From Enterobacter vonholyi (GTDB lineage: Bacteria; Pseudomonadota; Gammaproteobacteria; Enterobacterales; Enterobacteriaceae), in NCBI RefSeq assembly GCF_008364555.1, contig NZ_VTUC01000004.1:62001-126000 (forward strand): a stretch of DNA of 64,000 bases, in the 5' to 3' direction. The notes under the pieces were generated by a model. That model ran no database searches. It was not told where the DNA came from and worked only from the letters and a program-made list of their open reading frames with translations. Position 1 is the stretch's first letter; each line of letters begins with the position of its first letter. Position numbers and translations under genes: made by a program. Below are positions 1-64,000 of this stretch, one piece after another.

Positions 1-625
1 GGCGCAGGAAGAAGATAAACGGCACGATTAAACAGCCGAACAGGAATGGGATGCGCCAGCCCCATTCGCGAATGGCGATCTCCGCCATCAGGGCATTCAG
101 AGCGAAGCCCATCCCCGCGGCGACCATAATGGCGACCTGCTGGCTGCCGGACTGCCAGCTGGTGTAAAACCCTTTGCGGCCCGGCGTGGCGATTTCAGCC
201 AGATAGACCGAGACGCCCCCAAGCTCCGCACCGGCGGAAAAGCCCTGCAGCAGACGGCCCGTCAGCACCAGCAGCGGCGCCCACAGACCGATGCTTTGAT
301 AAGAGGGGATAAGCACGATCAGAAACGTCCCCGCCGCCATGATGGAGAGCGTGACGATCAGTCCCTTTCTGCGCCCCACCTTGTCGATATAGGCGCCAAG
401 CACGATGGCCCCGATGGGACGCATCAAAAAGCCCGCGCCGAAGACGGCGAAGGTCATCATCAGCGACGCAAATTCACTGCTCGCCGGGAAGAACGTGTGG
501 GCGATATATGTGGCATAGAAGCCGAACAGAAAGAAATCGAACTGCTCAAGAAAGTTGCCGGACGTCACGCGAAGTATGGCGCCCGCTTTCGAGCGTACGG
601 TTGCAGGTGAGGTTGAGGAAAACAT
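1..625 (-). CDS. MFS citrate/tricarballylate-type proton symporter (N-terminal part, cut by window edge)
   Basis: The frame runs leftward from an ATG at 625, preceded by GGAGATAACC as ribosome binding site, and leaves the window without a stop, giving about 208 N-terminal residues. The protein begins [20 protein letters not shown] and continues with a membrane segment containing [20 protein letters not shown]. The MFS motif between helices 2 and 3 is present ([12 protein letters not shown]), followed by an [18 protein letters not shown] segment. These match the metabolite:H+ symporter family, especially CitA/TcuC transporters for citrate or tricarballylate. The substrate is inferred from resemblance. 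Any tcuA/B/R partners would lie outside the window. The next gene downstream is not visible. Confidence 0.85.
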
Positions 626-870
626 GGTTATCTCCAGTTTTATTGTTGACGTTTTACGCGTCTGTTTCTGAAAACTGGATCAGGATGAGGAATTAGATAA
701 GCGCAAATGCCGCATCGACTGATGCATTTCTTGCATGAATATAATCCGACGAATAAATACAATTAATGGCAACAATAACTTAACAAACGGTTGGCTTTTT
801 ATTCACCAATATTCTGTAAGTCTCTGATATTGCGATTTTGTGATGTGGCGCAGAGGCGCGTTTCAGAATG

Positions 871-898
871 AGCCGGGTAACCGCTTCATTACCCGGCT
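871..898 (-). terminator. Hairpin after the serine hydrolase gene
   Basis: Ten-base perfect arms AGCCGGGTAA and TTACCCGGCT flank an 8-base loop, 8 bases past the leftward hydrolase stop. There is no clear U-run after it, so it may stabilise the 3' end rather than act as a classical terminator. Confidence 0.4.
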
Positions 899-906
899 GA
901 TGCAAT

Positions 907-2205
907 TTAGCGCAGCGCCCTGGCAATCGCGCTAAACATCAGAGAGGCTTCCAGCGGCTGGGCACTGAAGGACGGTTCCGCCTGCGGCCAGGTAGACCAC
1001 TGGACGATGACCAGATTTTCCTTTGGGTTCACCACGATCATTTGCCCGAAAATGCCCAGCGCCCAGAGCGAACCTTTCAGCGAATCCTGTGCCGTCGGCT
1101 CTACGCCCGTGGCGTTGGCGGGCACTTCATTGTTCCACCACTGATAGCCATACAGCCCCTCGGGATGGGCGTCTGACACCGAGCCTTTGGCCTTCGTCCA
1201 GTCTGACGACTGCCTGATCCAGTTTTCCGGCAGTACGGTCTTACCGTTCGGTAACGTACCGTTGTTCAGGATAAATTGCCCGAAGCGTCCCCAGTCCTCC
1301 AGCGTGGCGTTAAAGCCGTGCGCGCCGACGTCGTGCTGGCCTTTGCTGTAGGCATGCCACACGCCGTCGCTCGCCATGCCGTAAGGCTGCCAGATGCTTT
1401 TCTCCAGATAGGCTGCGAGCGTCATGCCGGTGGCCCGCTCCAGCACGTCACCCAGCAGCCAGGCACCGCCCGAAGAGTAAGACCAGTTCTCTCCGGCCGG
1501 ATGCGCTCTGCGCAGCCCCTTCACCAGCTTGCGCACGCAGTCATAGGTACCCGGCTTCGCCTCGCACTCGGTGAGCTGCGCAAAGTCGGAGTGGGGGTTG
1601 GTGTAATCCTCGTTCCAGGCCACGCCGGACGTATGGGTGATCAGCTGTCTGAGCGTCACGCCGTCCCACGCGGTGCCTTTCAGATCGGGTTCATACCGCG
1701 TGATCCGATCGTCAAGCGAGTGGATCTTTCCCTCTTTGAGGGCTACGCCCACCAGCGCCGATACCACCGATTTCCCAACCGAGCGCGAGGTCCAGAGCGT
1801 CGAGTCGGTATTGCCCTCTCCAAGATACTTCCAGGCGATTTTGCCGTCCTTCAGCACCAGCATGCCGCTGACGTTCTGCCGCTGGAGGTAGTCCTTAAGG
1901 CCGTAGCGCCTGCCGTTAACCTGATAGTGTGCGTCCGTGAGCGGCTTGTCCGACATTTCCAGCGGCACGGCGCTACCGTGGCGGAAAACATCCCCGGGGT
2001 AGTTGCGGTAGTCATTGCGAAAGCCCACCACGCGATCGGCCTGACTCCAGGTGAGCATCTTATGGGTGTCAGGCAGCGTGGTGTCGAAGGGGGCAGGGCA
2101 AGCGCTGAGGTCGGTGCCTATACAGGCGGCCACTGCCGCAGGGGAGATCAGGGTGCTGAAGATAAGGCCCGCCAGCAGGGCATGGTTTACTTTTCTGTTT
2201 TTCAT
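907..2205 (-). CDS. Exported serine hydrolase of the beta-lactamase / 6-aminohexanoate-dimer hydrolase family
   Basis: This 432-residue protein has a signal peptide (about residues 1-27, ending AAVA-A). A penicillin-binding-protein-like transpeptidase fold follows. The catalytic SxxK is Ser142-Val-Gly-Lys145, the second motif is Tyr243-Ser-Ser, and a GIFGQM segment sits near the C-terminus where the third motif is expected. The motifs and length suit class-C-like esterases and amidases of the NylB/EstB type rather than a true AmpC beta-lactamase. It is probably periplasmic and the substrate is unknown. It is divergent from the LysR gene at 2312, with 106 bp between them, so that regulator is its likely controller. 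Confidence 0.8.
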   Translation of the reverse strand: MKNRKVNHALLAGLIFSTLISPAAVAACIGTDLSACPAPFDTTLPDTHKMLTWSQADRVVGFRNDYRNYPGDVFRHGSAVPLEMSDKPLTDAHYQVNGRRYGLKDYLQRQNVSGMLVLKDGKIAWKYLGEGNTDSTLWTSRSVGKSVVSALVGVALKEGKIHSLDDRITRYEPDLKGTAWDGVTLRQLITHTSGVAWNEDYTNPHSDFAQLTECEAKPGTYDCVRKLVKGLRRAHPAGENWSYSSGGAWLLGDVLERATGMTLAAYLEKSIWQPYGMASDGVWHAYSKGQHDVGAHGFNATLEDWGRFGQFILNNGTLPNGKTVLPENWIRQSSDWTKAKGSVSDAHPEGLYGYQWWNNEVPANATGVEPTAQDSLKGSLWALGIFGQMIVVNPKENLVIVQWSTWPQAEPSFSAQPLEASLMFSAIARALR

Positions 2206-2254
2206 ATCCGTCTCTTACAGGTTAGGAACGGCTTCAGTTTAAAAACCCCGGGGC

Positions 2255-2290
2255 TATAATAAAAAACGCGTAGCGGGGGAAAATCCCCCT
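2255..2290. promoter_or_regulatory. Divergent promoter region with palindrome between hydrolase and LysR genes
   Basis: A TATAAT hexamer at 2255-2260 suits rightward transcription of the LysR gene. A perfect inverted repeat (GGGGGA, AAA, TCCCCC; 2275-2289) lies between it and the LysR start. The palindrome is a candidate operator, but no T-N11-A LysR box was established. Confidence 0.35.
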
Positions 2291-2311
2291 AAAAAACAGA
2301 GGGAGCGTAGC

Positions 2312-3205
2312 GTGGCGGGACTGATTTACTCTTTTGCACAGCTCGAGGCATTTACCGCCGTGGCCGAGAACGGGAGCCTGAGTAAAGCCGCGGTGGCGCT
2401 GAAGAAGGACCGAACGACGCTTCGCGATCTGGTTGATTTTCTTGAGGATGGGTTAGGCTACGCGCTGTTTATTCGCGACGGCCGCACCCTGCGGCTCACG
2501 CCCGAAGGGGAACAGCTTCAGCGCCAGGCGCACCTCCTGATGCGGCAGGTAAAAGCCTTTGAGGCGTTTGCCAGAGAGGTGCCGCACGGTGCCACGCAGG
2601 ACCTGACGCTGGTCTACGATCCTTTTACGCCCAGAGCCTTTCTGCATGGGGTGATTGCTGAAATGGCGGTGCGAAAAATCCGCCTGAGCCTTATCTGCGC
2701 CTCGCGGGATGAATCGGAACGGCTGCTGGCGAATAACGACGCGGATCTGGCCATCTGCCAGGCACGCAACCGCAGCGTGGGCAACGATATGGAGTGGCGG
2801 GCCCTGGGGGCCATCGAGATGGATTTTTATGCCGCCAGCGGGCTGTTTGCGGACAGTGCTTCCCCTCTGTCGCTGCTCGATCTCTCCCTGGTACCTCAGG
2901 TCGTAATGCACCCCGCCTCGGACGAGCCGGTGGCGCGCCGCCTGCAGATTTCCGGGCATACCCTCTTTACCAATGAGCCGGAGATGCTGCGCGGTCTGCT
3001 GGAGCGCGGCTGCGGCTGGGGATTCTTACCGACGCATTTTCACGCCGGTCAGTGGCAAAACGTAAAAAGGCTGCACACCGAAGTGGGCAGCCAGGGAATT
3101 GGTCAGACGATGGTCACCATCTGGAAGCCGGGGAGCGACAAGCGCAGCACAATCGCTGAAACGCTGTCGCTCTTGCCGGACGTATGGAAGCAATCAGCGC
3201 TGTGA
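2312..3205 (+). CDS. LysR-family transcriptional regulator
   Basis: The 297-residue protein has the LysR winged helix at about residues 5-64 ([20 protein letters not shown], then a recognition helix and LTPEGEQL). A periplasmic-binding-protein-like effector domain follows from about residue 90. The start is GTG at 2312, chosen because GGGAG lies 6 bases upstream and the protein aligns from its first residues with LysR members. It is divergent from the serine hydrolase, the classic layout for a LysR regulator and its target. Its last 12 bases overlap the convergent fumarase gene. The effector is unknown. Confidence 0.88.
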
Positions 3206-4843
3206 ACAGCCTTTACACTGCTGGTTCTGGATCTGCTGGAAGAAATCGTTGCCTTTGTCATCCACCAGGATAAACGCCGGGAAGTTCTCGACTTCGATCT
3301 TCCAGATAGCTTCCATGCCCAGCTCCGGATACGCGACGCACTCCAGGCTCTTAATGCTGTTTTGCGCCAGCACCGCCGCCGGGCCGCCAATGCTGCCCAG
3401 GTAGAAGCCGCCGTGCTTATGGCAGGCGTCGGTTACCTGCTGGCTGCGGTTGCCTTTTGCCAGCATGATCATGCTCGCGCCGTGGGACTGCAGCAGGTCC
3501 ACATATGAATCCATGCGTCCCGCCGTGGTTGGGCCAAGTGAGCCAGACGCGTAGCCTTCCGGCGTTTTGGCCGGGCCCGCGTAGTAGATCGGGTGATCTT
3601 TGACGTACTGCGGCAGTTCTTCACCGTTGTCGATCAGCTCTTTCAGCTTCGCGTGGGCGATGTCGCGCGCCACGATGATGGTCCCGTTCAGCGACAGGCG
3701 GGTAGAGACCGGGTGCGCAGAAAGCTGCGCCAGGATCTCATTCATCGGCTTGTTCAGGTTGATGCTGACCACGTCGCCTTCGCCCTGCTGGCGCAGCGAT
3801 TCAGGAATATACTGGCCCGGGTTGTGCTCCAGCTTCTCAATCCAGATCCCGTCGCGGTTGATTTTCGCTTTGATGTTGCGGTCCGCGGAGCAGGAGACGC
3901 CCATGCCAATCGGGCAGGACGCGCCGTGGCGCGGCAGGCGGATCACGCGGATGTCGTGGGCGAAGTATTTACCGCCAAACTGCGCGCCGAGGCCGAGGTT
4001 CTGTGCTTCCTGGAGCAGCTCCTGTTCGAGCTGAACGTCGCGGAACGCCTGGCCGTGTTCGTTGCCTTCCGTTGGCAGCGCGTCGTAGTAGCGCGTGGAG
4101 GCCAGCTTCACGGTTTTCAGCGTGGCTTCCGCCGAGGTTCCGCCGATAACAAAGGCAATGTGGTACGGCGGGCAGGCTGCTGTCCCCAGGGTACGCATCT
4201 TCTCAACCAGGTAATTTTTCAGCTTAGCCGGGGTGATCAGCGCTTTGGTTTCCTGGTAGAGATAGGTTTTGTTGGCAGAACCGCCGCCTTTTGCCATGCA
4301 CAGGAATTTGTATTCGTCACCGTCCACGCTGTAGAGGTCAATCTGCGCGGGCAGGTTGGTGCCGGTATTCACCTCTTTATACATGTCCAGCGCAGCGTTC
4401 TGGGAGTAGCGCAGGTTGTCTTCAATGTAGGTGTTGTAAACCCCCTGGCTCAGCGCCGCTTCGTCACCGCCGCCGGTCCAGACGCGCTGGCCTTTTTTAC
4501 CCATGATAATGGCCGTGCCGGTATCCTGGCAGGTCGGCAGCACGCCTTTGGCCGCGATCTCAGAGTTACGCAGGAACTGCAGGGCAACGTATTTGTCGTT
4601 CTGGCTGGCTTCCGGGTCGTTGAGAATGGCGGCAACCTGCTTCTGATGGGAAGGACGCAGCATAAACGCGGCGTCGTGGAAGGCCTGTTGCGCCAGCAGG
4701 GTCAGGGCTTCCGGCTCCACTTTCAGGATTTCCTGGCCTTCGAACTCGGCAACGGAGACGTGCTCTTTGGTCAGCAGGTAGTATTCGGTGTCGTCATGCG
4801 AAAGAGGGAAGGGGTTCTGGTAGATAAACGGTTTGTTTGACAT
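3194..4843 (-). CDS. fumB: Class I fumarate hydratase, iron-sulfur (FumB/FumA type)
   Basis: This 549-residue enzyme interconverts fumarate and L-malate using an oxygen-sensitive [4Fe-4S] cluster. The three cluster cysteines of the E. coli enzyme are at the same positions: Cys105 (LPTCQDTG), Cys224 (AACPPYH) and Cys318 (GVSC). The start at 4843 (MSNKPFIYQ) aligns exactly with E. coli FumA/FumB; a longer frame to 4921 reads through the upstream hairpin and is rejected. The gene lies 56 bp downstream of a dicarboxylate transporter and about 6 kb from dcuSR, and in E. coli fumB also neighbours dcuSR and a transporter. This favours the anaerobic FumB role over FumA, although sequence alone does not separate them. 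Confidence 0.92.
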
Positions 4844-4861
4844 AGCGTATTGCTCCACAAA

Positions 4862-4893
4862 AAATAAAACCGCCGGAGGAGAAGTCCGGCGGT
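4862..4893 (-). terminator. Rho-independent terminator/attenuator between transporter and fumarase genes
   Basis: Read leftward, perfect 9-base arms ACCGCCGGA and TCCGGCGGT with a 7-base loop (4869-4893) are followed by a T-rich run (TTTTATTTTTT). It lies between the transporter stop and the fumarase start, so fumarase transcription from the upstream promoter would depend on read-through. Confidence 0.75.
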
Positions 4894-4899
4894 CAGGAA

Positions 4900-6408
4900 T
4901 CAGAACATCATGGACATCCACGGATAGCCAATCAGCAGGAGGGCCGCCAGGAAGATGGCACCGAAGATGGTGCCGAGGCGCCAGTAGTCTTTGGTTGGCA
5001 GGTAGCCGCTACCGTAGTAGATCGGGCTTGGGCCAGTACCGTACGGGGTGATGATCCCCATCACACCCAGCGAGGTCACCATCAGCAGAACAAACACTTC
5101 CATATTCATGCCCGGGATGGTGGAAGCGATGGTCAACATCGCTGGCAGTAGCGCCGTAGTGTGCGCGGTGGTGCTGGCAAACAGGTAGTGCAGCAGGTAG
5201 AACGCCAGCAGCAGGACGATGGTCGCCACGCCCGGAGAGATACCGCTCATCAGCAGACCGCCTTCTTTACCCAGCCAGCTGATAAAGCCGGTAGAGGAGA
5301 GACCATCCGCCAGCGCCACCAGGGTGGCGAACCAGACGAAGGTGTTCCACGCGGCTTTGTTACCGGTGATGTCGTTCCACTCCAGCACGCCGGTCCACAG
5401 CATCAGGCCGACGATGAGCAGGGCAGCCATAGCCGGTTCAATCCACGCGGCGGCGAAGATCCACATCAGCAGCGCGCAGCACACGAACACCAGCAGCAGA
5501 ATTTCATTGCGGGACAGTTTGCCGAGTTTTTCCAGTTCGCGGGTCGCCCACAGCGGCACTTCGTTGTTGACCTTCACTTCAGGCGGGTAGAACCAGTAGG
5601 CCAGCAGCGGCATGGTCAGAATCAGCAGAATACCCAGCGGCAGGAAGGCGAGGAACCAGGTGCCCCAGGAGATATCAATCCCAACCGTACTTTTCACCAG
5701 CGCCAGGGCCAGCAGGTTTGGCGCGAGGGCGGAGAGGAACATTGAACTTGTGATACAGGCCGCGGTGATCGCCACCCACATCAGGTACGAACCAATCTTA
5801 CGCGCGCTTGGGTCATTAGGTTTTGAACCGTACAGCGGCGGCAGGTTAGCGATGATCGGGTAGATGGTCCCGCCGCTGCGCGCGGTGTTGGACGGGGTGA
5901 ACGGTGCCAGCAGCAGGTCAGCAAACGTAATTGCGTAACCGAGCGTCAGGCTGCGACGGCCGAGGTATTTCACCAGAATCAGCGCCAGACGGCGGCCGAA
6001 GCGGGTTTTGTCATAGCCTGCGGCGAACATAAAGGCACCGAAAATCAGCCAGACGGTAGAGTTACCAAACCCGCTTACCGCCCATTTAAAGGAGGCGCCA
6101 GCCAGCTTGAATTTAGGATCGGCCAGCTGTTCAGGGCTAAACAGCACCCACTGGCTGCACAGGGCAATGGCGACCACGCCGGTCAGACCGATCACCGCAC
6201 CTGGCAGCGGTTCGAAGATCAAACCGACGATCACGCCGACAAAGATTGCGAAGTAGTGCCATGCGTAAGGAGGCAGGCCTTCCGGTACCGGAACAAACAG
6301 CAGCAGTACGGCGACGATGACGGGCAGTGCCATCATCAGCAGACGTTTTGCGTTTCCATTTGATGCCTGGTTCGCCACAGGGGGCGTTACAGCAGTTTTT
6401 GTATTCAT
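4900..6408 (-). CDS. DASS-family dicarboxylate/anion permease (CitT/TtdT type)
   Basis: This 502-residue inner membrane protein has roughly 12-14 hydrophobic segments. It carries the divalent anion:sodium symporter family signatures around [20 protein letters not shown] and, near the C-terminus, [19 protein letters not shown]. It resembles both TtdT (L-tartrate/succinate antiporter) and CitT (citrate/succinate antiporter) of E. coli. Linkage with fumarase, a fumarate reductase-like enzyme and dcuSR suggests exchange of fumarate, malate, tartrate or succinate. The exact substrate cannot be read from sequence. It is the first gene of a leftward unit with the fumarase gene, and an FNR site lies about 200 bp upstream. 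Confidence 0.88.
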
Positions 6409-6570
6409 AGTTTCACGTCTTAAGTTGTCAAAGATTCGGTCGAACTGAAAAACAAAATCACTTTCTTAAGTTTCTTTGCTTTTTTTAGTTATTAAAGGTG
6501 CAATTTTGTATTTTCAGTAATAGCAATTTAACGCTTTTGTAGATGCGCTAAATTAAAAATTGATGATGTT

Positions 6571-6614
6571 TTTATATTGCGCCTTTGGATGCCATAACTA
6601 TTGATCGCGATCAA
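6571..6614 (-). promoter_or_regulatory. FNR box with -10-like hexamer (anaerobic promoter of transporter-fumarase unit)
   Basis: TTGATCGCGATCAA at 6601-6614 is a perfect match to the FNR consensus (TTGAT-N4-ATCAA). On the minus strand a TATAAA hexamer (6576-6571) lies about 34 bp from the box centre, close to class II FNR spacing. This suggests anaerobic activation of the leftward permease-fumarase transcript. The same box is about 410 bp from the rightward flavoprotein start, so an effect there is possible but less likely. Confidence 0.7.
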
Positions 6615-7017
6615 AAAAACAGAATTGCAGCGTTATTTTTATGCTTTTATTAATAACCACTCAGGCGTATGTGGGTATTACCTGTTTTATTGGTTTGTTT
6701 TATCATTTTCGTAACATTTATGCTTTCTTTGTTTTTTTATATTCTTGTTTTTTATGGTTTTGTATGTGATATGGAAATTGGTTTTACCAATTTTTATTTA
6801 ACGAATTTTAAATTATTGTGAATGACTGAATTACATTCGCTAACACCAATGTGTTATTTGTGTTATTGCGGGGATTAAATAGTTTTTTAACTAACGTAAT
6901 AACTTTAGAAACTAAAAAAATCATTATATTAATATCATGACATCGGCAAATAACGACGAACTAAAAAATCAATCCGATAACGAATTCTTAATTTTTTAAA
7001 AGTTTGGAGTTTCTATT
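6615..7017. other. AT-rich regulatory gap before the flavoprotein gene
   Basis: This is the rightward half of the 609 bp gap between divergent fumarate genes. It is strongly AT-rich with many T and A tracts and no credible gene. It should hold the promoter of the 7018 gene and probably DcuR sites, but no specific box was assigned. A GGAG element (AGTTTGGAG) sits 9-10 bases before the ATG. Confidence 0.5.
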
Positions 7018-9798
7018 ATGAGCACTAACGAACGCATTCTTAGCCCCTTCACATTACCGAATGGCACTGAACTGAAAAACCGTTTGTTAATGGCCCCTAT
7101 GACCACCTGCACCGGCTATTACGACGGCACCGTTACCAGCGAACTGGTGGAGTACTATCGTGCCCGCTCCGGCAGTATCGGCACCATCATTGTGGAGTGC
7201 TGCTTCGTCGACGATCTCGGTCTGGCCTTCCCGGGCGCGATCGGGATTGATAATGACGAGAAAATTGCCGGGCTGGCGAAAATCGCAGAGGCGATTAAAT
7301 CTAAAGGCTCTAAGGCCCTGCTGCAGATCTACCACGGCGGCCGCATGGTTGACCCGAAACTGATCGGTGGCCGTACGCCGGTTGGCCCAAGCGCTGTTGC
7401 CGCGCCGCGTGAGGGCGCAGCAACGCCAGTGGCGCTGACTGGCGAAGAAGTCGAAGGCATGATCGGCAAGTTTGGTGAAGCGGTGCGCCGCGCGATCCAG
7501 GCCGGCTTCGACGGCGTGGAAATCCACGGGGCGAATACCTATCTGATTCAGCAGTTCTATTCGCCAAACTCTAACCAGCGTGACGACGAGTGGGGCGGCA
7601 GCCGCGATAACCGCGCGAAGTTCCCGCTGGCGGTTCTGGATATCACCCACAAAATGGTGCGCCAGTACGCGGACGACGCCTTTATTATTGGCTACCGCTT
7701 CTCTCCTGAAGAGCTTGAAGTGCCGGGCATTCGCTTTGAAGACACCATGTACCTGCTGGAAAAACTGGCGGCTCGCGGCGTGGACTACCTCCACTTCTCC
7801 GTCGGCGCGACCCTGCGTCCTTCCATTGTTGACACCCAGGACCCGACGCCGCTTATCGAAAAATACTGCGCGATGCGTTCTGAAACGCTGGCGCAGGTTC
7901 CGGTGATGGGCGTGGGCGGCGTAGTGAATGCCGCCGATGCCAATGAAGCGCTTGAACACGGCTACGACCTGATTGCCGTTGGCCGCGCCACCATCGCTTA
8001 TCCGGACTGGACAGACCGCATCGCGGCCGGGGAAAACCTGGAGCTGTTTATGGACAGCACCCAGCGCGAGGCGCTGAACATTCCTGAGCCGCTGTGGCGC
8101 TTCTCGCTGGTGGAAGCGATGATCCGCGACATGAGCATGGGCGAATCGAAATTCAAACCGGGCATGTTTACTGAGAAGGTGCAGGACGACGCTAACGAAC
8201 TGGTGATTAACGTCAGCCTGGAAACCGACCGCATTGCGGACATCGAGCTGGCCTCCGGCCCGAGCGAAGACGTTGAGTTTGTGACCAGCTTTGAAGAGAT
8301 CCGTACCCGCATTCTGGATGCCAATACCCCGCACGTGGATGCCATCACCGGCGCAACCAGCCAGAGTGAAGCGGTGAAGAAAGCGGTCTCTAAAGCGATG
8401 CTGAAATCCAGCAAAGCGCTGGCAGCGGAAGAGGGCGTTGACCCGAACGAAACCCGCAGCGTGGACGTGGTGGTTGTCGGCAGCGGCGGCGCCGGTCTGG
8501 CGGCGGCGATTCAGGCTCACGACGAAGGCGCGAGCGTGCTAATCGTCGAGAAAATGCCAACCATCGGCGGGAACACCATTAAAGCTTCTGCCGGTATGAA
8601 CGCCGCCGAAACCCGCTTCCAGCGCGTGAAGGGCATTCAGGACAGCAAAGAGCTGTTCTACCAGGAAAGCCTGAAAGGCGGAGGCAACAAGAACAACCCT
8701 GAACTGCTGCGCCGCTTCGTCGAGAACGCGCCGCAGGCAATTGAGTGGCTGGCAACCCGCGGCATCATGCTGAACGACATCACCACCACCGGCGGGATGA
8801 GCATCGACCGTACTCACCGTCCAAAAGACGGTTCTGCGGTGGGCGGTTACCTGATTAGCGGCCTGGTGCGTAACGTCAACAAACGCAACATCGAGGTAAT
8901 GCTGGATACCTCCGTCAGCGACATTATCTTCGAAAACGGTGAAGTCACCGGCGTGCGCCTGACCACCGAAGAGAATGAAACCGTCACCGTGGCAGCGAAA
9001 AGCGTGATTGTCGCCACAGGCGGCTTCAGCGCCAACAGCCAGATGGTCGTGAAATACCGTCCGGATCTGGAAGGTTTCGTCACCACCAACCACAAAGGGG
9101 CGACCGGTGGCGGTATCGCGCTACTGGAGCGCATCGGGGCTGGCACTGTCGATATGGGCGAGATCCAGATCCACCCAACCGTTGAGCAGAAAACCTCGTA
9201 CCTGATTTCCGAATCCATCCGCGGCGGCGGGGCGATTCTGGTCAATCAGAAAGGGGAACGCTTCTACAACGAAATGTCGACCCGCGATAAAGTCTCGGCG
9301 TCAATCATCGCGCTGCCGGAGAAATACGCATACATCGTCTTTGACGAGCATGTTCGCGCCAAAAACAAAGCCGCGGATGAGTACATCGCTAAAGGCTTCG
9401 TGACCAGCGCCAGCTCGCCAAAAGCGCTGGCGGAAGCGCTCGGCATGGATTACCACGCTTTCCTGGCGACCCTGGAACGTTACAACGGTTTCGTTGAAAA
9501 ACAGCACGATGACGACTTTGGACGTACCACCGCGCTGCGTGCGCCAATCAATGAAGGGCCATTCTACGCCATTCAGATTGCGCCGGGCGTGCACCACACC
9601 ATGGGCGGCGTGACCATCAACACCGAAACCTGCGTGCTGGACAGCAACCACAACGTGCTGCCAGGTGCGTTTGCGGCCGGTGAAGTGGTCGGCGGGATCC
9701 ACGGCGGCAACCGTATCGGCGGTAACGCAGTGGCAGATATCATCATTTTTGGTACCCTTGCAGGACATCAGGCGGCTCTGCGTTCGAAAAAGATGTAA
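7018..9798 (+). CDS. Three-domain soluble fumarate reductase-like flavoprotein (OYE + FMN-binding + FAD domains)
   Basis: This 926-residue cytoplasmic protein has no signal peptide. Residues about 5-365 form an Old Yellow Enzyme barrel (YHGGRM, EIHGANTYLIQQFYSPNSN), the expected NAD(P)H-accepting module. Residues about 375-460 form an FMN_bind domain ending in Asp441-Ala-Ile-Thr-Gly-Ala-Thr447, the motif in which ApbE attaches FMN to threonine. Residues about 482-920 form the flavocytochrome c / fumarate reductase FAD domain, with GSGGAG at 488-493, HHTMGGV and GGNRIGGNA. From memory, a Klebsiella pneumoniae enzyme of this architecture was characterised as an NADH:fumarate reductase. The adjacent apbE and dcuRS genes support fumarate as substrate; a related enoate such as acrylate or urocanate is the main alternative. 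Confidence 0.88.
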   Translation: MSTNERILSPFTLPNGTELKNRLLMAPMTTCTGYYDGTVTSELVEYYRARSGSIGTIIVECCFVDDLGLAFPGAIGIDNDEKIAGLAKIAEAIKSKGSKALLQIYHGGRMVDPKLIGGRTPVGPSAVAAPREGAATPVALTGEEVEGMIGKFGEAVRRAIQAGFDGVEIHGANTYLIQQFYSPNSNQRDDEWGGSRDNRAKFPLAVLDITHKMVRQYADDAFIIGYRFSPEELEVPGIRFEDTMYLLEKLAARGVDYLHFSVGATLRPSIVDTQDPTPLIEKYCAMRSETLAQVPVMGVGGVVNAADANEALEHGYDLIAVGRATIAYPDWTDRIAAGENLELFMDSTQREALNIPEPLWRFSLVEAMIRDMSMGESKFKPGMFTEKVQDDANELVINVSLETDRIADIELASGPSEDVEFVTSFEEIRTRILDANTPHVDAITGATSQSEAVKKAVSKAMLKSSKALAAEEGVDPNETRSVDVVVVGSGGAGLAAAIQAHDEGASVLIVEKMPTIGGNTIKASAGMNAAETRFQRVKGIQDSKELFYQESLKGGGNKNNPELLRRFVENAPQAIEWLATRGIMLNDITTTGGMSIDRTHRPKDGSAVGGYLISGLVRNVNKRNIEVMLDTSVSDIIFENGEVTGVRLTTEENETVTVAAKSVIVATGGFSANSQMVVKYRPDLEGFVTTNHKGATGGGIALLERIGAGTVDMGEIQIHPTVEQKTSYLISESIRGGGAILVNQKGERFYNEMSTRDKVSASIIALPEKYAYIVFDEHVRAKNKAADEYIAKGFVTSASSPKALAEALGMDYHAFLATLERYNGFVEKQHDDDFGRTTALRAPINEGPFYAIQIAPGVHHTMGGVTINTETCVLDSNHNVLPGAFAAGEVVGGIHGGNRIGGNAVADIIIFGTLAGHQAALRSKKM

Positions 9799-9814
9799 GG
9801 CACCTGCTTCCCAG

Positions 9815-9871
9815 GCCGGATACGCGCAGCGATATCCGGCATTTTCCCCGGCGGCGCGGAGCTTGCCGGGG
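9815..9871. repeat. Two REP-like hairpins between the flavoprotein and apbE genes
   Basis: GCCGGATA...TATCCGGC (9815-9840) and CCCCGGC...GCCGGGG (9846-9871) are perfect inverted repeats filling the 94 bp gap. The first resembles the core of enterobacterial REP elements. They may reduce or stabilise transcription between the two genes. No U-run follows, so full termination is unlikely. Confidence 0.55.
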
Positions 9872-9892
9872 CTACTTCTGAGGACTCCTGCC

Positions 9893-10855
9893 ATGCCTGA
9901 TAGCCATCGCGTTTACAGCTACTCCGCCGTTCTGATGGGCTCGCCCATCCTCCTGAAACTCTTCTCCCATGACGAAGCCCTCGCGTCCCGCGTGTTTCGT
10001 CTGATCAAACAGTACGAAGATCTGCTCACCGTTAACCGCGCGCACTCGCAGGTGATGGACATTAACCATGCGGCGGGCCAGCATCCGGTCACCGTCAGTC
10101 GGCCGGTGTTTGATCTGATCCGCTGTGCAAAAGCGGCAAGCCTGCTCAAGGACAGCGCCTTTAATCTGGCGATCGGTCCGCTGGTGAAGCGCTGGAAGAT
10201 TGGCTTTCAGGGGGACAGCGTTCCGCCTGCCGATGAAATCGCGTCGCTGCTGGCGATTACCCGCCCCGAGGATGTTCTCCTTGATGAGGCCAGCAGCAGT
10301 GTGTTTCTGACCAGAGCGGGGATGGAGATCGATCTGGGGGCGATTGCCAAAGGCTACATTGCCGACAGGGTGCGGGATTACCTGCATAAAGAGGGCGCTG
10401 AGCTGGGGCTGATTAACCTCGGCGGAAACATTCAGACGTTAGGCTCGCCGGAAGGGGGCTGGAGCGTCGGGCTGAAAAAACCGTTCGCCGGTGACGCGCT
10501 GATCGGCACTATGACCGTAGAGAACCTGTCCGTCGTGACGTCGGGAACGTACGAGCGCTATTTTGAACAAGACGGCAAACGCTATCACCACATTCTCGAT
10601 CCGCGCACCGGGTATCCGCTGGATAACGAACTGGACAGCGTGACCATCATTTCAAAAGATTCCATCGACGGCGATATCTGGACCACGCTGATGTACGGCA
10701 TGGGCGTGGAGAAGGGCCGCGCTGCGCTGCGCGCGCGTCCCGACATAGAAGCGATCTTTGTGACCAAAACAAAAGAAGTGGTGTTCTCTTCAGCACACCA
10801 CTTCCGCTTTACCCTGCTGGATGATACCTACCGCGTTACTGGCAGTATTGTTTGA
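9893..10855 (+). CDS. apbE: Cytoplasmic FAD:protein FMN transferase (ApbE family)
   Basis: This 320-residue enzyme transfers FMN from FAD onto a threonine of a Dxx(S/T)GAT motif. Family signatures seen are IDLGAIAKGYIADR, GLINLGGNIQTLG, TSGTYERYF and HHILDPRTGYPLD, plus the C-terminal TLMYGMG. There is no signal peptide or lipobox, unlike the exported ApbE lipoprotein, so it should act in the cytoplasm on the adjacent flavoprotein. The ATG at 9893 was chosen because the longer upstream frame overlaps the previous gene and contains no family sequence. A GAGGA-like site lies about 8-12 bases upstream. Its last 20 bases overlap the convergent dcuR gene. Confidence 0.92.
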   Translation: MPDSHRVYSYSAVLMGSPILLKLFSHDEALASRVFRLIKQYEDLLTVNRAHSQVMDINHAAGQHPVTVSRPVFDLIRCAKAASLLKDSAFNLAIGPLVKRWKIGFQGDSVPPADEIASLLAITRPEDVLLDEASSSVFLTRAGMEIDLGAIAKGYIADRVRDYLHKEGAELGLINLGGNIQTLGSPEGGWSVGLKKPFAGDALIGTMTVENLSVVTSGTYERYFEQDGKRYHHILDPRTGYPLDNELDSVTIISKDSIDGDIWTTLMYGMGVEKGRAALRARPDIEAIFVTKTKEVVFSSAHHFRFTLLDDTYRVTGSIV

Positions 10856-11555
10856 GCAGGCCCGTCTGCTCCGGCTGGAGGCGGTAGCGATACACCGGAC
10901 GCCCGGTGGCGCCGTAGTGAATGCTGGTGAACAGAATGTTGATTTGGGCAAGCCAAATCAGGTATTTGCGACAGGACACGCGGGAGATATTGACCGCATT
11001 TGCCAGGTCATCGGTAGAAAACTCCGTCTCCGGATGAGCGTCAATCCACTGGCAAATCGTGCGCAGCGTTTGCGGCGTTAATCCCTTCGGCAGCTTTTTG
11101 CTGTCCGCCAGTTCCGGTGCCCCGCCGTGGATCAGCCGGTCGACGTCGGCCTGCTCGTAATACTGGTGCGAACCCATCAGGCTATGCTTTGCCTTCCAGC
11201 CGTTCAGCGCCTCTTCAAAGCGCGGGAACTGGAAAGGCTTGATCAAATAATCCACCACGCCGTAGTGAATGGAGGTCTGGATCGTGGCGGCGTCGGCGGC
11301 CGAGGTGATCATGATCACGTCGATTGGGCGGCCGGATGCGCGAATGACGGGCAGCAGATCCAGCCCGTTATCCTGCTGCATATAGACATCCAGCAGCACC
11401 AGATCGACAGGATGGCTGGGGTCATTAATGATGGCCTCGGCCTGGTTTAGCGTGGAGGCGACGCCACAGCAGGTAAAGCCTTCAACACGGTTGACGTACA
11501 GACGGTTGAGGTCGGCCACCATGGCGTCATCATCGACAATTAACACATTTATCAC
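10836..11555 (-). CDS. dcuR: Response regulator DcuR (C4-dicarboxylate response)
   Basis: The 239-residue protein is a CitB-family response regulator. Its receiver domain (about residues 1-120) has the acidic pocket Asp8-Asp9 and the phospho-acceptor Asp56 (LLDVYM), with Lys near 107 (LIKPF). The C-terminal helix-turn-helix (about 170-220) includes STDDLANAVNISRVSCRKYL. It aligns end to end with E. coli DcuR, including the terminal LLKQYCQ. It overlaps the sensor gene by 4 bases, so the pair is translationally coupled. In E. coli DcuR activates dcuB, fumB, frd and dctA; here the neighbouring transporter, fumarase and flavoprotein are the likely targets. Confidence 0.93.
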   Translation of the reverse strand: MINVLIVDDDAMVADLNRLYVNRVEGFTCCGVASTLNQAEAIINDPSHPVDLVLLDVYMQQDNGLDLLPVIRASGRPIDVIMITSAADAATIQTSIHYGVVDYLIKPFQFPRFEEALNGWKAKHSLMGSHQYYEQADVDRLIHGGAPELADSKKLPKGLTPQTLRTICQWIDAHPETEFSTDDLANAVNISRVSCRKYLIWLAQINILFTSIHYGATGRPVYRYRLQPEQTGLLKQYCQ

Positions 11556-13168
11556 GCGATTTTCCTCTCGCTATCCCAGGGGATGTGAACAAAAAATTGG
11601 GTAAATACGCCGGGCTCAGACTCGACGGAGATATCGCCGCCGAGGTTCTGAATCTGCTGGCGAGCAAGGAACAGCCCAACGCCGCGGTTTTCACCTTTTG
11701 TTGAGAAGCCCTTTGTAAAAATAGACTCCAGCTGAGTGGGATCAATGCCGGGGCCATCGTCGCTGACTTCACAGCTGAGCCAGCCGTTCTGGTAATGAAG
11801 TAGCAGGCCGATCTCGCCCTCCTGCTGTCCTTCCATCGCGTCGAGCGCGTTTTCAATGAGGTTGCCCAGCGCGGTGATCAGCACCGCGACCTGCTCTTCA
11901 CTTGCGGTATCCGGTATCTGGCTTTCATCCGCCAGCGTCAGGGTGACGCCCGCTTCTTTCGCCCGGTTGATTTTACCCAGCAGGAACCCGGCAACCACCG
12001 GGGATTTTACCTTGCTCTGTATCGTACCGATATCCGTCTGGTAATGATGTGCCGTCTGGAGAATGTACTCTTCCAGCTTGTCATAGCGCTTAATATTCAG
12101 CAGGCCGAGTATCACATGCAGTTTATTCATAAACTCGTGGGTGTGGGCGCGCAGGGCATCGACGTAGTTAACCATGCCGTCCAGACGCTGCATCAGCTGG
12201 CTGATTTCCGTTTTATCACGAAAGGTGGTGATGGCGCCGATCACCCGATCCTGACTTTTCACGGGGACCATGTTGCACAGCAATAGCCTACCGTTGCAGC
12301 TGATCTCCTGATCCTGGCGCGCAACGCCCGTCTTCGAGACGTCACGCAGGCTGGCCAGCAGGGGCGCGCTGGCGTTTTCGGTCTGCTTGCCGGAGGGGAG
12401 AAGCAATATTTCTCTGGCGGTCTGGTTGATCATCGTCACGCGCCCGTGAATATCGACGGCCAGAACCCCTTCGCGAAGCGACTGCAGCATCGCCTGGCGC
12501 TGTTCGAAAAGGGCGGAAATTTCATAGGGTTCGAGTCCGAACAGGATGCGTTTCAGTACCCGCACCAGACCCCAAATTGCCATCGAACTCATAAAAATAC
12601 TGAATAAAATGGTCCAGACGGCGTTTAGCCGCCCGCGGGCAATCTGCTCTTCAACCTTATTCAGGGAGATACCGACCACCACCACGCCGATCTGCTCGTG
12701 CTGGCCGTCGTAGACGGGCGTAAAAACGCGCAGCGCTTCGGCGAGCGCGCCCCGGTTAACCGATACGTTCTCTTTGCCTTCCAGCGCAGGGGTTAAATCA
12801 TCGCCGATAAAATGCAGCCCCAGCAGCGCCTCGTTCGGGTGTGAATAGCGGATCCCGCGCATATCGGTGACCACGGTGAACAGCAGATCGTTTCGCTTCG
12901 TCACCGCCTGGGCGATAGGCTGAATAATATTCTCCTGCGGTGCCTGCATCAGGCCGCGCTGTATCTCGGGGCTGTCGGCGAGGGTGCGGGCAATGCCGAG
13001 CGCAGTATCTTTAACATCATCGCGGGTCGCCCGGGTGATTTGTACGGAGTAGAGCGCAAAGACCACCAGCAGCACAGAGGCAATAATCGCGCACACCATC
13101 AGCGTGACCAGCGTATTGAGTTTCATGGGGCGCTTGCGCGTCGGAAGGAAAGGCTGCAAATCGCTCAT
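11552..13168 (-). CDS. dcuS: C4-dicarboxylate sensor histidine kinase DcuS
   Basis: This 538-residue membrane kinase has TM1 at about 19-40, a periplasmic PAS domain, TM2 at about 183-203, a cytoplasmic PAS domain and a kinase core. The fumarate-binding residues of E. coli DcuS are conserved at the same numbers: Arg107 and His110 (RYSHP), and Arg147 (ALRVF). The phospho-accepting His344 lies in THEFMNKLHVILG, and the ATPase has NLIENALDA and DDGPGI. The ATG at 13168 is preferred over a GTG at 13174 because GGAG lies 5 bases before it. It forms an operon with dcuR. Confidence 0.93.
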   Translation of the reverse strand: MSDLQPFLPTRKRPMKLNTLVTLMVCAIIASVLLVVFALYSVQITRATRDDVKDTALGIARTLADSPEIQRGLMQAPQENIIQPIAQAVTKRNDLLFTVVTDMRGIRYSHPNEALLGLHFIGDDLTPALEGKENVSVNRGALAEALRVFTPVYDGQHEQIGVVVVGISLNKVEEQIARGRLNAVWTILFSIFMSSMAIWGLVRVLKRILFGLEPYEISALFEQRQAMLQSLREGVLAVDIHGRVTMINQTAREILLLPSGKQTENASAPLLASLRDVSKTGVARQDQEISCNGRLLLCNMVPVKSQDRVIGAITTFRDKTEISQLMQRLDGMVNYVDALRAHTHEFMNKLHVILGLLNIKRYDKLEEYILQTAHHYQTDIGTIQSKVKSPVVAGFLLGKINRAKEAGVTLTLADESQIPDTASEEQVAVLITALGNLIENALDAMEGQQEGEIGLLLHYQNGWLSCEVSDDGPGIDPTQLESIFTKGFSTKGENRGVGLFLARQQIQNLGGDISVESEPGVFTQFFVHIPWDSERKIA

Positions 13169-13290
13169 CAACACTCCGCGATGATTAAGAAAGGGGTAAT
13201 TATCGCCTATGACGCGCTTTTCTTAAAGCCATGTAAAGGCGTGGATTTGGTCCTCTTTTCGTGACTCTCCTCGCAGGTCATCTATATAAA

Positions 13291-13326
13291 ACACTTTATA
13301 GTGTATGGGTACTCATAATAAGGAGG
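13291..13326 (+). promoter_or_regulatory. Palindrome and strong RBS upstream of the MurQ-like gene
   Basis: ACACTTTATAGTGT (13291-13304) is an inverted repeat with 5-base arms lying 28 bp before the ATG, where an operator overlapping the promoter or start site could sit. AAGGAGG at 13320-13326 is a near-perfect Shine-Dalgarno and fixes the start at 13333. Confidence 0.45.
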
Positions 13327-13332
13327 CTGTTT

Positions 13333-14196
13333 ATGAGCGTTATGCTTACCGGTTCGGTCAGGGAAAGACGGCACGCCAGCACGATGAATATTGATAGATT
13401 GTCCACGCTGGACATGCTGAATGTCATTCACCAGGATGATGCACTCATTTCTGCTGCCATTACCCCCTGTTTAGATACTATTGCACGCGTGGTGGACAAC
13501 GCCGCCGCGGCGCTCAGCCACGGTGGTCGCCTGGTCATCGTTGGCGCGGGGCCGTCTGGGCGCGTTGCGCAACAGGTTACCGATGAGTATGCGCCGGGCC
13601 AAACCCCGGTGATTGCCGTTACGGCACAGGAAGGGGAAGGGAGCTACGAGCGCGGCGTTGCCGATCTGCAGGCCATTAAGTTTGGTGAACACGATATGAT
13701 GCTGGCCGTGACCGTCAGCGGAAAAACGCCGTGGGTCTGGGGGGCAATGCGCCATGCATGGTCGCTGGGTTCGCCGGTGGCCATCATTACCGGCGATGCG
13801 CAAAGTGAAGCCGCGCATCTGGCGAGCATGGTTATCGCTCCGGAGCTGGGTGCGGATGTTGTCGCAGGCTATATCAACACCAAAGCGGGGATCGCGCAGA
13901 AAATGATCCTCTCAATGATCGCTACAGGGCTGGCCGTTCGGACCGGACGGGTTTATAGCAACCTGCGCGTGGATCTTGAGGCAAGCAACACCAAATGGGC
14001 CGAACGCCAAATCGCCATCGTGATGGAAGCGGGGGGATGCTCCCGGGCTGAAGCAAAAGCCGCGCTGGAGAGCTGTAACCATCACTGTAAAACGGCGGTA
14101 TTGATGGTGCTCACAGGGCTGGATGCGTGGAAGGCCCATGAACTGCTGGCGCAGAATAACGGGTTTATTCGGGTGGCGCTGCAGGAAGCGCCATAA
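13333..14196 (+). CDS. SIS-domain protein of the N-acetylmuramic acid 6-phosphate etherase (MurQ) family
   Basis: The 287-residue protein has a SIS sugar-phosphate-binding domain (about 45-215): GRLVIVGAGPSGRVAQQVTDE, then AVTVSGKTPWVWGAM. A MurQ-type C-terminal region follows (VYSNLRVDLEASNTKWAERQ, then GCSRAEAKAALESCNHH). MurQ cleaves the lactyl ether of MurNAc-6-phosphate during cell-wall recycling. It is slightly shorter than E. coli MurQ (298). No murP transporter or murR repressor adjoins it, so it may be a paralogue with a different substrate. The start at 13333 follows AAGGAGG; a longer GTG frame from 13261 is not supported. Confidence 0.8.
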   Translation: MSVMLTGSVRERRHASTMNIDRLSTLDMLNVIHQDDALISAAITPCLDTIARVVDNAAAALSHGGRLVIVGAGPSGRVAQQVTDEYAPGQTPVIAVTAQEGEGSYERGVADLQAIKFGEHDMMLAVTVSGKTPWVWGAMRHAWSLGSPVAIITGDAQSEAAHLASMVIAPELGADVVAGYINTKAGIAQKMILSMIATGLAVRTGRVYSNLRVDLEASNTKWAERQIAIVMEAGGCSRAEAKAALESCNHHCKTAVLMVLTGLDAWKAHELLAQNNGFIRVALQEAP

Positions 14197-14214
14197 TAAA
14201 AATGAAGAAATAAA

Positions 14215-14236
14215 AAAGGCCGCAATTGCGGCCTTT
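14215..14236. terminator. Bidirectional terminator between MurQ-like and porin genes
   Basis: The 22-base perfect palindrome AAAGGCCGCAATTGCGGCCTTT lies between the two convergent genes. Read leftward it is followed by a T-rich run (TTTTTATTTC), making a strong terminator for the porin. Rightward the T-run is weaker. Confidence 0.85.
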
Positions 14237-14249
14237 GGTATTTTGGGGA

Positions 14250-15356
14250 TTAGAACTGATAAACAAGACCGACTGCTACGATGTCATCGGTGCTGATGCC
14301 ATTCGCGTTGTAGAAATTGTCATCTTCATCCAGCAGGTTGATTTTGTAGTCAACATAGGTGGACATATTTTTGTTGAAATAATAGGTCGCACCCACGTCA
14401 GCATATTTCACCAGATCTTTATCACTTCCGTAGAAGGAATTCAGATCCTTACCTTTAGACATCAGGAAAGAGACCGCAGGGCGCAGGCCGAAATCAAACT
14501 GATACTGCGCTGTCACTTCAAAGTTCTGAGTTTTATTAGCAACGCCGAAGTCACCGTAAGGCGTCATATTGCGGGTTTCTGCATACATGGTTGCCAGATA
14601 GATATCGTTGGCATCGTATTTCAAGCCAACAGTCCAGACGTCAGCCTTGTCACCACCGGCTGTTGTTTTGGTAACCTGGTCGTTGGTACGGTCAGATGAA
14701 GCATATGCCGCGGCGGCGTTGAATCCCATACCGAAATCGTAGGAGGTTGAAATACCCCAACCGTCTCCGTTTTCTTTGCGGATATCACGGCCATTGTTGG
14801 TACCTTCCTGATCGTTAGAGGCGCTTTCGTTATTGCCTTGATACTGAATAGCGAAATCCAGGCCCTGAGCCAGACCAAAGAAATCATTATTACGGTAGGT
14901 TGCAACACCGTTTGTACGGCCGGTCATAAAGTTATCGGTATAGCTATAGGAATCTCCGCCGAACTCAGGCAGCATATCGGTCCAGCCTTCAACATCGTAA
15001 ACCACGCCGTAGTTACGACCGTAGTCGAATGAACCGTATTCACCAAATTTCAGACCAGCGAAGCCAAGGCGTGTCCATGACTGATTGCCTGATTTCTCAG
15101 TTTTGTTAGCCTTAATATTATATTCCCACTGGCCATAGCCGCTAAGCAGGTCGTTGATCTGCGTTTCGCCTTTGAAGCCCAGACGAACGTAGCTTACGTC
15201 GCCATCTGAACCCGTGTCGTCAGAGAAATAATGCAGACCATCTACTTTACCGTACAGGTCGAGTTTATTGCCATTGCTGTTGTAAATTTCAGCCGCGTTT
15301 ACTAAGCCTGCCATTAATAACGCGGGTGCAAGAATTGCCAAAACTTTTCTTTTCAT
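14250..15356 (-). CDS. General outer membrane porin of the OmpC/OmpF family
   Basis: The 368-residue precursor has a 21-residue signal peptide (ending LVNA-AEIY) and a trimeric 16-strand beta-barrel. Hallmarks are [29 protein letters not shown]-like [11 protein letters not shown], the constriction loop L3 with LPEFGGD, and the C-terminal phenylalanine in VGLVYQF. It forms a water-filled channel for small solutes. It looks closest to the OmpC/OmpN/OmpS branch, but the exact orthologue cannot be fixed by eye. The start is at 15356 (MKRKVLAIL); an upstream frame to 15401 lacks signal-peptide character. The 278 bp upstream is AT-rich, as usual for OmpR/H-NS-controlled porins. Confidence 0.9.
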
Positions 15357-15601
15357 TATATATTCCCTTAAAGGATAAATTATATGAATATATGTAACCA
15401 CCCTCCGTGGTTACTGGGTTGATACTATTTCAATAGATGTAATTTAGTTTCAGAAATAAGTGTAATTAAATTATTTGTAATATTTCCAAATGTTTCTATA
15501 AGTCTCTTTATTTTTCTCGTGAATTAATTCATTGAATTTATATGGTGTAATTATTATTAAGTATTTCGTGGTTCTATTTTTAGATTGGTTTAATTCGGCT
15601 G

Positions 15602-15610
15602 TGTTATAAT
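15602..15610 (+). promoter_or_regulatory. Extended -10 promoter of yedJ
   Basis: TGTTATAAT at 15602-15610 is an extended -10 (TGN-TATAAT) 25 bases before the yedJ ATG. No strong -35 is seen at ideal spacing, which an extended -10 can offset. Confidence 0.55.
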
Positions 15611-15634
15611 TCATCCTCTTTTAAACAACAGGAC

Positions 15635-16342
15635 ATGACGATGGAACTTGCCCGGTGGCAGCAACGATTTGAGCACTGGCTCGAGGAGAATCACAGCACC
15701 GACGATACCGCACATGATATTTCGCATTTTCGTCGGGTCTGGATGACGGCGCAAAAAATCATGGTTCACCACATGGTCGAGCCGCTGGTGATTCTGGCCG
15801 CATGCTATTTTCACGATATTGTCAGCCTGCCGAAAAACCATCCTGAACGCAGCCAGTCGTCACGGCTCGCGGCGCTTAAGACGAGCGACATTCTGCGCCG
15901 CGACTTCCCTGACTTTCCGCCAGAGCATATTGCCGCCGTCGGGCACGCGATTGAGGCGCACAGCTTCAGCGCCGGGATTGCGCCGCAGAGTATGGAGGCC
16001 AAAATTGTGCAGGATGCAGACCGGCTGGAAGCGTTAGGCGCTATCGGCCTGGCGCGCGTTTTTGCCGTCTCGGGCGCGCTGGGCGTGTCGCTTTTTGATG
16101 CTAACGATCCCTTTGCCGATGCGCGTCCCCTCGACGACCGTGCGTTTGCCCTCGACCATTTTCAGACCAAGCTGCTGCGATTGCCTGATACAATGCAAAC
16201 GGACATGGGCCGCGAACTGGCACGTCACAATGCCGATTTCCTGATCCAGTTTATGGCGAAACTCAGCGCCGAATTACACGGCGACTGCCTCGGGCTGGAT
16301 AGCCAGGTGCTGGGCCGCTTCCGTCGCAGTTTGCGCAACTGA
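15635..16342 (+). CDS. yedJ: HD-domain phosphohydrolase YedJ
   Basis: The 235-residue protein is an HD-superfamily metal-dependent phosphohydrolase. The metal ligands are visible: His in [10 protein letters not shown], the HD pair in [10 protein letters not shown], and the later Asp in [19 protein letters not shown]. It aligns with E. coli YedJ along its length. The biological substrate is unknown; related enzymes act on nucleotides or phosphoesters. Two in-frame ATGs, 15635 and 15641, are possible starts. The dcm gene follows 43 bp downstream, as in E. coli. Confidence 0.9.
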
Positions 16343-16385
16343 ACTGTGGTAATCTGTTCCCAGTCTTTATTCTCCGGTTAAAAGA

Positions 16386-17819
16386 ATGCAGGAAAATCGA
16401 TCAGTGACAGAGCCCGCGCCCGCGCAGGCTGAGAAATCAACGGCAACGGTGCAGGCCTTACTGCGTCAGCTGTTGGATATCTATGATGCTAAAACGCTGG
16501 CCAGTTTGCTGATGGCGCACGGCGAGAGCCACTGGAGCCCGGCGATCCTTAAACGCCTGCTGACCAGCGAGCGAGCAGGGCGTCGCCTGAGTGAAGGCGA
16601 GTATCGTTATCTGCAAAACCTGCTTCCGCGACCTTCTGCCGCGCACCCGAACTATGCCTTCCGCTTTATCGATCTTTTTGCCGGTATCGGCGGCATCCGG
16701 CACGGTTTTGAAGCCATCGGCGGACAGTGCGTGTTTACCAGCGAGTGGAACAAACATGCCGTACGCACCTACAAGGCTAACTGGTACTGCGATCCGAACG
16801 AGCATCATTTCAACGCGGATATCCGCGATGTGACCCTGAGCCATAAAAGCGGCGTGAGCGATGAACAGGCCGCCGAGCACATTCGTCAGACGATCCCGGC
16901 GCATGACGTGCTGCTGGCAGGCTTCCCTTGTCAGCCCTTCTCGCTGGCGGGTGTCTCCAAAAAGAATGCCCTTGGACGCGCCCACGGTTTCGCCTGCGAT
17001 ACGCAGGGAACGCTTTTTTTTGATGTGGCGCGCATCATTGACGCTCGCCGCCCGCCCATCTTTGTGCTGGAAAACGTCAAAAACTTAAAAAGCCACGACG
17101 GCGGGAAAACCTTCCGCATTATCATGCAAACCCTGGATGAGCTGGGTTATGACGTGGCCGATTCACAGGACATGGGGGCGGACGATCCTAAAATTATTGA
17201 TGGGAAACATTTCCTGCCCCAGCATCGCGAACGTATCGTGCTGGTGGGCTTCCGACGCGATCTCAATCTGAAAGGCGATTTTACCCTGCGGGATATTCCC
17301 TCTCTGTATCCCGAGCGGCGTCCCACCGTGGCGGACCTACTGGAACCGGTCGTCGACGCGAAATTTATCCTGACTCCGGTGCTGTGGAAATACCTCTACC
17401 GCTATGCCAAGAAGCACCAGGCGAAAGGCAACGGCTTCGGCTTTGGGATGGTAAACCCTAACGATCCGCACAGCGTCACCCGCACGCTGTCTGCTCGCTA
17501 CTACAAAGACGGCGCGGAAATCCTGATCGACAGAGGCTGGGACAAAGCGCTGGGTGAAAAAGATTTCGACGATCCGCACAACCAGCGTCACCGTCCGCGA
17601 CGCTTAACGCCGCGGGAATGCGCCCGGTTGATGGGTTTTGAAACGCCGCAAGGCTACGGTTTCCGCATTCCGGTTTCGGATACCCAGGCGTACCGGCAGT
17701 TTGGTAACTCGGTGGTGGTGCCCGCGTTTGCGGCGGTCGCAAAGCTGCTGGCCTCGCGCATCAGACAGGCGGTGGCGCTCCGCCAGAGTGAGGCCGTCAA
17801 TGACGGACGTTCACGATAA
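16386..17819 (+). CDS. dcm: DNA (cytosine-5) methyltransferase Dcm
   Basis: The 477-residue enzyme methylates the internal cytosine of CCWGG. Class motifs in order are [20 protein letters not shown] (SAM binding), [11 protein letters not shown] with catalytic Cys182, FVLENVKNL (ENV), and the C-terminal [11 protein letters not shown]. It is almost the same length as E. coli Dcm (472) and strongly similar, so CCWGG specificity is likely. There is no partner restriction enzyme. The gene overlaps vsr by 20 bases in another frame, coupling methylation to repair of the T:G mismatches that deamination of its product creates. Confidence 0.95.
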
Positions 17820-18291
17820 GGCGACGCGCAGTAAAAACATGCGTGCCATCGGCACGCGTGACACCGCGATTGAAAAGCGCCTGGCCGCGCTGCTGACGCA
17901 GGCGGGGTTTGACTTCCGCGTCCAGGATCCCGCCCTGGCGGGGCGTCCCGATTTCGTCATCGACGCCTGGCAGTGCATCATCTTTACTCACGGCTGTTTC
18001 TGGCACCATCACGACTGCTACCTGTTTAAAGTCCCCGCGACGCGCACCGATTTCTGGCTGGATAAGATTGCTAAAAACGTCGAGCGCGACGAGCGGGACC
18101 TCTCGACGCTTATTGAGCAGGGCTGGCGGGTGCTGATTGTCTGGGAGTGTGCGCTGAGAGGCAGATTAAAGCTGAATGATACCGATCTGACCGAACGGCT
18201 TGAAGAGTGGATCTGCGGCGGCGGCCAGACCGCGCAGATCGACACGCAGGGCATTCACCTGCTTACGATTTCTCCGCCTCGCAAGGCGTGA
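17800..18291 (+). CDS. vsr: Very short patch repair endonuclease Vsr
   Basis: The 163-residue endonuclease nicks 5' of the mismatched T in CTWGG/CCWGG contexts, starting repair of deaminated 5-methylcytosine. Signature segments are [25 protein letters not shown] with the catalytic Asp, and [11 protein letters not shown], whose His and Cys residues bind zinc. The ATG at 17800 lies inside the 3' end of dcm, a 20-base overlap typical of enterobacterial dcm-vsr pairs. Its own 3' end overlaps convergent yedA by 29 bases. It is slightly longer at the C-terminus than E. coli Vsr (156). Confidence 0.93.
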
Positions 18292-19177
18292 CCACCGGTT
18301 TTGCCGGCAGCAAATATTTGCCCAGCGTGACCAGCACGACGGCAAACACAATGATCCCTAATGCAATCCATTCCACTGGAGAGAGCGTTTCTCCCCCCAG
18401 TCCTGTCCCGAGCAGCACGGCCACGACCGGGTTGACGTAAGCGTAGCTGGTGGCGACAGCCGGAGAGACATTGCGGATCAGGAACATATAGGCGTTAATG
18501 GCGATGATAGAGCCGAACAGCGCCAGGTAGCCTACCGCCAGCAAGCCCGACAGCGGCGGCAGGGTTGTCAGCTTTTCTCCCGTAAGCATGGAGGCGAGCA
18601 GCAGTACAATCCCGGCGGCAAGCATCTCGATTGCGCCCGCCATCATGCCGGTAGGCAGTTCGATACGCGAACCGTACACGGAACCAAACGCCCAGCTCAT
18701 CGAGCCAATCAGGATGATGACTGCACCCCACGGATTCCCGCTCAGGTTACCGCCGCTATTCAGCAGAATGATGCCAGCAAGGCCAATCCCAATACCCAGC
18801 CACTCCAGCTTGCGGGTGCGGATACCAAAGAGGCGGCTGAAGCACAGGGTAAACAGCGGTACGGTGGCAACGACCACGGCGGCGATCCCGGACGGTACGT
18901 TCTGGTGCTCGGCAATCGTCACAAATCCGTTCCCCACAGCCAGCAGCAGCAGGCCGATCAGGGCGGCATTCAGCATCGGACGCAGCGGGGGAAGCTTATG
19001 CCCGCGCAGCAGCAGGAAGGCCAGCAGCAGGATGCCCGCCGAGAGGAAGCGAATGCCCGCCATCATCAATGGCGGCCAGCTTTCCACGCCGATGCGAATG
19101 ACAAAGTAGGTTGACCCCCAGATGATGTACAGCGAAAAGAGTGCCCCGATGAGCGGTAGCAATTGCCGGAAACGCAT
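18263..19177 (-). CDS. yedA: EamA-family drug/metabolite exporter YedA
   Basis: This 304-residue inner membrane protein has ten hydrophobic helices in two EamA repeats. The first begins IIWGSTYFVIRIGVESWPP and the second follows GAVIILIGSMSWAFGSVYGSR. It matches E. coli YedA, a putative small-molecule exporter of unknown substrate. It is convergent with vsr and overlaps it by 29 bases. The 178 bp upstream, shared with divergent yedI, holds the promoters. Confidence 0.9.
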   Translation of the reverse strand: MRFRQLLPLIGALFSLYIIWGSTYFVIRIGVESWPPLMMAGIRFLSAGILLLAFLLLRGHKLPPLRPMLNAALIGLLLLAVGNGFVTIAEHQNVPSGIAAVVVATVPLFTLCFSRLFGIRTRKLEWLGIGIGLAGIILLNSGGNLSGNPWGAVIILIGSMSWAFGSVYGSRIELPTGMMAGAIEMLAAGIVLLLASMLTGEKLTTLPPLSGLLAVGYLALFGSIIAINAYMFLIRNVSPAVATSYAYVNPVVAVLLGTGLGGETLSPVEWIALGIIVFAVVLVTLGKYLLPAKPVVTPCEAEKS

Positions 19178-19355
19178 AATCCCTCACGACGAAATAAAAA
19201 GTTCGCTGATAGTAAACGCGAAAACTATCTCGCTGGCGAGCCCTTTAATTGTGTGGCAGATGTGAATTTTTTGTTGACGTAAGGTGCCTGTTTCCGGGTT
19301 GGCGCTTTTGCTCCATACTATTCACTTAATTACCAAAAAATGAAGGATTAAGATT

Positions 19356-20267
19356 TTGGCAGGAAGTAGCTTATTAACATTGCTGGATGATATTGCCACC
19401 TTACTGGACGACATTTCAGTGATGGGGAAACTGGCGGCGAAAAAAACCGCAGGCGTGCTGGGCGATGATTTATCGTTGAACGCCCAGCAGGTGAGTGGGG
19501 TGAGGGCAAACCGTGAACTGCCGGTGGTGTGGGGCGTGGCGAAAGGCTCTTTCCTGAATAAGGTGATCCTGGTGCCGCTGGCGCTACTGATCAGCGCCTT
19601 TATCCCCTGGGCCATCACGCCGTTACTGATGATTGGTGGGGCATTTCTCTGCTTCGAGGGTGTGGAGAAGGTGCTCCACTCCTTTAGCGCGCGCAAGCAG
19701 AGCGATACGCCGGAGGTGCGCCAGCAGCGTCTTGAAGCGCTGGCCGCTCAGGATCCGAAAACCTTCGAGCGTGATAAGGTCAAAGGCGCCATTCGGACCG
19801 ACTTTATCCTGTCTGCGGAAATCGTCGCGATTACGCTGGGGATTGTCTCTGACGCGCCGCTTCTGAACCAGGTGCTGATCCTCTCCGGCATTGCGATTCT
19901 GGTCACCGTGGGCGTGTACGGTCTGGTGGGACTGATCGTCAAGCTGGACGATATTGGCTACTGGCTGGAAGAAAAGTCGAGCGCGGTAGCAAGAGGCATC
20001 GGCAAAAGCCTGCTGGTGCTGGCGCCCTGGCTGATGAAGAGTTTGTCTGTGGTGGGCACGCTGGCGATGTTCCTCGTAGGCGGCGGAATTGTGGTTCACG
20101 GCATCGCGCCGCTGCACCATGCCATCGAACATTTCTCCTCCACGCAGGGGGCCGTTATCGCGGCGATTCTACCCACCCTGCTGAATCTGGTGCTGGGCTT
20201 TATCATTGGCGCTATCGTCGTTGCGGCGGTGAAGCTGGTTGAGAAAATTCGCGGCACGTCGCACTAA
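19356..20267 (+). CDS. yedI: Inner membrane DUF808 protein YedI
   Basis: The 303-residue protein matches E. coli YedI from the first residues ([20 protein letters not shown]). It has several hydrophobic helices, for example around [18 protein letters not shown] and near the C-terminus [17 protein letters not shown]. Its function is unknown. The start is a rare TTG at 19356, with AAGGA 8 bases upstream; no ATG fits the conserved N-terminus. Confidence 0.9.
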
Positions 20268-20345
20268 TTGTTACCCGCGGCAGGATGCAAAAAGACCATT
20301 CCTCGTCTAAATTGAAACAGTTTCACCCTGATACAGGAGGCAGGT

Positions 20346-20528
20346 ATGGTCTTTTTGGTCAGTGATGAAGTTAAGCCTAAAAAGGGCGGCCCACGTATGA
20401 TCGTCACCGGGTATTCCAGCGGAATGGTGGAATGCCGGTGGCACGATGGCTATAGCATCAAGCGGGAAGCATTTCGTGAAGATGAGCTTCAGCCGGGTGA
20501 CGGGCAGCACAAGCGGGACAAGGCTTAA
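20346..20528 (+). CDS. yodC: Small DUF2158 protein YodC
   Basis: This 60-residue soluble protein contains the family core [23 protein letters not shown], nearly identical to E. coli YodC. Its function is unknown. An AGGAGG element lies 6 bases before the ATG, so it should be well translated. It is followed by its own terminator at 20536, so it is probably monocistronic. Confidence 0.9.
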
Positions 20529-20535
20529 TCACATA

Positions 20536-20560
20536 ACGCCCGGCTTTGCCGGGCGTTTTT
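20536..20560 (+). terminator. Rho-independent terminator of yodC
   Basis: ACGCCCGGC, TTT, GCCGGGCGT followed by TTTT: perfect 9-base arms with a U-run, 8 bases after the yodC stop. Confidence 0.92.
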
Positions 20561-20601
20561 ATCTCTGGTACTGGGTGTTAGGTAGCGATCATGGAGTGTG
20601 T

Positions 20602-22302
20602 GTGCAGCGCGATACCTTTGTTGTAAGACAATCTTTTTTGCAATGGCTGCATAAGCGTAGCAATCCGGGGCGGATTGTTAATCTCTGTTTTCTGATCGTT
20701 CTGGTATTTTCCACTCTACTTACCTGGCGTGAGGTGGTGGTGCTGGAAGAGGCATACATCTCCAGCCAGCGCAATCATCTGGATACGGTGGCCAGCTCTC
20801 TGGACAGGCAGTTACAGAACAGCATCGACAGGCTGCTGTTATTTCGCCAGGGCATGCATGATGCAATCGAGACGCCGCTGGCCTTTGAAGTCTTACAGGA
20901 TGCGGTGTCACGCTTCAATACCGTCCGCATGCTCTCCACCTGGCAGCTTGCCGTTGATAAAAAACGTACCCTTCCCATTAACGGGGTCTCGGACGCCTTT
21001 GTCGAAAAAACCACGCTTCTCAATCGGGACGCTGAACGCATAAGCCATGAAATTTCTGCCGCGCTCGAAGTGGGCTATTTGCTCAGACTGGCGTCGTCGA
21101 GAGCGCAAACGGAAGCGCGAGTGATCTACGTCTCCCGCGCCGGATTTTTCCTTTCCACGGATACGCCGGATCGGGCGGGTGATATTACCGCCCGCTATTA
21201 TAATCTGGTCACGCAGTCCTGGTTTACCCAGCAGTCAGAACGTAACAACCGCGCCCGCGCCGTGCGCTGGTTTATCTCCACGCCTTCATCCTGGACCGGG
21301 GATGAACGAACGATCACCGCCAGCGTCCCCATCTATTTCGATCGTTACTGGTACGGCGTCGTGGCGATGGACTTTACATTGAGCACGATGCAGCGTCTGC
21401 TGGCCGATGCGACGGAAGACCGAACGGAGGGAGAGTATCAGCTGTACGATACCCGGCTAAATATGATCGCCACCTCAGCCCATGCGGGAAGCCCGGTTAA
21501 CCATTTTGACGAACGCGAAGCGGCGCAGATTGCCCAGGCGATTGAGCATGATACCGGCGGCGGTATCCGCCTCGGGAGCCGGTTTATTACCTGGGAGCGG
21601 CTCGATCACTTCGATGGCGTCGTCCTGCGGATCCACACTCTGCATGAAGGGGTACAGGACGACTTCGGTAGCATCAGTATCGTACTGGCGCTGCTGTGGG
21701 CGCTCTTTACCGCCATGCTGTTGATCTCGTGGCTGGTGATCCGCCGGATGGTGAGTAACATGTATACGCTTCAGCACTCCCTCCAGTGGCAGGCCTGGCA
21801 CGATCCGCTTACGCGGTTGAATAATCGCGGCGCGCTGTTCGACCGCGCAAAAATGCTGGCAGAAACCTGCCGCCAGCAGTCGCTGCCGTTCTCGGTGATT
21901 CAGATCGATCTCGACCATTTTAAAAACATCAACGACCGGTTCGGCCATCAGGCCGGTGATAAGGTGCTCTCCCACACGGCAGGACTGATTGCCAGCGCGT
22001 TACGCAAGAATGATGTGGCAGGGCGTGTAGGCGGAGAAGAGTTTTGCGTCGTCCTGCCGGGGATTGGTCTGGAGGAGGCGAGAGGCGTCGCGGATCGCAT
22101 TCGTTGCCGAATCAACAATAAGGAGATCCTGGTGAAGAAGAGCACGACCCTGCGTATCAGCGCGTCACTGGGGGTCAGCAGCGCGGATGAAGCGGGTAAC
22201 TATGATTTTGAGCAGCTGCAATCCGTGGCGGACGTCCGGCTCTATGAGGCCAAGCAGAGCGGGCGTAACCGGGTCGTGTGGCGAGATCAGGACAGGAAGT
22301 GA
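20602..22302 (+). CDS. dgcQ: Membrane diguanylate cyclase DgcQ (YedQ)
   Basis: The 566-residue protein makes cyclic di-GMP, in E. coli linked to cellulose production. TM1 is at about 22-42 ([20 protein letters not shown]). A CHASE7-like periplasmic sensor follows, then TM2 at about 360-380, and a GGDEF domain with an intact active site GGEEF at 477-481. The start is GTG at 20602, with GGAG 5 bases upstream. The longer frame from 20446 would cross the yodC terminator and is rejected. The 3' end overlaps convergent yedP by 16 bases. Confidence 0.92.
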
Positions 22303-23087
22303 TTCAGCCCCTCCCGCCAGCCTGCCGGGCCGGGCTGTTGGGTGTGATAAACGCGGGCAGGGTTATCATCCCGTAGCGTGATGCCCTGGCGGTTAATCCC
22401 CTTGATGACCACCGCGAAGTCAACGCTGTCGAGCAGCGGCGCATCGTTAGGGCCGTCGCCGAGCCCCAGCGTGGTGGGCTCGATCTCGTCCTGCTCGCGA
22501 TACTGTTCAATCAGCCAGTTCACCGCTACGTCTTTGCCGCAGCGGGCGTCCAGAATATGCCAGAACCGCGCACCCTGCAGGCATTTCAGGCCGATATTCG
22601 CCAGTTCCTCTTCAAACTGAACCATTTTCTCGTCGGTATCGCGCCAGATGAGCGTGACGGACGCTTCATGCTTGCGGGCAAGCGCCGAACGGTAGCGCGT
22701 CAGCCCGGTCCACTCGCTGATAACATGCTCATCCACATCGTCAAAGGTGGTGAATTTAGAGCACGTCTGCAGACGAATCTGCTCGATCCGAGGACGAATA
22801 TCCCGGTGCGTCATCCCTCTGGTCTGGCGCTGAACCTTATCCCAGCGCACGTCAGGCTGAATCACCGCGCCGTTCTCGGCAATAAAAGGCAAGCCTTCAA
22901 GCCCAAGATCCTGCTGGATATCCAGCATCTCTGCCGCGGTCTTGCTGCTGCAGAGAATGACCGGAATCTGATTATTCAGCAGTTTGTCCAGCCAGGGCAT
23001 GGCGGGTTGCCACTCATAGGTATGAATATCCAGCAACGAGCCGTCCAGGTCAGAAAAAATCAGCAAGTTATCCCGCAGTGAAGGCAT
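22287..23087 (-). CDS. yedP: HAD-family mannosyl-3-phosphoglycerate phosphatase homologue YedP
   Basis: The 266-residue HAD hydrolase carries motif [11 protein letters not shown] with nucleophile Asp13 and Asp15, motif [10 protein letters not shown], and motif [16 protein letters not shown]. It matches E. coli YedP and the mannosyl-3-phosphoglycerate phosphatase family. No synthase for that osmolyte is nearby, so the natural substrate in enterobacteria is uncertain. It is convergent with dgcQ. The 205 bp between its start and dsrA holds its promoter. Confidence 0.88.
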
Positions 23088-23261
23088 AGTGGCTCCCGGT
23101 AACGGCTGTGCCCTTATCTAAGAAAATTCCTAAAAAATAACCGAATTGTTAACAGGAGAAATGAGAGTATTCCCTGGCAAACCCGCATTCGGCGTATGTT
23201 ATTGCTCATTGCGAAAAGCATTATGTTAAAAATATTATATTCATCATAAGAATATATGCTT

Positions 23262-23292
23262 GTCAGACAAATTCGTTGGGGATAGTGTGGCT
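23262..23292 (+). promoter_or_regulatory. Probable dsrA promoter
   Basis: TTGTCA, a 17-base spacer and TAGTGT precede the dsrA start by a few bases. In E. coli the dsrA promoter is temperature-responsive. The -10 here is imperfect, and the assignment rests mainly on position. Confidence 0.5.
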
Positions 23293-23384
23293 TGTACATC
23301 AGATTTCCTGGTGTAACGAATTTTCAAGTGCTTCTTGCATAAGCAAGTTTTGATCCCGGTCATCCCCATGACCGGGATTTTTTT
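23293..23384 (+). ncRNA. dsrA: DsrA small regulatory RNA
   Basis: The sequence matches E. coli DsrA in order: ACATCAGATTTCCTGGTGT (first stem-loop), AACGAATTTTCAAGTGCTTC (rpoS-pairing stretch), the TGC..AAGCAAG second stem region that pairs with hns, and a terminator hairpin ATCCCGGTCAT / ATGACCGGGAT followed by seven Ts. DsrA uses Hfq to activate rpoS translation and to repress hns. The rpoS-pairing core has CAAG where E. coli has TTAAG. It lies between yedP and yodD with rcsA nearby, as in E. coli. The exact 5' end is estimated from alignment. Confidence 0.93.
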
Positions 23385-23388
23385 CGCC

Positions 23389-23941
<553 letters not shown>

Positions 23942-23947
23942 CACGGC

Positions 23948-23972
23948 GTCGGGTAGCGCATTGCGGCCCGAC
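23948..23972 (+). terminator. Hairpin after dsrB
   Basis: GTCGGG...CCCGAC with a GC-rich, REP-like loop lies 6 bases after the dsrB stop. No U-run follows, so termination strength is doubtful. Confidence 0.4.
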
Positions 23973-23985
23973 ATCCTCTGCAGAA

Positions 23986-24012
23986 GCAAAAATCTCTGGC
24001 CAGGCCAGAGAT
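23986..24012 (-). terminator. Rho-independent terminator of rcsA
   Basis: The inverted repeat ATCTCTGGCC-A-GGCCAGAGAT at 23992-24012 is followed leftward by TTTTTGC. It lies 30 bases past the rcsA stop. Confidence 0.8.
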
Positions 24013-24042
24013 CAAAGGTAGGGTGCACAGGGTCTTAAGCGA

Positions 24043-24666
24043 CTAACGCATGTTGACGAAAATCCCGTTCGTCACATTATCGGTCAGGCGTACCACATGG
24101 TAGATCACTTGCTTATTATGCGTTTTAATTTTCCGTTTAATATTTCCTTTGTGTGACGAAACGGTTTTCGCTTTAATATTCATCTGGTCGGAGATCTGAA
24201 TAGTTCCTTGTCCCGCCATCCACATTCGCAGCATACTTGATTCAGTCCTGCTTAATGATAGGGTGGGTAAGTTAACCGCTCCTACATTTTTAACTTCTTT
24301 ATTCAAATAATCACCCAAAATGTCATCCAGCGACTCGGGTTTAATCGATTTAGAACTGATCAATAAATTTTTACGGACCAACAAATACTCATCGAAATGG
24401 ATATTCGCGATCGCCATAAAAACAATAAACAGGGTTTTTGGATGCTGATTAATGATTTGCTTAATGTGCTGACTGTTGGCTGGATCGTGAATGAAACAGT
24501 CCTCATTAATAAACACCACGCCTGGTTTTAGTTCGTCACAAGCGGCTGCGAGTTCGTCAACGGTGTGTGCATCGTTGATGTCTCTCTTTCTTACCCCTCT
24601 GCTTGCCAGGTACCCGGTTAACCCTAGCCGGGTGTAGCTGCATAAATCCATAATGATCGTTGACAT
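24043..24666 (-). CDS. rcsA: Capsule/colanic acid transcriptional co-activator RcsA
   Basis: The 207-residue LuxR-type regulator forms heterodimers with RcsB to activate exopolysaccharide genes and can repress flagellar genes. The C-terminal HTH (about 140-200) is almost identical to E. coli: [20 protein letters not shown], then [20 protein letters not shown]. The N-terminal half is more divergent. The protein is normally unstable (a Lon substrate) and its gene is silenced by H-NS, which DsrA counteracts, so the nearby dsrA gene is functionally linked. A 294 bp leader with an RcsAB box lies upstream. Confidence 0.95.
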
Positions 24667-24918
24667 GGCATACCCTCACTCAATGCGTAACGATAATTCA
24701 CCATCTGCCTGAGAGCTCAAAACAGCCATACGGGATGGAAAAAAATAATAAACCTGTGAGCATGACAAAGACTTTCAGGCGGACTCACTATCCCGTAAAG
24801 TTACGTATAATTTGCCAGGAATCTTCTTAAAGTAAAGTAAATATTAAGTATTGTGAGGTGGTTAGAAACAATTAAACCGCGTCAGATATATCCTGGAAGA
24901 TGTTTTTCGCATTTTATT

Positions 24919-24933
24919 TTAGGAATATCCTCA
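24919..24933 (-). promoter_or_regulatory. RcsAB box upstream of rcsA
   Basis: On the minus strand TGAGGATATTCCTAA matches the RcsAB consensus TAAGAATATTCCTA at 12 of 14 positions. It lies about 255 bp before the rcsA start, fitting the known RcsA autoregulation. It is also 28 bp from the 3' end of fliR. Confidence 0.75.
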
Positions 24934-24960
24934 GAAAGACAATAGCAACAGTGAGGGCTA

Positions 24961-25746
24961 TTATTTACGTGGCAGCTCGCTGACAATATCCGCTAACAGG
25001 TTGAATATCTCGCCGAATAAATGTTCACAGAAGGGAGCGATCAGTGGCATCAGTAATGACATTAATAAAATTCCGACCGTCAGCGTCAGCGGAAAACCAA
25101 TGACAAACACCGAAAGCTGCGGCGCCATTCGGTTGAGTAAACCTAAAGCCAGGTTGACGGTCAGCAGCAGGGTGATGATGGGTAACGCCAGCATCAGCCC
25201 GTTCAGGAAGATCAGCCCCGCCGCTCGGGTGAGCGCCAGGAAAGCGTTGCTGTTCACCGGGTTTTCGCCAATCGGCAGGGTATGGAACGTGTCCACCAGC
25301 ATGGAGATAAGCCACAGATGGCCGTTGAACGACAGGAACAGCAGCATGGCGAGCAGATCGATAATGCGCGCCAGCACGGGCATGTTGAGATGACTGCCGG
25401 GATCGACAAACGTGGCAAAAGATAACCCCATCTGCAGGCCAATCAGTTCCCCCGCGGTACGCACGGCGGCAAAAGCGAGCTGCATGGTAAAGCCGACGGC
25501 GACGCCAATCATCACCTGCTGCAAGGCCACCCACACCGCATTCGCCGAGAAGATCGGAATATCCACGGGGGGCAGAGAGGGCGCGACGATAATGGAGATA
25601 ATAATCCCCAGTCCCACCTTGACGCGTTTGGGTATCGATTTCTCGCTGAGAATAGGGGCGGTGGAGATCAGCGCCATGATGCGCAGCATCGGCCAGAAGT
25701 AGACGCCGAGCCACTGAACCCACTGGTCGCTGGTGAAGTGCAGCAT
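24961..25746 (-). CDS. fliR: Flagellar type III export gate protein FliR
   Basis: The 261-residue inner membrane protein has about six hydrophobic segments and family features such as [20 protein letters not shown] and [24 protein letters not shown]. With FliP and FliQ it builds the helical export gate of the flagellar secretion system. It is the last gene of fliLMNOPQR, 7 bases after fliQ. Length matches E. coli FliR (261). Confidence 0.95.
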
Positions 25747-25753
25747 CGTCAGG

Positions 25754-26023
25754 TCAGCCGATGATGTACGGCAGGTTGGTAAACAGGTTGCGCATATAGT
25801 CCAGCAACAGGTTCAGCATCCACGGCCCGGCTACGATGATCGCCACGAACACGGCGATGATTTTCGGGATGAATGACAGCGTCATTTCGTTTATCTGGGT
25901 GGCGGCCTGCAGAATACTGATAATCAGACCGGTAACCAGCGCGACAAGCAGCAGCGGAGCGGCAACGGCAATCGCGATTTTCATCGCCTCCGTGCCCATC
26001 ATCATGACCGATTCGGGTGTCAT
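25754..26023 (-). CDS. fliQ: Flagellar export gate protein FliQ
   Basis: This 89-residue protein has two transmembrane hairpin helices (about 16-38 and 55-75) and the family start [17 protein letters not shown]. It packs around FliP/FliR in the export gate. Length is identical to E. coli FliQ (89). It lies 9 bases after fliP in the operon. Confidence 0.95.
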
Positions 26024-26032
26024 TGCCGTTCC

Positions 26033-26770
26033 TTAACTGTAGAAACTCTGCGCCAGCGAGCTGACCAGCAGCTGCCAGCCGTCGACCAGTACAAAGAGCA
26101 TGATCTTAAAGGGCAGGGCAATGGTCGCGGGCGGCACCATCATCATCCCGAGCGCCATCAGGACGCTGGCGATCACGAGATCGATAATCAGGAACGGAAT
26201 AAAAATGGTAAAGCCAATCTGGAACGCGGTTTTCAGCTCGCTGGTAACATAGGCGGGCAGCAGAATACGCATTGGCACCGCTTCCGGTCCCTGCAGCTCG
26301 CCGGTGTTGGACAGGCGGGCGAAAAGGGCCAGGTCGGCTTCGCGCGTCTGGCGCAGCATAAATTCCCGCAGCGGCTGTGCGCCTTTGTCGAGCGCCTCCT
26401 GCATGGAGATTTTGTCTTCGCTGAACGGCTGATAGGCGTCGGTATAAATCTTATCGATCACCGGCGACATAATGAAAAAGGTCAAAAACAGCGCCAGCCC
26501 GAGCAGAACCTGGTTTGGCGGAGCGGAAGGGGTGCCCAGCGCGTTTCGCAGCAGACCGAAAACGATGATGATGCGGGTGAAGCTGGTCATCATCAGCAGG
26601 ATGGCCGGAATAAACGTCAGCGAGGTGATGAACACCAGCGTCTGAACGGGAAGTGACCAGCTTTGTCCGCCGCCCGCGAGAGGGGTTGAGACCAGACCGG
26701 GCAGCTGTGCATAGACCGCGGGAGCAAACAGGGCAACGCCCGCAAGCGTCAGGGATAACAAACGGCGCAT
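26033..26770 (-). CDS. fliP: Flagellar export gate protein FliP
   Basis: The 245-residue protein has a cleavable signal peptide (about residues 1-21) and four membrane segments. Family motifs are [38 protein letters not shown] and [15 protein letters not shown]. It forms the pentameric core of the flagellar export channel. Its start overlaps the fliO stop by one base. It matches E. coli FliP in length (245). Confidence 0.95.
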
Positions 26771-27144
26771 CAGGATCTCCCGGAACGCTTAAGCAAACTC
26801 TTCATGACGGACTGAAAATCCGCAGGGGCCTCTGCGCGCTCGTCCACCACAACAGGGGCGGGCGGCAGCTTGTGTAATACGCTGATGTTTGAGGCCGTTA
26901 CGCCCAGAACCAGACGCGCATCGTCCACCTCGACGATGACCACGCGTTCGCGTGGACCCAGGGTGGTGCTGGCGCTGACCTTCAGGCCGCGGGCACCGGC
27001 GGTTTTACCCGCCAGGCCAAAGCGTTTTGCCAGCCAGGCGGCGATAAGAATAAAGGCAATAATACCGAACAACGCCCCGCTCACCTGGAGCAGAGGTGAG
27101 CCGGGAACGGCAGAAGGCTGTGATATTGTTGCCTGGGTTTTCAT
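26770..27144 (-). CDS. fliO: Flagellar export assembly protein FliO
   Basis: The 124-residue bitopic membrane protein has one transmembrane helix at about 22-42 ([18 protein letters not shown]) and a cytoplasmic tail with [14 protein letters not shown]. It helps FliP fold and oligomerise but is not part of the final gate. FliO is the least conserved of the export proteins, and this one keeps the usual size (E. coli 121). Confidence 0.92.
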
Positions 27145-27146
27145 GC

Positions 27147-27560
27147 TTAACGGCTCAGACGACGCATACGTTCAGACGGGGTAATGATGTCGGTGATGCG
27201 TACGCCGTATTTATCGGCAACCACTACGACTTCACCCTGGGCAATCAGATAGCCGTTGATCAGGATATCCAGCGGCTCACCGGCCAGACCGTCAAGGGCC
27301 ACCACGGAACCCTGCGTCAGGCGCAGCAGCTCTTTAATGGTCATACGGGTGCGTCCCAGCTCAACGGTCAGCTTAACCGGGATATCCATGATCAGGTCGA
27401 TGTCCTGCAGCGTGCCGCTGACGTCACCGCCGCCGAGCTGCTGGAATACGGCATCCGCTGCGCTTTTGGCCGGGGTCGCTTTTTGCTCGTTTAACGCGTC
27501 AGCCCACAGATCGTCCAGTGCTCCGCTGTTTTCATCGGACGGATTGTTCATGTCACTCAT
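27147..27560 (-). CDS. fliN: Flagellar motor switch protein FliN
   Basis: The 137-residue C-ring component ends in a SpoA domain (about 55-130): MDIPVKLTVELGRTRMTIKE, LDGLAGEPLDILINGYLIAQ and VRITDIITPSERMRRLSR. It acts in torque switching and docks FliH/FliI export complexes. It overlaps fliM by 4 bases. Identical in length to E. coli FliN (137). Confidence 0.95.
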   Translation of the reverse strand: MSDMNNPSDENSGALDDLWADALNEQKATPAKSAADAVFQQLGGGDVSGTLQDIDLIMDIPVKLTVELGRTRMTIKELLRLTQGSVVALDGLAGEPLDILINGYLIAQGEVVVVADKYGVRITDIITPSERMRRLSR

Positions 27561-28561
27561 TTGGGCTGTTCCTCATTCAGCGAATTCAAAATCGGGTTGA
27601 TCAAGTGCTCAACGCGTAACGCATACTGACCGTTAATCGTGCCGTACTGGCTTGTCAGCACGGGGACACCATCCACATGGGCAATAATGCGGTCGGGTTT
27701 TTCTATCGGCAAAACATCGCCGGGTTGTAATTTCAGGATCTGAGATAACCGCAGCGGGATATCGGCGAAGCTCGCCACCAGTTCAAGCTGCGAATGCTGG
27801 ACCTGGCGGACCAGGTTTTCACGCCAGTTCTGGTCTTCGTTGCGGGAGTTCTCCAGCGGCGGGTTAACCAGCAGCTCGCGCAGCGGTTCGATCATGCTGA
27901 ACGGCAGGCAGATGTTGAACTCGCCGGTCAGGTTACCGATCTCCACGTGGAACGGCGTGTTAACAACGATATCGTTCGGGGAGGTGGTGATATTGGTAAA
28001 TTTCACCTGCATCTCAGAACGGACGTACTCCACTTCCAGCGGGTTAATCGCTTTCCACGCGTCGCTGTATGATTCCAGCGCCAGCTTCAGCATGCGGTTA
28101 ATGACGCGCTGTTCGGTGTGGGTGAATTCACGACCTTCTACTTTGGTCGGGAAACGCCCGTCGCCGCCGAACAGGTTATCCACCGCGATGAACACCAGGC
28201 TTGGCGAAAACACCACCAGACCGGTGCCGCGCAGCGGCTTCAGATGAATCAGGTTAAGGTTGGTTGGCACCGGCAGGTTGCGGGCAAACTCATGGTAAGG
28301 CTGAATGCGGATCGCACCGACCGTAATATCCGGGCTACGACGCAGCAGGTTAAACAGCCCCATACGGAACTGACGTGCAAAACGTTCGTTAATGATCTCC
28401 AGCGCCTGCAGACGTTCACGTACCACGCGACGCTGGGTATTCGGGTCATAGGGACGAATATCGCTATCGCCGCCAATACCCGGTTGCGGATCATCACTTT
28501 TATCGCTGTCGCCGTTGAGCAGCGCATCGATTTCTGCCTGAGAAAGAATACTGTCGCCCAT
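27557..28561 (-). CDS. fliM: Flagellar motor switch protein FliM
   Basis: The 334-residue switch protein carries the N-terminal CheY-P binding motif (GDSILSQAEIDALLNGD). A middle CheC-like domain follows (about 45-240) with the GGDGRFPT loop that contacts FliG, then a C-terminal SpoA domain. It sets rotation direction in the C-ring. Start and length equal E. coli FliM (334). It begins 4 bases after fliL and overlaps fliN. Confidence 0.96.
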   Translation of the reverse strand: MGDSILSQAEIDALLNGDSDKSDDPQPGIGGDSDIRPYDPNTQRRVVRERLQALEIINERFARQFRMGLFNLLRRSPDITVGAIRIQPYHEFARNLPVPTNLNLIHLKPLRGTGLVVFSPSLVFIAVDNLFGGDGRFPTKVEGREFTHTEQRVINRMLKLALESYSDAWKAINPLEVEYVRSEMQVKFTNITTSPNDIVVNTPFHVEIGNLTGEFNICLPFSMIEPLRELLVNPPLENSRNEDQNWRENLVRQVQHSQLELVASFADIPLRLSQILKLQPGDVLPIEKPDRIIAHVDGVPVLTSQYGTINGQYALRVEHLINPILNSLNEEQPK

Positions 28562-28565
28562 GTCG

Positions 28566-29036
28566 TTACCGCAGAATGAATGCTGTATACAGAACGTCAG
28601 TGACTTCCTGCTTAGGTTGGCCGTTTACCAGCGGGGTCGCCAGCGTTTGTTTAATAGCGTCGACCAGCTTTTGCTTACCCACATCGGTGGCCAGCGCCGA
28701 AGCGTCCTGACGAGAGAACAGCAGCAACAGACGACTACGCACTTCAGGAAGGTAATCGTTCAGACGTGAACGGGTGGCTTCATCTTTCAGGCGCAGCGTA
28801 ATGCCAACATAAAGCACACGATCCGCATCACCGAGATTGACGGTGAAGGTATCCAGCGGGAAGAACACTGGAGCCGGCGGAGGAGGTGCTTCAGCTTTGG
28901 CCGCAGCGGTGGTCGGTTCCTGCTGCATACGCCAGTAACTATAGCCCGCGGTAGCGCAGGCGGCGAGCGTGATCAACACCAGCAGCGGGATCCAGATGGA
29001 ACGCTTACTTTTTTTGGTGATAGCGGAGTCAGTCAT
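28566..29036 (-). CDS. fliL: Flagellar basal body-associated protein FliL
   Basis: The 156-residue protein has one membrane helix (about 16-34, [17 protein letters not shown]) and a periplasmic domain containing [20 protein letters not shown]. It surrounds stators and supports torque, especially in swarming. The ATG at 29036 ([13 protein letters not shown]) aligns with E. coli FliL (154). A longer frame to 29102 has no family homology. It is the first gene of fliLMNOPQR. Confidence 0.93.
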
Positions 29037-29073
29037 CTGATACGAGCTTCCTGTTTCGGTACAGCTTAATAAG

Positions 29074-29128
29074 GTGATTATCCCGTGTCCTGCTGTCGTC
29101 AAAGCGTGGAAAAGACGGGGATAATCAC
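29074..29128. repeat. Long-spaced inverted repeat between fliK and fliL
   Basis: Perfect 11-base arms GTGATTATCCC (29074-29084) and GGGATAATCAC (29118-29128) are separated by 33 bases. They lie in the fliL promoter region, so they could be paired regulator sites or a long hairpin in the fliK 3' end / fliL leader. Confidence 0.6.
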
Positions 29129-29142
29129 GCTACCTCTGGCGT

Positions 29143-30372
29143 TTAGGCGAAGATGTCTACGGCACTGTTACCACGCGCTGCGGACTGCAGGGCGGAAGGA
29201 ACAGGCAGCAACTCATCGCTCTCTTCATTAAAACCGCCGGTATTGCCGGAACGCGAAGCCTGGTGCTGCTGCTGGGATGAGGACTGCTGCTGCCCGGCGA
29301 AGCTCTCGCTGCTGACGCTGCTCTGTGCAAGCTGAATGCCGTTTTCCGCCAGTGAGGTCCGCAGTACCGGCAGCGCGGCTTCCAGCGCTGCACGAACATG
29401 GCTGTGCGCAGAGACCATCTGCAGCTGGGCCTGGTTGTCATCCAGCTTAAGTGAAATTTGCACCTGACCCAGATCTTCCGGGTGCAGGCGCAGCTCTGCC
29501 GTCTGCTGGCCCTGCTTAGTGAACAGGGTGATGTGCTGGCTCAGAGACTGCTGCCACTCGTGGGTTCCCAGAGGCTGGCTTAACACCGGCGCGGTGGCAA
29601 CGGTAGCGGCCGTCTGGCTGGTCGCATGGCTGGACATAATCGGTGCCAGGGTGGCCGTTGGAGATGATGAAGACGAACTGGCGAGCTCCTGCTTCTCTGC
29701 TGCTGCGGCCACGGCCGGTGTAGCAGGCACGTTGCCCGACAGAGCGGGTTCGTTGGTTTTCGCCTGGCTCTGATAAGGCGTAGAACTCTGCGCTTTATCG
29801 TGGCTTCCCGCGGACGCGTTCAGGGACGGCTGGCCCACGCCGTTTTGCGAAAGCGTCGCGGAACTCAGCGTTGAGGTGGCGGAAACGCCCTCACTGCCTG
29901 CCGCGCGAGAAGCGGTAGTTTGCTGGTGAGGCAGCATCGCCATCAGGGCGCTTAATCCGGCCAGTTCTGCTTCGCTCAGCTCGCTTTTACCGTCATCTTT
30001 GCTGTTCGCCGCATTGAGCGTCTTCAGCGCGTCGCCCTTAGACAGCGGCACCAGCCCCGAAACCAGCGTATCAAGCGACGTGACGGGCGACGTTTCATCG
30101 CCATTGAGCGCCGTCTGGCGCGAGAGCAGGTCGGCAATTTTGGCCTGCAGGGTGGTATCACCTTTTGCGTCCTGGGCCACTTTTGACAGTTTACTGCCGG
30201 CGGCTTTCAGGTCAGCCAGGGTCAGCGGCGCATCTTTGCCCTTGCCCGTTGCGTCCGACAGGGCGCCCGCCAGCAGAGAGAGAAAGTCCTGAGCACCGTC
30301 GGTGCCTTTCCCTGTTTGCGTGCCGCCTGACAGGTCGCTGTCGCTCATCAGCAGTTGTTGCAGTGTGATCAT
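29143..30372 (-). CDS. fliK: Flagellar hook-length control protein FliK
   Basis: The 409-residue secreted ruler protein has a variable, Ser/Thr/Ala/Gln-rich N-terminal two-thirds. The conserved C-terminal domain (about 265-350) contains [40 protein letters not shown] and [12 protein letters not shown]. That domain switches export specificity from hook to filament. It is longer than E. coli FliK (375) through the variable region. It ends VDIFA like the E. coli protein and overlaps fliJ by 4 bases. Confidence 0.93.
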
Positions 30373-30812
30373 TCCGGTTTCCTCATTGATGCGCGCTGGG
30401 CAAACTCATCCATTTTCTTCTGATCCAGACGGTTTTCCGCCAGGGTCGTTGCCGCGATCTGTCGGTCCTGTAAAGTCTGCCAGGCCTGCAGCCGCTGCTT
30501 CTTCTCGCGCCAGAAATTCAGCGCGGTATCGACTTTCTGGGTCCACTGGTTAAGCTGCTGGCGATGCTGATCTATCGCCTTCTCCAGCGTCTGGATAAAC
30601 TGCTGATAGTTAATCCAGCGCTGGCTTCCAATGCCCTGTGTCATATCGGTATTGAGGTTGGTGCGATATTCATGCTGATAGTCGATTAACATCTTCAACT
30701 GTTCTTCAGCCTGCTGGCACCCGCGTCGCATTGCGCCAAGCTGCAATGCGGCATCATCAACTTCTTTCTCAGCCAGATCTTTCAGCGTTGATAACGCGCT
30801 GTTTTGCGCCAT
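30369..30812 (-). CDS. fliJ: Flagellar export chaperone/ATPase stalk FliJ
   Basis: The 147-residue coiled-coil protein (helical almost throughout: [20 protein letters not shown], then long heptads) is the central stalk of the FliI ATPase ring and recycles export chaperones. Length equals E. coli FliJ (147). It lies 21 bases after fliI and overlaps fliK. Confidence 0.93.
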
Positions 30813-30833
30813 GACCTTCGCCCTCCACCTGTG

Positions 30834-32203
30834 TTACACCTGCGGGAAAATCAGCTCCAGTGCCTGAATTGAATCTTCCCAGTCGGCGCGTTCAAAAATG
30901 CCTTGTTGCAAAAATGCTTCCAGCTGCGGCCACAGGCTAATCGCCTTGTCGAGCATAGGGTCGCTGCCTTTGGCATACGCCCCCACGCTGACCAGATCGC
31001 GGTTGCGCTGGAAGCTGGAAAGCAGTTGTTTGAAGTTACGCACGCGAGCGTAGTGCTTCTCGGTTATCAGCGCCGTCATTGCGCGGCTGATAGACGCTTC
31101 AATATCAATGGCCGGATAGTGCCCGGCTTCGGCCAGACGACGCGACAGCACAATGTGACCGTCAAGAATTGCGCGCGCGGAGTCGGCAATCGGGTCCTGC
31201 TGGTCATCGCCTTCCGTCAGAACCGTGTAGAACGCGGTGATGGAGCCGCCGCCGCTGATGCCGTTCCCCGCGCGTTCCACCAGCGCAGGAAGTTTGGCGA
31301 AGACCGAAGGCGGGTAGCCTTTGGTTGCCGGTGGCTCACCGATGGCCAGCGCGATTTCACGCTGCGCCATCGCGTAACGGGTCAGGGAATCCATGATCAG
31401 CAGCACGTGCTTGCCGCGGTCACGAAAATCTTCAGCGATGCGGGTGGCATACGCGGCACCCTGCATGCGCAGCAGCGGCGACACGTCTGCCGGTGCGGCG
31501 ATCACCACCGAGCGGGCGCGGCCTTCCGCACCCAGAATGTTTTCAATAAAGTCTTTTACTTCACGACCACGTTCGCCGATCAGCCCCACGACGATCACAT
31601 CGGCCTGGGTATAGCGCGCCATCATGCCGAGCAGAACGGATTTACCCACGCCAGACCCGGCGAACAGGCCCATACGTTGTCCACGACCCACGGTGAGCAG
31701 GGCGTTAATCGGGCGCACGCCGGTGTCAAGCACATGCTCGATAGGGGTACGCTGCAGGGGGTTGAACGGCTGGGTGATTAGCGCACCGGTTTCGGTGGTG
31801 TCGGGGGAGGGCAGGCCGTCGAGCGGTTTACCGCTGCCGTCCAGCACGCGGCCCAGCAGGGCAGGGCCAAGCGGCAGCTGTTTCCCACTTTGCAGCCCAT
31901 CGCCAGAAATGTTTTTGGCATAGACGCGCGCGCCGGGCAGAATGCCTTCCACCTCTTCAAGCGGCATCAGGAACAGGCGCTGGCCGTTAAACCCAACCAC
32001 TTCGCTTTCAACTTCGCGCGTTTCCAGACCGTCCTGACGCTCAATCACGCAGGTCGCGCCCAGCGGCAGCTGCAGGCCGGTGGCTTCGAGAACCAGCCCG
32101 GTGGCGCGCGTGAGTCGTCCATAACGACGAACAGATGGCAGTTGCGCCATCTTCGTCTCAAAGTTGTCGAGCGTGGTGAGCCAGCGGGTGAGGCGAGCGG
32201 TCA

Positions 32204-32204
<1 letters not shown>
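30834..32204 (-). CDS. fliI: Flagellum-specific export ATPase FliI
   Basis: The 456-residue ATPase resembles F1-beta. Walker A is [14 protein letters not shown], the Walker B aspartate is in [12 protein letters not shown], and [10 protein letters not shown] and [16 protein letters not shown] are also present. It powers substrate loading into the flagellar export gate. The ATG at 32204 overlaps the fliH stop (TGATG). Upstream residues of the longer frame belong to fliH and are excluded. Length matches E. coli (457). Confidence 0.96.
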
Positions 32205-35574
<3,370 letters not shown>

Positions 35575-35729
35575 TGCGCACCTCTTAAATCCTGGTGGTT
35601 TACGTTATTCGTGTAGAGAAACAAAACTGACTCCCGGGTCGGCAAACACGACAAAAGTTCCATATTGATGGCCCTGCCATTATTTGATGATTCGTGATTT
35701 TCTATGCGTCAAATAACCTGGTTTTTTCA

Positions 35730-35746
35730 TGCTATTTACCGCCATT
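35730..35746. promoter_or_regulatory. FlhDC-like half-site in the fliE-fliF gap
   Basis: TGCTATTTACCGCCATT resembles one arm of the FlhD4C2 box (CGCTATTT-CTGCCATT) with a one-base insertion. It sits in the 228 bp gap between divergent fliE and fliF, where class II activation is expected. The second arm is poorly matched. Confidence 0.35.
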
Positions 35747-35802
35747 ATCTTATTGACAAGCTGTTAGTCTTGACCGCGTAAAAAACCATCCAGGGGAGAG
35801 TC

Positions 35803-36117
35803 ATGGCTATACAGGGCATTGAAGGGGTAATCAGTCAGCTGCAGGCAACGGCAATGACGGCCCGTAATCAGAATGTGGCAGATCAGCAGCCGAGCATCAG
35901 CTTCGCAGGGCAGCTGCATGCCGCTCTTGACCGTATCAGTGATACCCAGACCGCAGCGCGCACTCAGGCCGAGAAGTTCACCCTCGGCGAGCCGGGCGTA
36001 GCGTTGAATGATGTGATGACCGATTTGCAAAAAGCCTCGGTTTCCCTGCAGATGGGGATCCAGGTGCGTAATAAGCTGGTGTCGGCCTATCAGGAAGTGA
36101 TGGGGATGCAGGTTTAA
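35803..36117 (+). CDS. fliE: Flagellar hook-basal body adaptor FliE
   Basis: The 104-residue protein (start [19 protein letters not shown]-terminal helix [20 protein letters not shown]) joins the MS ring to the rod and is the first exported rod component. Length equals E. coli FliE (104). It is transcribed away from fliF as a single gene. GGGGAGAG precedes the ATG. Confidence 0.95.
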
Positions 36118-36188
36118 GACCTGTCGATCTCCGCTGGCAGCCGCAGCGCTTTAATGCCACAATATTTTTTTCTTCGAATGCAGGAAAG

Positions 36189-36605
36189 ATGATGAAAAAA
36201 ATAGCAATTGCTGGCGCGCTGCTGGCACTGACCGGGTGCGTTCAGGTCGATAATTATAAAGACGTGATCAAGCACCCTGTCCCGGCGCACCTGGCGGGAT
36301 ACTGGCAGTCGAAAGGGCCGCAGAGCAACATGGTCAGTCCGAAGGCGATTGCCACGCTGGTGGTGACGGAGGAGGGCGATACGCTGGACTGCCGTCAGTG
36401 GCAGCGCGTGATTGCCGTGCCGGGTAAAATCATGCTGCGTTCAGACAGTTATTACAACGTGACGCGTAAGCTGGATATCTATCCGCTGGAGCGCGATGGC
36501 TCGACGCTTGAGTACGACGGGCTGGAGCTGCAGAAGGTCGATCGCCCAACGGTTGAGTGTGCCGATTACCTGAGCAAGAATCCGCTGGAGAGTAAACTGC
36601 CCTAA
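36189..36605 (+). CDS. yedD: Lipoprotein YedD
   Basis: The 138-residue precursor has a lipoprotein signal with lipobox LTGC (Cys near residue 18). A soluble domain matches E. coli YedD (GYWQSKGPQSNMVSPKAI, DTLDCRQWQRVIAVPGKI). It is an outer-membrane-anchored protein of unknown function, with two pairs of possible cysteine interactions. Two adjacent ATGs (36189, 36192) could start it. In E. coli yedEF lie next to it; here fliE follows directly on one side and amyA on the other. Confidence 0.9.
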   Translation: MMKKIAIAGALLALTGCVQVDNYKDVIKHPVPAHLAGYWQSKGPQSNMVSPKAIATLVVTEEGDTLDCRQWQRVIAVPGKIMLRSDSYYNVTRKLDIYPLERDGSTLEYDGLELQKVDRPTVECADYLSKNPLESKLP

Positions 36606-36617
36606 GGGTAAAAGCAA

Positions 36618-36645
36618 AACGGCAACCTCGTTGCCGTTTTTGGTT
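36618..36645 (+). terminator. Rho-independent terminator of yedD
   Basis: AACGGCAAC, CTC, GTTGCCGTT followed by TTTT: perfect 9-base arms with a U-run, 13 bases after the stop. Confidence 0.9.
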
Positions 36646-36650
36646 TTTAC

Positions 36651-36685
36651 GCCCTCTCCCTGTGGGAGAGGAACGGGGTGAGGGC
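36651..36685. repeat. Intergenic palindromic repeat (CCCTCTCCC/GGGAGAGG type)
   Basis: Nested inverted repeats CCTCTCCC...GGGAGAGG and outer GCCCTC...GAGGGC form one hairpin between convergent yedD and amyA. From memory this motif is dispersed in enterobacterial genomes; the copy number here would need a genome search. Confidence 0.5.
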
Positions 36686-36707
36686 ATCAGGCCGCACGTT
36701 TCCCGTT

Positions 36708-38198
36708 CTACAGCGCTTCCTCTATTACCCACACGCTCACGCTTCCGCCTTTGCATGTAAACGTCCCTTCGCCATCCGCCGCCGTGGTGATGGTTTCTTC
36801 GCGATTGCCGAGAAAATCCCGCCACGTTTTGTTGCCGTAGTTTTCCCCAAGACAAATCACTTTTTCACCGTCGTCCCCGTTCGACATCACCACCACGCAG
36901 CCGGGATCGTCTTCCGTACCGCTGCGGCTGAAGGCGATGCAGTTTGGATGGTCGAAAAACAGCGTTTGCACGCCGTGGGCAAAACGCTGGCGCGCGAGAA
37001 TCAGCTCGTGAAGCTGCTCAATGACCGGCATATCAATATGGTACGTTTCACCGTCACCTCCCGCGTCGTCATAGCTGGCGCCGAAGAGATCCGGATAAAA
37101 GACGCTCGGCACGCCATTTTCCCGCAGCAGGATCAGCGCGTAAGCCAGTGGCTTAAACCAGGCTTCGACCGGCGCTTCCAGCGCCTGCAAAGGCTGGGTG
37201 TCATGGTTCGCGACGAGGGTGACCGCATGAAACGGATCGGCTTCCACCAGGGTACCGGTGAAGATTTGGCTCATGTCGTAATCCCGGCCCTGACGTGACG
37301 CCTCGTGGAATTTCATCTGCAGGGGGGCATCAAACAGCATGGTTTTGCCTTCGACCTGGTCAATATAGGCCTGAAGTTTATCCACCTCATGGGACCAGTA
37401 CTCCGCCACGATAAACAGCGGCTGGTCGGCAACTTCCTGGACGTGCTCAATCCACTCTTTGTAGAACCAGGCGGGAATATGCTTGACGGCGTCCAGACGA
37501 AAACCGTCGCAGCCCGTCTGTTCCATGACCCAGCGGGCCCAGTATTTGATCTCCTCGGTCACGGCGTGATTGCGAAAGTCGATATTTTCGCCCATCAGAT
37601 AATCGAAGTTACCCATCTCATCATCAACCTGATCGTTCCAGCCTTCGCCGGTGTAGTCGTTGACGATTTTAAAGATGCCGTCCTCATCGGGGTTTTCAAT
37701 ATGGTCGACGCCGCTGAAGCATTTGTAGTCCCAGATAAACTGTGAATACTGCCCGGCGCGGGCAGGGAAGGTGTAGCGGGTCCAGGCTTCGCACTCGATG
37801 ACCTCGTCATCAATTTGCGTGCGGTCCTGCTCGTTCACGCGCTGAACGCGCACGGGCTCTTTTTCATCGGCGCCCATTTTGTGGTTGACCACCACGTCCA
37901 GCAGCACGGCAATGTCGTTGCTCTTGAGGGCATCAATGGCTTCCAGCAGCTGTGCTTTGTCGCCATATTTCGTGGCGATACTGCCTTTCTGGTCAAACTC
38001 GCCAAGATCGAACAGGTCATAGGTGTCATAGCCGACAGAATACCCGCCGGATGCCCCTTTACAGGCGGGCGGCAGCCAGATCATGTTGATGCCGATTTCG
38101 TTAAGATTGGGAGCTAACGCCGTGACCTCTCGCCACAATTCACCGCCAGCAGGGTAGTACCAGTGAAAACATTGTAACAGGGTGGGGTTTTTCATCAT
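36708..38198 (-). CDS. amyA: Cytoplasmic alpha-amylase AmyA
   Basis: This 496-residue GH13 enzyme hydrolyses alpha-1,4-glucans inside the cell and has no signal peptide. The catalytic regions are [22 protein letters not shown] with the nucleophile Asp, FIVAEYW with the acid/base Glu, and [10 protein letters not shown]. It matches E. coli AmyA (495) closely. Two adjacent ATGs (38198, 38195) follow AAGG. As in E. coli and Salmonella it sits inside the flagellar region, next to fliT. Confidence 0.95.
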
Positions 38199-38203
38199 CC
38201 TTG

Positions 38204-38233
38204 CTCCAGAAGCCAGTTGGCAGACTTCTGGAG
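38204..38233. terminator. Hairpin between fliT and amyA
   Basis: Perfect 9-base arms CTCCAGAAG and CTTCTGGAG with a 12-base loop lie after the fliT stop and before the amyA start. There is no clear U-run, so it may be a weak terminator or an amyA leader hairpin. Confidence 0.4.
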
Positions 38234-38247
38234 TATGGATGAAGAAA

Positions 38248-38622
38248 TCATAGTTGTGTGTCGCGGGTCAAACTTTCTGGGTAAAGAATATTCCCGGACA
38301 GCTTTCCATAGGTAGACGTGATGGATTGCTGTTTACCGGTTTGATCAATCAGATTACGCAGTTCGTCCATCCGGACTTTCAGCAGAGCCTTTAGCGCATT
38401 CTCATTTTCAAGGATCATTTCCAGCAGCGCACGCGCTTGCTCAACCTGAGCCGGAGGGCATGACATGATGGGTGTTTGCGAAATTTTTTCCACCAGTTGA
38501 ACGTAATGCATTTCCTGCTCGATAAGCGCATCCCATTGACCAGAATGTGCGAGATTGAGCATAGCAATGCTCTGAGCATGTAACGCCTGCCAGTGGCTAA
38601 GCGCTGCGCTGGGATTATTCAT
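38248..38622 (-). CDS. fliT: Flagellar export chaperone FliT
   Basis: The 124-residue helical protein chaperones the cap protein FliD and, in Salmonella, inhibits FlhDC. Typical features are a start with [17 protein letters not shown] and the conserved RMDELRNLI helix. The ATG at 38622 matches the E. coli N-terminus region; the upstream part of the longer frame belongs to fliS. It lies 5 bases after fliS in fliDST. Confidence 0.88.
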
Positions 38623-38627
38623 CAAAA

Positions 38628-39032
38628 TTATCCTGAAATAGAGGACGCATTGGGGCCGATTTGCTTCCACGCATCCGCAATGTTGTTTAATAAACCCTCG
38701 ACTTCAACAATTGCGTCTACGTCGTTACTGACATTCGCCAGCAACAAACGTCGAACCATATATTCGTACAAGGAGGCAAGATTACCGGACAACTCGCTCT
38801 CAACCTCCATGTTCAGTCCTGCTTTTAAACCGTTGTCGATGATGTTGATGGCTTTCGTTAACGCTTCGCCTTTCTCACGAATTTGTCCGGCTTCCATGAA
38901 CAAACGCGCGCGAACAAGGGCGCTATGCGCCCCGTCGAATAACATGACAATCAGCTGGTGTGGACTGGCATTCATGACTGCGCTTTCGACTCCTATCTGC
39001 TGATAGGATTGAACACCAGAGGTCTTATACAT
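38628..39032 (-). CDS. fliS: Flagellin export chaperone FliS
   Basis: The 134-residue four-helix protein binds the flagellin C-terminus and prevents early polymerisation. Conserved parts are GVESAVMNASPHQLIVMLFDGA, AINIIDNGLKAGLN and LYEYMVRRLLLANVSNDVDA. The ATG at 39032 has GGAG 5 bases upstream and fits the family start (MYxxxGVQSYQQ), unlike the in-frame GTG at 39038. Confidence 0.94.
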   Translation of the reverse strand: MYKTSGVQSYQQIGVESAVMNASPHQLIVMLFDGAHSALVRARLFMEAGQIREKGEALTKAINIIDNGLKAGLNMEVESELSGNLASLYEYMVRRLLLANVSNDVDAIVEVEGLLNNIADAWKQIGPNASSISG

Positions 39033-39053
39033 ATCCACTCCTGAAGGCTACGA

Positions 39054-40478
39054 CTACTTTTGTGAGAACTGTTGGGTCAGGTAGTTGGCTGTACTGGTCA
39101 TTTTGGTGACTAATACGTCCAGACTGGTGAACTGGGTTTTGTAACGTGCCATGGTGGCATCAATAGTGGCTTCCATAGCATCGTAACGCTCACCCAGCGT
39201 TTTTAGCGTTTTGTTGATCCCGTCTTTCGCGTTCTGGATCACCCCGGCGCTGCCGGTACTGGTGCTGAGCATGGTGGTCAGCGTGTTGTTCATCTGGGTG
39301 GCCATACCGGTTTTCTTTCCGTCACCGACAAAATACTGCTGTACGGCGTTCGGGTTATCGGTCAGCGCTTTTTTCAGCTTATCGGTATCGACTTTCAGGT
39401 TACCGACGGTACCGTCAGAACCTTTTACCGGGTCCTGGGTAATTCCCAGCTGGGCCATGATCTGTACCGAGCCGCTCTGCACTTCGGTCAGCAGACCGCG
39501 CAGCTGAGACTGGATCCCGCGCACGTTCGCATCACCAACAAGTGCCCCGTTGCTAGCTGACTGGCTGCCGGAGCCAGCATCAACCGGAACATATTTCGTC
39601 AGGCTGTTAATGGTGGACTGCAGCGAGTTATACGCCGTGACCCAGTCCGTGATCGCTTTCTGGTTAGCATCCGTTGCGCGAGTCACCTCTAATGTTTCAT
39701 CTGCCTTGCTTTCTGCTTTCAGCGAGAAAGTCACGCCGGGCAGGGCATCGGTAATGGTATTCGACTGGCGCTCGATGGAGATGTTGTTCACTACCACAAT
39801 CGCGTTCTGCGCGTCGGTGTTCACCGTCAGCGCGCCCGTTTTGGTGGTTGAGTCGTAGCCAATGGCGCTTTGCAGCTTGGCGTCGCCAGTGACGCTTACC
39901 GTCATCGCACCATCCGTACCGGTGGTTTTAGATGACAGCATCAGGCGGTAATCACCGTCTTTCGCTTTAATGACGCTGGCGGTGACGTTGCCGTTCGCTT
40001 TATTAATGGCGCTCGCGATCCCGGCCAGAGACGTATCGCCATCCGCCAGGGTGACCTCTAAAGGCGTTTTCGTGCCCGGCTGGGTGATGGTGATTTTACG
40101 CGTTGTACCTGTCGTATCGCCCAGCAGATCAGTGTTGTTTGCATAGGAGCCGGTAGTGAGTGCCTGTGCCTTGGCAACCTGGTTGACGTTTACAACAAAG
40201 GAACCGACAGATGCGTCAGCCGTTGTCGTGGCGGTAAAGGCCGTATTGGTACTGCTAACGGACGTTGAGTTCCAGGTGGTTGCTTTACCCAGCGCAGCGG
40301 TCGCGGTCTGCAGCGATGTCATGGCGCTCTGCAGCTTGCCGTAAGCGCTTAACTGCGCGTTATACGTTGATTGCTGGGAAGTAATCGTCGTCAGCTTGGT
40401 TCTTTCTGCTGCATCCAACTGATTATATAAATCCCCGAGTCCTGCAGAACCTATCCCGAGGTTACTGATAGTAGCCAT
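39054..40478 (-). CDS. fliD: Flagellar filament capping protein FliD
   Basis: The 474-residue cap protein has the N-terminal FliD domain (MATISNLGIGSAGLGDLYNQ), a variable Thr/Ala-rich centre and the C-terminal coiled region (TLGERYDAMEATIDATMARY, VLVTKMTSTANYLTQQFSQK). It helps flagellin fold and assemble at the tip. The ATG at 40478 follows AAGGAAAAT. The longer frame to 40568 runs through the sigma-28 promoter and is rejected. First gene of fliDST. Confidence 0.94.
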   Translation of the reverse strand: MATISNLGIGSAGLGDLYNQLDAAERTKLTTITSQQSTYNAQLSAYGKLQSAMTSLQTATAALGKATTWNSTSVSSTNTAFTATTTADASVGSFVVNVNQVAKAQALTTGSYANNTDLLGDTTGTTRKITITQPGTKTPLEVTLADGDTSLAGIASAINKANGNVTASVIKAKDGDYRLMLSSKTTGTDGAMTVSVTGDAKLQSAIGYDSTTKTGALTVNTDAQNAIVVVNNISIERQSNTITDALPGVTFSLKAESKADETLEVTRATDANQKAITDWVTAYNSLQSTINSLTKYVPVDAGSGSQSASNGALVGDANVRGIQSQLRGLLTEVQSGSVQIMAQLGITQDPVKGSDGTVGNLKVDTDKLKKALTDNPNAVQQYFVGDGKKTGMATQMNNTLTTMLSTSTGSAGVIQNAKDGINKTLKTLGERYDAMEATIDATMARYKTQFTSLDVLVTKMTSTANYLTQQFSQK

Positions 40479-40516
40479 GCATATTTTCCTTAAAATACGA
40501 AAGTAGTTCAGGACTC

Positions 40517-40543
40517 TTATCGGCCTCTCAACGTAAAAGTTTA
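40517..40543 (-). promoter_or_regulatory. Sigma-28 promoter of fliDST
   Basis: On the minus strand TAAACTTT, 11 bases, GCCGATAA: near-perfect match to the FliA consensus (TAAAGTTT-N11-GCCGATAA), 39 bp before the fliD ATG. Confidence 0.93.
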
Positions 40544-40778
40544 CGATGGTGAGAAAAAAATAATCCAAAGAATAGACGCGTCCTGGCGGGGTAAATGAAA
40601 GGATTGCACTTTAGGATCATTATCTGCGCTTTGAAAACACGAATAAGTGTGTGCCTTTTTAGTCATCTCTTTGCGCGTTAAAAAAGCATAAATAATAACG
40701 CTCTGTTGGACCTTAATTGATTTTTTAAAAATAAATCTGTTAATAATCAGCTGGTTGTAATTTTTTCAAAATTGATTC

Positions 40779-40805
40779 TAAAGTCTTTTGGGGACCCGTC
40801 GATAA
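40779..40805 (+). promoter_or_regulatory. Sigma-28 promoter of fliC
   Basis: TAAAGTCT, 11 bases, GTCGATAA matches the FliA consensus at 14 of 16 positions. A roughly 65-base leader precedes the fliC ATG. The region between this and the fliD promoter is AT-rich without a gene. Confidence 0.93.
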
Positions 40806-40879
40806 CCTTGTTGACGGTGAGAGACGCTGTGAGTGTTAGGCACCGGACCTAAAACCCAATTTTTGAAGGAAAGAAAATT

Positions 40880-41704
40880 ATGGCAGTTATCAATACTAAC
40901 CTGTTGTCCCTGACCACTCAGAACAACCTGAACAAATCTCAGTCTTCTCTGGGCACTGCTATCGAGCGTCTGTCTTCCGGTCTGCGTATTAACAGCGCGA
41001 AAGACGATGCTGCTGGCCAGGCGATTGCAAACCGCATGACCTCCCAGATCAAGGGGATGAATCAGGCAGCACGTAACGCCAACGACGGTATCTCCATGGC
41101 GCAGACTGCTGAAGGCTCTCTGAACGAAATCAACAACAACCTGCAGCGCGTTCGTGAACTGGCTGTTCAGGCAACAAACGGCACCAACAGCGCCTCTGAC
41201 CTGGCTTCTCTGCAGGATGAAGTTACCGCACGTCTGGCTGAAATCAACCGTGTTGCAAGCAAAACTGACTTCAACGGCATCAAACTGTTGGATGGCACTG
41301 CTGGTACAGCTGGTGTGGTTAAAATTCAGGTTGGTGTAAACGATGGTGACACTATCAACTTGGATCTGACTACTGCGAAAGCTGACACGGCCACTCTTGG
41401 TGTTGCAGCTATCGACCTGAAAAACTTGGCTGGTACTGAGTTGAAAACTATCGACGATGCTATCGCTAAAGTTGATACCGCTCGTTCCGGTCTGGGTGCT
41501 GTGCAGAACCGCTTCACTTCTGCAATCAACAACCTGAACAACACCTCTAACAACCTGTCTGCTGCTCAGTCCCGTATCCAGGACGCTGACTACGCAACTG
41601 AAGTTTCCAACATGTCTCGCGCGCAGATCCTGCAGCAGGCTGGTACTTCTGTTCTGTCTCAGGCAAACCAGGTTCCACAGACCGTTCTGTCTCTGCTGCG
41701 TTAA
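40880..41704 (+). CDS. fliC: Flagellin FliC (short form)
   Basis: At 274 residues this flagellin is far shorter than E. coli FliC (498). It keeps the D0/D1 helical domains: N-terminal MAVINTNLLSLTTQNNLNKS, SSGLRINSAKDDAAGQAIAN and QRVRELAVQATNG; C-terminal TEVSNMSRAQILQQAGTSVL and ending VPQTVLSLLR. The region between (about 140-190) is too small to form the D2/D3 surface domains. AAGGAAAG lies before the ATG, and a sigma-28 promoter and a terminator bracket it. Third-base use favours C and T, typical of a highly expressed gene. Confidence 0.96.
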   Translation: MAVINTNLLSLTTQNNLNKSQSSLGTAIERLSSGLRINSAKDDAAGQAIANRMTSQIKGMNQAARNANDGISMAQTAEGSLNEINNNLQRVRELAVQATNGTNSASDLASLQDEVTARLAEINRVASKTDFNGIKLLDGTAGTAGVVKIQVGVNDGDTINLDLTTAKADTATLGVAAIDLKNLAGTELKTIDDAIAKVDTARSGLGAVQNRFTSAINNLNNTSNNLSAAQSRIQDADYATEVSNMSRAQILQQAGTSVLSQANQVPQTVLSLLR

Positions 41705-41715
41705 TTTTACGCACG

Positions 41716-41741
41716 AAACCCCGCTTCGGCGGGGTTTTTTT
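41716..41741 (+). terminator. Rho-independent terminator of fliC
   Basis: AAACCCCGC, TTCG, GCGGGGTTT followed by TTTT, with a UUCG tetraloop, 11 bases after the stop. Transcription of fliB probably depends on read-through or its own promoter. Confidence 0.95.
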
Positions 41742-41766
41742 ATCTCTGCTATTTGAGAATCCGCCT

Positions 41767-42972
41767 GTGAAACAAATCAGTGTCACTCAACCAAAGCTGG
41801 TCGCAGATTTTTCATGTGTCGGTGGGGAATGCCGTGAACATTGTTGTCAGGGCTGGACCATCGCGTTTGATAAATCCTCCGTTAATCGCTATCTGAACAG
41901 TAAAAATGCCGCCATTCGTCAGACCGCAAAAACGGCGATAAAAGTCACCAAAAAAAACTATGACCACTGGGGTGAAGTGATTTTCCATACGGAAAGTAAA
42001 AACTGCCCGTTTATGGATACGGAAAAACTCTGTTCTGTTCATGGCGCCATGGGCGTCCAGGCCTTAAGCCCAACCTGTTCGACATTTCCACGGACAAGCC
42101 GGGTCTATAAAAATGAAATCGAAAAATCGCTGAACCTCTCGTGTCCGGAAGTGACCCGACTTCTGTTGAACGATCGGGAGTCTATGTCGATGATGGAATC
42201 GGTTATTGTCCAGCAGGACGTCAATAACGCGCCAATGATTGATTTGAAGGCCAAGGTCATCAATCTCTTCTGCCAGAATATATTCAGCGTTGAAGGTGTT
42301 AGCGTTGAAGAACAGGTTTACGCCATGGTGAAATTCCTCATGGTGGCTGAAAAGCTCGATAATCTCGAAGAGAATATCGGCACGCTCGAAACGGTCTATT
42401 TCTCGCTGGTTAACGAGCTGGTGAGCGGTAAAATCAAGACGGAGCTTGGCGGGTTTAATCAGAACTACAGCCTGAAATTCGCGCTAATTTCGCTCATCCA
42501 GAGCTATTTTACGAAGAAAGCGACAGCCCGCGGCGGTGCGGTATTAAATCGTTATTTTACCCAGCTTTATCAACAGTTTGAGTCTACTGGTGACACCGTT
42601 CCGGCAGAGAAGGTCATGGAAAACATCGAGTCCGTCTGGCGCGATGTGGCAAGCGGTTACCTGGCGACCAATGACCATTTATTTAAGAACTTTTTTAAAT
42701 ACAAACTCTGGGAGCAGGCCTTTCCGCAGAACAATGGCCGCAGCATGTTGAATAACCTTTATTTAATCGTCGCGGAGTTCTATTTCCTTAAAACGTTACT
42801 TGCCGGTCAGGCACTCGTGGCGGGAAAAATTGAACAAGATAATATCATTGATGTTATTTACAGCTTCCACTCCCTTAGCCAGCATAATCAGGAAGCGGGA
42901 AAGCTCTTTCATCAACATATAGATAGCGTCAAACTCGGCGACGATCTTTCATTGTTACAACTGTTAATTTAG
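41767..42972 (+). CDS. fliB: Flagellin lysine-N-methylase FliB
   Basis: The 401-residue protein matches Salmonella FliB, which methylates flagellin lysines. The N-terminal YkgJ-like cysteine cluster is intact: Cys17, Cys22, Cys26 and Cys27 (CVGGECREHCC), then NCPFMDTEKLCSVHG and SPTCSTFPR, a likely metal or Fe-S site. The rest is helical without familiar motifs. It starts 62 bp after fliC and the fliC terminator lies between. E. coli K-12 lacks it, while Salmonella has it next to fliC. The start is GTG-like in context (CCGCCTGTGAAACAAATC), giving MKQISV. Confidence 0.9.
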   Translation: MKQISVTQPKLVADFSCVGGECREHCCQGWTIAFDKSSVNRYLNSKNAAIRQTAKTAIKVTKKNYDHWGEVIFHTESKNCPFMDTEKLCSVHGAMGVQALSPTCSTFPRTSRVYKNEIEKSLNLSCPEVTRLLLNDRESMSMMESVIVQQDVNNAPMIDLKAKVINLFCQNIFSVEGVSVEEQVYAMVKFLMVAEKLDNLEENIGTLETVYFSLVNELVSGKIKTELGGFNQNYSLKFALISLIQSYFTKKATARGGAVLNRYFTQLYQQFESTGDTVPAEKVMENIESVWRDVASGYLATNDHLFKNFFKYKLWEQAFPQNNGRSMLNNLYLIVAEFYFLKTLLAGQALVAGKIEQDNIIDVIYSFHSLSQHNQEAGKLFHQHIDSVKLGDDLSLLQLLI

Positions 42973-42980
42973 GCAGAAAA

Positions 42981-43001
42981 GTTGCCCCTGTTGTGGGCAA
43001 C
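42981..43001 (+). terminator. Hairpin after fliB
   Basis: GTTGCCC...GGGCAAC inverted repeat lies about 10 bases after the fliB stop, without a strong U-run. Confidence 0.45.
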
Positions 43002-43068
43002 CTCAGAATAACCTCACTTTATCCCCCTTTTTCATCCAATTGAACGCCCTGCAGAATCGGATAATCAT

Positions 43069-43076
43069 GCCGATAA
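43069..43076 (+). promoter_or_regulatory. Sigma-28 -10 element of fliA
   Basis: GCCGATAA is a perfect FliA -10, 26 bases before the fliA start, in a block resembling the E. coli fliA leader. The -35 region is poor, as expected for a class II promoter that also uses FlhDC. Confidence 0.6.
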
Positions 43077-43101
43077 CTCAACTAACGCAGGGCTGTTTAT
43101 C

Positions 43102-43821
43102 GTGAATTCACTCTATACCGCTGAAGGTGTAATGGATAAACACTCGCTGTGGCAGCGTTATGTCCCGCTGGTGCGTCACGAAGCATTGCGCCTCCAGGTG
43201 CGCTTGCCGGCGAGCGTGGAACTCGACGATCTGCTACAGGCGGGCGGTATCGGGTTATTGAATGCAGTTGACCGATACGACGCTCTGCAAGGAACGGCAT
43301 TTACGACTTACGCAGTTCAGCGTATTCGTGGTGCGATGCTGGATGAGCTGCGCAGCCGTGACTGGGTGCCGCGCAGTGTTCGCCGCAACGCACGCGAAGT
43401 GGCGCATGCGATGGGGCAGCTGGAACAGGAACTGGGACGCAACGCAACGGAAACCGAAGTGGCGGATCGTCTTGGCATTGCTGTTGAAGAGTATCGTCAG
43501 ATGTTGCTCGATACCAATAATAGCCAACTCTTCTCTTATGATGAGTGGCGCGAAGAGCATGGCGATAGCATCGAGCTGGTGACGGACGAGCACCAGCAGG
43601 AGAACCCGTTACACCATTTAATGGAAGGGAATTTACGCCAGCGCGTCATGGAAGCTATTGAAGCTCTGCCTGAACGCGAACAGCTGGTATTGACCCTTTA
43701 TTACCAGGAAGAGCTTAACCTCAAAGAGATTGGCGCTGTTCTGGAGGTGGGAGAGTCGCGGGTGAGCCAGCTGCACAGCCAGGCCATTAAACGCTTACGA
43801 ACCAAGCTGGGTAAGTTATAG
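43102..43821 (+). CDS. fliA: Flagellar sigma factor FliA (sigma-28)
   Basis: The 239-residue sigma factor directs class III flagellar promoters. It is almost identical to E. coli FliA: region 2 (DDLLQAGGIGLLNAVDRYDA, FTTYAVQRIRGAMLDELRSR), region 3 (ETEVADRLGIAVEEYRQML) and region 4 (LNLKEIGAVLEVGESRVSQL). The start is GTG at 43102, as the conserved MNSLYTAEGVMDKHSLWQRY requires. A second in-frame ATG at 43132 exists but would drop conserved residues. fliZ follows 54 bp downstream. Confidence 0.96.
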   Translation: MNSLYTAEGVMDKHSLWQRYVPLVRHEALRLQVRLPASVELDDLLQAGGIGLLNAVDRYDALQGTAFTTYAVQRIRGAMLDELRSRDWVPRSVRRNAREVAHAMGQLEQELGRNATETEVADRLGIAVEEYRQMLLDTNNSQLFSYDEWREEHGDSIELVTDEHQQENPLHHLMEGNLRQRVMEAIEALPEREQLVLTLYYQEELNLKEIGAVLEVGESRVSQLHSQAIKRLRTKLGKL

Positions 43822-43875
43822 GTGATTGATTCACCTTAAAAATGCCGCACAACGTATTGACAACCAGGAGTTATC

Positions 43876-44427
43876 ATGACGGTGCAGCAATCTAAAAGAC
43901 GGCCTTTAAGCCGCTACCTGAAAGACTTTAAACACAGCCAGACGCATTGCGCCCACTGTAACAAGCTACTCGATCGTATCACGCTGGTTCGCCGCGGCGA
44001 AATCGTCAATAAGATCGCGATTTCTCGCCTCGACACGTTGATGGACGAAGCAGCATGGCTCGAAGAGCAAAAAGAGTGGGTGGCGCTTTGCCGTTTCTGT
44101 GGCGATCTCCACTGCAAAGAGCAAAGCGACTTCTTCGACATTATCGGCTTCAAGCAGTTCCTGTTTGAACAAACGGAGATGAGCCACGGCACCGTTCGCG
44201 AATACGTGGTTCGCCTGCGCCGCCTCGGGCAACATCTGACCGTGAACAACATTTCTCGCGATCTGCTCAAAACCGGTTATCTCGACGAGAACCTGGAGCC
44301 GTGGCTGCCTGCGACCAGCACCAACAACTACCGGATTGCGCTGCGCAAGTACGCACAATATAAGGTACAAATGCCGGGTGCCATAAAGCAGAAAGCCCAC
44401 GCCGGAACAACTTCTGATATATATTAA
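43876..44427 (+). CDS. fliZ: Flagellar/sigma-S regulator FliZ
   Basis: The 183-residue protein matches E. coli FliZ throughout (RRPLSRYLKDFKHSQTHCAH, FDIIGFKQFLFEQTEMS, AALRKYAQYK-like C-terminal helix). FliZ resembles a recombinase core-binding domain and binds sigma-S-type promoters, repressing curli and stress genes while motility is on. Its Arg in the recognition helix is in REYVVRLRRL. CAGGAG precedes the ATG. It is cotranscribed with fliA. Confidence 0.94.
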   Translation: MTVQQSKRRPLSRYLKDFKHSQTHCAHCNKLLDRITLVRRGEIVNKIAISRLDTLMDEAAWLEEQKEWVALCRFCGDLHCKEQSDFFDIIGFKQFLFEQTEMSHGTVREYVVRLRRLGQHLTVNNISRDLLKTGYLDENLEPWLPATSTNNYRIALRKYAQYKVQMPGAIKQKAHAGTTSDIY

Positions 44428-44513
44428 AAAAGAATAAGATGTAGCGCAGTCGCCTTTGACGTTGCAGGCGATTTCTCTACACTACGTAAAAATTCCACTA
44501 TATCGGGGTATTT

Positions 44514-45314
44514 ATGAAATTTGCACTTCTGGGTCGTCAGGCGCTGATGGGTGTTATGGCCGTTGCGCTGGTTGCGGGCATGAGCGTGAAAACGTTCGCC
44601 GCAGAAAACCTGCTGAATAAAGTAAAAGAGCGCGGTACGCTGCTGGTCGGGCTGGAAGGTACCTATCCTCCGTTCAGCTTCCAGGGCGATGACGGTAAGC
44701 TGACCGGTTTTGAAGTGGAGTTTGCTGAAGAGCTGGCAAAACACCTCGGCGTGAAAGCGTCCCTGAAACCGACCAAATGGGACGGTATGCTGGCGTCGCT
44801 GGATTCGAAACGTATTGACGTGGTCATCAACCAGGTCACCATCTCTGACGAGCGTAAGAAGAAGTATGACTTCTCCACCCCGTATACCGTGTCCGGTATT
44901 CAGGCACTGGTGAAGAAAGGCAACGAAGGCGGGATTAAAACTGCCGCGGACCTGAAAGGGAAGAAAGTCGGTGTCGGTCTGGGTACTAACTATGAAGAGT
45001 GGCTGCGCAAGAACGTGCAGGGCGTGGATATCCGCACCTATGATGACGACCCGACGAAATACCAGGATCTGCGCGTGGGCCGTATCGACGCCATTCTGGT
45101 TGACCGCCTGGCCGCGCTGGATCTGGTGAAGAAAACCAACAATACCCTGGCGGTAGCGGGTGATGCGTTCTCTCGTCAGGAATCAGGCGTTGCCGTTCGT
45201 AAAGGTAACGAAGACCTGGTCAAAGCGATTGATTCCGCGATTGCTGACATGCAAAAAGACGGCAGCCTGAAAGCGCTCTCCGAGAAGTGGTTCGGTGCAG
45301 ACGTCACGAAATAA
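44514..45314 (+). CDS. tcyJ: L-cystine-binding periplasmic protein TcyJ (FliY)
   Basis: The 266-residue precursor has a signal peptide (about 1-29, ending KTFA-AEN). A type II periplasmic binding domain follows, with LVGLEGTYPPFSFQGDDGKL, GFEVEFAEELAKHLGV and a GTNYEEWL loop. It delivers L-cystine to TcyL/TcyN. It follows fliZ by 86 bp, the arrangement that gave it the name fliY, but it is a transport gene. The terminator at 45326 separates it from dcyD. Confidence 0.95.
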   Translation: MKFALLGRQALMGVMAVALVAGMSVKTFAAENLLNKVKERGTLLVGLEGTYPPFSFQGDDGKLTGFEVEFAEELAKHLGVKASLKPTKWDGMLASLDSKRIDVVINQVTISDERKKKYDFSTPYTVSGIQALVKKGNEGGIKTAADLKGKKVGVGLGTNYEEWLRKNVQGVDIRTYDDDPTKYQDLRVGRIDAILVDRLAALDLVKKTNNTLAVAGDAFSRQESGVAVRKGNEDLVKAIDSAIADMQKDGSLKALSEKWFGADVTK

Positions 45315-45325
45315 GTTTCTGCCGT

Positions 45326-45357
45326 AAAAAAAGGCGCTTTTAAAAGCGCCTTTTTTA
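45326..45357 (+). terminator. Rho-independent terminator of tcyJ
   Basis: AAAAAAAGGCGCTTTTAAAAGCGCCTTTTTT is a perfect palindromic hairpin with A- and T-runs on both sides, so it is bidirectional in form. Confidence 0.93.
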
Positions 45358-45384
45358 TTTCTTTCGCGTCTGCGTGCATAATGA

Positions 45385-46407
<1,023 letters not shown>

Positions 46408-46428
46408 AAATCAGGTCGAAAAATAATA

Positions 46429-47097
46429 ATGCAAGAAAGTATTCAACTGGTTATTGATTCTCTGCCGTATCTGCTGAAAGGTGCGGTATTTACGTTACAG
46501 CTCAGTATCGGCGGGATGTTCTTTGGGCTGGTTCTGGGATTTGTGCTGGCCTTAATGCGCATGTCGCCCATCCTGCCGGTGCGCTGGCTGGCGCGTTTTT
46601 ATATCTCCGTGTTTCGCGGTACGCCGCTCATCGCCCAGCTCTTTATGATCTACTACGGCTTGCCGCAGTTTGGTATCGAGCTGGATCCGATTCCGGCAGC
46701 GATGATTGGTCTGTCTCTCAATACCGCGGCGTACACCTCTGAAACCCTGCGTGCGGCCATCTCCTCCATTGACAAAGGGCAGTGGGAAGCGGCGGCCAGT
46801 ATCGGGATGACGCCATGGCAGACGCTGCGCCGGGCCATTCTGCCTCAGGCGGCGCGCGTGGCGCTACCGCCGCTCAGCAACAGCTTTATTAGCCTGGTGA
46901 AAGATACTTCCCTGGCAGCAACGATTCAGGTTCCGGAACTGTTCCGTCAGGCACAGCTTATTACTTCGCGCACGCTTGAAGTCTTTACCATGTATCTGGC
47001 CGCCTCGCTAATTTACTGGGTGATGGCGACGGTACTGTCTGCTCTGCAAAACTACTTCGAAAACCAGCTTAATCGCCAGGAGCGTGATCCAAAATGA
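46429..47097 (+). CDS. tcyL: L-cystine ABC transporter permease TcyL
   Basis: The 222-residue polar amino-acid permease has about five membrane helices and the EAA-type loop (EAAASIGMTPWQTLRRAILP). Conserved FRGTPLIAQLFMIYYGLPQF and SLVKDTSLAATIQVPELFRQ segments are present. It pairs with TcyN and TcyJ to import cystine. It matches E. coli YecS (222). It overlaps tcyN by 4 bases. Confidence 0.95.
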   Translation: MQESIQLVIDSLPYLLKGAVFTLQLSIGGMFFGLVLGFVLALMRMSPILPVRWLARFYISVFRGTPLIAQLFMIYYGLPQFGIELDPIPAAMIGLSLNTAAYTSETLRAAISSIDKGQWEAAASIGMTPWQTLRRAILPQAARVALPPLSNSFISLVKDTSLAATIQVPELFRQAQLITSRTLEVFTMYLAASLIYWVMATVLSALQNYFENQLNRQERDPK

Positions 47098-47846
47098 GTG
47101 CTATCGACGTCAAAAACCTGGTGAAAAAATTCCACGGTCAAACGGTGCTCCACGGGATCGATCTGGAAGTAGAGCAGGGGGAAGTGGTGGCGATTATCGG
47201 ACCGAGCGGTTCGGGAAAGACGACGCTGCTGCGCAGCATTAACCTGCTTGAACAGCCGGAAGGCGGCACCATCCGGGTAGGCGAGATAATGATTGATACC
47301 GGGAAATCCATCAGCCAGCAGAAAGGTTTAATTCGCCGCCTGCGCCAGCATGTCGGTTTCGTTTTCCAGAACTTTAATCTCTTCCCGCACCGTACGGTGC
47401 TGGAGAACATTATCGAAGGGCCGGTTATCGTTAAAGGTGAGCCAAAAGAGGAGGCGACGGCGCGCGCGCGCGAACTGCTCGCCAAAGTCGGGCTGGCGGG
47501 GAAAGAGACCAGCTATCCGCGCCGTCTGTCGGGCGGCCAACAGCAGCGCGTGGCGATAGCGCGCGCGCTGGCGATGCGTCCTGACGTGATCCTGTTTGAT
47601 GAACCGACCTCTGCGCTCGATCCTGAACTGGTGGGTGAAGTGCTGAACACCATTCGCCAGCTGGCGCAGGAAAAAAGGACGATGGTGATCGTAACGCATG
47701 AAATGAGCTTTGCACGCGATGTTGCTGACAGAGCCATCTTCATGGATCAGGGTCGGATTGTTGAGCAGGGGCCGGCGAAAAGTCTGTTCGCCAATCCTCA
47801 ACAGCCGCGAACCCGTCAGTTCCTTGAAAAATTCCTCATGCAGTAG
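47094..47846 (+). CDS. tcyN: L-cystine ABC transporter ATPase TcyN
   Basis: The 250-residue ABC ATPase has Walker A GPSGSGKTTLL, Q-loop VFQNFNLFPH, signature LSGGQQQRVAIARAL, Walker B VILFDEPTSALDPE and switch His in VIVTHEMSFA. It matches E. coli YecC (250) and energises cystine import. Last gene of the operon; a terminator hairpin follows. Confidence 0.95.
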   Translation: MSAIDVKNLVKKFHGQTVLHGIDLEVEQGEVVAIIGPSGSGKTTLLRSINLLEQPEGGTIRVGEIMIDTGKSISQQKGLIRRLRQHVGFVFQNFNLFPHRTVLENIIEGPVIVKGEPKEEATARARELLAKVGLAGKETSYPRRLSGGQQQRVAIARALAMRPDVILFDEPTSALDPELVGEVLNTIRQLAQEKRTMVIVTHEMSFARDVADRAIFMDQGRIVEQGPAKSLFANPQQPRTRQFLEKFLMQ

Positions 47847-47858
47847 CATTTATGCACT

Positions 47859-47891
47859 AATTTGCTCCAGAAATTTAGGCTGGAGCAAATT
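47859..47891 (+). terminator. Hairpin terminator after tcyN
   Basis: Perfect 12-base arms AATTTGCTCCAG and CTGGAGCAAATT with a 9-base loop, 12 bases after the tcyN stop. The following TATTCTCCC is only weakly U-rich. Confidence 0.7.
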
Positions 47892-48067
47892 ATTCTCCCT
47901 ACGGGCGCCGTCCTTTGATTTTTTATTCCGCCCAGCTCGGATAAACCTTATGAATACTAAAGTTAATTGGGCTATTGCCGATATTTTGCAGTTAGAAAAA
48001 AGTTTTATGTGTTAGTTTATATTCACCATAATAATGATTATCTTTTCAGAGGCTTCATTTAGTAAGT

Positions 48068-48790
48068 ATGAAGGATTCAGACTTTTTCAACTGGCGACGG
48101 GACTGCTCACTCCGGTTTCAGCAATTGACGAGTACCGATGAGGTATATCAGGAGCTAGAGCGGCAAACTCAGGCGCTGGAATTCGATTATTACGCGCTCT
48201 GCGTGCGGCATCCCGTGCCCTTTACGCGCCCTAAAATCTCTTTGCAGACTACTTATCCAAAGCCGTGGATGGCGCAATATCATTCCGCGAACTATTTCGC
48301 TATCGATCCGGTTTTAAAAGCGGAAAATTTCATCCAGGGTCATCTACCCTGGACAGACGCATTATTTGCCGAGGCGCAGGAATTATGGCATAGCGCCCAG
48401 GACCACGGTTTACGCGCGGGAATAACGCAGTGTCTGATGCTGCCTAACCACGCGCTCGGCTTCCTGTCAGTATCTCGTACGAGTCTTAAGGAAGGGCCAT
48501 TTGCCCGTGAGGAAATAGAACTGCGGTTGCAAATGCTGGTGCAAATGGCTTTAACCTCTCTGACGCGTTTTGAAGATGAGATGGTCATGCCGCCAGAAAT
48601 GAAATTCAGTAAACGCGAGCGCGAAATTCTGAAATGGACTGCGGAAGGGAAGACGTCAGCGGAAATAGCGATCATTCTCTCTATCTCAGAGAATACCGTT
48701 AACTTCCATCAGAAAAATATGCAGAAGAAATTCAATGCGCCTAACAAAACCCAGATTGCGTGTTACGCAGCGGCAACGGGGCTGATCTGA
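48068..48790 (+). CDS. sdiA: LuxR-type quorum-sensing receptor SdiA (solo)
   Basis: The 240-residue protein has an N-terminal autoinducer-binding domain (about 20-165, with conserved aromatic residues in YHSANYFAIDPV and LPWTDALF). The LuxR HTH is at about 175-235 (FSKREREILKWTAEGKTSAE, SENTVNFHQKNMQKKF). It matches E. coli SdiA, which senses foreign acyl-homoserine lactones. No luxI synthase is in the window. A 221 bp gap lies upstream; its downstream neighbour uvrY is a reported SdiA target in E. coli. Confidence 0.95.
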   Translation: MKDSDFFNWRRDCSLRFQQLTSTDEVYQELERQTQALEFDYYALCVRHPVPFTRPKISLQTTYPKPWMAQYHSANYFAIDPVLKAENFIQGHLPWTDALFAEAQELWHSAQDHGLRAGITQCLMLPNHALGFLSVSRTSLKEGPFAREEIELRLQMLVQMALTSLTRFEDEMVMPPEMKFSKREREILKWTAEGKTSAEIAIILSISENTVNFHQKNMQKKFNAPNKTQIACYAAATGLI

Positions 48791-48822
48791 CAGGATAATA
48801 CGTTCTGCGTGACAGACGAGGG

Positions 48823-48855
48823 AACGGCTGAATGCACTGCATCCAGCCGTTTTTT
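48823..48855 (+). terminator. Terminator between convergent sdiA and yecF
   Basis: The AACGGCTG / CAGCCGTT stem, extended by inner ATGCA-C-TGCAT, ends in TTTTTT. It serves sdiA and may also mark the yecF 3' end on the other strand. Confidence 0.85.
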
Positions 48856-48856
48856 G

Positions 48857-49081
48857 TTACTGGCGATAGGCTTGTTTGATTTGCTTAACGGTGTTAGCAA
48901 ATACCGCAGATTCAGCCTGGTCTTCCATCTCCGCGATTTGTTTTTCCATTTTAATGATCACACGACCGGCATCAGCCTGGCCCATCGCCTGCAGCATCAA
49001 CGTTAGCAATGCTTTCAGGCAGTTTACTTCCTGTGCCAGTTCCTGGTTATTCTCCGCAGTGGCAAATTCAGGTGTGCTCAT
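48857..49081 (-). CDS. yecF: Small conserved protein YecF (DUF2594)
   Basis: The 74-residue helical protein is nearly identical to E. coli YecF ([49 protein letters not shown]). Its function is unknown. It lies between sdiA and uvrY on the opposite strand, as in E. coli. GAGGAAAAT precedes the ATG. Confidence 0.92.
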
Positions 49082-49547
49082 TTATTTTCCTCATTATTAA
49101 ACGGCGCTAAAGCGCGACGACGAAAGTCAAGGCGGCGGAGTATACCACAAGCTGAAGCAAAAAATGCAGTGGTTGTTTTTTGTACTTTTACGTGGATGTT
49201 TAATTGCGTAAACAGAACGTACCGGTAAACTTAACCGCCGTTAAAGGCTATTAATTGTTTATGCCCGGTTCGCTTGCCGTTAATTATTGTTACAAAAATT
49301 TGAGATCTGTTTTTTTGCAGAAAAAGCCTGCTAGTTTTTTGTAACTTTTTGAATACAGATGCTTAAAAAAAGCTGCAAAAGCCCTGACTGCATGGTCTCT
49401 CTTTCCACGGACTGTACAGCCTAATTTCCAAAAACGAGAGCAAAATCGAATAGCCGGTTTTTTAACGTTTTAATCTTGTGAGGAAAACCGTTAATATAAA
49501 CCAAATTATCACTCAGTAGCGTTATCCCTATTCTGGAGACATTTCCT
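49082..49547. other. 466 bp AT-rich gap between divergent yecF and uvrY
   Basis: No gene with homology is seen. The stretch is AT-rich with T-tracts and holds the divergent promoters. A CGGTTTT (49455-49461) / AAAACCG (49484-49490) inverted repeat close to uvrY could fold in its leader. Short leftward ORFs here have no RBS or family features. Confidence 0.5.
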
Positions 49548-50204
49548 TTGATCAACGTCCTTCTTGTTGATGACCACGAACTGGTGCGCGCAGGGATACG
49601 ACGCATTCTTGAAGATATTAAAGGTATTAAAGTTGCCGGTGAGGCGTGCTGTGGCGAAGATGCGGTAAAATGGTGCCGCACAAACTCGGCAGATGTGGTA
49701 CTGATGGATATGAACATGCCCGGTATCGGTGGTCTTGAAGCAACACGCAAAATCGCGCGTACTTTTGTTGATACAAAAGTCATCATGCTGACCGTGCATA
49801 CCGAAAACCCACTGCCCGCGAAAGTGATGCAGGCGGGCGCAGCGGGCTATCTGAGCAAAGGAGCGGCGCCGCAGGAAGTCGTCAATGCGATCCGTTCCGT
49901 GTATGCAGGACAGCGTTACATTGCTTCCGACATCGCACAGCAGATGGCCCTGAGCCAGATCGAGCCCGAGAAAACCGAATCACCGTTTGCCAGTTTGTCC
50001 GAGCGTGAATTGCAGATTATGCTGATGATCACTAAAGGTCAGAAGGTGAATGAGATCTCGGAACAGCTGAATCTCAGCCCGAAAACGGTCAACAGCTATC
50101 GTTACCGTATGTTCAGTAAACTGAACATTCATGGTGATGTGGAACTGACGCATCTGGCCATCCGGCATGGTTTGTGTAATGCGGAGACGTTGTTAAGTCA
50201 GTGA
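49548..50204 (+). CDS. uvrY: Response regulator UvrY (BarA partner)
   Basis: The 218-residue NarL/FixJ-family regulator has a receiver domain with phospho-Asp54 (VLMDMNMPG) and Lys in YLSKGA. The C-terminal HTH is [20 protein letters not shown] followed by [16 protein letters not shown]. It activates csrB/csrC small RNAs in response to BarA, controlling carbon storage, biofilm and motility. The start is TTG at 49548, with GGAGA 8-9 bases upstream, as for E. coli uvrY. It overlaps uvrC by 4 bases. Confidence 0.95.
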
Positions 50205-52033
50205 GTGATGTGTTCGATTCAAAAACATTTCTGAAAACCGTAACCAGCCAGCCTGGCGTCTATCGCATGTATGACGCTGGCGGTACGGTTATCTACGTGG
50301 GGAAGGCAAAAGATCTTAAAAAACGTCTCTCCAGCTATTTTCGCAGCAACCTGGCCTCCCGTAAGACCGAAGCGCTGGTCTCACTCATTCAGAATATTGA
50401 TGTCACCGTCACGCACACGGAGACAGAAGCGCTGCTGTTAGAGCACAACTATATTAAGCTCTACCAGCCGCGCTATAACGTCCTGTTGCGTGATGATAAA
50501 TCCTACCCGTTTATTTTTCTGAGCAGCGACACCCATCCGCGCCTCGCCATGCACCGCGGTGCGAAACATGCAAAGGGTGAATATTTCGGGCCGTTCCCTA
50601 ACGGCTATGCCGTGCGTGAAACGCTGGCGCTGCTGCAAAAAATCTTCCCAATCCGCCAGTGTGAAAACAGCGTTTACCGTAACCGCTCGCGCCCGTGCCT
50701 TCAGTACCAGATTGGTCGCTGCCTGGGGCCGTGTGTAGCCGGGCTGGTGAGTGAAGAGGAGTATGCTCAGCAGGTGGAGTATGTGCGCCTGTTCCTGGCC
50801 GGTAAAGACGATCAGGTCTTAACGCAGCTTATCGCGCGGATGGAAAAAGCCAGTGCCGCACTCGAGTTCGAAGAGGCCGCACGGATCCGCGACCAAATCC
50901 AGGCGGTGCGCAGAGTCACTGAGAAACAGTTTGTCTCGAATACCGGTGACGATCTCGACGTTATCGGCGTAGCCTTTGACGCCGGGATGACCTGCGTGCA
51001 CGTGCTGTTTATTCGCCAGGGCAAAGTGCTCGGCAGCCGCAGCTATTTTCCGAAAGTGCCTGGCGGTACCGAACTGGGTGAAGTGGTGGAAACCTTTGTC
51101 GGCCAGTTCTATCTGCAGGGGAGCCAGATGCGCACGCTGCCTTCTGAGATCCTGCTCGATTTTAATCTTGACGATAAAACCCTGCTGGGCGAGTCGCTCT
51201 CTGAGCTGGCGGGGCGTCGGGTCAATGTACAAACCAAACCGCGCGGCGATCGTGCGCGTTATCTGAAGCTGGCACGCACCAACGCGGCGACGGCGCTCAC
51301 CACTAAGCTGTCGCAGCAGTCGACGGTGCACCAGCGTTTAACGGCCCTGGCAACGCTGCTGAAGCTGCCGGAAGTGAAACGGATGGAGTGTTTCGACATC
51401 AGCCATACGATGGGGGAACAGACGGTGGCCTCCTGCGTGGTGTTCGATGCTAACGGCCCGCTGCGCGCCGAGTATCGTCGCTATAACATCACAGGCATCA
51501 CGCCGGGCGATGACTATGCGGCGATGAATCAGGTGCTGCGTCGTCGCTATGGTAAAGCCATTGAGGAGAGCAAAATCCCGGATGTGATCCTGATTGACGG
51601 TGGGAAAGGGCAGCTCGGCCAGGCGAAAGCGGTATTTGAATCGCTTGATGTCAGCTGGGATAAAAAACATCCGCTGCTGCTGGGTGTCGCAAAAGGGGCC
51701 GATCGTAAGGCCGGGCTGGAGACACTGTTCTTCGAGCCGGAAGGTGAGGGCTTCAGCCTGCCGCCGGATTCGCCGGCGCTTCACGTCATCCAGCATATTC
51801 GCGATGAATCACACGATCATGCCATCAGCGGTCACCGCAAAAAACGGGCGAAGGTGAAAAATACCAGTAGCCTGGAAACGATTGAAGGCGTGGGGCCAAA
51901 ACGTCGCCAGATGCTGCTGAAATATATGGGCGGATTGCAAGGATTACTCAACGCCAGCATGGAGGAAATTGCAAAAGTGCCGGGTATTTCGCAAGGGCTG
52001 GCAGAAAAGATCTACTACTCGTTGAAACATTGA
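50201..52033 (+). CDS. uvrC: Excinuclease ABC subunit C, UvrC
   Basis: The 610-residue nuclease makes both incisions in nucleotide excision repair. It has an N-terminal GIY-YIG domain ([10 protein letters not shown]...IYVGKAKDL, 3' incision), Cys-rich linker ([15 protein letters not shown]), UVR domain binding UvrB (about 205-240), RNase H-like 5' nuclease ([25 protein letters not shown]) and tandem HhH ([18 protein letters not shown]). Length equals E. coli (610). The start is GTG, overlapping uvrY, so the two are coupled. Confidence 0.96.
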
Positions 52034-52089
52034 GGGCTCTGTAGCAACATAGAGCTAAATTTTACTGACAACAAATAGTTACCGTCACT

Positions 52090-52638
52090 ATGCAATATAA
52101 TATCCCTACGTTGCTCACTCTTTTTCGTGTTGTACTCATCCCGTTCTTTGTGCTGGCGTTTTACCTGCCGGTTGTCTGGGCACCCTTTGCGTGCGCATTG
52201 ATCTTCCTTATCGCAGCGGTAACAGACTGGTTTGATGGCTATCTGGCGCGCCGCTGGAATCAAAGCACCCGTTTCGGCGCCTTCCTCGATCCGGTGGCGG
52301 ATAAAGTGATGGTCGCGATTGCCATGGTGCTGGTGGCCGAGCACTATCATACCTGGTGGGTGACGCTGCCTGCGGCAACCATGATTGGCCGTGAGATTAT
52401 TATCTCTGCGCTTCGCGAGTGGATGGCGGAACTGGGAAAACGCAGCAGCGTGGCGGTCTCGTGGATTGGTAAAGTGAAAACGACGGCGCAGATGGCGGCG
52501 CTGGTCTGGATGCTCTGGCGTCCGAACGCCTGGGTTGAGTGGGCGGGAATTGTCCTGCTGTGGGTAGCGGCAGTGCTGACGCTGTGGTCAATGCTGCAAT
52601 ATTTGAACGCTGCCCGAGGGGATTTGCTTGATCAGTGA
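52090..52638 (+). CDS. pgsA: Phosphatidylglycerophosphate synthase PgsA
   Basis: The 182-residue membrane enzyme condenses CDP-diacylglycerol with glycerol-3-phosphate, the committed step to phosphatidylglycerol and cardiolipin. The CDP-alcohol phosphotransferase motif is intact: [11 protein letters not shown]...[11 protein letters not shown]. It has about four or five membrane helices and matches E. coli PgsA (182). It is 56 bp after uvrC, probably in the same operon, and upstream of the tRNA cluster. Confidence 0.96.
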
Positions 52639-52688
52639 TCGTTTCGCCGTAATTTTCAGCAAACGATCCGGGGATGCAAAAAATAACG

Positions 52689-52716
52689 TTGACTCATAAC
52701 GTCATATCAGTAGAAT
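52689..52716 (+). promoter_or_regulatory. Promoter of the glyW-cysT-leuZ tRNA operon
   Basis: TTGACT (52689-52694), a 16-base spacer and TAGAAT (52711-52716), followed by a GC-rich GCAACGC discriminator typical of stringently controlled tRNA promoters, about 75 bp before glyW. Confidence 0.8.
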
Positions 52717-52790
52717 GCAACGCATCGAACGGCGGCACAGTCAGCCGGACGATAATGAAATCAAGTAGTTAGACATTTACTTGATGACAT

Positions 52791-52866
<76 letters not shown>

Positions 52867-52912
52867 GATTAAAGACATGCGCAATAGCGGGTGTCAGTTT
52901 GAAAAGTTTTAC

Positions 52913-52986
52913 GGCGCGTTAGCAAAGCGGTTATGTAGCGGATTGCAAATCCGTCTAGTCCGGTTCGACTCCGGAACGCGCCTCCA
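52913..52986 (+). tRNA. cysT: tRNA-Cys (GCA)
   Basis: A 74-base cloverleaf with acceptor GGCGCGT / ACGCGCC, anticodon GCA in ATTGCAAAT, T-loop GGTTCGACT and encoded CCA. Second tRNA of the operon. Confidence 0.98.
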
Positions 52987-52997
52987 CTTTCTTCCCT

Positions 52998-53084
52998 GGC
53001 CGGATGGTGGAATCGGTAGACACAAGGGATTTAAAATCCCTCGGCGTTCGCGCTGTGTGGGTTCAAGTCCCACTCCGGCTACCA
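52998..53084 (+). tRNA. leuZ: tRNA-Leu (UAA)
   Basis: An 87-base type II tRNA with a long variable arm (CGGCGTTCGCGCTG), anticodon TAA in the GGATTTAAAATCC arm, and encoded CCA. The acceptor pairs GGCCGGA with TCCGGCT, differing from the E. coli GCCCGGA / TCCGGGT but keeping all pairs. Confidence 0.97.
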
Positions 53085-53124
53085 TGGGAAACAAAGAATA
53101 ATCAAAGCAATAAGCAGTGTCGTG

Positions 53125-53148
53125 AAACCACCGAAAGGTGGTTTTTTT
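53125..53148 (+). terminator. Terminator of the tRNA operon
   Basis: AAACCACC, GAAA, GGTGGTTT followed by TTTT, 40 bases after leuZ. Confidence 0.92.
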
Positions 53149-53386
53149 GTGCCTCTGGCTTAGCGCGAAGTGATCATATCTCATCATCATCCCGATCCTG
53201 CTGTGCCCAAGGATTTGCTGCCATACCAGAACGGTAAGCCTAACTTTCTAATATCAAGCCCGGAAAGCAGGGCGATTTTCAGATAACCTGCAACCAATCT
53301 TAAACAAACATTTCACTGGTCAGACACAGGTTGCCGCCGCTGATAAACTGGTTGGTATCCACCCCGGAGAGCGGAAGGTTATTGTC
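53149..53386. other. Gap between tRNA operon and DUF2076 gene
   Basis: No gene or integrase is seen. No second copy of the leuZ 3' end was found by eye that would mark an attachment site. The promoter of the 53387 gene should lie here. Confidence 0.4.
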
Positions 53387-54064
53387 ATGCAATATGAAGA
53401 ACAGCAGCTTATCAACGGCCTTTTCGAGCGTCTTAAACAGGCCGGACAACAAAACAGCCAACGGGATGCAGATGCGGAGCGTCAGATCGCTGAATTCGTC
53501 AGACAGCAGCCTGCGGCCCCCTACTATATGGCGCAATCGATTTTGATTCAGGAAGCGGCGTTGAAACGCCTGCAGTCCAGGGTTCAGGAGCTGGAAAGCG
53601 AATTAGCCGCGCAAAAAAGCAAACCCTCGACGGGCGGCAGTTTCCTCGGCGGCCTGTTTGGTGGCGGGAAAAGTAACCCGCAGCCTGACAACAGCTGGAA
53701 TGCCCAGCCGCAACAGCCGCCGGCGCAGGATTACTCTCGGGCGCCAGTGCCGGCTACTCGCGGCGGCGGTTTTATGGCTGGCGCGCTCAAGACAGCGGCT
53801 GGCGTGGCCGGTGGCATCGCGCTTGCTGAGATGCTTACCAGCATGTTCCATCAGTCGCGGCCGGAAGAGATAGTGAACATCATCGAAGAACCGACAATAC
53901 CCGTCGGTGGTGAACCGTTTGTCGGTAATCAATACGGCGACTTCAATAACGTCTCTGACACCCGTTTCCTCAACCAGAACGATCCGCTCGGCAATAATAA
54001 CGACGCCTGGCTGAACGACGATGTAGATGACGACTACAGCAATGACGACGACAGTTTTATTTAA
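53387..54064 (+). CDS. DUF2076 family protein
   Basis: The 225-residue protein has an N-terminal helical part (EEQQLINGLFERLKQAGQQN, AQSILIQEAALKRLQSRVQE). A Gly-rich hinge (GGSFLGGLFGGGKS), a Pro/Gln/Ala stretch and a hydrophobic GALKTAAGVAGGIALAEML segment (about 131-150) follow. The acidic tail has many Asp/Asn. This is the DUF2076 layout, annotated in databases as a periplasmic ligand-binding-like protein, but no signal peptide is evident and its function is unknown. It lies downstream of leuZ, where E. coli has yecA. Confidence 0.82.
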   Translation: MQYEEQQLINGLFERLKQAGQQNSQRDADAERQIAEFVRQQPAAPYYMAQSILIQEAALKRLQSRVQELESELAAQKSKPSTGGSFLGGLFGGGKSNPQPDNSWNAQPQQPPAQDYSRAPVPATRGGGFMAGALKTAAGVAGGIALAEMLTSMFHQSRPEEIVNIIEEPTIPVGGEPFVGNQYGDFNNVSDTRFLNQNDPLGNNNDAWLNDDVDDDYSNDDDSFI

Positions 54065-54096
54065 CGACGTTATCGTGTGACCACCGAAATGAAGTG

Positions 54097-54131
54097 AACC
54101 CCGAAAGTTGGACATCCAACGATTAGGGGTT
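54097..54131. repeat. Nested palindrome, possible IS3-type end-to-end scar or terminator
   Basis: AACCCC-GAAA-GTTGGA-CA-TCCAAC-GATTA-GGGGTT: two nested perfect inverted repeats, followed by TTTGCGTTT. Each half resembles the CCCC..AAAGTTGGACA ends of some IS3-family elements. It could also terminate the DUF2076 transcript. No transposase remains. Confidence 0.5.
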
Positions 54132-54252
54132 TTGCGTTTCCGGGTCAAAAGAATCCTTCGACGCTACCCCTGAAGGCTCATAAATGAGATTCGTTTTACT
54201 ACTTTCCTTACTAGCAAACCTGTAAGAATTGCCGGAAGCAATCTAAATAAAG

Positions 54253-54281
54253 AGGCGATATCGACTAAGATATCCTCTAAT
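54253..54281. repeat. Imperfect hairpin in the gap before the liv-like operon end
   Basis: AGAGG-C-GATATC...GATATC-CTCT, with one bulged base and a short loop, in an AT-rich gap of about 200 bp with no gene. It could terminate rightward transcription. Confidence 0.4.
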
Positions 54282-54344
54282 TCTTCTATTCCGTATGTGC
54301 CGAAATGGTCCATCACTGTATAAGCGCATTAGGCAGGTATCAAA

Positions 54345-55061
54345 TCACACCCCGCCCAAATACGCCTTCCTCACCTCCTGATTCCCCAGCAGCTCCTCGC
54401 CGCTGCCGCTCAGCCGGATCTGTCCGTTCACCATCACATACCCGCGGTCAGAGAGCTTCAGCGCGTGATGCGCATTCTGCTCCACCAGAAAGATAGTCAT
54501 GCCGTTGCGGGCCAGCTCGCGCAGAGTCTGGAAGATCTGTTTCACCACAATCGGCGCCAGACCGAGGCTCGGTTCATCCAGCAGCAGCAGCTTCGGACGG
54601 CTCATCAGCGCCCGGGCGATCGCCAGCATCTGCTGTTCGCCACCGGACATGGTCATCGCGCGCTGCTTGCGACGCTCTTTCAGGCGAGGGAAAAGGTCAA
54701 ACATGGTTTGCATATCTTCAGCCGCAAACTGGCTGCCGATGGGGATAGTCCCCATCAGCAGATTCTCTTCAACGGTCATATCCGGAAAAATTCGTCTGCC
54801 TTCAGGCGCCTGCGCAATGCCGCCGGACGCGACGTAGTGGGTGGATTTATGGCTGATATCTTCACCGCCGAAAAGGATCTGCCCGCTGCGGATACGCGGC
54901 TGGCCAAAGATGGACATCAGCAATGTCGATTTTCCCGCGCCGTTTGCGCCGATCAGCGCCACGGTTTCCCCCTTATTCACCTCGAGGGAGACCTGCTTCA
55001 GTGCCTGAATGACGCCGTAAAAGACATCCACTTCGCGAAAAGCCAGCAGCGGTTCGCTCAT
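54345..55061 (-). CDS. Branched-chain amino-acid-type ABC transporter ATPase (LivF type)
   Basis: The 238-residue ATPase has Walker A LIGANGAGKSTLL, signature MSGGEQQMLAIARAL, Walker B LLLLDEPSLGLAP and switch His region FLVEQNAHHAL (Gln-Asn type of LivF). It is the second ATPase of a HAAT-type importer. It overlaps the LivG-like gene by 4 bases and is the last gene of the leftward five-gene operon. The real substrate may differ from Leu/Ile/Val, because this locus is not the standard livKHMGF position. Confidence 0.92.
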   Translation of the reverse strand: MSEPLLAFREVDVFYGVIQALKQVSLEVNKGETVALIGANGAGKSTLLMSIFGQPRIRSGQILFGGEDISHKSTHYVASGGIAQAPEGRRIFPDMTVEENLLMGTIPIGSQFAAEDMQTMFDLFPRLKERRKQRAMTMSGGEQQMLAIARALMSRPKLLLLDEPSLGLAPIVVKQIFQTLRELARNGMTIFLVEQNAHHALKLSDRGYVMVNGQIRLSGSGEELLGNQEVRKAYLGGV

Positions 55062-55933
55062 AGGGAGACCTCACTTTCGTCCGTACCCAGGTAGGCGGCA
55101 ATGACCTTTTCATCATGCTGGATCTGCTCGGGTTTCCCCCTTGCAATCACATCGCCGTGGTCGAGCACGATAATGTCGTCCGAAATTTCCATCACCATCC
55201 CCATATCATGCTCAATCAGCAATACCGTGATGTCATGATGATCCCGCAGAAAGCGAATAATGCTGCTGAGCTTATGCGTTTCAACCGGGTTAAGCCCGGC
55301 GGCGGGTTCATCCAGACAGATCATTTCCGGCCCGGTGCACATTGCCCGCGCGATTTCCAGACGCCGCTGCTGGCCGTACGACATCTCTCCCGCCAGGCGA
55401 TTGGCGCACTCCACCAGATCCACCACTTCAAGCCAGTAAAAGGCTCTGTCCAGGGCGTCGCTTTCTGCCCGCCGGTAGGACGGCGTATTCAGGATCCCGG
55501 CAAGCAGATTGCGGTTAACGCGCATATGCTGCGCGACCAGCAGGTTTTCAACGACCGACATCTCACGAAAAAGACGGATATTTTGAAACGTGCGCGCCAG
55601 CCCGGCTCGGTTAACCAGATGCGTGCCGCCGAACATTTTGTAGAACAGACGCTGCCCGAACTGCGCGGGGTTAATCCAGTCGCCGGGCTGGAATTTTTGC
55701 CCGAGTACCTGAATGACGTTGGTCGTTTTATGGCGGGTATTAAATAAAATGTTGCCGCCGGAGGCTCTGTAGAAGCCCGTCAGGCAGTTAAACACGGTGG
55801 TTTTTCCCGCTCCGTTTGGCCCAATCAGGGCGGTAATGGAGCCACGCTGCACGTTCAGGTTGACGTCGTTTAGCGCTTTAATCCCGCCGAAGTGCATCAT
55901 CAGATGTTCAACGCGTAGTATCGTTCCGTTCAT
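55058..55933 (-). CDS. Branched-chain amino-acid-type ABC transporter ATPase (LivG type)
   Basis: The 291-residue ATPase has Walker A GPNGAGKTTVFNCLTGFY, the LivG-specific insertion between Walker A and signature (GLARTFQNIRLFREM), signature SYGQQRRLEIARAM, Walker B MICLDEPAAGLNP and VLLIEHDMGMV. It pairs with the LivF-like ATPase. Overlaps of 4 bases on both sides show tight translational coupling. Confidence 0.92.
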   Translation of the reverse strand: MNGTILRVEHLMMHFGGIKALNDVNLNVQRGSITALIGPNGAGKTTVFNCLTGFYRASGGNILFNTRHKTTNVIQVLGQKFQPGDWINPAQFGQRLFYKMFGGTHLVNRAGLARTFQNIRLFREMSVVENLLVAQHMRVNRNLLAGILNTPSYRRAESDALDRAFYWLEVVDLVECANRLAGEMSYGQQRRLEIARAMCTGPEMICLDEPAAGLNPVETHKLSSIIRFLRDHHDITVLLIEHDMGMVMEISDDIIVLDHGDVIARGKPEQIQHDEKVIAAYLGTDESEVSL

Positions 55934-57204
55934 GGTGCGACGCCCTTACGCACGGCAAACCCGCTGCGGTTGATGCGGATCAAACCGCGTGGACGCCAGA
56001 TCATCATCACCACCATCAGCATGCCAAACAGCAGGACGCGGTACTCGGCAAAACTGCGCAGCAGTTCCGGCGTTACCGTGAGCACAAAGGCGGCCAGCAC
56101 CACGCCAAGCGTAGAGCCCATACCGCCCAGCACCACAATGGCGAGGATCAGTGCCGATTCAAAGAAGGTAAACGAGGTAGGATTCACGAACCCCTGATAG
56201 GTGGCGAAGAACACCCCGGCAATGCCCGCGGTCGACGCGCCCAGCGTAAAGGCGGAAAGCTTAACCAGAACATGATTCAGCCCCATTGAGCGGCAGGCAA
56301 TTTCGTCTTCACGCAGCGCTTCCCACGCCCGACCAATCGGCATTCGCGTCAGGCGGTGCTTAATGTAGAGCACCAGCATCACCACCAGGAACAGCACCGC
56401 GTAGATAAAAATAAACTTCATGTTCGGGTTGTAGGTCAGGTGGAAAAATTCGTGGAAGGGCACGCCGCCTTCTTTCGCGCGTCGTCCAAATTCCAGGCCG
56501 AAAAAAGTGGGGGGAGGGGCCGACACGCCGTTGGGTCCGCCGGTGAAGGTCAGCCAGTTGTTCAGTATCAGGCGAATAATCTCCCCGAACCCGAGGGTGA
56601 CGATGGCCAGATAGTCACCATGCATGCGTAGTACCGGGAAACCGAGCAGGGCGCCTGCGGCGGCGGCCATGATCGCCGCCAGCGGCAGCATGCTCCAGAA
56701 GCCTAAGCCGAGATACTGGTACCCCAGCGCCAGACCGTACGCCCCAATCGCGTAGAACGCGACATATCCCAGATCCAGCAGACCGGCCAGACCCACGACG
56801 ATGTTAAGCCCCAGACCGAGAAGCACGTAGATCAGCCCGAGAATGGCGACGGTCAGCACATATTTAGTGGCAACAAACGGAAAGCAAATCGCAAGAGCAA
56901 TCACCAGAGGAATAATCCAGCGCATGCGGCTTTTGTATTCCGGTGGCCGGACATATACGCCTGCGCTATCGGCTTCGAAGCGTGCCTGGAAACGGGCGCC
57001 CGCGGCGGTACCTAAAAAGGCGCTCAACAGAAAACGTCCGAGCATTACGGTGCCAACCATCCAGGCCAGGCGCTGCCCGGCGAAGGTAAAGCTGTACCCG
57101 TCCAGCACCACGCCCGCAATGGGGCCGAAGATTATCAGCGCAACCAGCCCGGAAAAAATCGCGTCCAGCATGCAGCGTTTAAGTGAAAAGCCGTGTGATG
57201 TCAT
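55930..57204 (-). CDS. Branched-chain amino-acid-type ABC permease (LivM type)
   Basis: The 424-residue permease has an N-terminal extension with extra helices, as E. coli LivM has. The conserved core follows (YVLLGLGLNIVVGLAGLLDLGY, LRMHGDYLAIVTLGFGEIIR) and the EAA loop (AWEALREDEIACRSMGLN). The ATG at 57204 lies 6 bases after AAGGAG, better spaced than the ATG at 57207 or the GTG at 57219. It forms the membrane channel with the LivH-like permease. Confidence 0.9.
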   Translation of the reverse strand: MTSHGFSLKRCMLDAIFSGLVALIIFGPIAGVVLDGYSFTFAGQRLAWMVGTVMLGRFLLSAFLGTAAGARFQARFEADSAGVYVRPPEYKSRMRWIIPLVIALAICFPFVATKYVLTVAILGLIYVLLGLGLNIVVGLAGLLDLGYVAFYAIGAYGLALGYQYLGLGFWSMLPLAAIMAAAAGALLGFPVLRMHGDYLAIVTLGFGEIIRLILNNWLTFTGGPNGVSAPPPTFFGLEFGRRAKEGGVPFHEFFHLTYNPNMKFIFIYAVLFLVVMLVLYIKHRLTRMPIGRAWEALREDEIACRSMGLNHVLVKLSAFTLGASTAGIAGVFFATYQGFVNPTSFTFFESALILAIVVLGGMGSTLGVVLAAFVLTVTPELLRSFAEYRVLLFGMLMVVMMIWRPRGLIRINRSGFAVRKGVAP

Positions 57205-57215
57205 CATTCTCTCCT

Positions 57216-58130
57216 TCACACCTTGGCCACAACCGGGCGCCCGAGCAGTCCCTGGGGACGGAAAATAAGGATCATGACCAGCAGGCTGAACGAGAAGACG
57301 TCTTTATAGTCCGAGTTCACCATGCCCGAAAACTGGGCTTCCGCCACGCCCAGGATAAGGCCACCGAGCATGGCGCCAGGGAGGGAGCCGATGCCGCCGA
57401 GTACCGCCGCCGTAAAGGCTTTTATACCGATCACGAACCCGACGTAGAAATCAAAGGTGCCGTAGTTCATGGTGATCAGCACCCCCGCCAGGCCCGCCAT
57501 CGCCGCGCCGATAACAAAGACAAGCGAAATAATCCGGTCGGTGTTAATCCCCAGAATGGAGGCCATCTTACGATCCTGCTGGACCGCGCGGCACATTCGC
57601 CCCAGCCGGGTACGATTGATTATCCAGGTGAGCACCAGCATGCCGGCAAACGAGGCCACCAGAATAAACACTTTGGTGTAGGTTATCTGCACGAACCCGT
57701 CGCCCAGATGCAGGCGAATCACGCCGTCCAGCATGGTCGGCACCCCTTGCTGGCGCGGGCCCTGGCTCAGCTGCGCGTAGTTTTGCAGGATAAGCGACAT
57801 CCCGATGGCGGAGATCAGCGGCGCCAGGCGCGTGGAGTTACGCAGCGGCTTGTAGGCGATACGCTCGATGGTCCAGCCGTACACCCCGGTGACCACAATC
57901 GTGAACACCAGCGTCCCGAGGATCAGCAGCGGGAAGGACTGCAGTCCGAAGAACGAGAGCAGCGCCAGGCCAATGGCGCAGAGATAGGCGGAAATCATAT
58001 ACACTTCGCCGTGGGCGAAATTAATCATGCCGATAATGCCGTACACCATGGTATAGCCGATGGCGATCAGGCCGTAGACGGAACCCAGCGTTAAGCCATT
58101 GATTAACTGTTGCAGGAAGAATGTACTCAT
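57216..58130 (-). CDS. Branched-chain amino-acid-type ABC permease (LivH type)
   Basis: The 304-residue permease has about eight helices and family segments LINGLTLGSVYGLIAIGYTM, INFAHGEVYM, the loop CRAVQQDRKMASILGI and GFVIGIKAFTAAVLGGIGSL. It partners the LivM-like permease. The substrate-binding protein gene lies 99 bp upstream in the same orientation. Confidence 0.92.
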   Translation of the reverse strand: MSTFFLQQLINGLTLGSVYGLIAIGYTMVYGIIGMINFAHGEVYMISAYLCAIGLALLSFFGLQSFPLLILGTLVFTIVVTGVYGWTIERIAYKPLRNSTRLAPLISAIGMSLILQNYAQLSQGPRQQGVPTMLDGVIRLHLGDGFVQITYTKVFILVASFAGMLVLTWIINRTRLGRMCRAVQQDRKMASILGINTDRIISLVFVIGAAMAGLAGVLITMNYGTFDFYVGFVIGIKAFTAAVLGGIGSLPGAMLGGLILGVAEAQFSGMVNSDYKDVFSFSLLVMILIFRPQGLLGRPVVAKV

Positions 58131-58229
58131 CTTAGCGCGCTCGTTTTATGGGCCGCGCGAGACGCGCAGCCTGATGTTTATTACGCGCCGACGGGCAGGC
58201 CCGCCGACGTTGAGCGTGACTCCGTCCCG

Positions 58230-59351
58230 TTACTGCACTTCCTTATATTTTCCTTTGTCGTCCCACTGGTAAACCACGTAGTCAGAGACCTTCAGGTCGC
58301 CTTTGCTGTCCCAGGCTTTTTTGCCCATCACCGTGTCGACGGAATTGGCCTTTAGCCACTCGCTGGCTTTGGCAGAGTCCTTGCCGCCGGTGGCCTTGAA
58401 GGCCGCGGCAATGGCCTGTACGGAGGCATAGGAGTAAAGGGTGTAACCTTCCGGCTCGAATTTACCGGCGCGGAATTTCTCTATAACCGCTTTGCCGTCC
58501 GGGATCAGGCGCGGGTCTTTACCGAAGGTCATGTAAATGCCGTTGGTGTACTGCGGGCCGCCCGCCGCGGTCACCATCTCCTCGTTGACGATACAGTCGC
58601 CGGAGAAGAATTTGGCCTGCACGCCCTGTTCACGCATCTGGCGAACCAGCGGACCGGCTTCCGGGTGACAGCCACCGAAGAATACGACGTCCGGTTTTTG
58701 CGCGCCGATCTTGGTGACCAGCGCGTTAAAGTCTTTTTCACCGCGGGATAACCCTTCGTACATCACATCCTGAACCCCGCGTTTCGCCAGCGCCGCTTTG
58801 GTGGCGTCAGCCAGACCCTGACCATAGGTGTCTTTGTCGTGAATAATCACCACGCGCTTGGCTTTCAGCTTGTCGATGATGAAGTCGCTGGCAACTTGGC
58901 CCTGCTGGTCGTCGCGGCCGCACATGCGGAACATGTCGCTCATACCGCGTTCGGTAATCAGCGGGTTAGTGGAGCCGGGGGTAATCGCAATAATGCCCGC
59001 ATCGCTATACACCTCGGAGGCGGGCATGGTGGAAGAGGAGCAGAAATGGCCGACCACGGCGTTGACTTTATCCTGGTCAACTAAACGGTTAGCGACGGCC
59101 ACGGCCTGCTTGGGCTCGCAGGCATCATCCCCCTGAACCAGTTTGATCTTCTCGCCGTTAATGCCGCCTGCGGCATTAATGTCTTCAGCGGCCTGCGTTG
59201 CGCCGTGCCAGTACTGATCGCCATAGGTGGCATTCGGACCCGTGAACGGCCCGGCCACGCCAATCACAATATCTGCCCGGGCGGAAAACGCCGTCACCAG
59301 GCAACCGGCCAACACAAGAGAAAGAGGAGTTCTGATAAATTTCAGCGACAT
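58230..59351 (-). CDS. Periplasmic substrate-binding protein of the LivJ/LivK family
   Basis: The 373-residue precursor has a signal peptide ending near residue 26 (FSARA-DIV). The type I periplasmic-binding fold follows: GVAGPFTGPNATYGDQYWHG, GDDACEPKQAVAVANRLVDQ, VVGHFCSSSTMPASEVYSDA and FFGGCHPEAGPLVRQM. This closely resembles LivJ/LivK, including their disulfide region, so branched-chain amino acids are likely ligands. An LAGC in the signal could be read as a lipobox, but homologues are soluble. The ATG at 59351 follows AAGGAA. It heads the operon. Confidence 0.92.
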   Translation of the reverse strand: MSLKFIRTPLSLVLAGCLVTAFSARADIVIGVAGPFTGPNATYGDQYWHGATQAAEDINAAGGINGEKIKLVQGDDACEPKQAVAVANRLVDQDKVNAVVGHFCSSSTMPASEVYSDAGIIAITPGSTNPLITERGMSDMFRMCGRDDQQGQVASDFIIDKLKAKRVVIIHDKDTYGQGLADATKAALAKRGVQDVMYEGLSRGEKDFNALVTKIGAQKPDVVFFGGCHPEAGPLVRQMREQGVQAKFFSGDCIVNEEMVTAAGGPQYTNGIYMTFGKDPRLIPDGKAVIEKFRAGKFEPEGYTLYSYASVQAIAAAFKATGGKDSAKASEWLKANSVDTVMGKKAWDSKGDLKVSDYVVYQWDDKGKYKEVQ

Positions 59352-59776
59352 TATTATGTTCCTTAGCAAAGAGGTTTTTGCACCACGGCGTAAACCCGAA
59401 CGCCCGACGGCGCAGCCAATCCGAAACACGAGCAAGAACAAAATGCACTAAACGAACAAGATACAGACGGCATCCTGCATATTACGGCGAGATTTCCCTG
59501 CGCAGAGACGCGCGAAGAACGTTAAGCAAAAACGTTGCCAGAATGGCTAACCCATTGACGGGCATGTGACATGTTTGAGTATAGAGCGCCGCGTTATGCC
59601 GCCTTAGGGGAGGAGAAGAAATTACAGCGGAGATCACATATCGTTAACAATAAAGCCCATAAGTTGTGCAAAGGTCACGGTTTGCACGTTTTTGCAGCAA
59701 TAAAGACCTAAACTTCAGCCCGGAGAGGGGTGAGATATGTGTTAGGATCGTTTCCTTTTTTGCAGGAGTATCAGCG
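59352..59776. other. 425 bp gap between divergent liv-like operon and yecA
   Basis: Promoters of both directions must lie here. No gene with family features was found. The last 40 bases before yecA include a T-run and GCAGGAG as its ribosome binding site. No Lrp or other box was assigned. Confidence 0.5.
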
Positions 59777-60445
59777 ATGACTGAAGGCCCATTGAATGAA
59801 AGCGAAATGGCGTGGCTTGAAGAGACGTTAATGTCTTACGGTCATGATGACGCGTCCGTGATTGACGTGTCCGAACTGGACGGCATGCTTACCGCAGTGC
59901 TTTCCGGTCCTGTTGTCGTTGAGCCAGATGCCTGGCTGGTGGCGGTGTGGGGTGGCGAAAAGTACATTCCGCGCTGGAAAAACGATCGTGAGATGAACCG
60001 TTTTATCGATCTCTGCTTTAAGCACATGAACGATATTGCCGAGCGCCTGAGCGAATACCCGGATCAGTTTGAACCGATGTTTGGCTATAACGACGTGAAC
60101 GGCGAGAGCTATACCGTGGTGGAAGAGTGGTGCTATGGCTACATGCGCGGCGTGGCGCTGACGGACTGGTCTGCCTTGCCGGAAGCCCTGAAGGCCGATC
60201 TTGATGTGATTGCGCTGCACGGGACGGAAGAGAACAGCGAAAAGCTGGATGAACTGTCCGAAGAGGAATATATCGCCAGCATCGAGAGCATCCAGCCTGC
60301 GGCGCTGCGCCTGTATAATTACTGGGTAAACAACCCGCAGCAGCCGGAAGCGAAGAAGCCGATTGTGAACGGCACGAAAGTCGGGCGTAACGATCCGTGT
60401 CCTTGCGGCAGCGGGAAGAAGTTTAAGAGCTGCTGTTTGCACTGA
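59777..60445 (+). CDS. yecA: UPF0149 / SEC-C zinc-binding protein YecA
   Basis: The 222-residue protein has an N-terminal UPF0149 helical domain ([27 protein letters not shown]) and a C-terminal SEC-C metal-binding motif ([20 protein letters not shown]) like the SecA tail. E. coli YecA has been linked to ribosomes and SecA-type interactions; its exact role is uncertain. The ATG at 59777 matches the E. coli start and follows AGGAG. Convergent with tyrP. Confidence 0.92.
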
Positions 60446-60448
60446 TAA

Positions 60449-60476
60449 AAAAGGGGCTGATGACAGCCCCTTTTAT
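60449..60476. terminator. Bidirectional terminator between yecA and tyrP
   Basis: AAAAGGGGCTG, ATGA, CAGCCCCTTTT: perfect palindromic hairpin with A- and T-runs, shared by the convergent genes. Confidence 0.92.
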
Positions 60477-61688
60477 TCAACCCACTTCCGGCAGCATCCC
60501 TGCTGCAATCAACACCTGCACCAGAATAATCACCACCCCGCAGCCAAACACAACGCACAGCAGCGGTTTTCCCCCCGCCACGCGGTACCCCTGCTGAGAG
60601 TGCTGCTGACGGCTTTTCCATGCCAGCAGGGAGGGGAGGAGGAGGGCAAGGATCGAGAGCGCTACCCCTGCGTACCCCAGCGCCATCACAAACCCGCGTG
60701 GGTAAAACAGCGCGAACGCCAGCGGCGGCAGGAAGGTGATTGCGCCCGTCTGTAACCGTCCCGCGGCGGTATTACGACGCTGGAACAGGTCGGCCAGGTA
60801 ATCAAACAGGCCGAGCGCCACGCCCAGGAACGAGGTTGCCAGCGCCAGGTCGGCAAACAGGTGTACCGCCAGCTCAACGTGCGGGGAGGTGACGACCTCG
60901 CGCAGGGCCAGCAGAAAACCGTTCAGGCCAGCGTGTTGCGCCATAAGCCCAATAAAGGTTGAAGAGTCAATGCTGCCCAGCGTTACCAGCTGCCAGAAAA
61001 TATAGGCGATCAGCGGGATCGCGCTGCCGATAACAAAAACGCGGCGCAGCTTGCGGATATCGCCGTTCATATAGCTGACGATGCTCGGCACGCTGCCGTG
61101 GAAGCCAAACGAGGTGAAAATGACCGGGATAGCGGAGAGCGCCAGACCTTTTTCCAGCGGCAGCGTAAGCAGGTTGACCTTGTGCACGTGCGGGGCCAGC
61201 AGCACCAGCATGATAATGAGGAAGAGAATTTTGGCGCTGAACAGAAAGCGGTTAAACAGATCGACCAGCGACGTTCCCACGCAGACCACGCCGCCGCCGA
61301 TGAGTGCAAAGAAGATGGCGCCCGTTGCAGGGGTAATGTCAGAGCCAAACCAGTCGTTGACGCTGGAGGCAATCAATTCCCCAGCGCCGCTAATGTAAGC
61401 GGCGGTCAGGGCGTACATCAGGAACATCATGCTAAAGCCGGTTATCCACTGGCCGTAGCGTCCCAGATAGCGCGCCGCAAGCGAACCCAGACCGGTGTCA
61501 GCGGGCACGTGCTGGTAAACCTCAAGCAGCAGCAGGGCGGTGTAACACATCAGCGCCCAGAGCGTTCCTAGCAGCAGCAGGGTCATGCCAAATCCCACGC
61601 CCGCGGCCGCCAGTGGCATTGCCAGCATTCCTGCGCCAATCGTCGTTCCGGCGACGATAAAAATACTTCCCAGGGTTCTGTTTTTCAC
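60477..61688 (-). CDS. tyrP: Tyrosine-specific transport protein TyrP
   Basis: The 403-residue permease of the aromatic amino-acid (HAAAP) family has about 11 helices. It begins [20 protein letters not shown], with the family glycine-rich first helix, and ends [11 protein letters not shown] as in E. coli. It imports tyrosine with protons. The start is GTG at 61688 after GAGGA, giving exactly the E. coli length; a frame to 61721 adds unconserved residues. Two TyrR boxes lie upstream. Confidence 0.94.
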
Positions 61689-61756
61689 GCTTTCCTCTAC
61701 AACGATGCTTAACCGCGACAAAATCTGCGGCGCAGAGTAAGGGAAAAGCCGTAATT

Positions 61757-61774
61757 CGTCAAATCACCGTTACA
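61757..61774 (-). promoter_or_regulatory. Weak TyrR box of tyrP
   Basis: On the minus strand TGTAAC-N6-TTGACG partly matches TGTAAA-N6-TTTACA (9 of 12). It is centred 23 bp from the stronger box, nearer the gene, as in the E. coli tyrP pair. Confidence 0.6.
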
Positions 61775-61779
61775 AGTAG

Positions 61780-61797
61780 TGTAATGAATGATTTACG
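61780..61797 (-). promoter_or_regulatory. Strong TyrR box of tyrP
   Basis: On the minus strand CGTAAA-TCATTC-ATTACA matches TGTAAA-N6-TTTACA at 10 of 12 positions, about 100 bp before the tyrP start. TyrR activates tyrP with phenylalanine and represses it with tyrosine in E. coli. Confidence 0.75.
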
Positions 61798-61917
61798 AAA
61801 TAATGACCCTCTGATCCTTTATAGGCCTCTGCCTACTTCATAAGGGCAATGTTGCTGCGCGACGTTCCGGCGTAACGTAAACAATAAGTATAAATTATCA
61901 AATTAAGTGAGGGTTTT

Positions 61918-62259
61918 ATGGCAGGTGAGAATCCTTTTACCGCGGCGTGGAGTCGGGGAGGTAACCTGTTGTGCCATGGCCACTGGATAATCAGCTGGCA
62001 GAACCAGCCCCTGAATCTTCCCGAGTCCCGTTGCGAAAAGGATATGGGCACCTGGGGGATCTATTCGGTTATTGATCCTGAAGATGAAACCTTTGCGCAA
62101 GGCTTACAGGAAGATGAGTGGATAATCGAGAATGTCGACTGGTTAACGGATATGTTCTTCGAGGTGGGTATTCCGCTCGAGACGGCCAGCTACCGCTATT
62201 TTTACCAGGCCGTGAATCCCCACGACTGGCGCTGCACCAGCTGTGCGGGGTGTATGTAA
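61918..62259 (+). CDS. Unrecognised small protein with C-terminal CxxCxxC
   Basis: The 113-residue protein has no signal peptide or membrane helix. It is Trp-rich (about ten) and acidic in the middle (PEDETFAQGLQEDEWIIENV). It has HGHWIISWQNQPLNLPES near the N-terminus and ends in CTSCAGCM, a CxxCxxC pattern able to bind metal. A GAGGG element precedes the ATG and a terminator follows, so expression is plausible. I do not recognise the family. It sits between tyrP and ftnA, where E. coli has the unrelated small protein YecH. Confidence 0.7.
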   Translation: MAGENPFTAAWSRGGNLLCHGHWIISWQNQPLNLPESRCEKDMGTWGIYSVIDPEDETFAQGLQEDEWIIENVDWLTDMFFEVGIPLETASYRYFYQAVNPHDWRCTSCAGCM

Positions 62260-62264
62260 ATTAA

Positions 62265-62289
62265 CGCGGTGCAGGGAACCCGCACCGCG
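62265..62289. terminator. Hairpin terminator between the unrecognised gene and ftnA
   Basis: CGCGGTGC, a 9-base loop and GCACCGCG lie between the two convergent stops. Flanking runs are short, so strength is uncertain. Confidence 0.65.
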
Positions 62290-62295
62290 CTGATA

Positions 62296-62793
62296 TTAAT
62301 TCTGAGTATCGAGAGTGGAAAGTTCTTTATCAATAAAGTAAAGACCTTCGCCAGATTTCCCCACCAGAGATAATTTATCCAGCACGGATTTAAACAGCTT
62401 CTCTTCTTCGTGTTGTTCAGCGACGTACCACTGCAGGAAATTAAAGGTTGGATAATCCTGGCTGGTCATCGCAGCATGAACCAGTTCGTTAATTTTCTGG
62501 GTGATCAGCTGCTCGTGCTCGTAGGTGGCGCGGAACAGTTCATCGAGAGAATTATACTCAGCAAACGGTGAGGCCACGGTGTCAATGCGCGGCAGGCTGC
62601 CCGTATCTGTCAGATAATCAAACAGACGCTGCATGTGGGTCATCTCTTCCTGAGCGTGACGACGCAGAAACGCGGCCGCACCTTCGAAGCTGTGGTAGCT
62701 GCACCAGGCGCTCATCTGCTGGTAGAGCAGGGATGAAAAAAGCTCAAGATTCATTTGTGCGTTGAGCTTGTCGATCATTTCAGTTTTCAGCAT
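62296..62793 (-). CDS. ftnA: Non-haem ferritin FtnA
   Basis: The 165-residue four-helix protein forms 24-meric iron-storage shells. Ferroxidase ligands are in place: Glu17 (MNLELFSSL), Glu50 and His53 ([11 protein letters not shown]), Glu94 ([10 protein letters not shown]) and Glu130 region ([14 protein letters not shown]). It ends STLDTQN, as E. coli FtnA (165). The 204 bp upstream is very AT-rich, consistent with H-NS silencing relieved by iron-Fur in E. coli. Confidence 0.96.
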
Positions 62794-62967
62794 GTTGACG
62801 CTCCGGATTATTATTTCTGGTCCACAATGAGCGACACTATAATTTGTTATTTAATTATTTGCAAAACGTAAAATTATTATTTTATTTATTCAAAATACGA
62901 ATGGGAATAAAACGCATTGGCGATTTTTATAATGTATTAATGAGAATTATTTTTGTTCATAATGAAA

Positions 62968-62991
62968 TAAACTGCCAGCACACGCTGGCAG
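62968..62991 (-). terminator. Rho-independent terminator of yecR
   Basis: Read leftward, CTGCCAGC, GTGT, GCTGGCAG is followed by TTTATTT, 6 bases after the yecR stop. Confidence 0.85.
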
Positions 62992-62997
62992 CTTCGA

Positions 62998-63336
62998 TTA
63001 ATACCACGGATTATTTGACTTAGGATTAACGGCGTAACCCATACATTTGTACTGGATAGTCACGCTCTCGTTCAGGCACAGAGAACCGCTTGTCAGGGTA
63101 CAGGTTTTAATGGGCTGACCATAGGCTGAGGCGGTGGCATACCCCATGCTCTGACACGCTTTTGCCGCCGTGCCGTTATTCACATACTCATCGGAATACG
63201 CATTTTGCAGCGCTGCCTGGCCGTAGTCGAGGCGGACGATGCCGTTCGGCGCGTCGAGGCTGCTGACTTCAGCCTGGCGGTTAATACTGCACCCCGCGAG
63301 CAGCAGGAGTGTGCCGGCTACAATGACTCTTTTCAT
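62998..63336 (-). CDS. yecR: Lipoprotein YecR
   Basis: The 112-residue precursor has lipobox LAGC (Cys16). The mature part resembles E. coli YecR: QAEVSSLDAPNGIVRLDYGQ, NNGTAAKACQSMGYATASAY and several cysteines. In E. coli yecR belongs to the flagellar regulon and sits next to ftnA; its function is unknown. No convincing sigma-28 promoter was found directly upstream here, only a partial -10-like TACGATAA. Confidence 0.82.
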   Translation of the reverse strand: MKRVIVAGTLLLLAGCSINRQAEVSSLDAPNGIVRLDYGQAALQNAYSDEYVNNGTAAKACQSMGYATASAYGQPIKTCTLTSGSLCLNESVTIQYKCMGYAVNPKSNNPWY

Positions 63337-63473
63337 GGTTCGCTCTGAGTGGATGGAAATACGTTATCGTACCCGCAGATGTCCGCTGCAATGCCTGGAA
63401 TAGCCGGACAATCTGCCCTCACTCTTTGCAACGGGTCCGGGATGAACGCTGTCAGGCCACACGCTAAGAAAAT

Positions 63474-63489
63474 TGTGATGTGAATCACA
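63474..63489 (+). promoter_or_regulatory. CRP site upstream of azuC
   Basis: TGTGA-TGTGAA-TCACA is a perfect match to the CRP consensus core. It is centred about 39 bp before a TATTAT -10 (63518-63523). It fits the glucose-responsive expression of azuC known in E. coli; yecR on the other strand is a second possible target. Confidence 0.85.
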
Positions 63490-63570
63490 AAAATATTGAT
63501 TTTTGAGACAATGGTCATATTATAGGCGCATTGACAATAAAGTTGTATAACAAGTTAATGGAGCCTCATC

Positions 63571-63654
63571 GTGAAACTGCGCAAAATCCTGAAAAGCATG
63601 TGGGCCAATTACTGCCGCACGTTCAAAGACGTGCCGCCGGGCGCCATGTTCTGA
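63571..63654 (+). CDS. azuC: Small membrane-associated peptide AzuC
   Basis: The 27-residue peptide begins MKLRKILKSMWANYCRTFKD and ends VPPGAMF. It matches E. coli AzuC (28 aa, same start and the same FKDVPPG block). In E. coli AzuC binds glycerol-3-phosphate dehydrogenase GlpD at the membrane. It forms a basic amphipathic helix. The start is GTG at 63571, with GGAG 7 bases upstream. It is one residue shorter than E. coli, with the terminal Arg missing. Confidence 0.92.
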   Translation: MKLRKILKSMWANYCRTFKDVPPGAMF

Positions 63655-63655
63655 T

Positions 63656-63684
63656 AAAAAAACCTGCTTCGGCAGGTTTTTTTA
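63656..63684 (+). terminator. Rho-independent terminator of azuC
   Basis: AAACCTGC, TTCG, GCAGGTTT with TTTT following, 5 bases after the azuC stop. Confidence 0.94.
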
Positions 63685-63763
63685 TATCTGCAGGCGTTGA
63701 AGGGAAGATGTCAGGGGGCGTGTTTTGGTACTATGGCGGCCTTTAAATAAGGAGAAAGCCCCC

Positions 63764-64000
63764 ATGTCACAAAACCTGAGCGCCGATCAGGAACTTGTCT
63801 CTGACGTTGTCGCCTGTCAGCTGGTTATCAAACAAATCCTTGATGTTCTGGACGTGATTGCGCCAGTCGAAGTGCGCGAGAAGATGTCTACCCAGCTCAA
63901 AAACATCGATTTCGCCAGCCACCCTGCTGCCGCAGATCCGGTAACGCTTCGTGCGATCCAGAAAGCCATCGCGCTGATCGAACTGCGATTCACGCCGCAG
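63764..64000 (+). CDS. yecJ: Small DUF2766 protein YecJ (3' end cut by window)
   Basis: Seventy-nine codons run from the ATG at 63764 to the window end without a stop. The protein begins [20 protein letters not shown] and continues with [20 protein letters not shown] and ELRFTPQ, matching E. coli YecJ (about 83 aa), so only a few residues are missing. GGAG lies 9 bases upstream. Its function is unknown. It follows azuC as in E. coli. Confidence 0.85.

Follow-up and report, generated by a model that had tools for sequence, protein, structure and literature searches.

What can a flagellin lysine methylase be acting upon when the flagellin encoded directly upstream of it has almost no D2/D3 region, the part of the protein that Salmonella FliB chiefly methylates (without a clear consensus around the modified lysines, according to the accessible text of PMC7181671)? 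This question is raised by a stretch of 64,000 nucleotides of Enterobacter vonholyi DNA (hereafter the window; contig NZ_VTUC01000004.1, positions 62,001 to 126,000), which belongs to a genome of 4.59 Mb in 38 contigs. A first-pass annotation had read two of its genes as a minimal 274-residue flagellin followed by a flagellin lysine methylase, and our analysis confirms this: FliC is complete, the 401-aa FliB is intact and the gene order is that of Salmonella. It had left three options for the methylase: that D1 surface lysines are its target, that it has another role, or that fliB is a leftover. The fliD-fliC-fliB-fliA-fliZ order is shared with Salmonella enterica, in which FliB acts on FliC/FljB (PMC7181671, PMC8598068); the Salmonella flagellin that we compared has 500 aa, 30 lysines and D2/D3 domains, whereas the window FliC has 274 aa, ten lysines and neither domain.

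The fliC gene (40880..41704, + strand) is a complete open reading frame whose product matches Pfam Flagellin_N at residues 4-140 (156.5 bits) and Flagellin_C at residues 188-273 (115 bits); little sequence lies between the two conserved domains and FliC is a D0/D1-only short flagellin. Upstream of it, 40779..40805 (+) matches exactly the sigma-28-type promoter pattern TAAAG-N14-GNCGATAA. With up to one mismatch this pattern occurs four times in the window, against 0.23 expected; the three further sites, each with one mismatch, are 40517-40543 (-), upstream of fliD, and 13200-13226 (-) and 47958-47984 (+), the latter two of which may mark additional flagellar-regulon genes. The neighbouring genes are fliD, for the filament cap (39054..40478, -; FliD_N and FliD_C domains), and fliA, for sigma-28 (43102..43821, +), an open reading frame with the position and order of the annotated fliA of the Salmonella locus used for comparison. 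Between fliC and fliB lies a hairpin resembling an intrinsic terminator (41715..41738, +), with a 10-bp stem followed by a T run, one of four found by a consensus scan of the region for which 2.4 were expected. The host genome holds only one other match to PF00669, a 318-aa frame on a different contig, which from the usual length of FlgL is presumably that protein.

Our AlphaFold2 model of FliC (seven sequences used; pLDDT 76.6) aligns with the Shewanella oneidensis FlaB filament structure 9oxk with Z 18.4 and rmsd 2.0 over 189 residues at 43% identity. The tip segment, residues 131-208 (FNG to QNR; 41270..41503, +), is modelled as two strands (146-150 and 158-162), loops and the start of a helix that spans 187-239, and by analogy with S. 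oneidensis the tip would face outwards in the filament. FliC has ten lysines, at positions 19, 41, 58, 128, 135, 148, 167, 181, 189 and 197, and the last six of these (K135 to K197) lie in the tip: six in 78 residues, against four in the other 196 (Fisher p = 0.034). Thus the first-pass description of a flagellin with minimal D2/D3 is borne out, but its remark that the short centre has few lysines is not.

The fliB gene (41767..42972, +; GTG start) begins 62 bp past fliC and is followed by fliA. Its 401-aa product scores 261.5 bits against the NCBIfam model NF038110 Lys_methyl_FliB (cut-off 85), and its location between fliC and fliA is that of FliB, which is a loose criterion, many members of the FliB family being located elsewhere. 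The window FliB and Salmonella FliB have the same length and are identical at 159 of 401 residues; nine cysteines stand at identical numbers in the two, all of them kept in the window copy, and eight of the nine are present in 47 or 48 of 48 FliB proteins (C17, C22, C26, C27, C80, C89, C104 and C126). The first four of these eight form the CX4CX3CC motif (41815..41847, +), with the same residue numbers as in Salmonella. Salmonella FliB is described in PMC8598068 as a cytosolic, oligomeric protein near the membrane whose activity depends on SAM and a [4Fe-4S] cluster; its action is proposed to precede export, and its fourfold C17/C22/C26/C27 alanine mutant loses both cluster and activity. By analogy, the window FliB probably also carries a [4Fe-4S] cluster and transfers methyl groups from SAM to flagellin lysines.

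The fliB gene is intact, linked to fliC and under purifying selection: dN/dS has a median of 0.098 and a range of 0.048-0.203 across 55 pairs drawn from 11 intact Enterobacter orthologues. We discarded an AlphaFold2 fold of FliB (seven sequences), which had a mean pLDDT of 57.9, and less than 50 in the cysteine region; Foldseek gave no match to this model at E <= 0.001, and phmmer gave no match of FliB to PDB sequences at E <= 10. Nine plasmid and five phage records match FliB, all with their best places at less than 60% identity. The Salmonella sequence used for comparison (L232; NZ_CP022016.1, S. enterica serovar India) is itself a 473-kb record named plasmid unnamed1, which bears fliD-fliC-fliB-fliA-fliZ-tcyJ; this may be chromosomal DNA carried by a second replicon, or it may stem from the assembly.

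The apparent paradox of a short flagellin with a methylase is weak, because the literature already reports methylated lysines in short flagellins, those of S. oneidensis and Aeromonas caviae. The FlaA and FlaB flagellins of S. oneidensis are alike in size to the window FliC (PDB chains of 271-272 residues), and FlaB is reported to be methylated at K159, K163, K167, K188 and K189, with extra density at K167 and K189 (PMC3765264, PMC11839096). FlaB K163 falls opposite window K167 in a gapped alignment or T164 in an ungapped one, so that the region agrees and the column is ambiguous. In A. caviae, FlaA and FlaB are reported to be methylated at K42, K114 and K128, the K42 data being given as ‘not shown’ (PMC9290775). 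These systems differ from the window in that their flagellins are also glycosylated, in that the A. caviae authors name a D2/D3 region in theirs, and in that the accessible accounts of both do not attribute the lysine methylation to FliB. Wang et al. do name, in their supplementary legends, an E. cloacae flagellin and FliB homologues from Shewanella, A. caviae and E. cloacae. In Aeromonas diversa we found fliB beside four flagellins of 284-296 aa, and outside the family a flagellin lay in the stretch fetched for 13 of 26 genomes with fliB, of at most 336 aa in 12 of the 13.

We consider it likely that the window encodes a flagellin and FliB pair of the Salmonella kind in which the flagellin is without outer domains, and that FliB methylates the exposed lysines of the D1 tip. 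In D3-deletion mutants the methyl-lysines shift with exposure (work cited in PMC8598068), and FliB appears to sense surface exposure, not sequence; since it appears to read exposure and no D2/D3 exists here, the D1-tip lysines would be its targets. FliB, as a SAM-dependent [4Fe-4S] enzyme, would act in the cytosol, ahead of export, methylating accessible lysines of FliC at their epsilon-amines; the predicted sites are mainly K148, K167, K181, K189 and K197, perhaps K128, with K135 excepted. In the filament the methylated tip lysines would lie on the outside and, as in Salmonella, give it a more hydrophobic and more adhesive surface. We infer the activity of the window FliB on FliC, the sites and the surface effect alike, and on that footing the D1 surface lysines are the best supported of the three options; this would remove the paradox. 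Against this reading, PMC8598068 proposes that FliB recognises D2 and D3 and describes the D0/D1 lysines of Salmonella flagellin as unmodified.

The pairing is real and conserved, and FliB probably acts in it on exposed D1-tip lysines. Among 61 Enterobacter genomes, fliA gave a single match per genome, at 96-100% identity, in all except G044, and the locus was read in the 60 that had it. Twelve carry the 274-aa flagellin (91-100% identical), and fliB stands directly behind it in 12 of 12, against 1 of 48 other genomes (counts by genome, kinship ignored); the one exception, G039, has a 375-aa flagellin and a divergent fliB. Eleven of the 12 fliB copies are intact. That of G016 is interrupted in frame by a nonsense codon at position 24, between cluster cysteines, which reflects either a recent loss in nature or an error in the sequence; the 274-aa flagellin of this genome has 13 lysines, the most among the twelve. 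A tree of fliA DNA (119 of 120 loci, G333 being omitted) places 11 of the twelve genomes inside a cluster of 14 and the twelfth outside it, the remaining members of the cluster being two genomes with islands (see below) and one whose flagellin is long and which lacks an island. This placement, with low support within the cluster, fits repeated exchange of the segment. In a tree of 48 FliB proteins (without G039 and most of the 12 Enterobacter orthologues) the window clade is sister to the Salmonella-type clade, whose flagellins have 424-528 aa; therefore one enzyme lineage pairs with both flagellin sizes.

The presence of fliB in Enterobacter, and of flagellin methylation and glycosylation islands in the Enterobacteriaceae, has already been reported (PMC4875605), and the window fliB is a flagellin methylation island in the sense of that paper. 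Its accessible text relates the islands neither to the length of the flagellin nor to the composition of its tip, and we did not find a link between length and islands in the open-licence literature searched. Taking the smallest flagellin per locus, and calling flagellins short below 350 aa and long from 400 aa upwards, we found fliB or a glycosylation-type island behind fliC in 34 of 38 Enterobacter genomes with short flagellins and in 0 of 21 with long ones (p = 2.4e-12, kinship ignored). Twelve of the 34 have fliB and 22 have a gap of 3.8-14.4 kb before fliA. All nine islands that were scanned contain a glycosyltransferase domain, on one open reading frame each (GT41 in seven, GT2 in two); the other 13 Enterobacter islands, and 18 in the wider family, were called from gap size alone. 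In 60 family genomes of other genera, fliB or an island accompanies 17 of the 20 short flagellins and 9 of the 33 long ones (p = 5.6e-5); for islands alone the counts are 16 of 20 and 1 of 33, and for fliB alone 1 of 20 and 8 of 33, which shows no association with length (p = 0.13). Both samples include short flagellins that have no island at all, 4 of 38 in Enterobacter and 3 of 20 in the family.

The family sample was taken from 94 genomes with fliA, of which G000 (the host genome) and G029 are in the genus set, 62 were fetched around fliA, G333 was fetched via fliB, and 29, mostly the most distant, were left out; at the loci of G505, G157 and G591 the stretch that was fetched contained no flagellin. 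G518 (a 1.25-kb gap with one unidentified ORF) and G054 (a 751-bp gap with no 150-aa ORF) were counted as island-free. When short flagellins and islands were compared over ten pairs on starred branches of the fliA tree, an average of 5.3 were concordant, 0.2 opposite and 4.5 without difference, the median p being 0.0625 (range 0.0156-1) and so short of significance; the same test of fliB against length was null. The link between short flagellins and glycosylation-type islands is thus strong in counts and consistent in direction, and is not secured against relatedness.

The composition of the tip follows the enzyme. In Enterobacter, the fliB-linked tips (n = 12) have a lysine fraction of 0.077-0.103 and a Ser+Thr fraction of 0.103-0.167, without overlap with the short island-linked tips (n = 22), which have lysine at 0.034-0.073 and Ser+Thr at 0.207 or more; this comparison excludes G039 and a 162-aa fragment of G012. 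The greater lysine content of the fliB-linked tips speaks for the action of FliB upon them. In other genera, the lysine fraction is 0.000-0.078 in 15 island-linked tips, the upper end of which reaches the fliB range, and 0.020-0.073 in seven short flagellins that lack both fliB and an island; the family's other short fliB-linked flagellin (275 aa, from G462) has a tip lysine fraction of 0.090. Flagellins without the segment motif were left out of the lysine comparison, namely 21 of the 23 fliB-centred flagellins (Aeromonas and others), G039, G538, G529 and the G012 fragment. The lysine half of this pattern rests mainly on one clade, in about two events: because the 12 short flagellins linked to fliB are closely related, the enrichment amounts to about one event plus G462. 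A further point against the action of FliB on these tips is the absence of lysine enrichment in long flagellins with fliB (11 vs 27, p = 0.96).

One alternative is that methylation is weak or inconsequential here, the pair being kept by linkage and the lysine-rich tip being an accident of one clade. In accordance with it, fliB has no association with short flagellins in the family, the tree-based pair test of fliB against length is null, and the lysine number among the 12 flagellins is under no significant constraint (variance 0.89, compared with a mean of 1.92 after shuffling; P = 0.09, which is suggestive only). We nevertheless regard this as unlikely, given the second lineage, G462, where a FliB only 35% identical stands with a 275-aa flagellin that also has a lysine-rich tip, and given the low dN/dS, which argues for a selected function.

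That FliB acts here mainly on a non-flagellin protein is, in our view, more doubtful still. FliB relatives away from flagellins do exist, which leaves the option of another role some small probability: 13 of 26 fliB-bearing genomes outside the family have no flagellin within the ~6 kb fetched, and an Enterobacter FliB paralogue terminates a fimbrial operon. The host genome, however, has a single FliB and no second copy; its fliB lies directly behind fliC and is tied to one flagellin type, and the protein is sister to the flagellar FliB of Salmonella. Finally, the suggestion that fliB is the leftover of a long-flagellin ancestor and is now inactive might appeal to the 424-528-aa flagellins of the sister clade and to the nonsense codon in one of 12 orthologues (G016), but is contradicted by the low median dN/dS and by the retention of every cysteine in the window FliB, and we find it scarcely credible.

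Methylation of D1-tip lysines by FliB therefore stays our preferred reading, and the window flagellin, with ten lysines and no outer domains against the 30 lysines of the Salmonella protein, offers a clean test of how FliB chooses its lysines. The wider comparisons provide the more interesting lead, namely that a short flagellin tends to be accompanied by a modifying enzyme matched to it. We tentatively propose, while giving it rather less than even weight, that at the main flagellin locus of the Enterobacteriaceae outer domains and covalent decoration are alternative means of forming the filament surface; a short flagellin and its decorating enzyme would be inherited or exchanged as one cassette, in which the bare D1 tip adapts to the enzyme (lysine for FliB, Ser/Thr for glycosyltransferases), the window being the methylation version. 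If this were true, flagellin length alone would predict chemical decoration of the filament, which would matter for adhesion, for the binding of phages and for immune recognition in Enterobacter and its relatives.

At some loci, five or more genes for short flagellins stand in tandem before fliA. In G059 and G058 (loci L119 and L120) these are near-identical copies of 278 aa; in G026 and G053 (loci L092 and L094) the copies differ, at 296-327 aa, and no island is present.

FliB relatives also occur at eight loci whose fetched stretch is without flagellin (L135, L137, L139, L140, L142, L152, L157 and L160). Pfam scans of one or two neighbours at each locus gave ABC transporter, EamA, AsmA and peptidase M19 domains, and further APS kinase, PAPS reductase, Na/Ala symporter and amine oxidase domains, with no common theme among them. 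Eleven of the 61 Enterobacter genomes (L004-L014), though not that of the window, have a second FliB paralogue, which shares about 30% identity with the window FliB. The copy in L165 scores 297.7 bits against NF038110, above the window FliB itself. We did not find a FliB with a fimbrial operon described among the open-licence papers listed; in four of four extended loci (L165, L166, L167 and L169) the paralogue ends a chaperone-usher fimbrial operon, its order intact, which in L165 encodes by Pfam a fimbrin, chaperone, usher, MrkD-like adhesin, minor fimbrin and LuxR-type regulator. Within 1.5 kb of the paralogue the regulator is present in 11 of 11 loci and the minor fimbrin in 10 of 11. Although this protein passes the flagellin lysine-N-methylase model, it may have another target, perhaps the fimbrial subunits.
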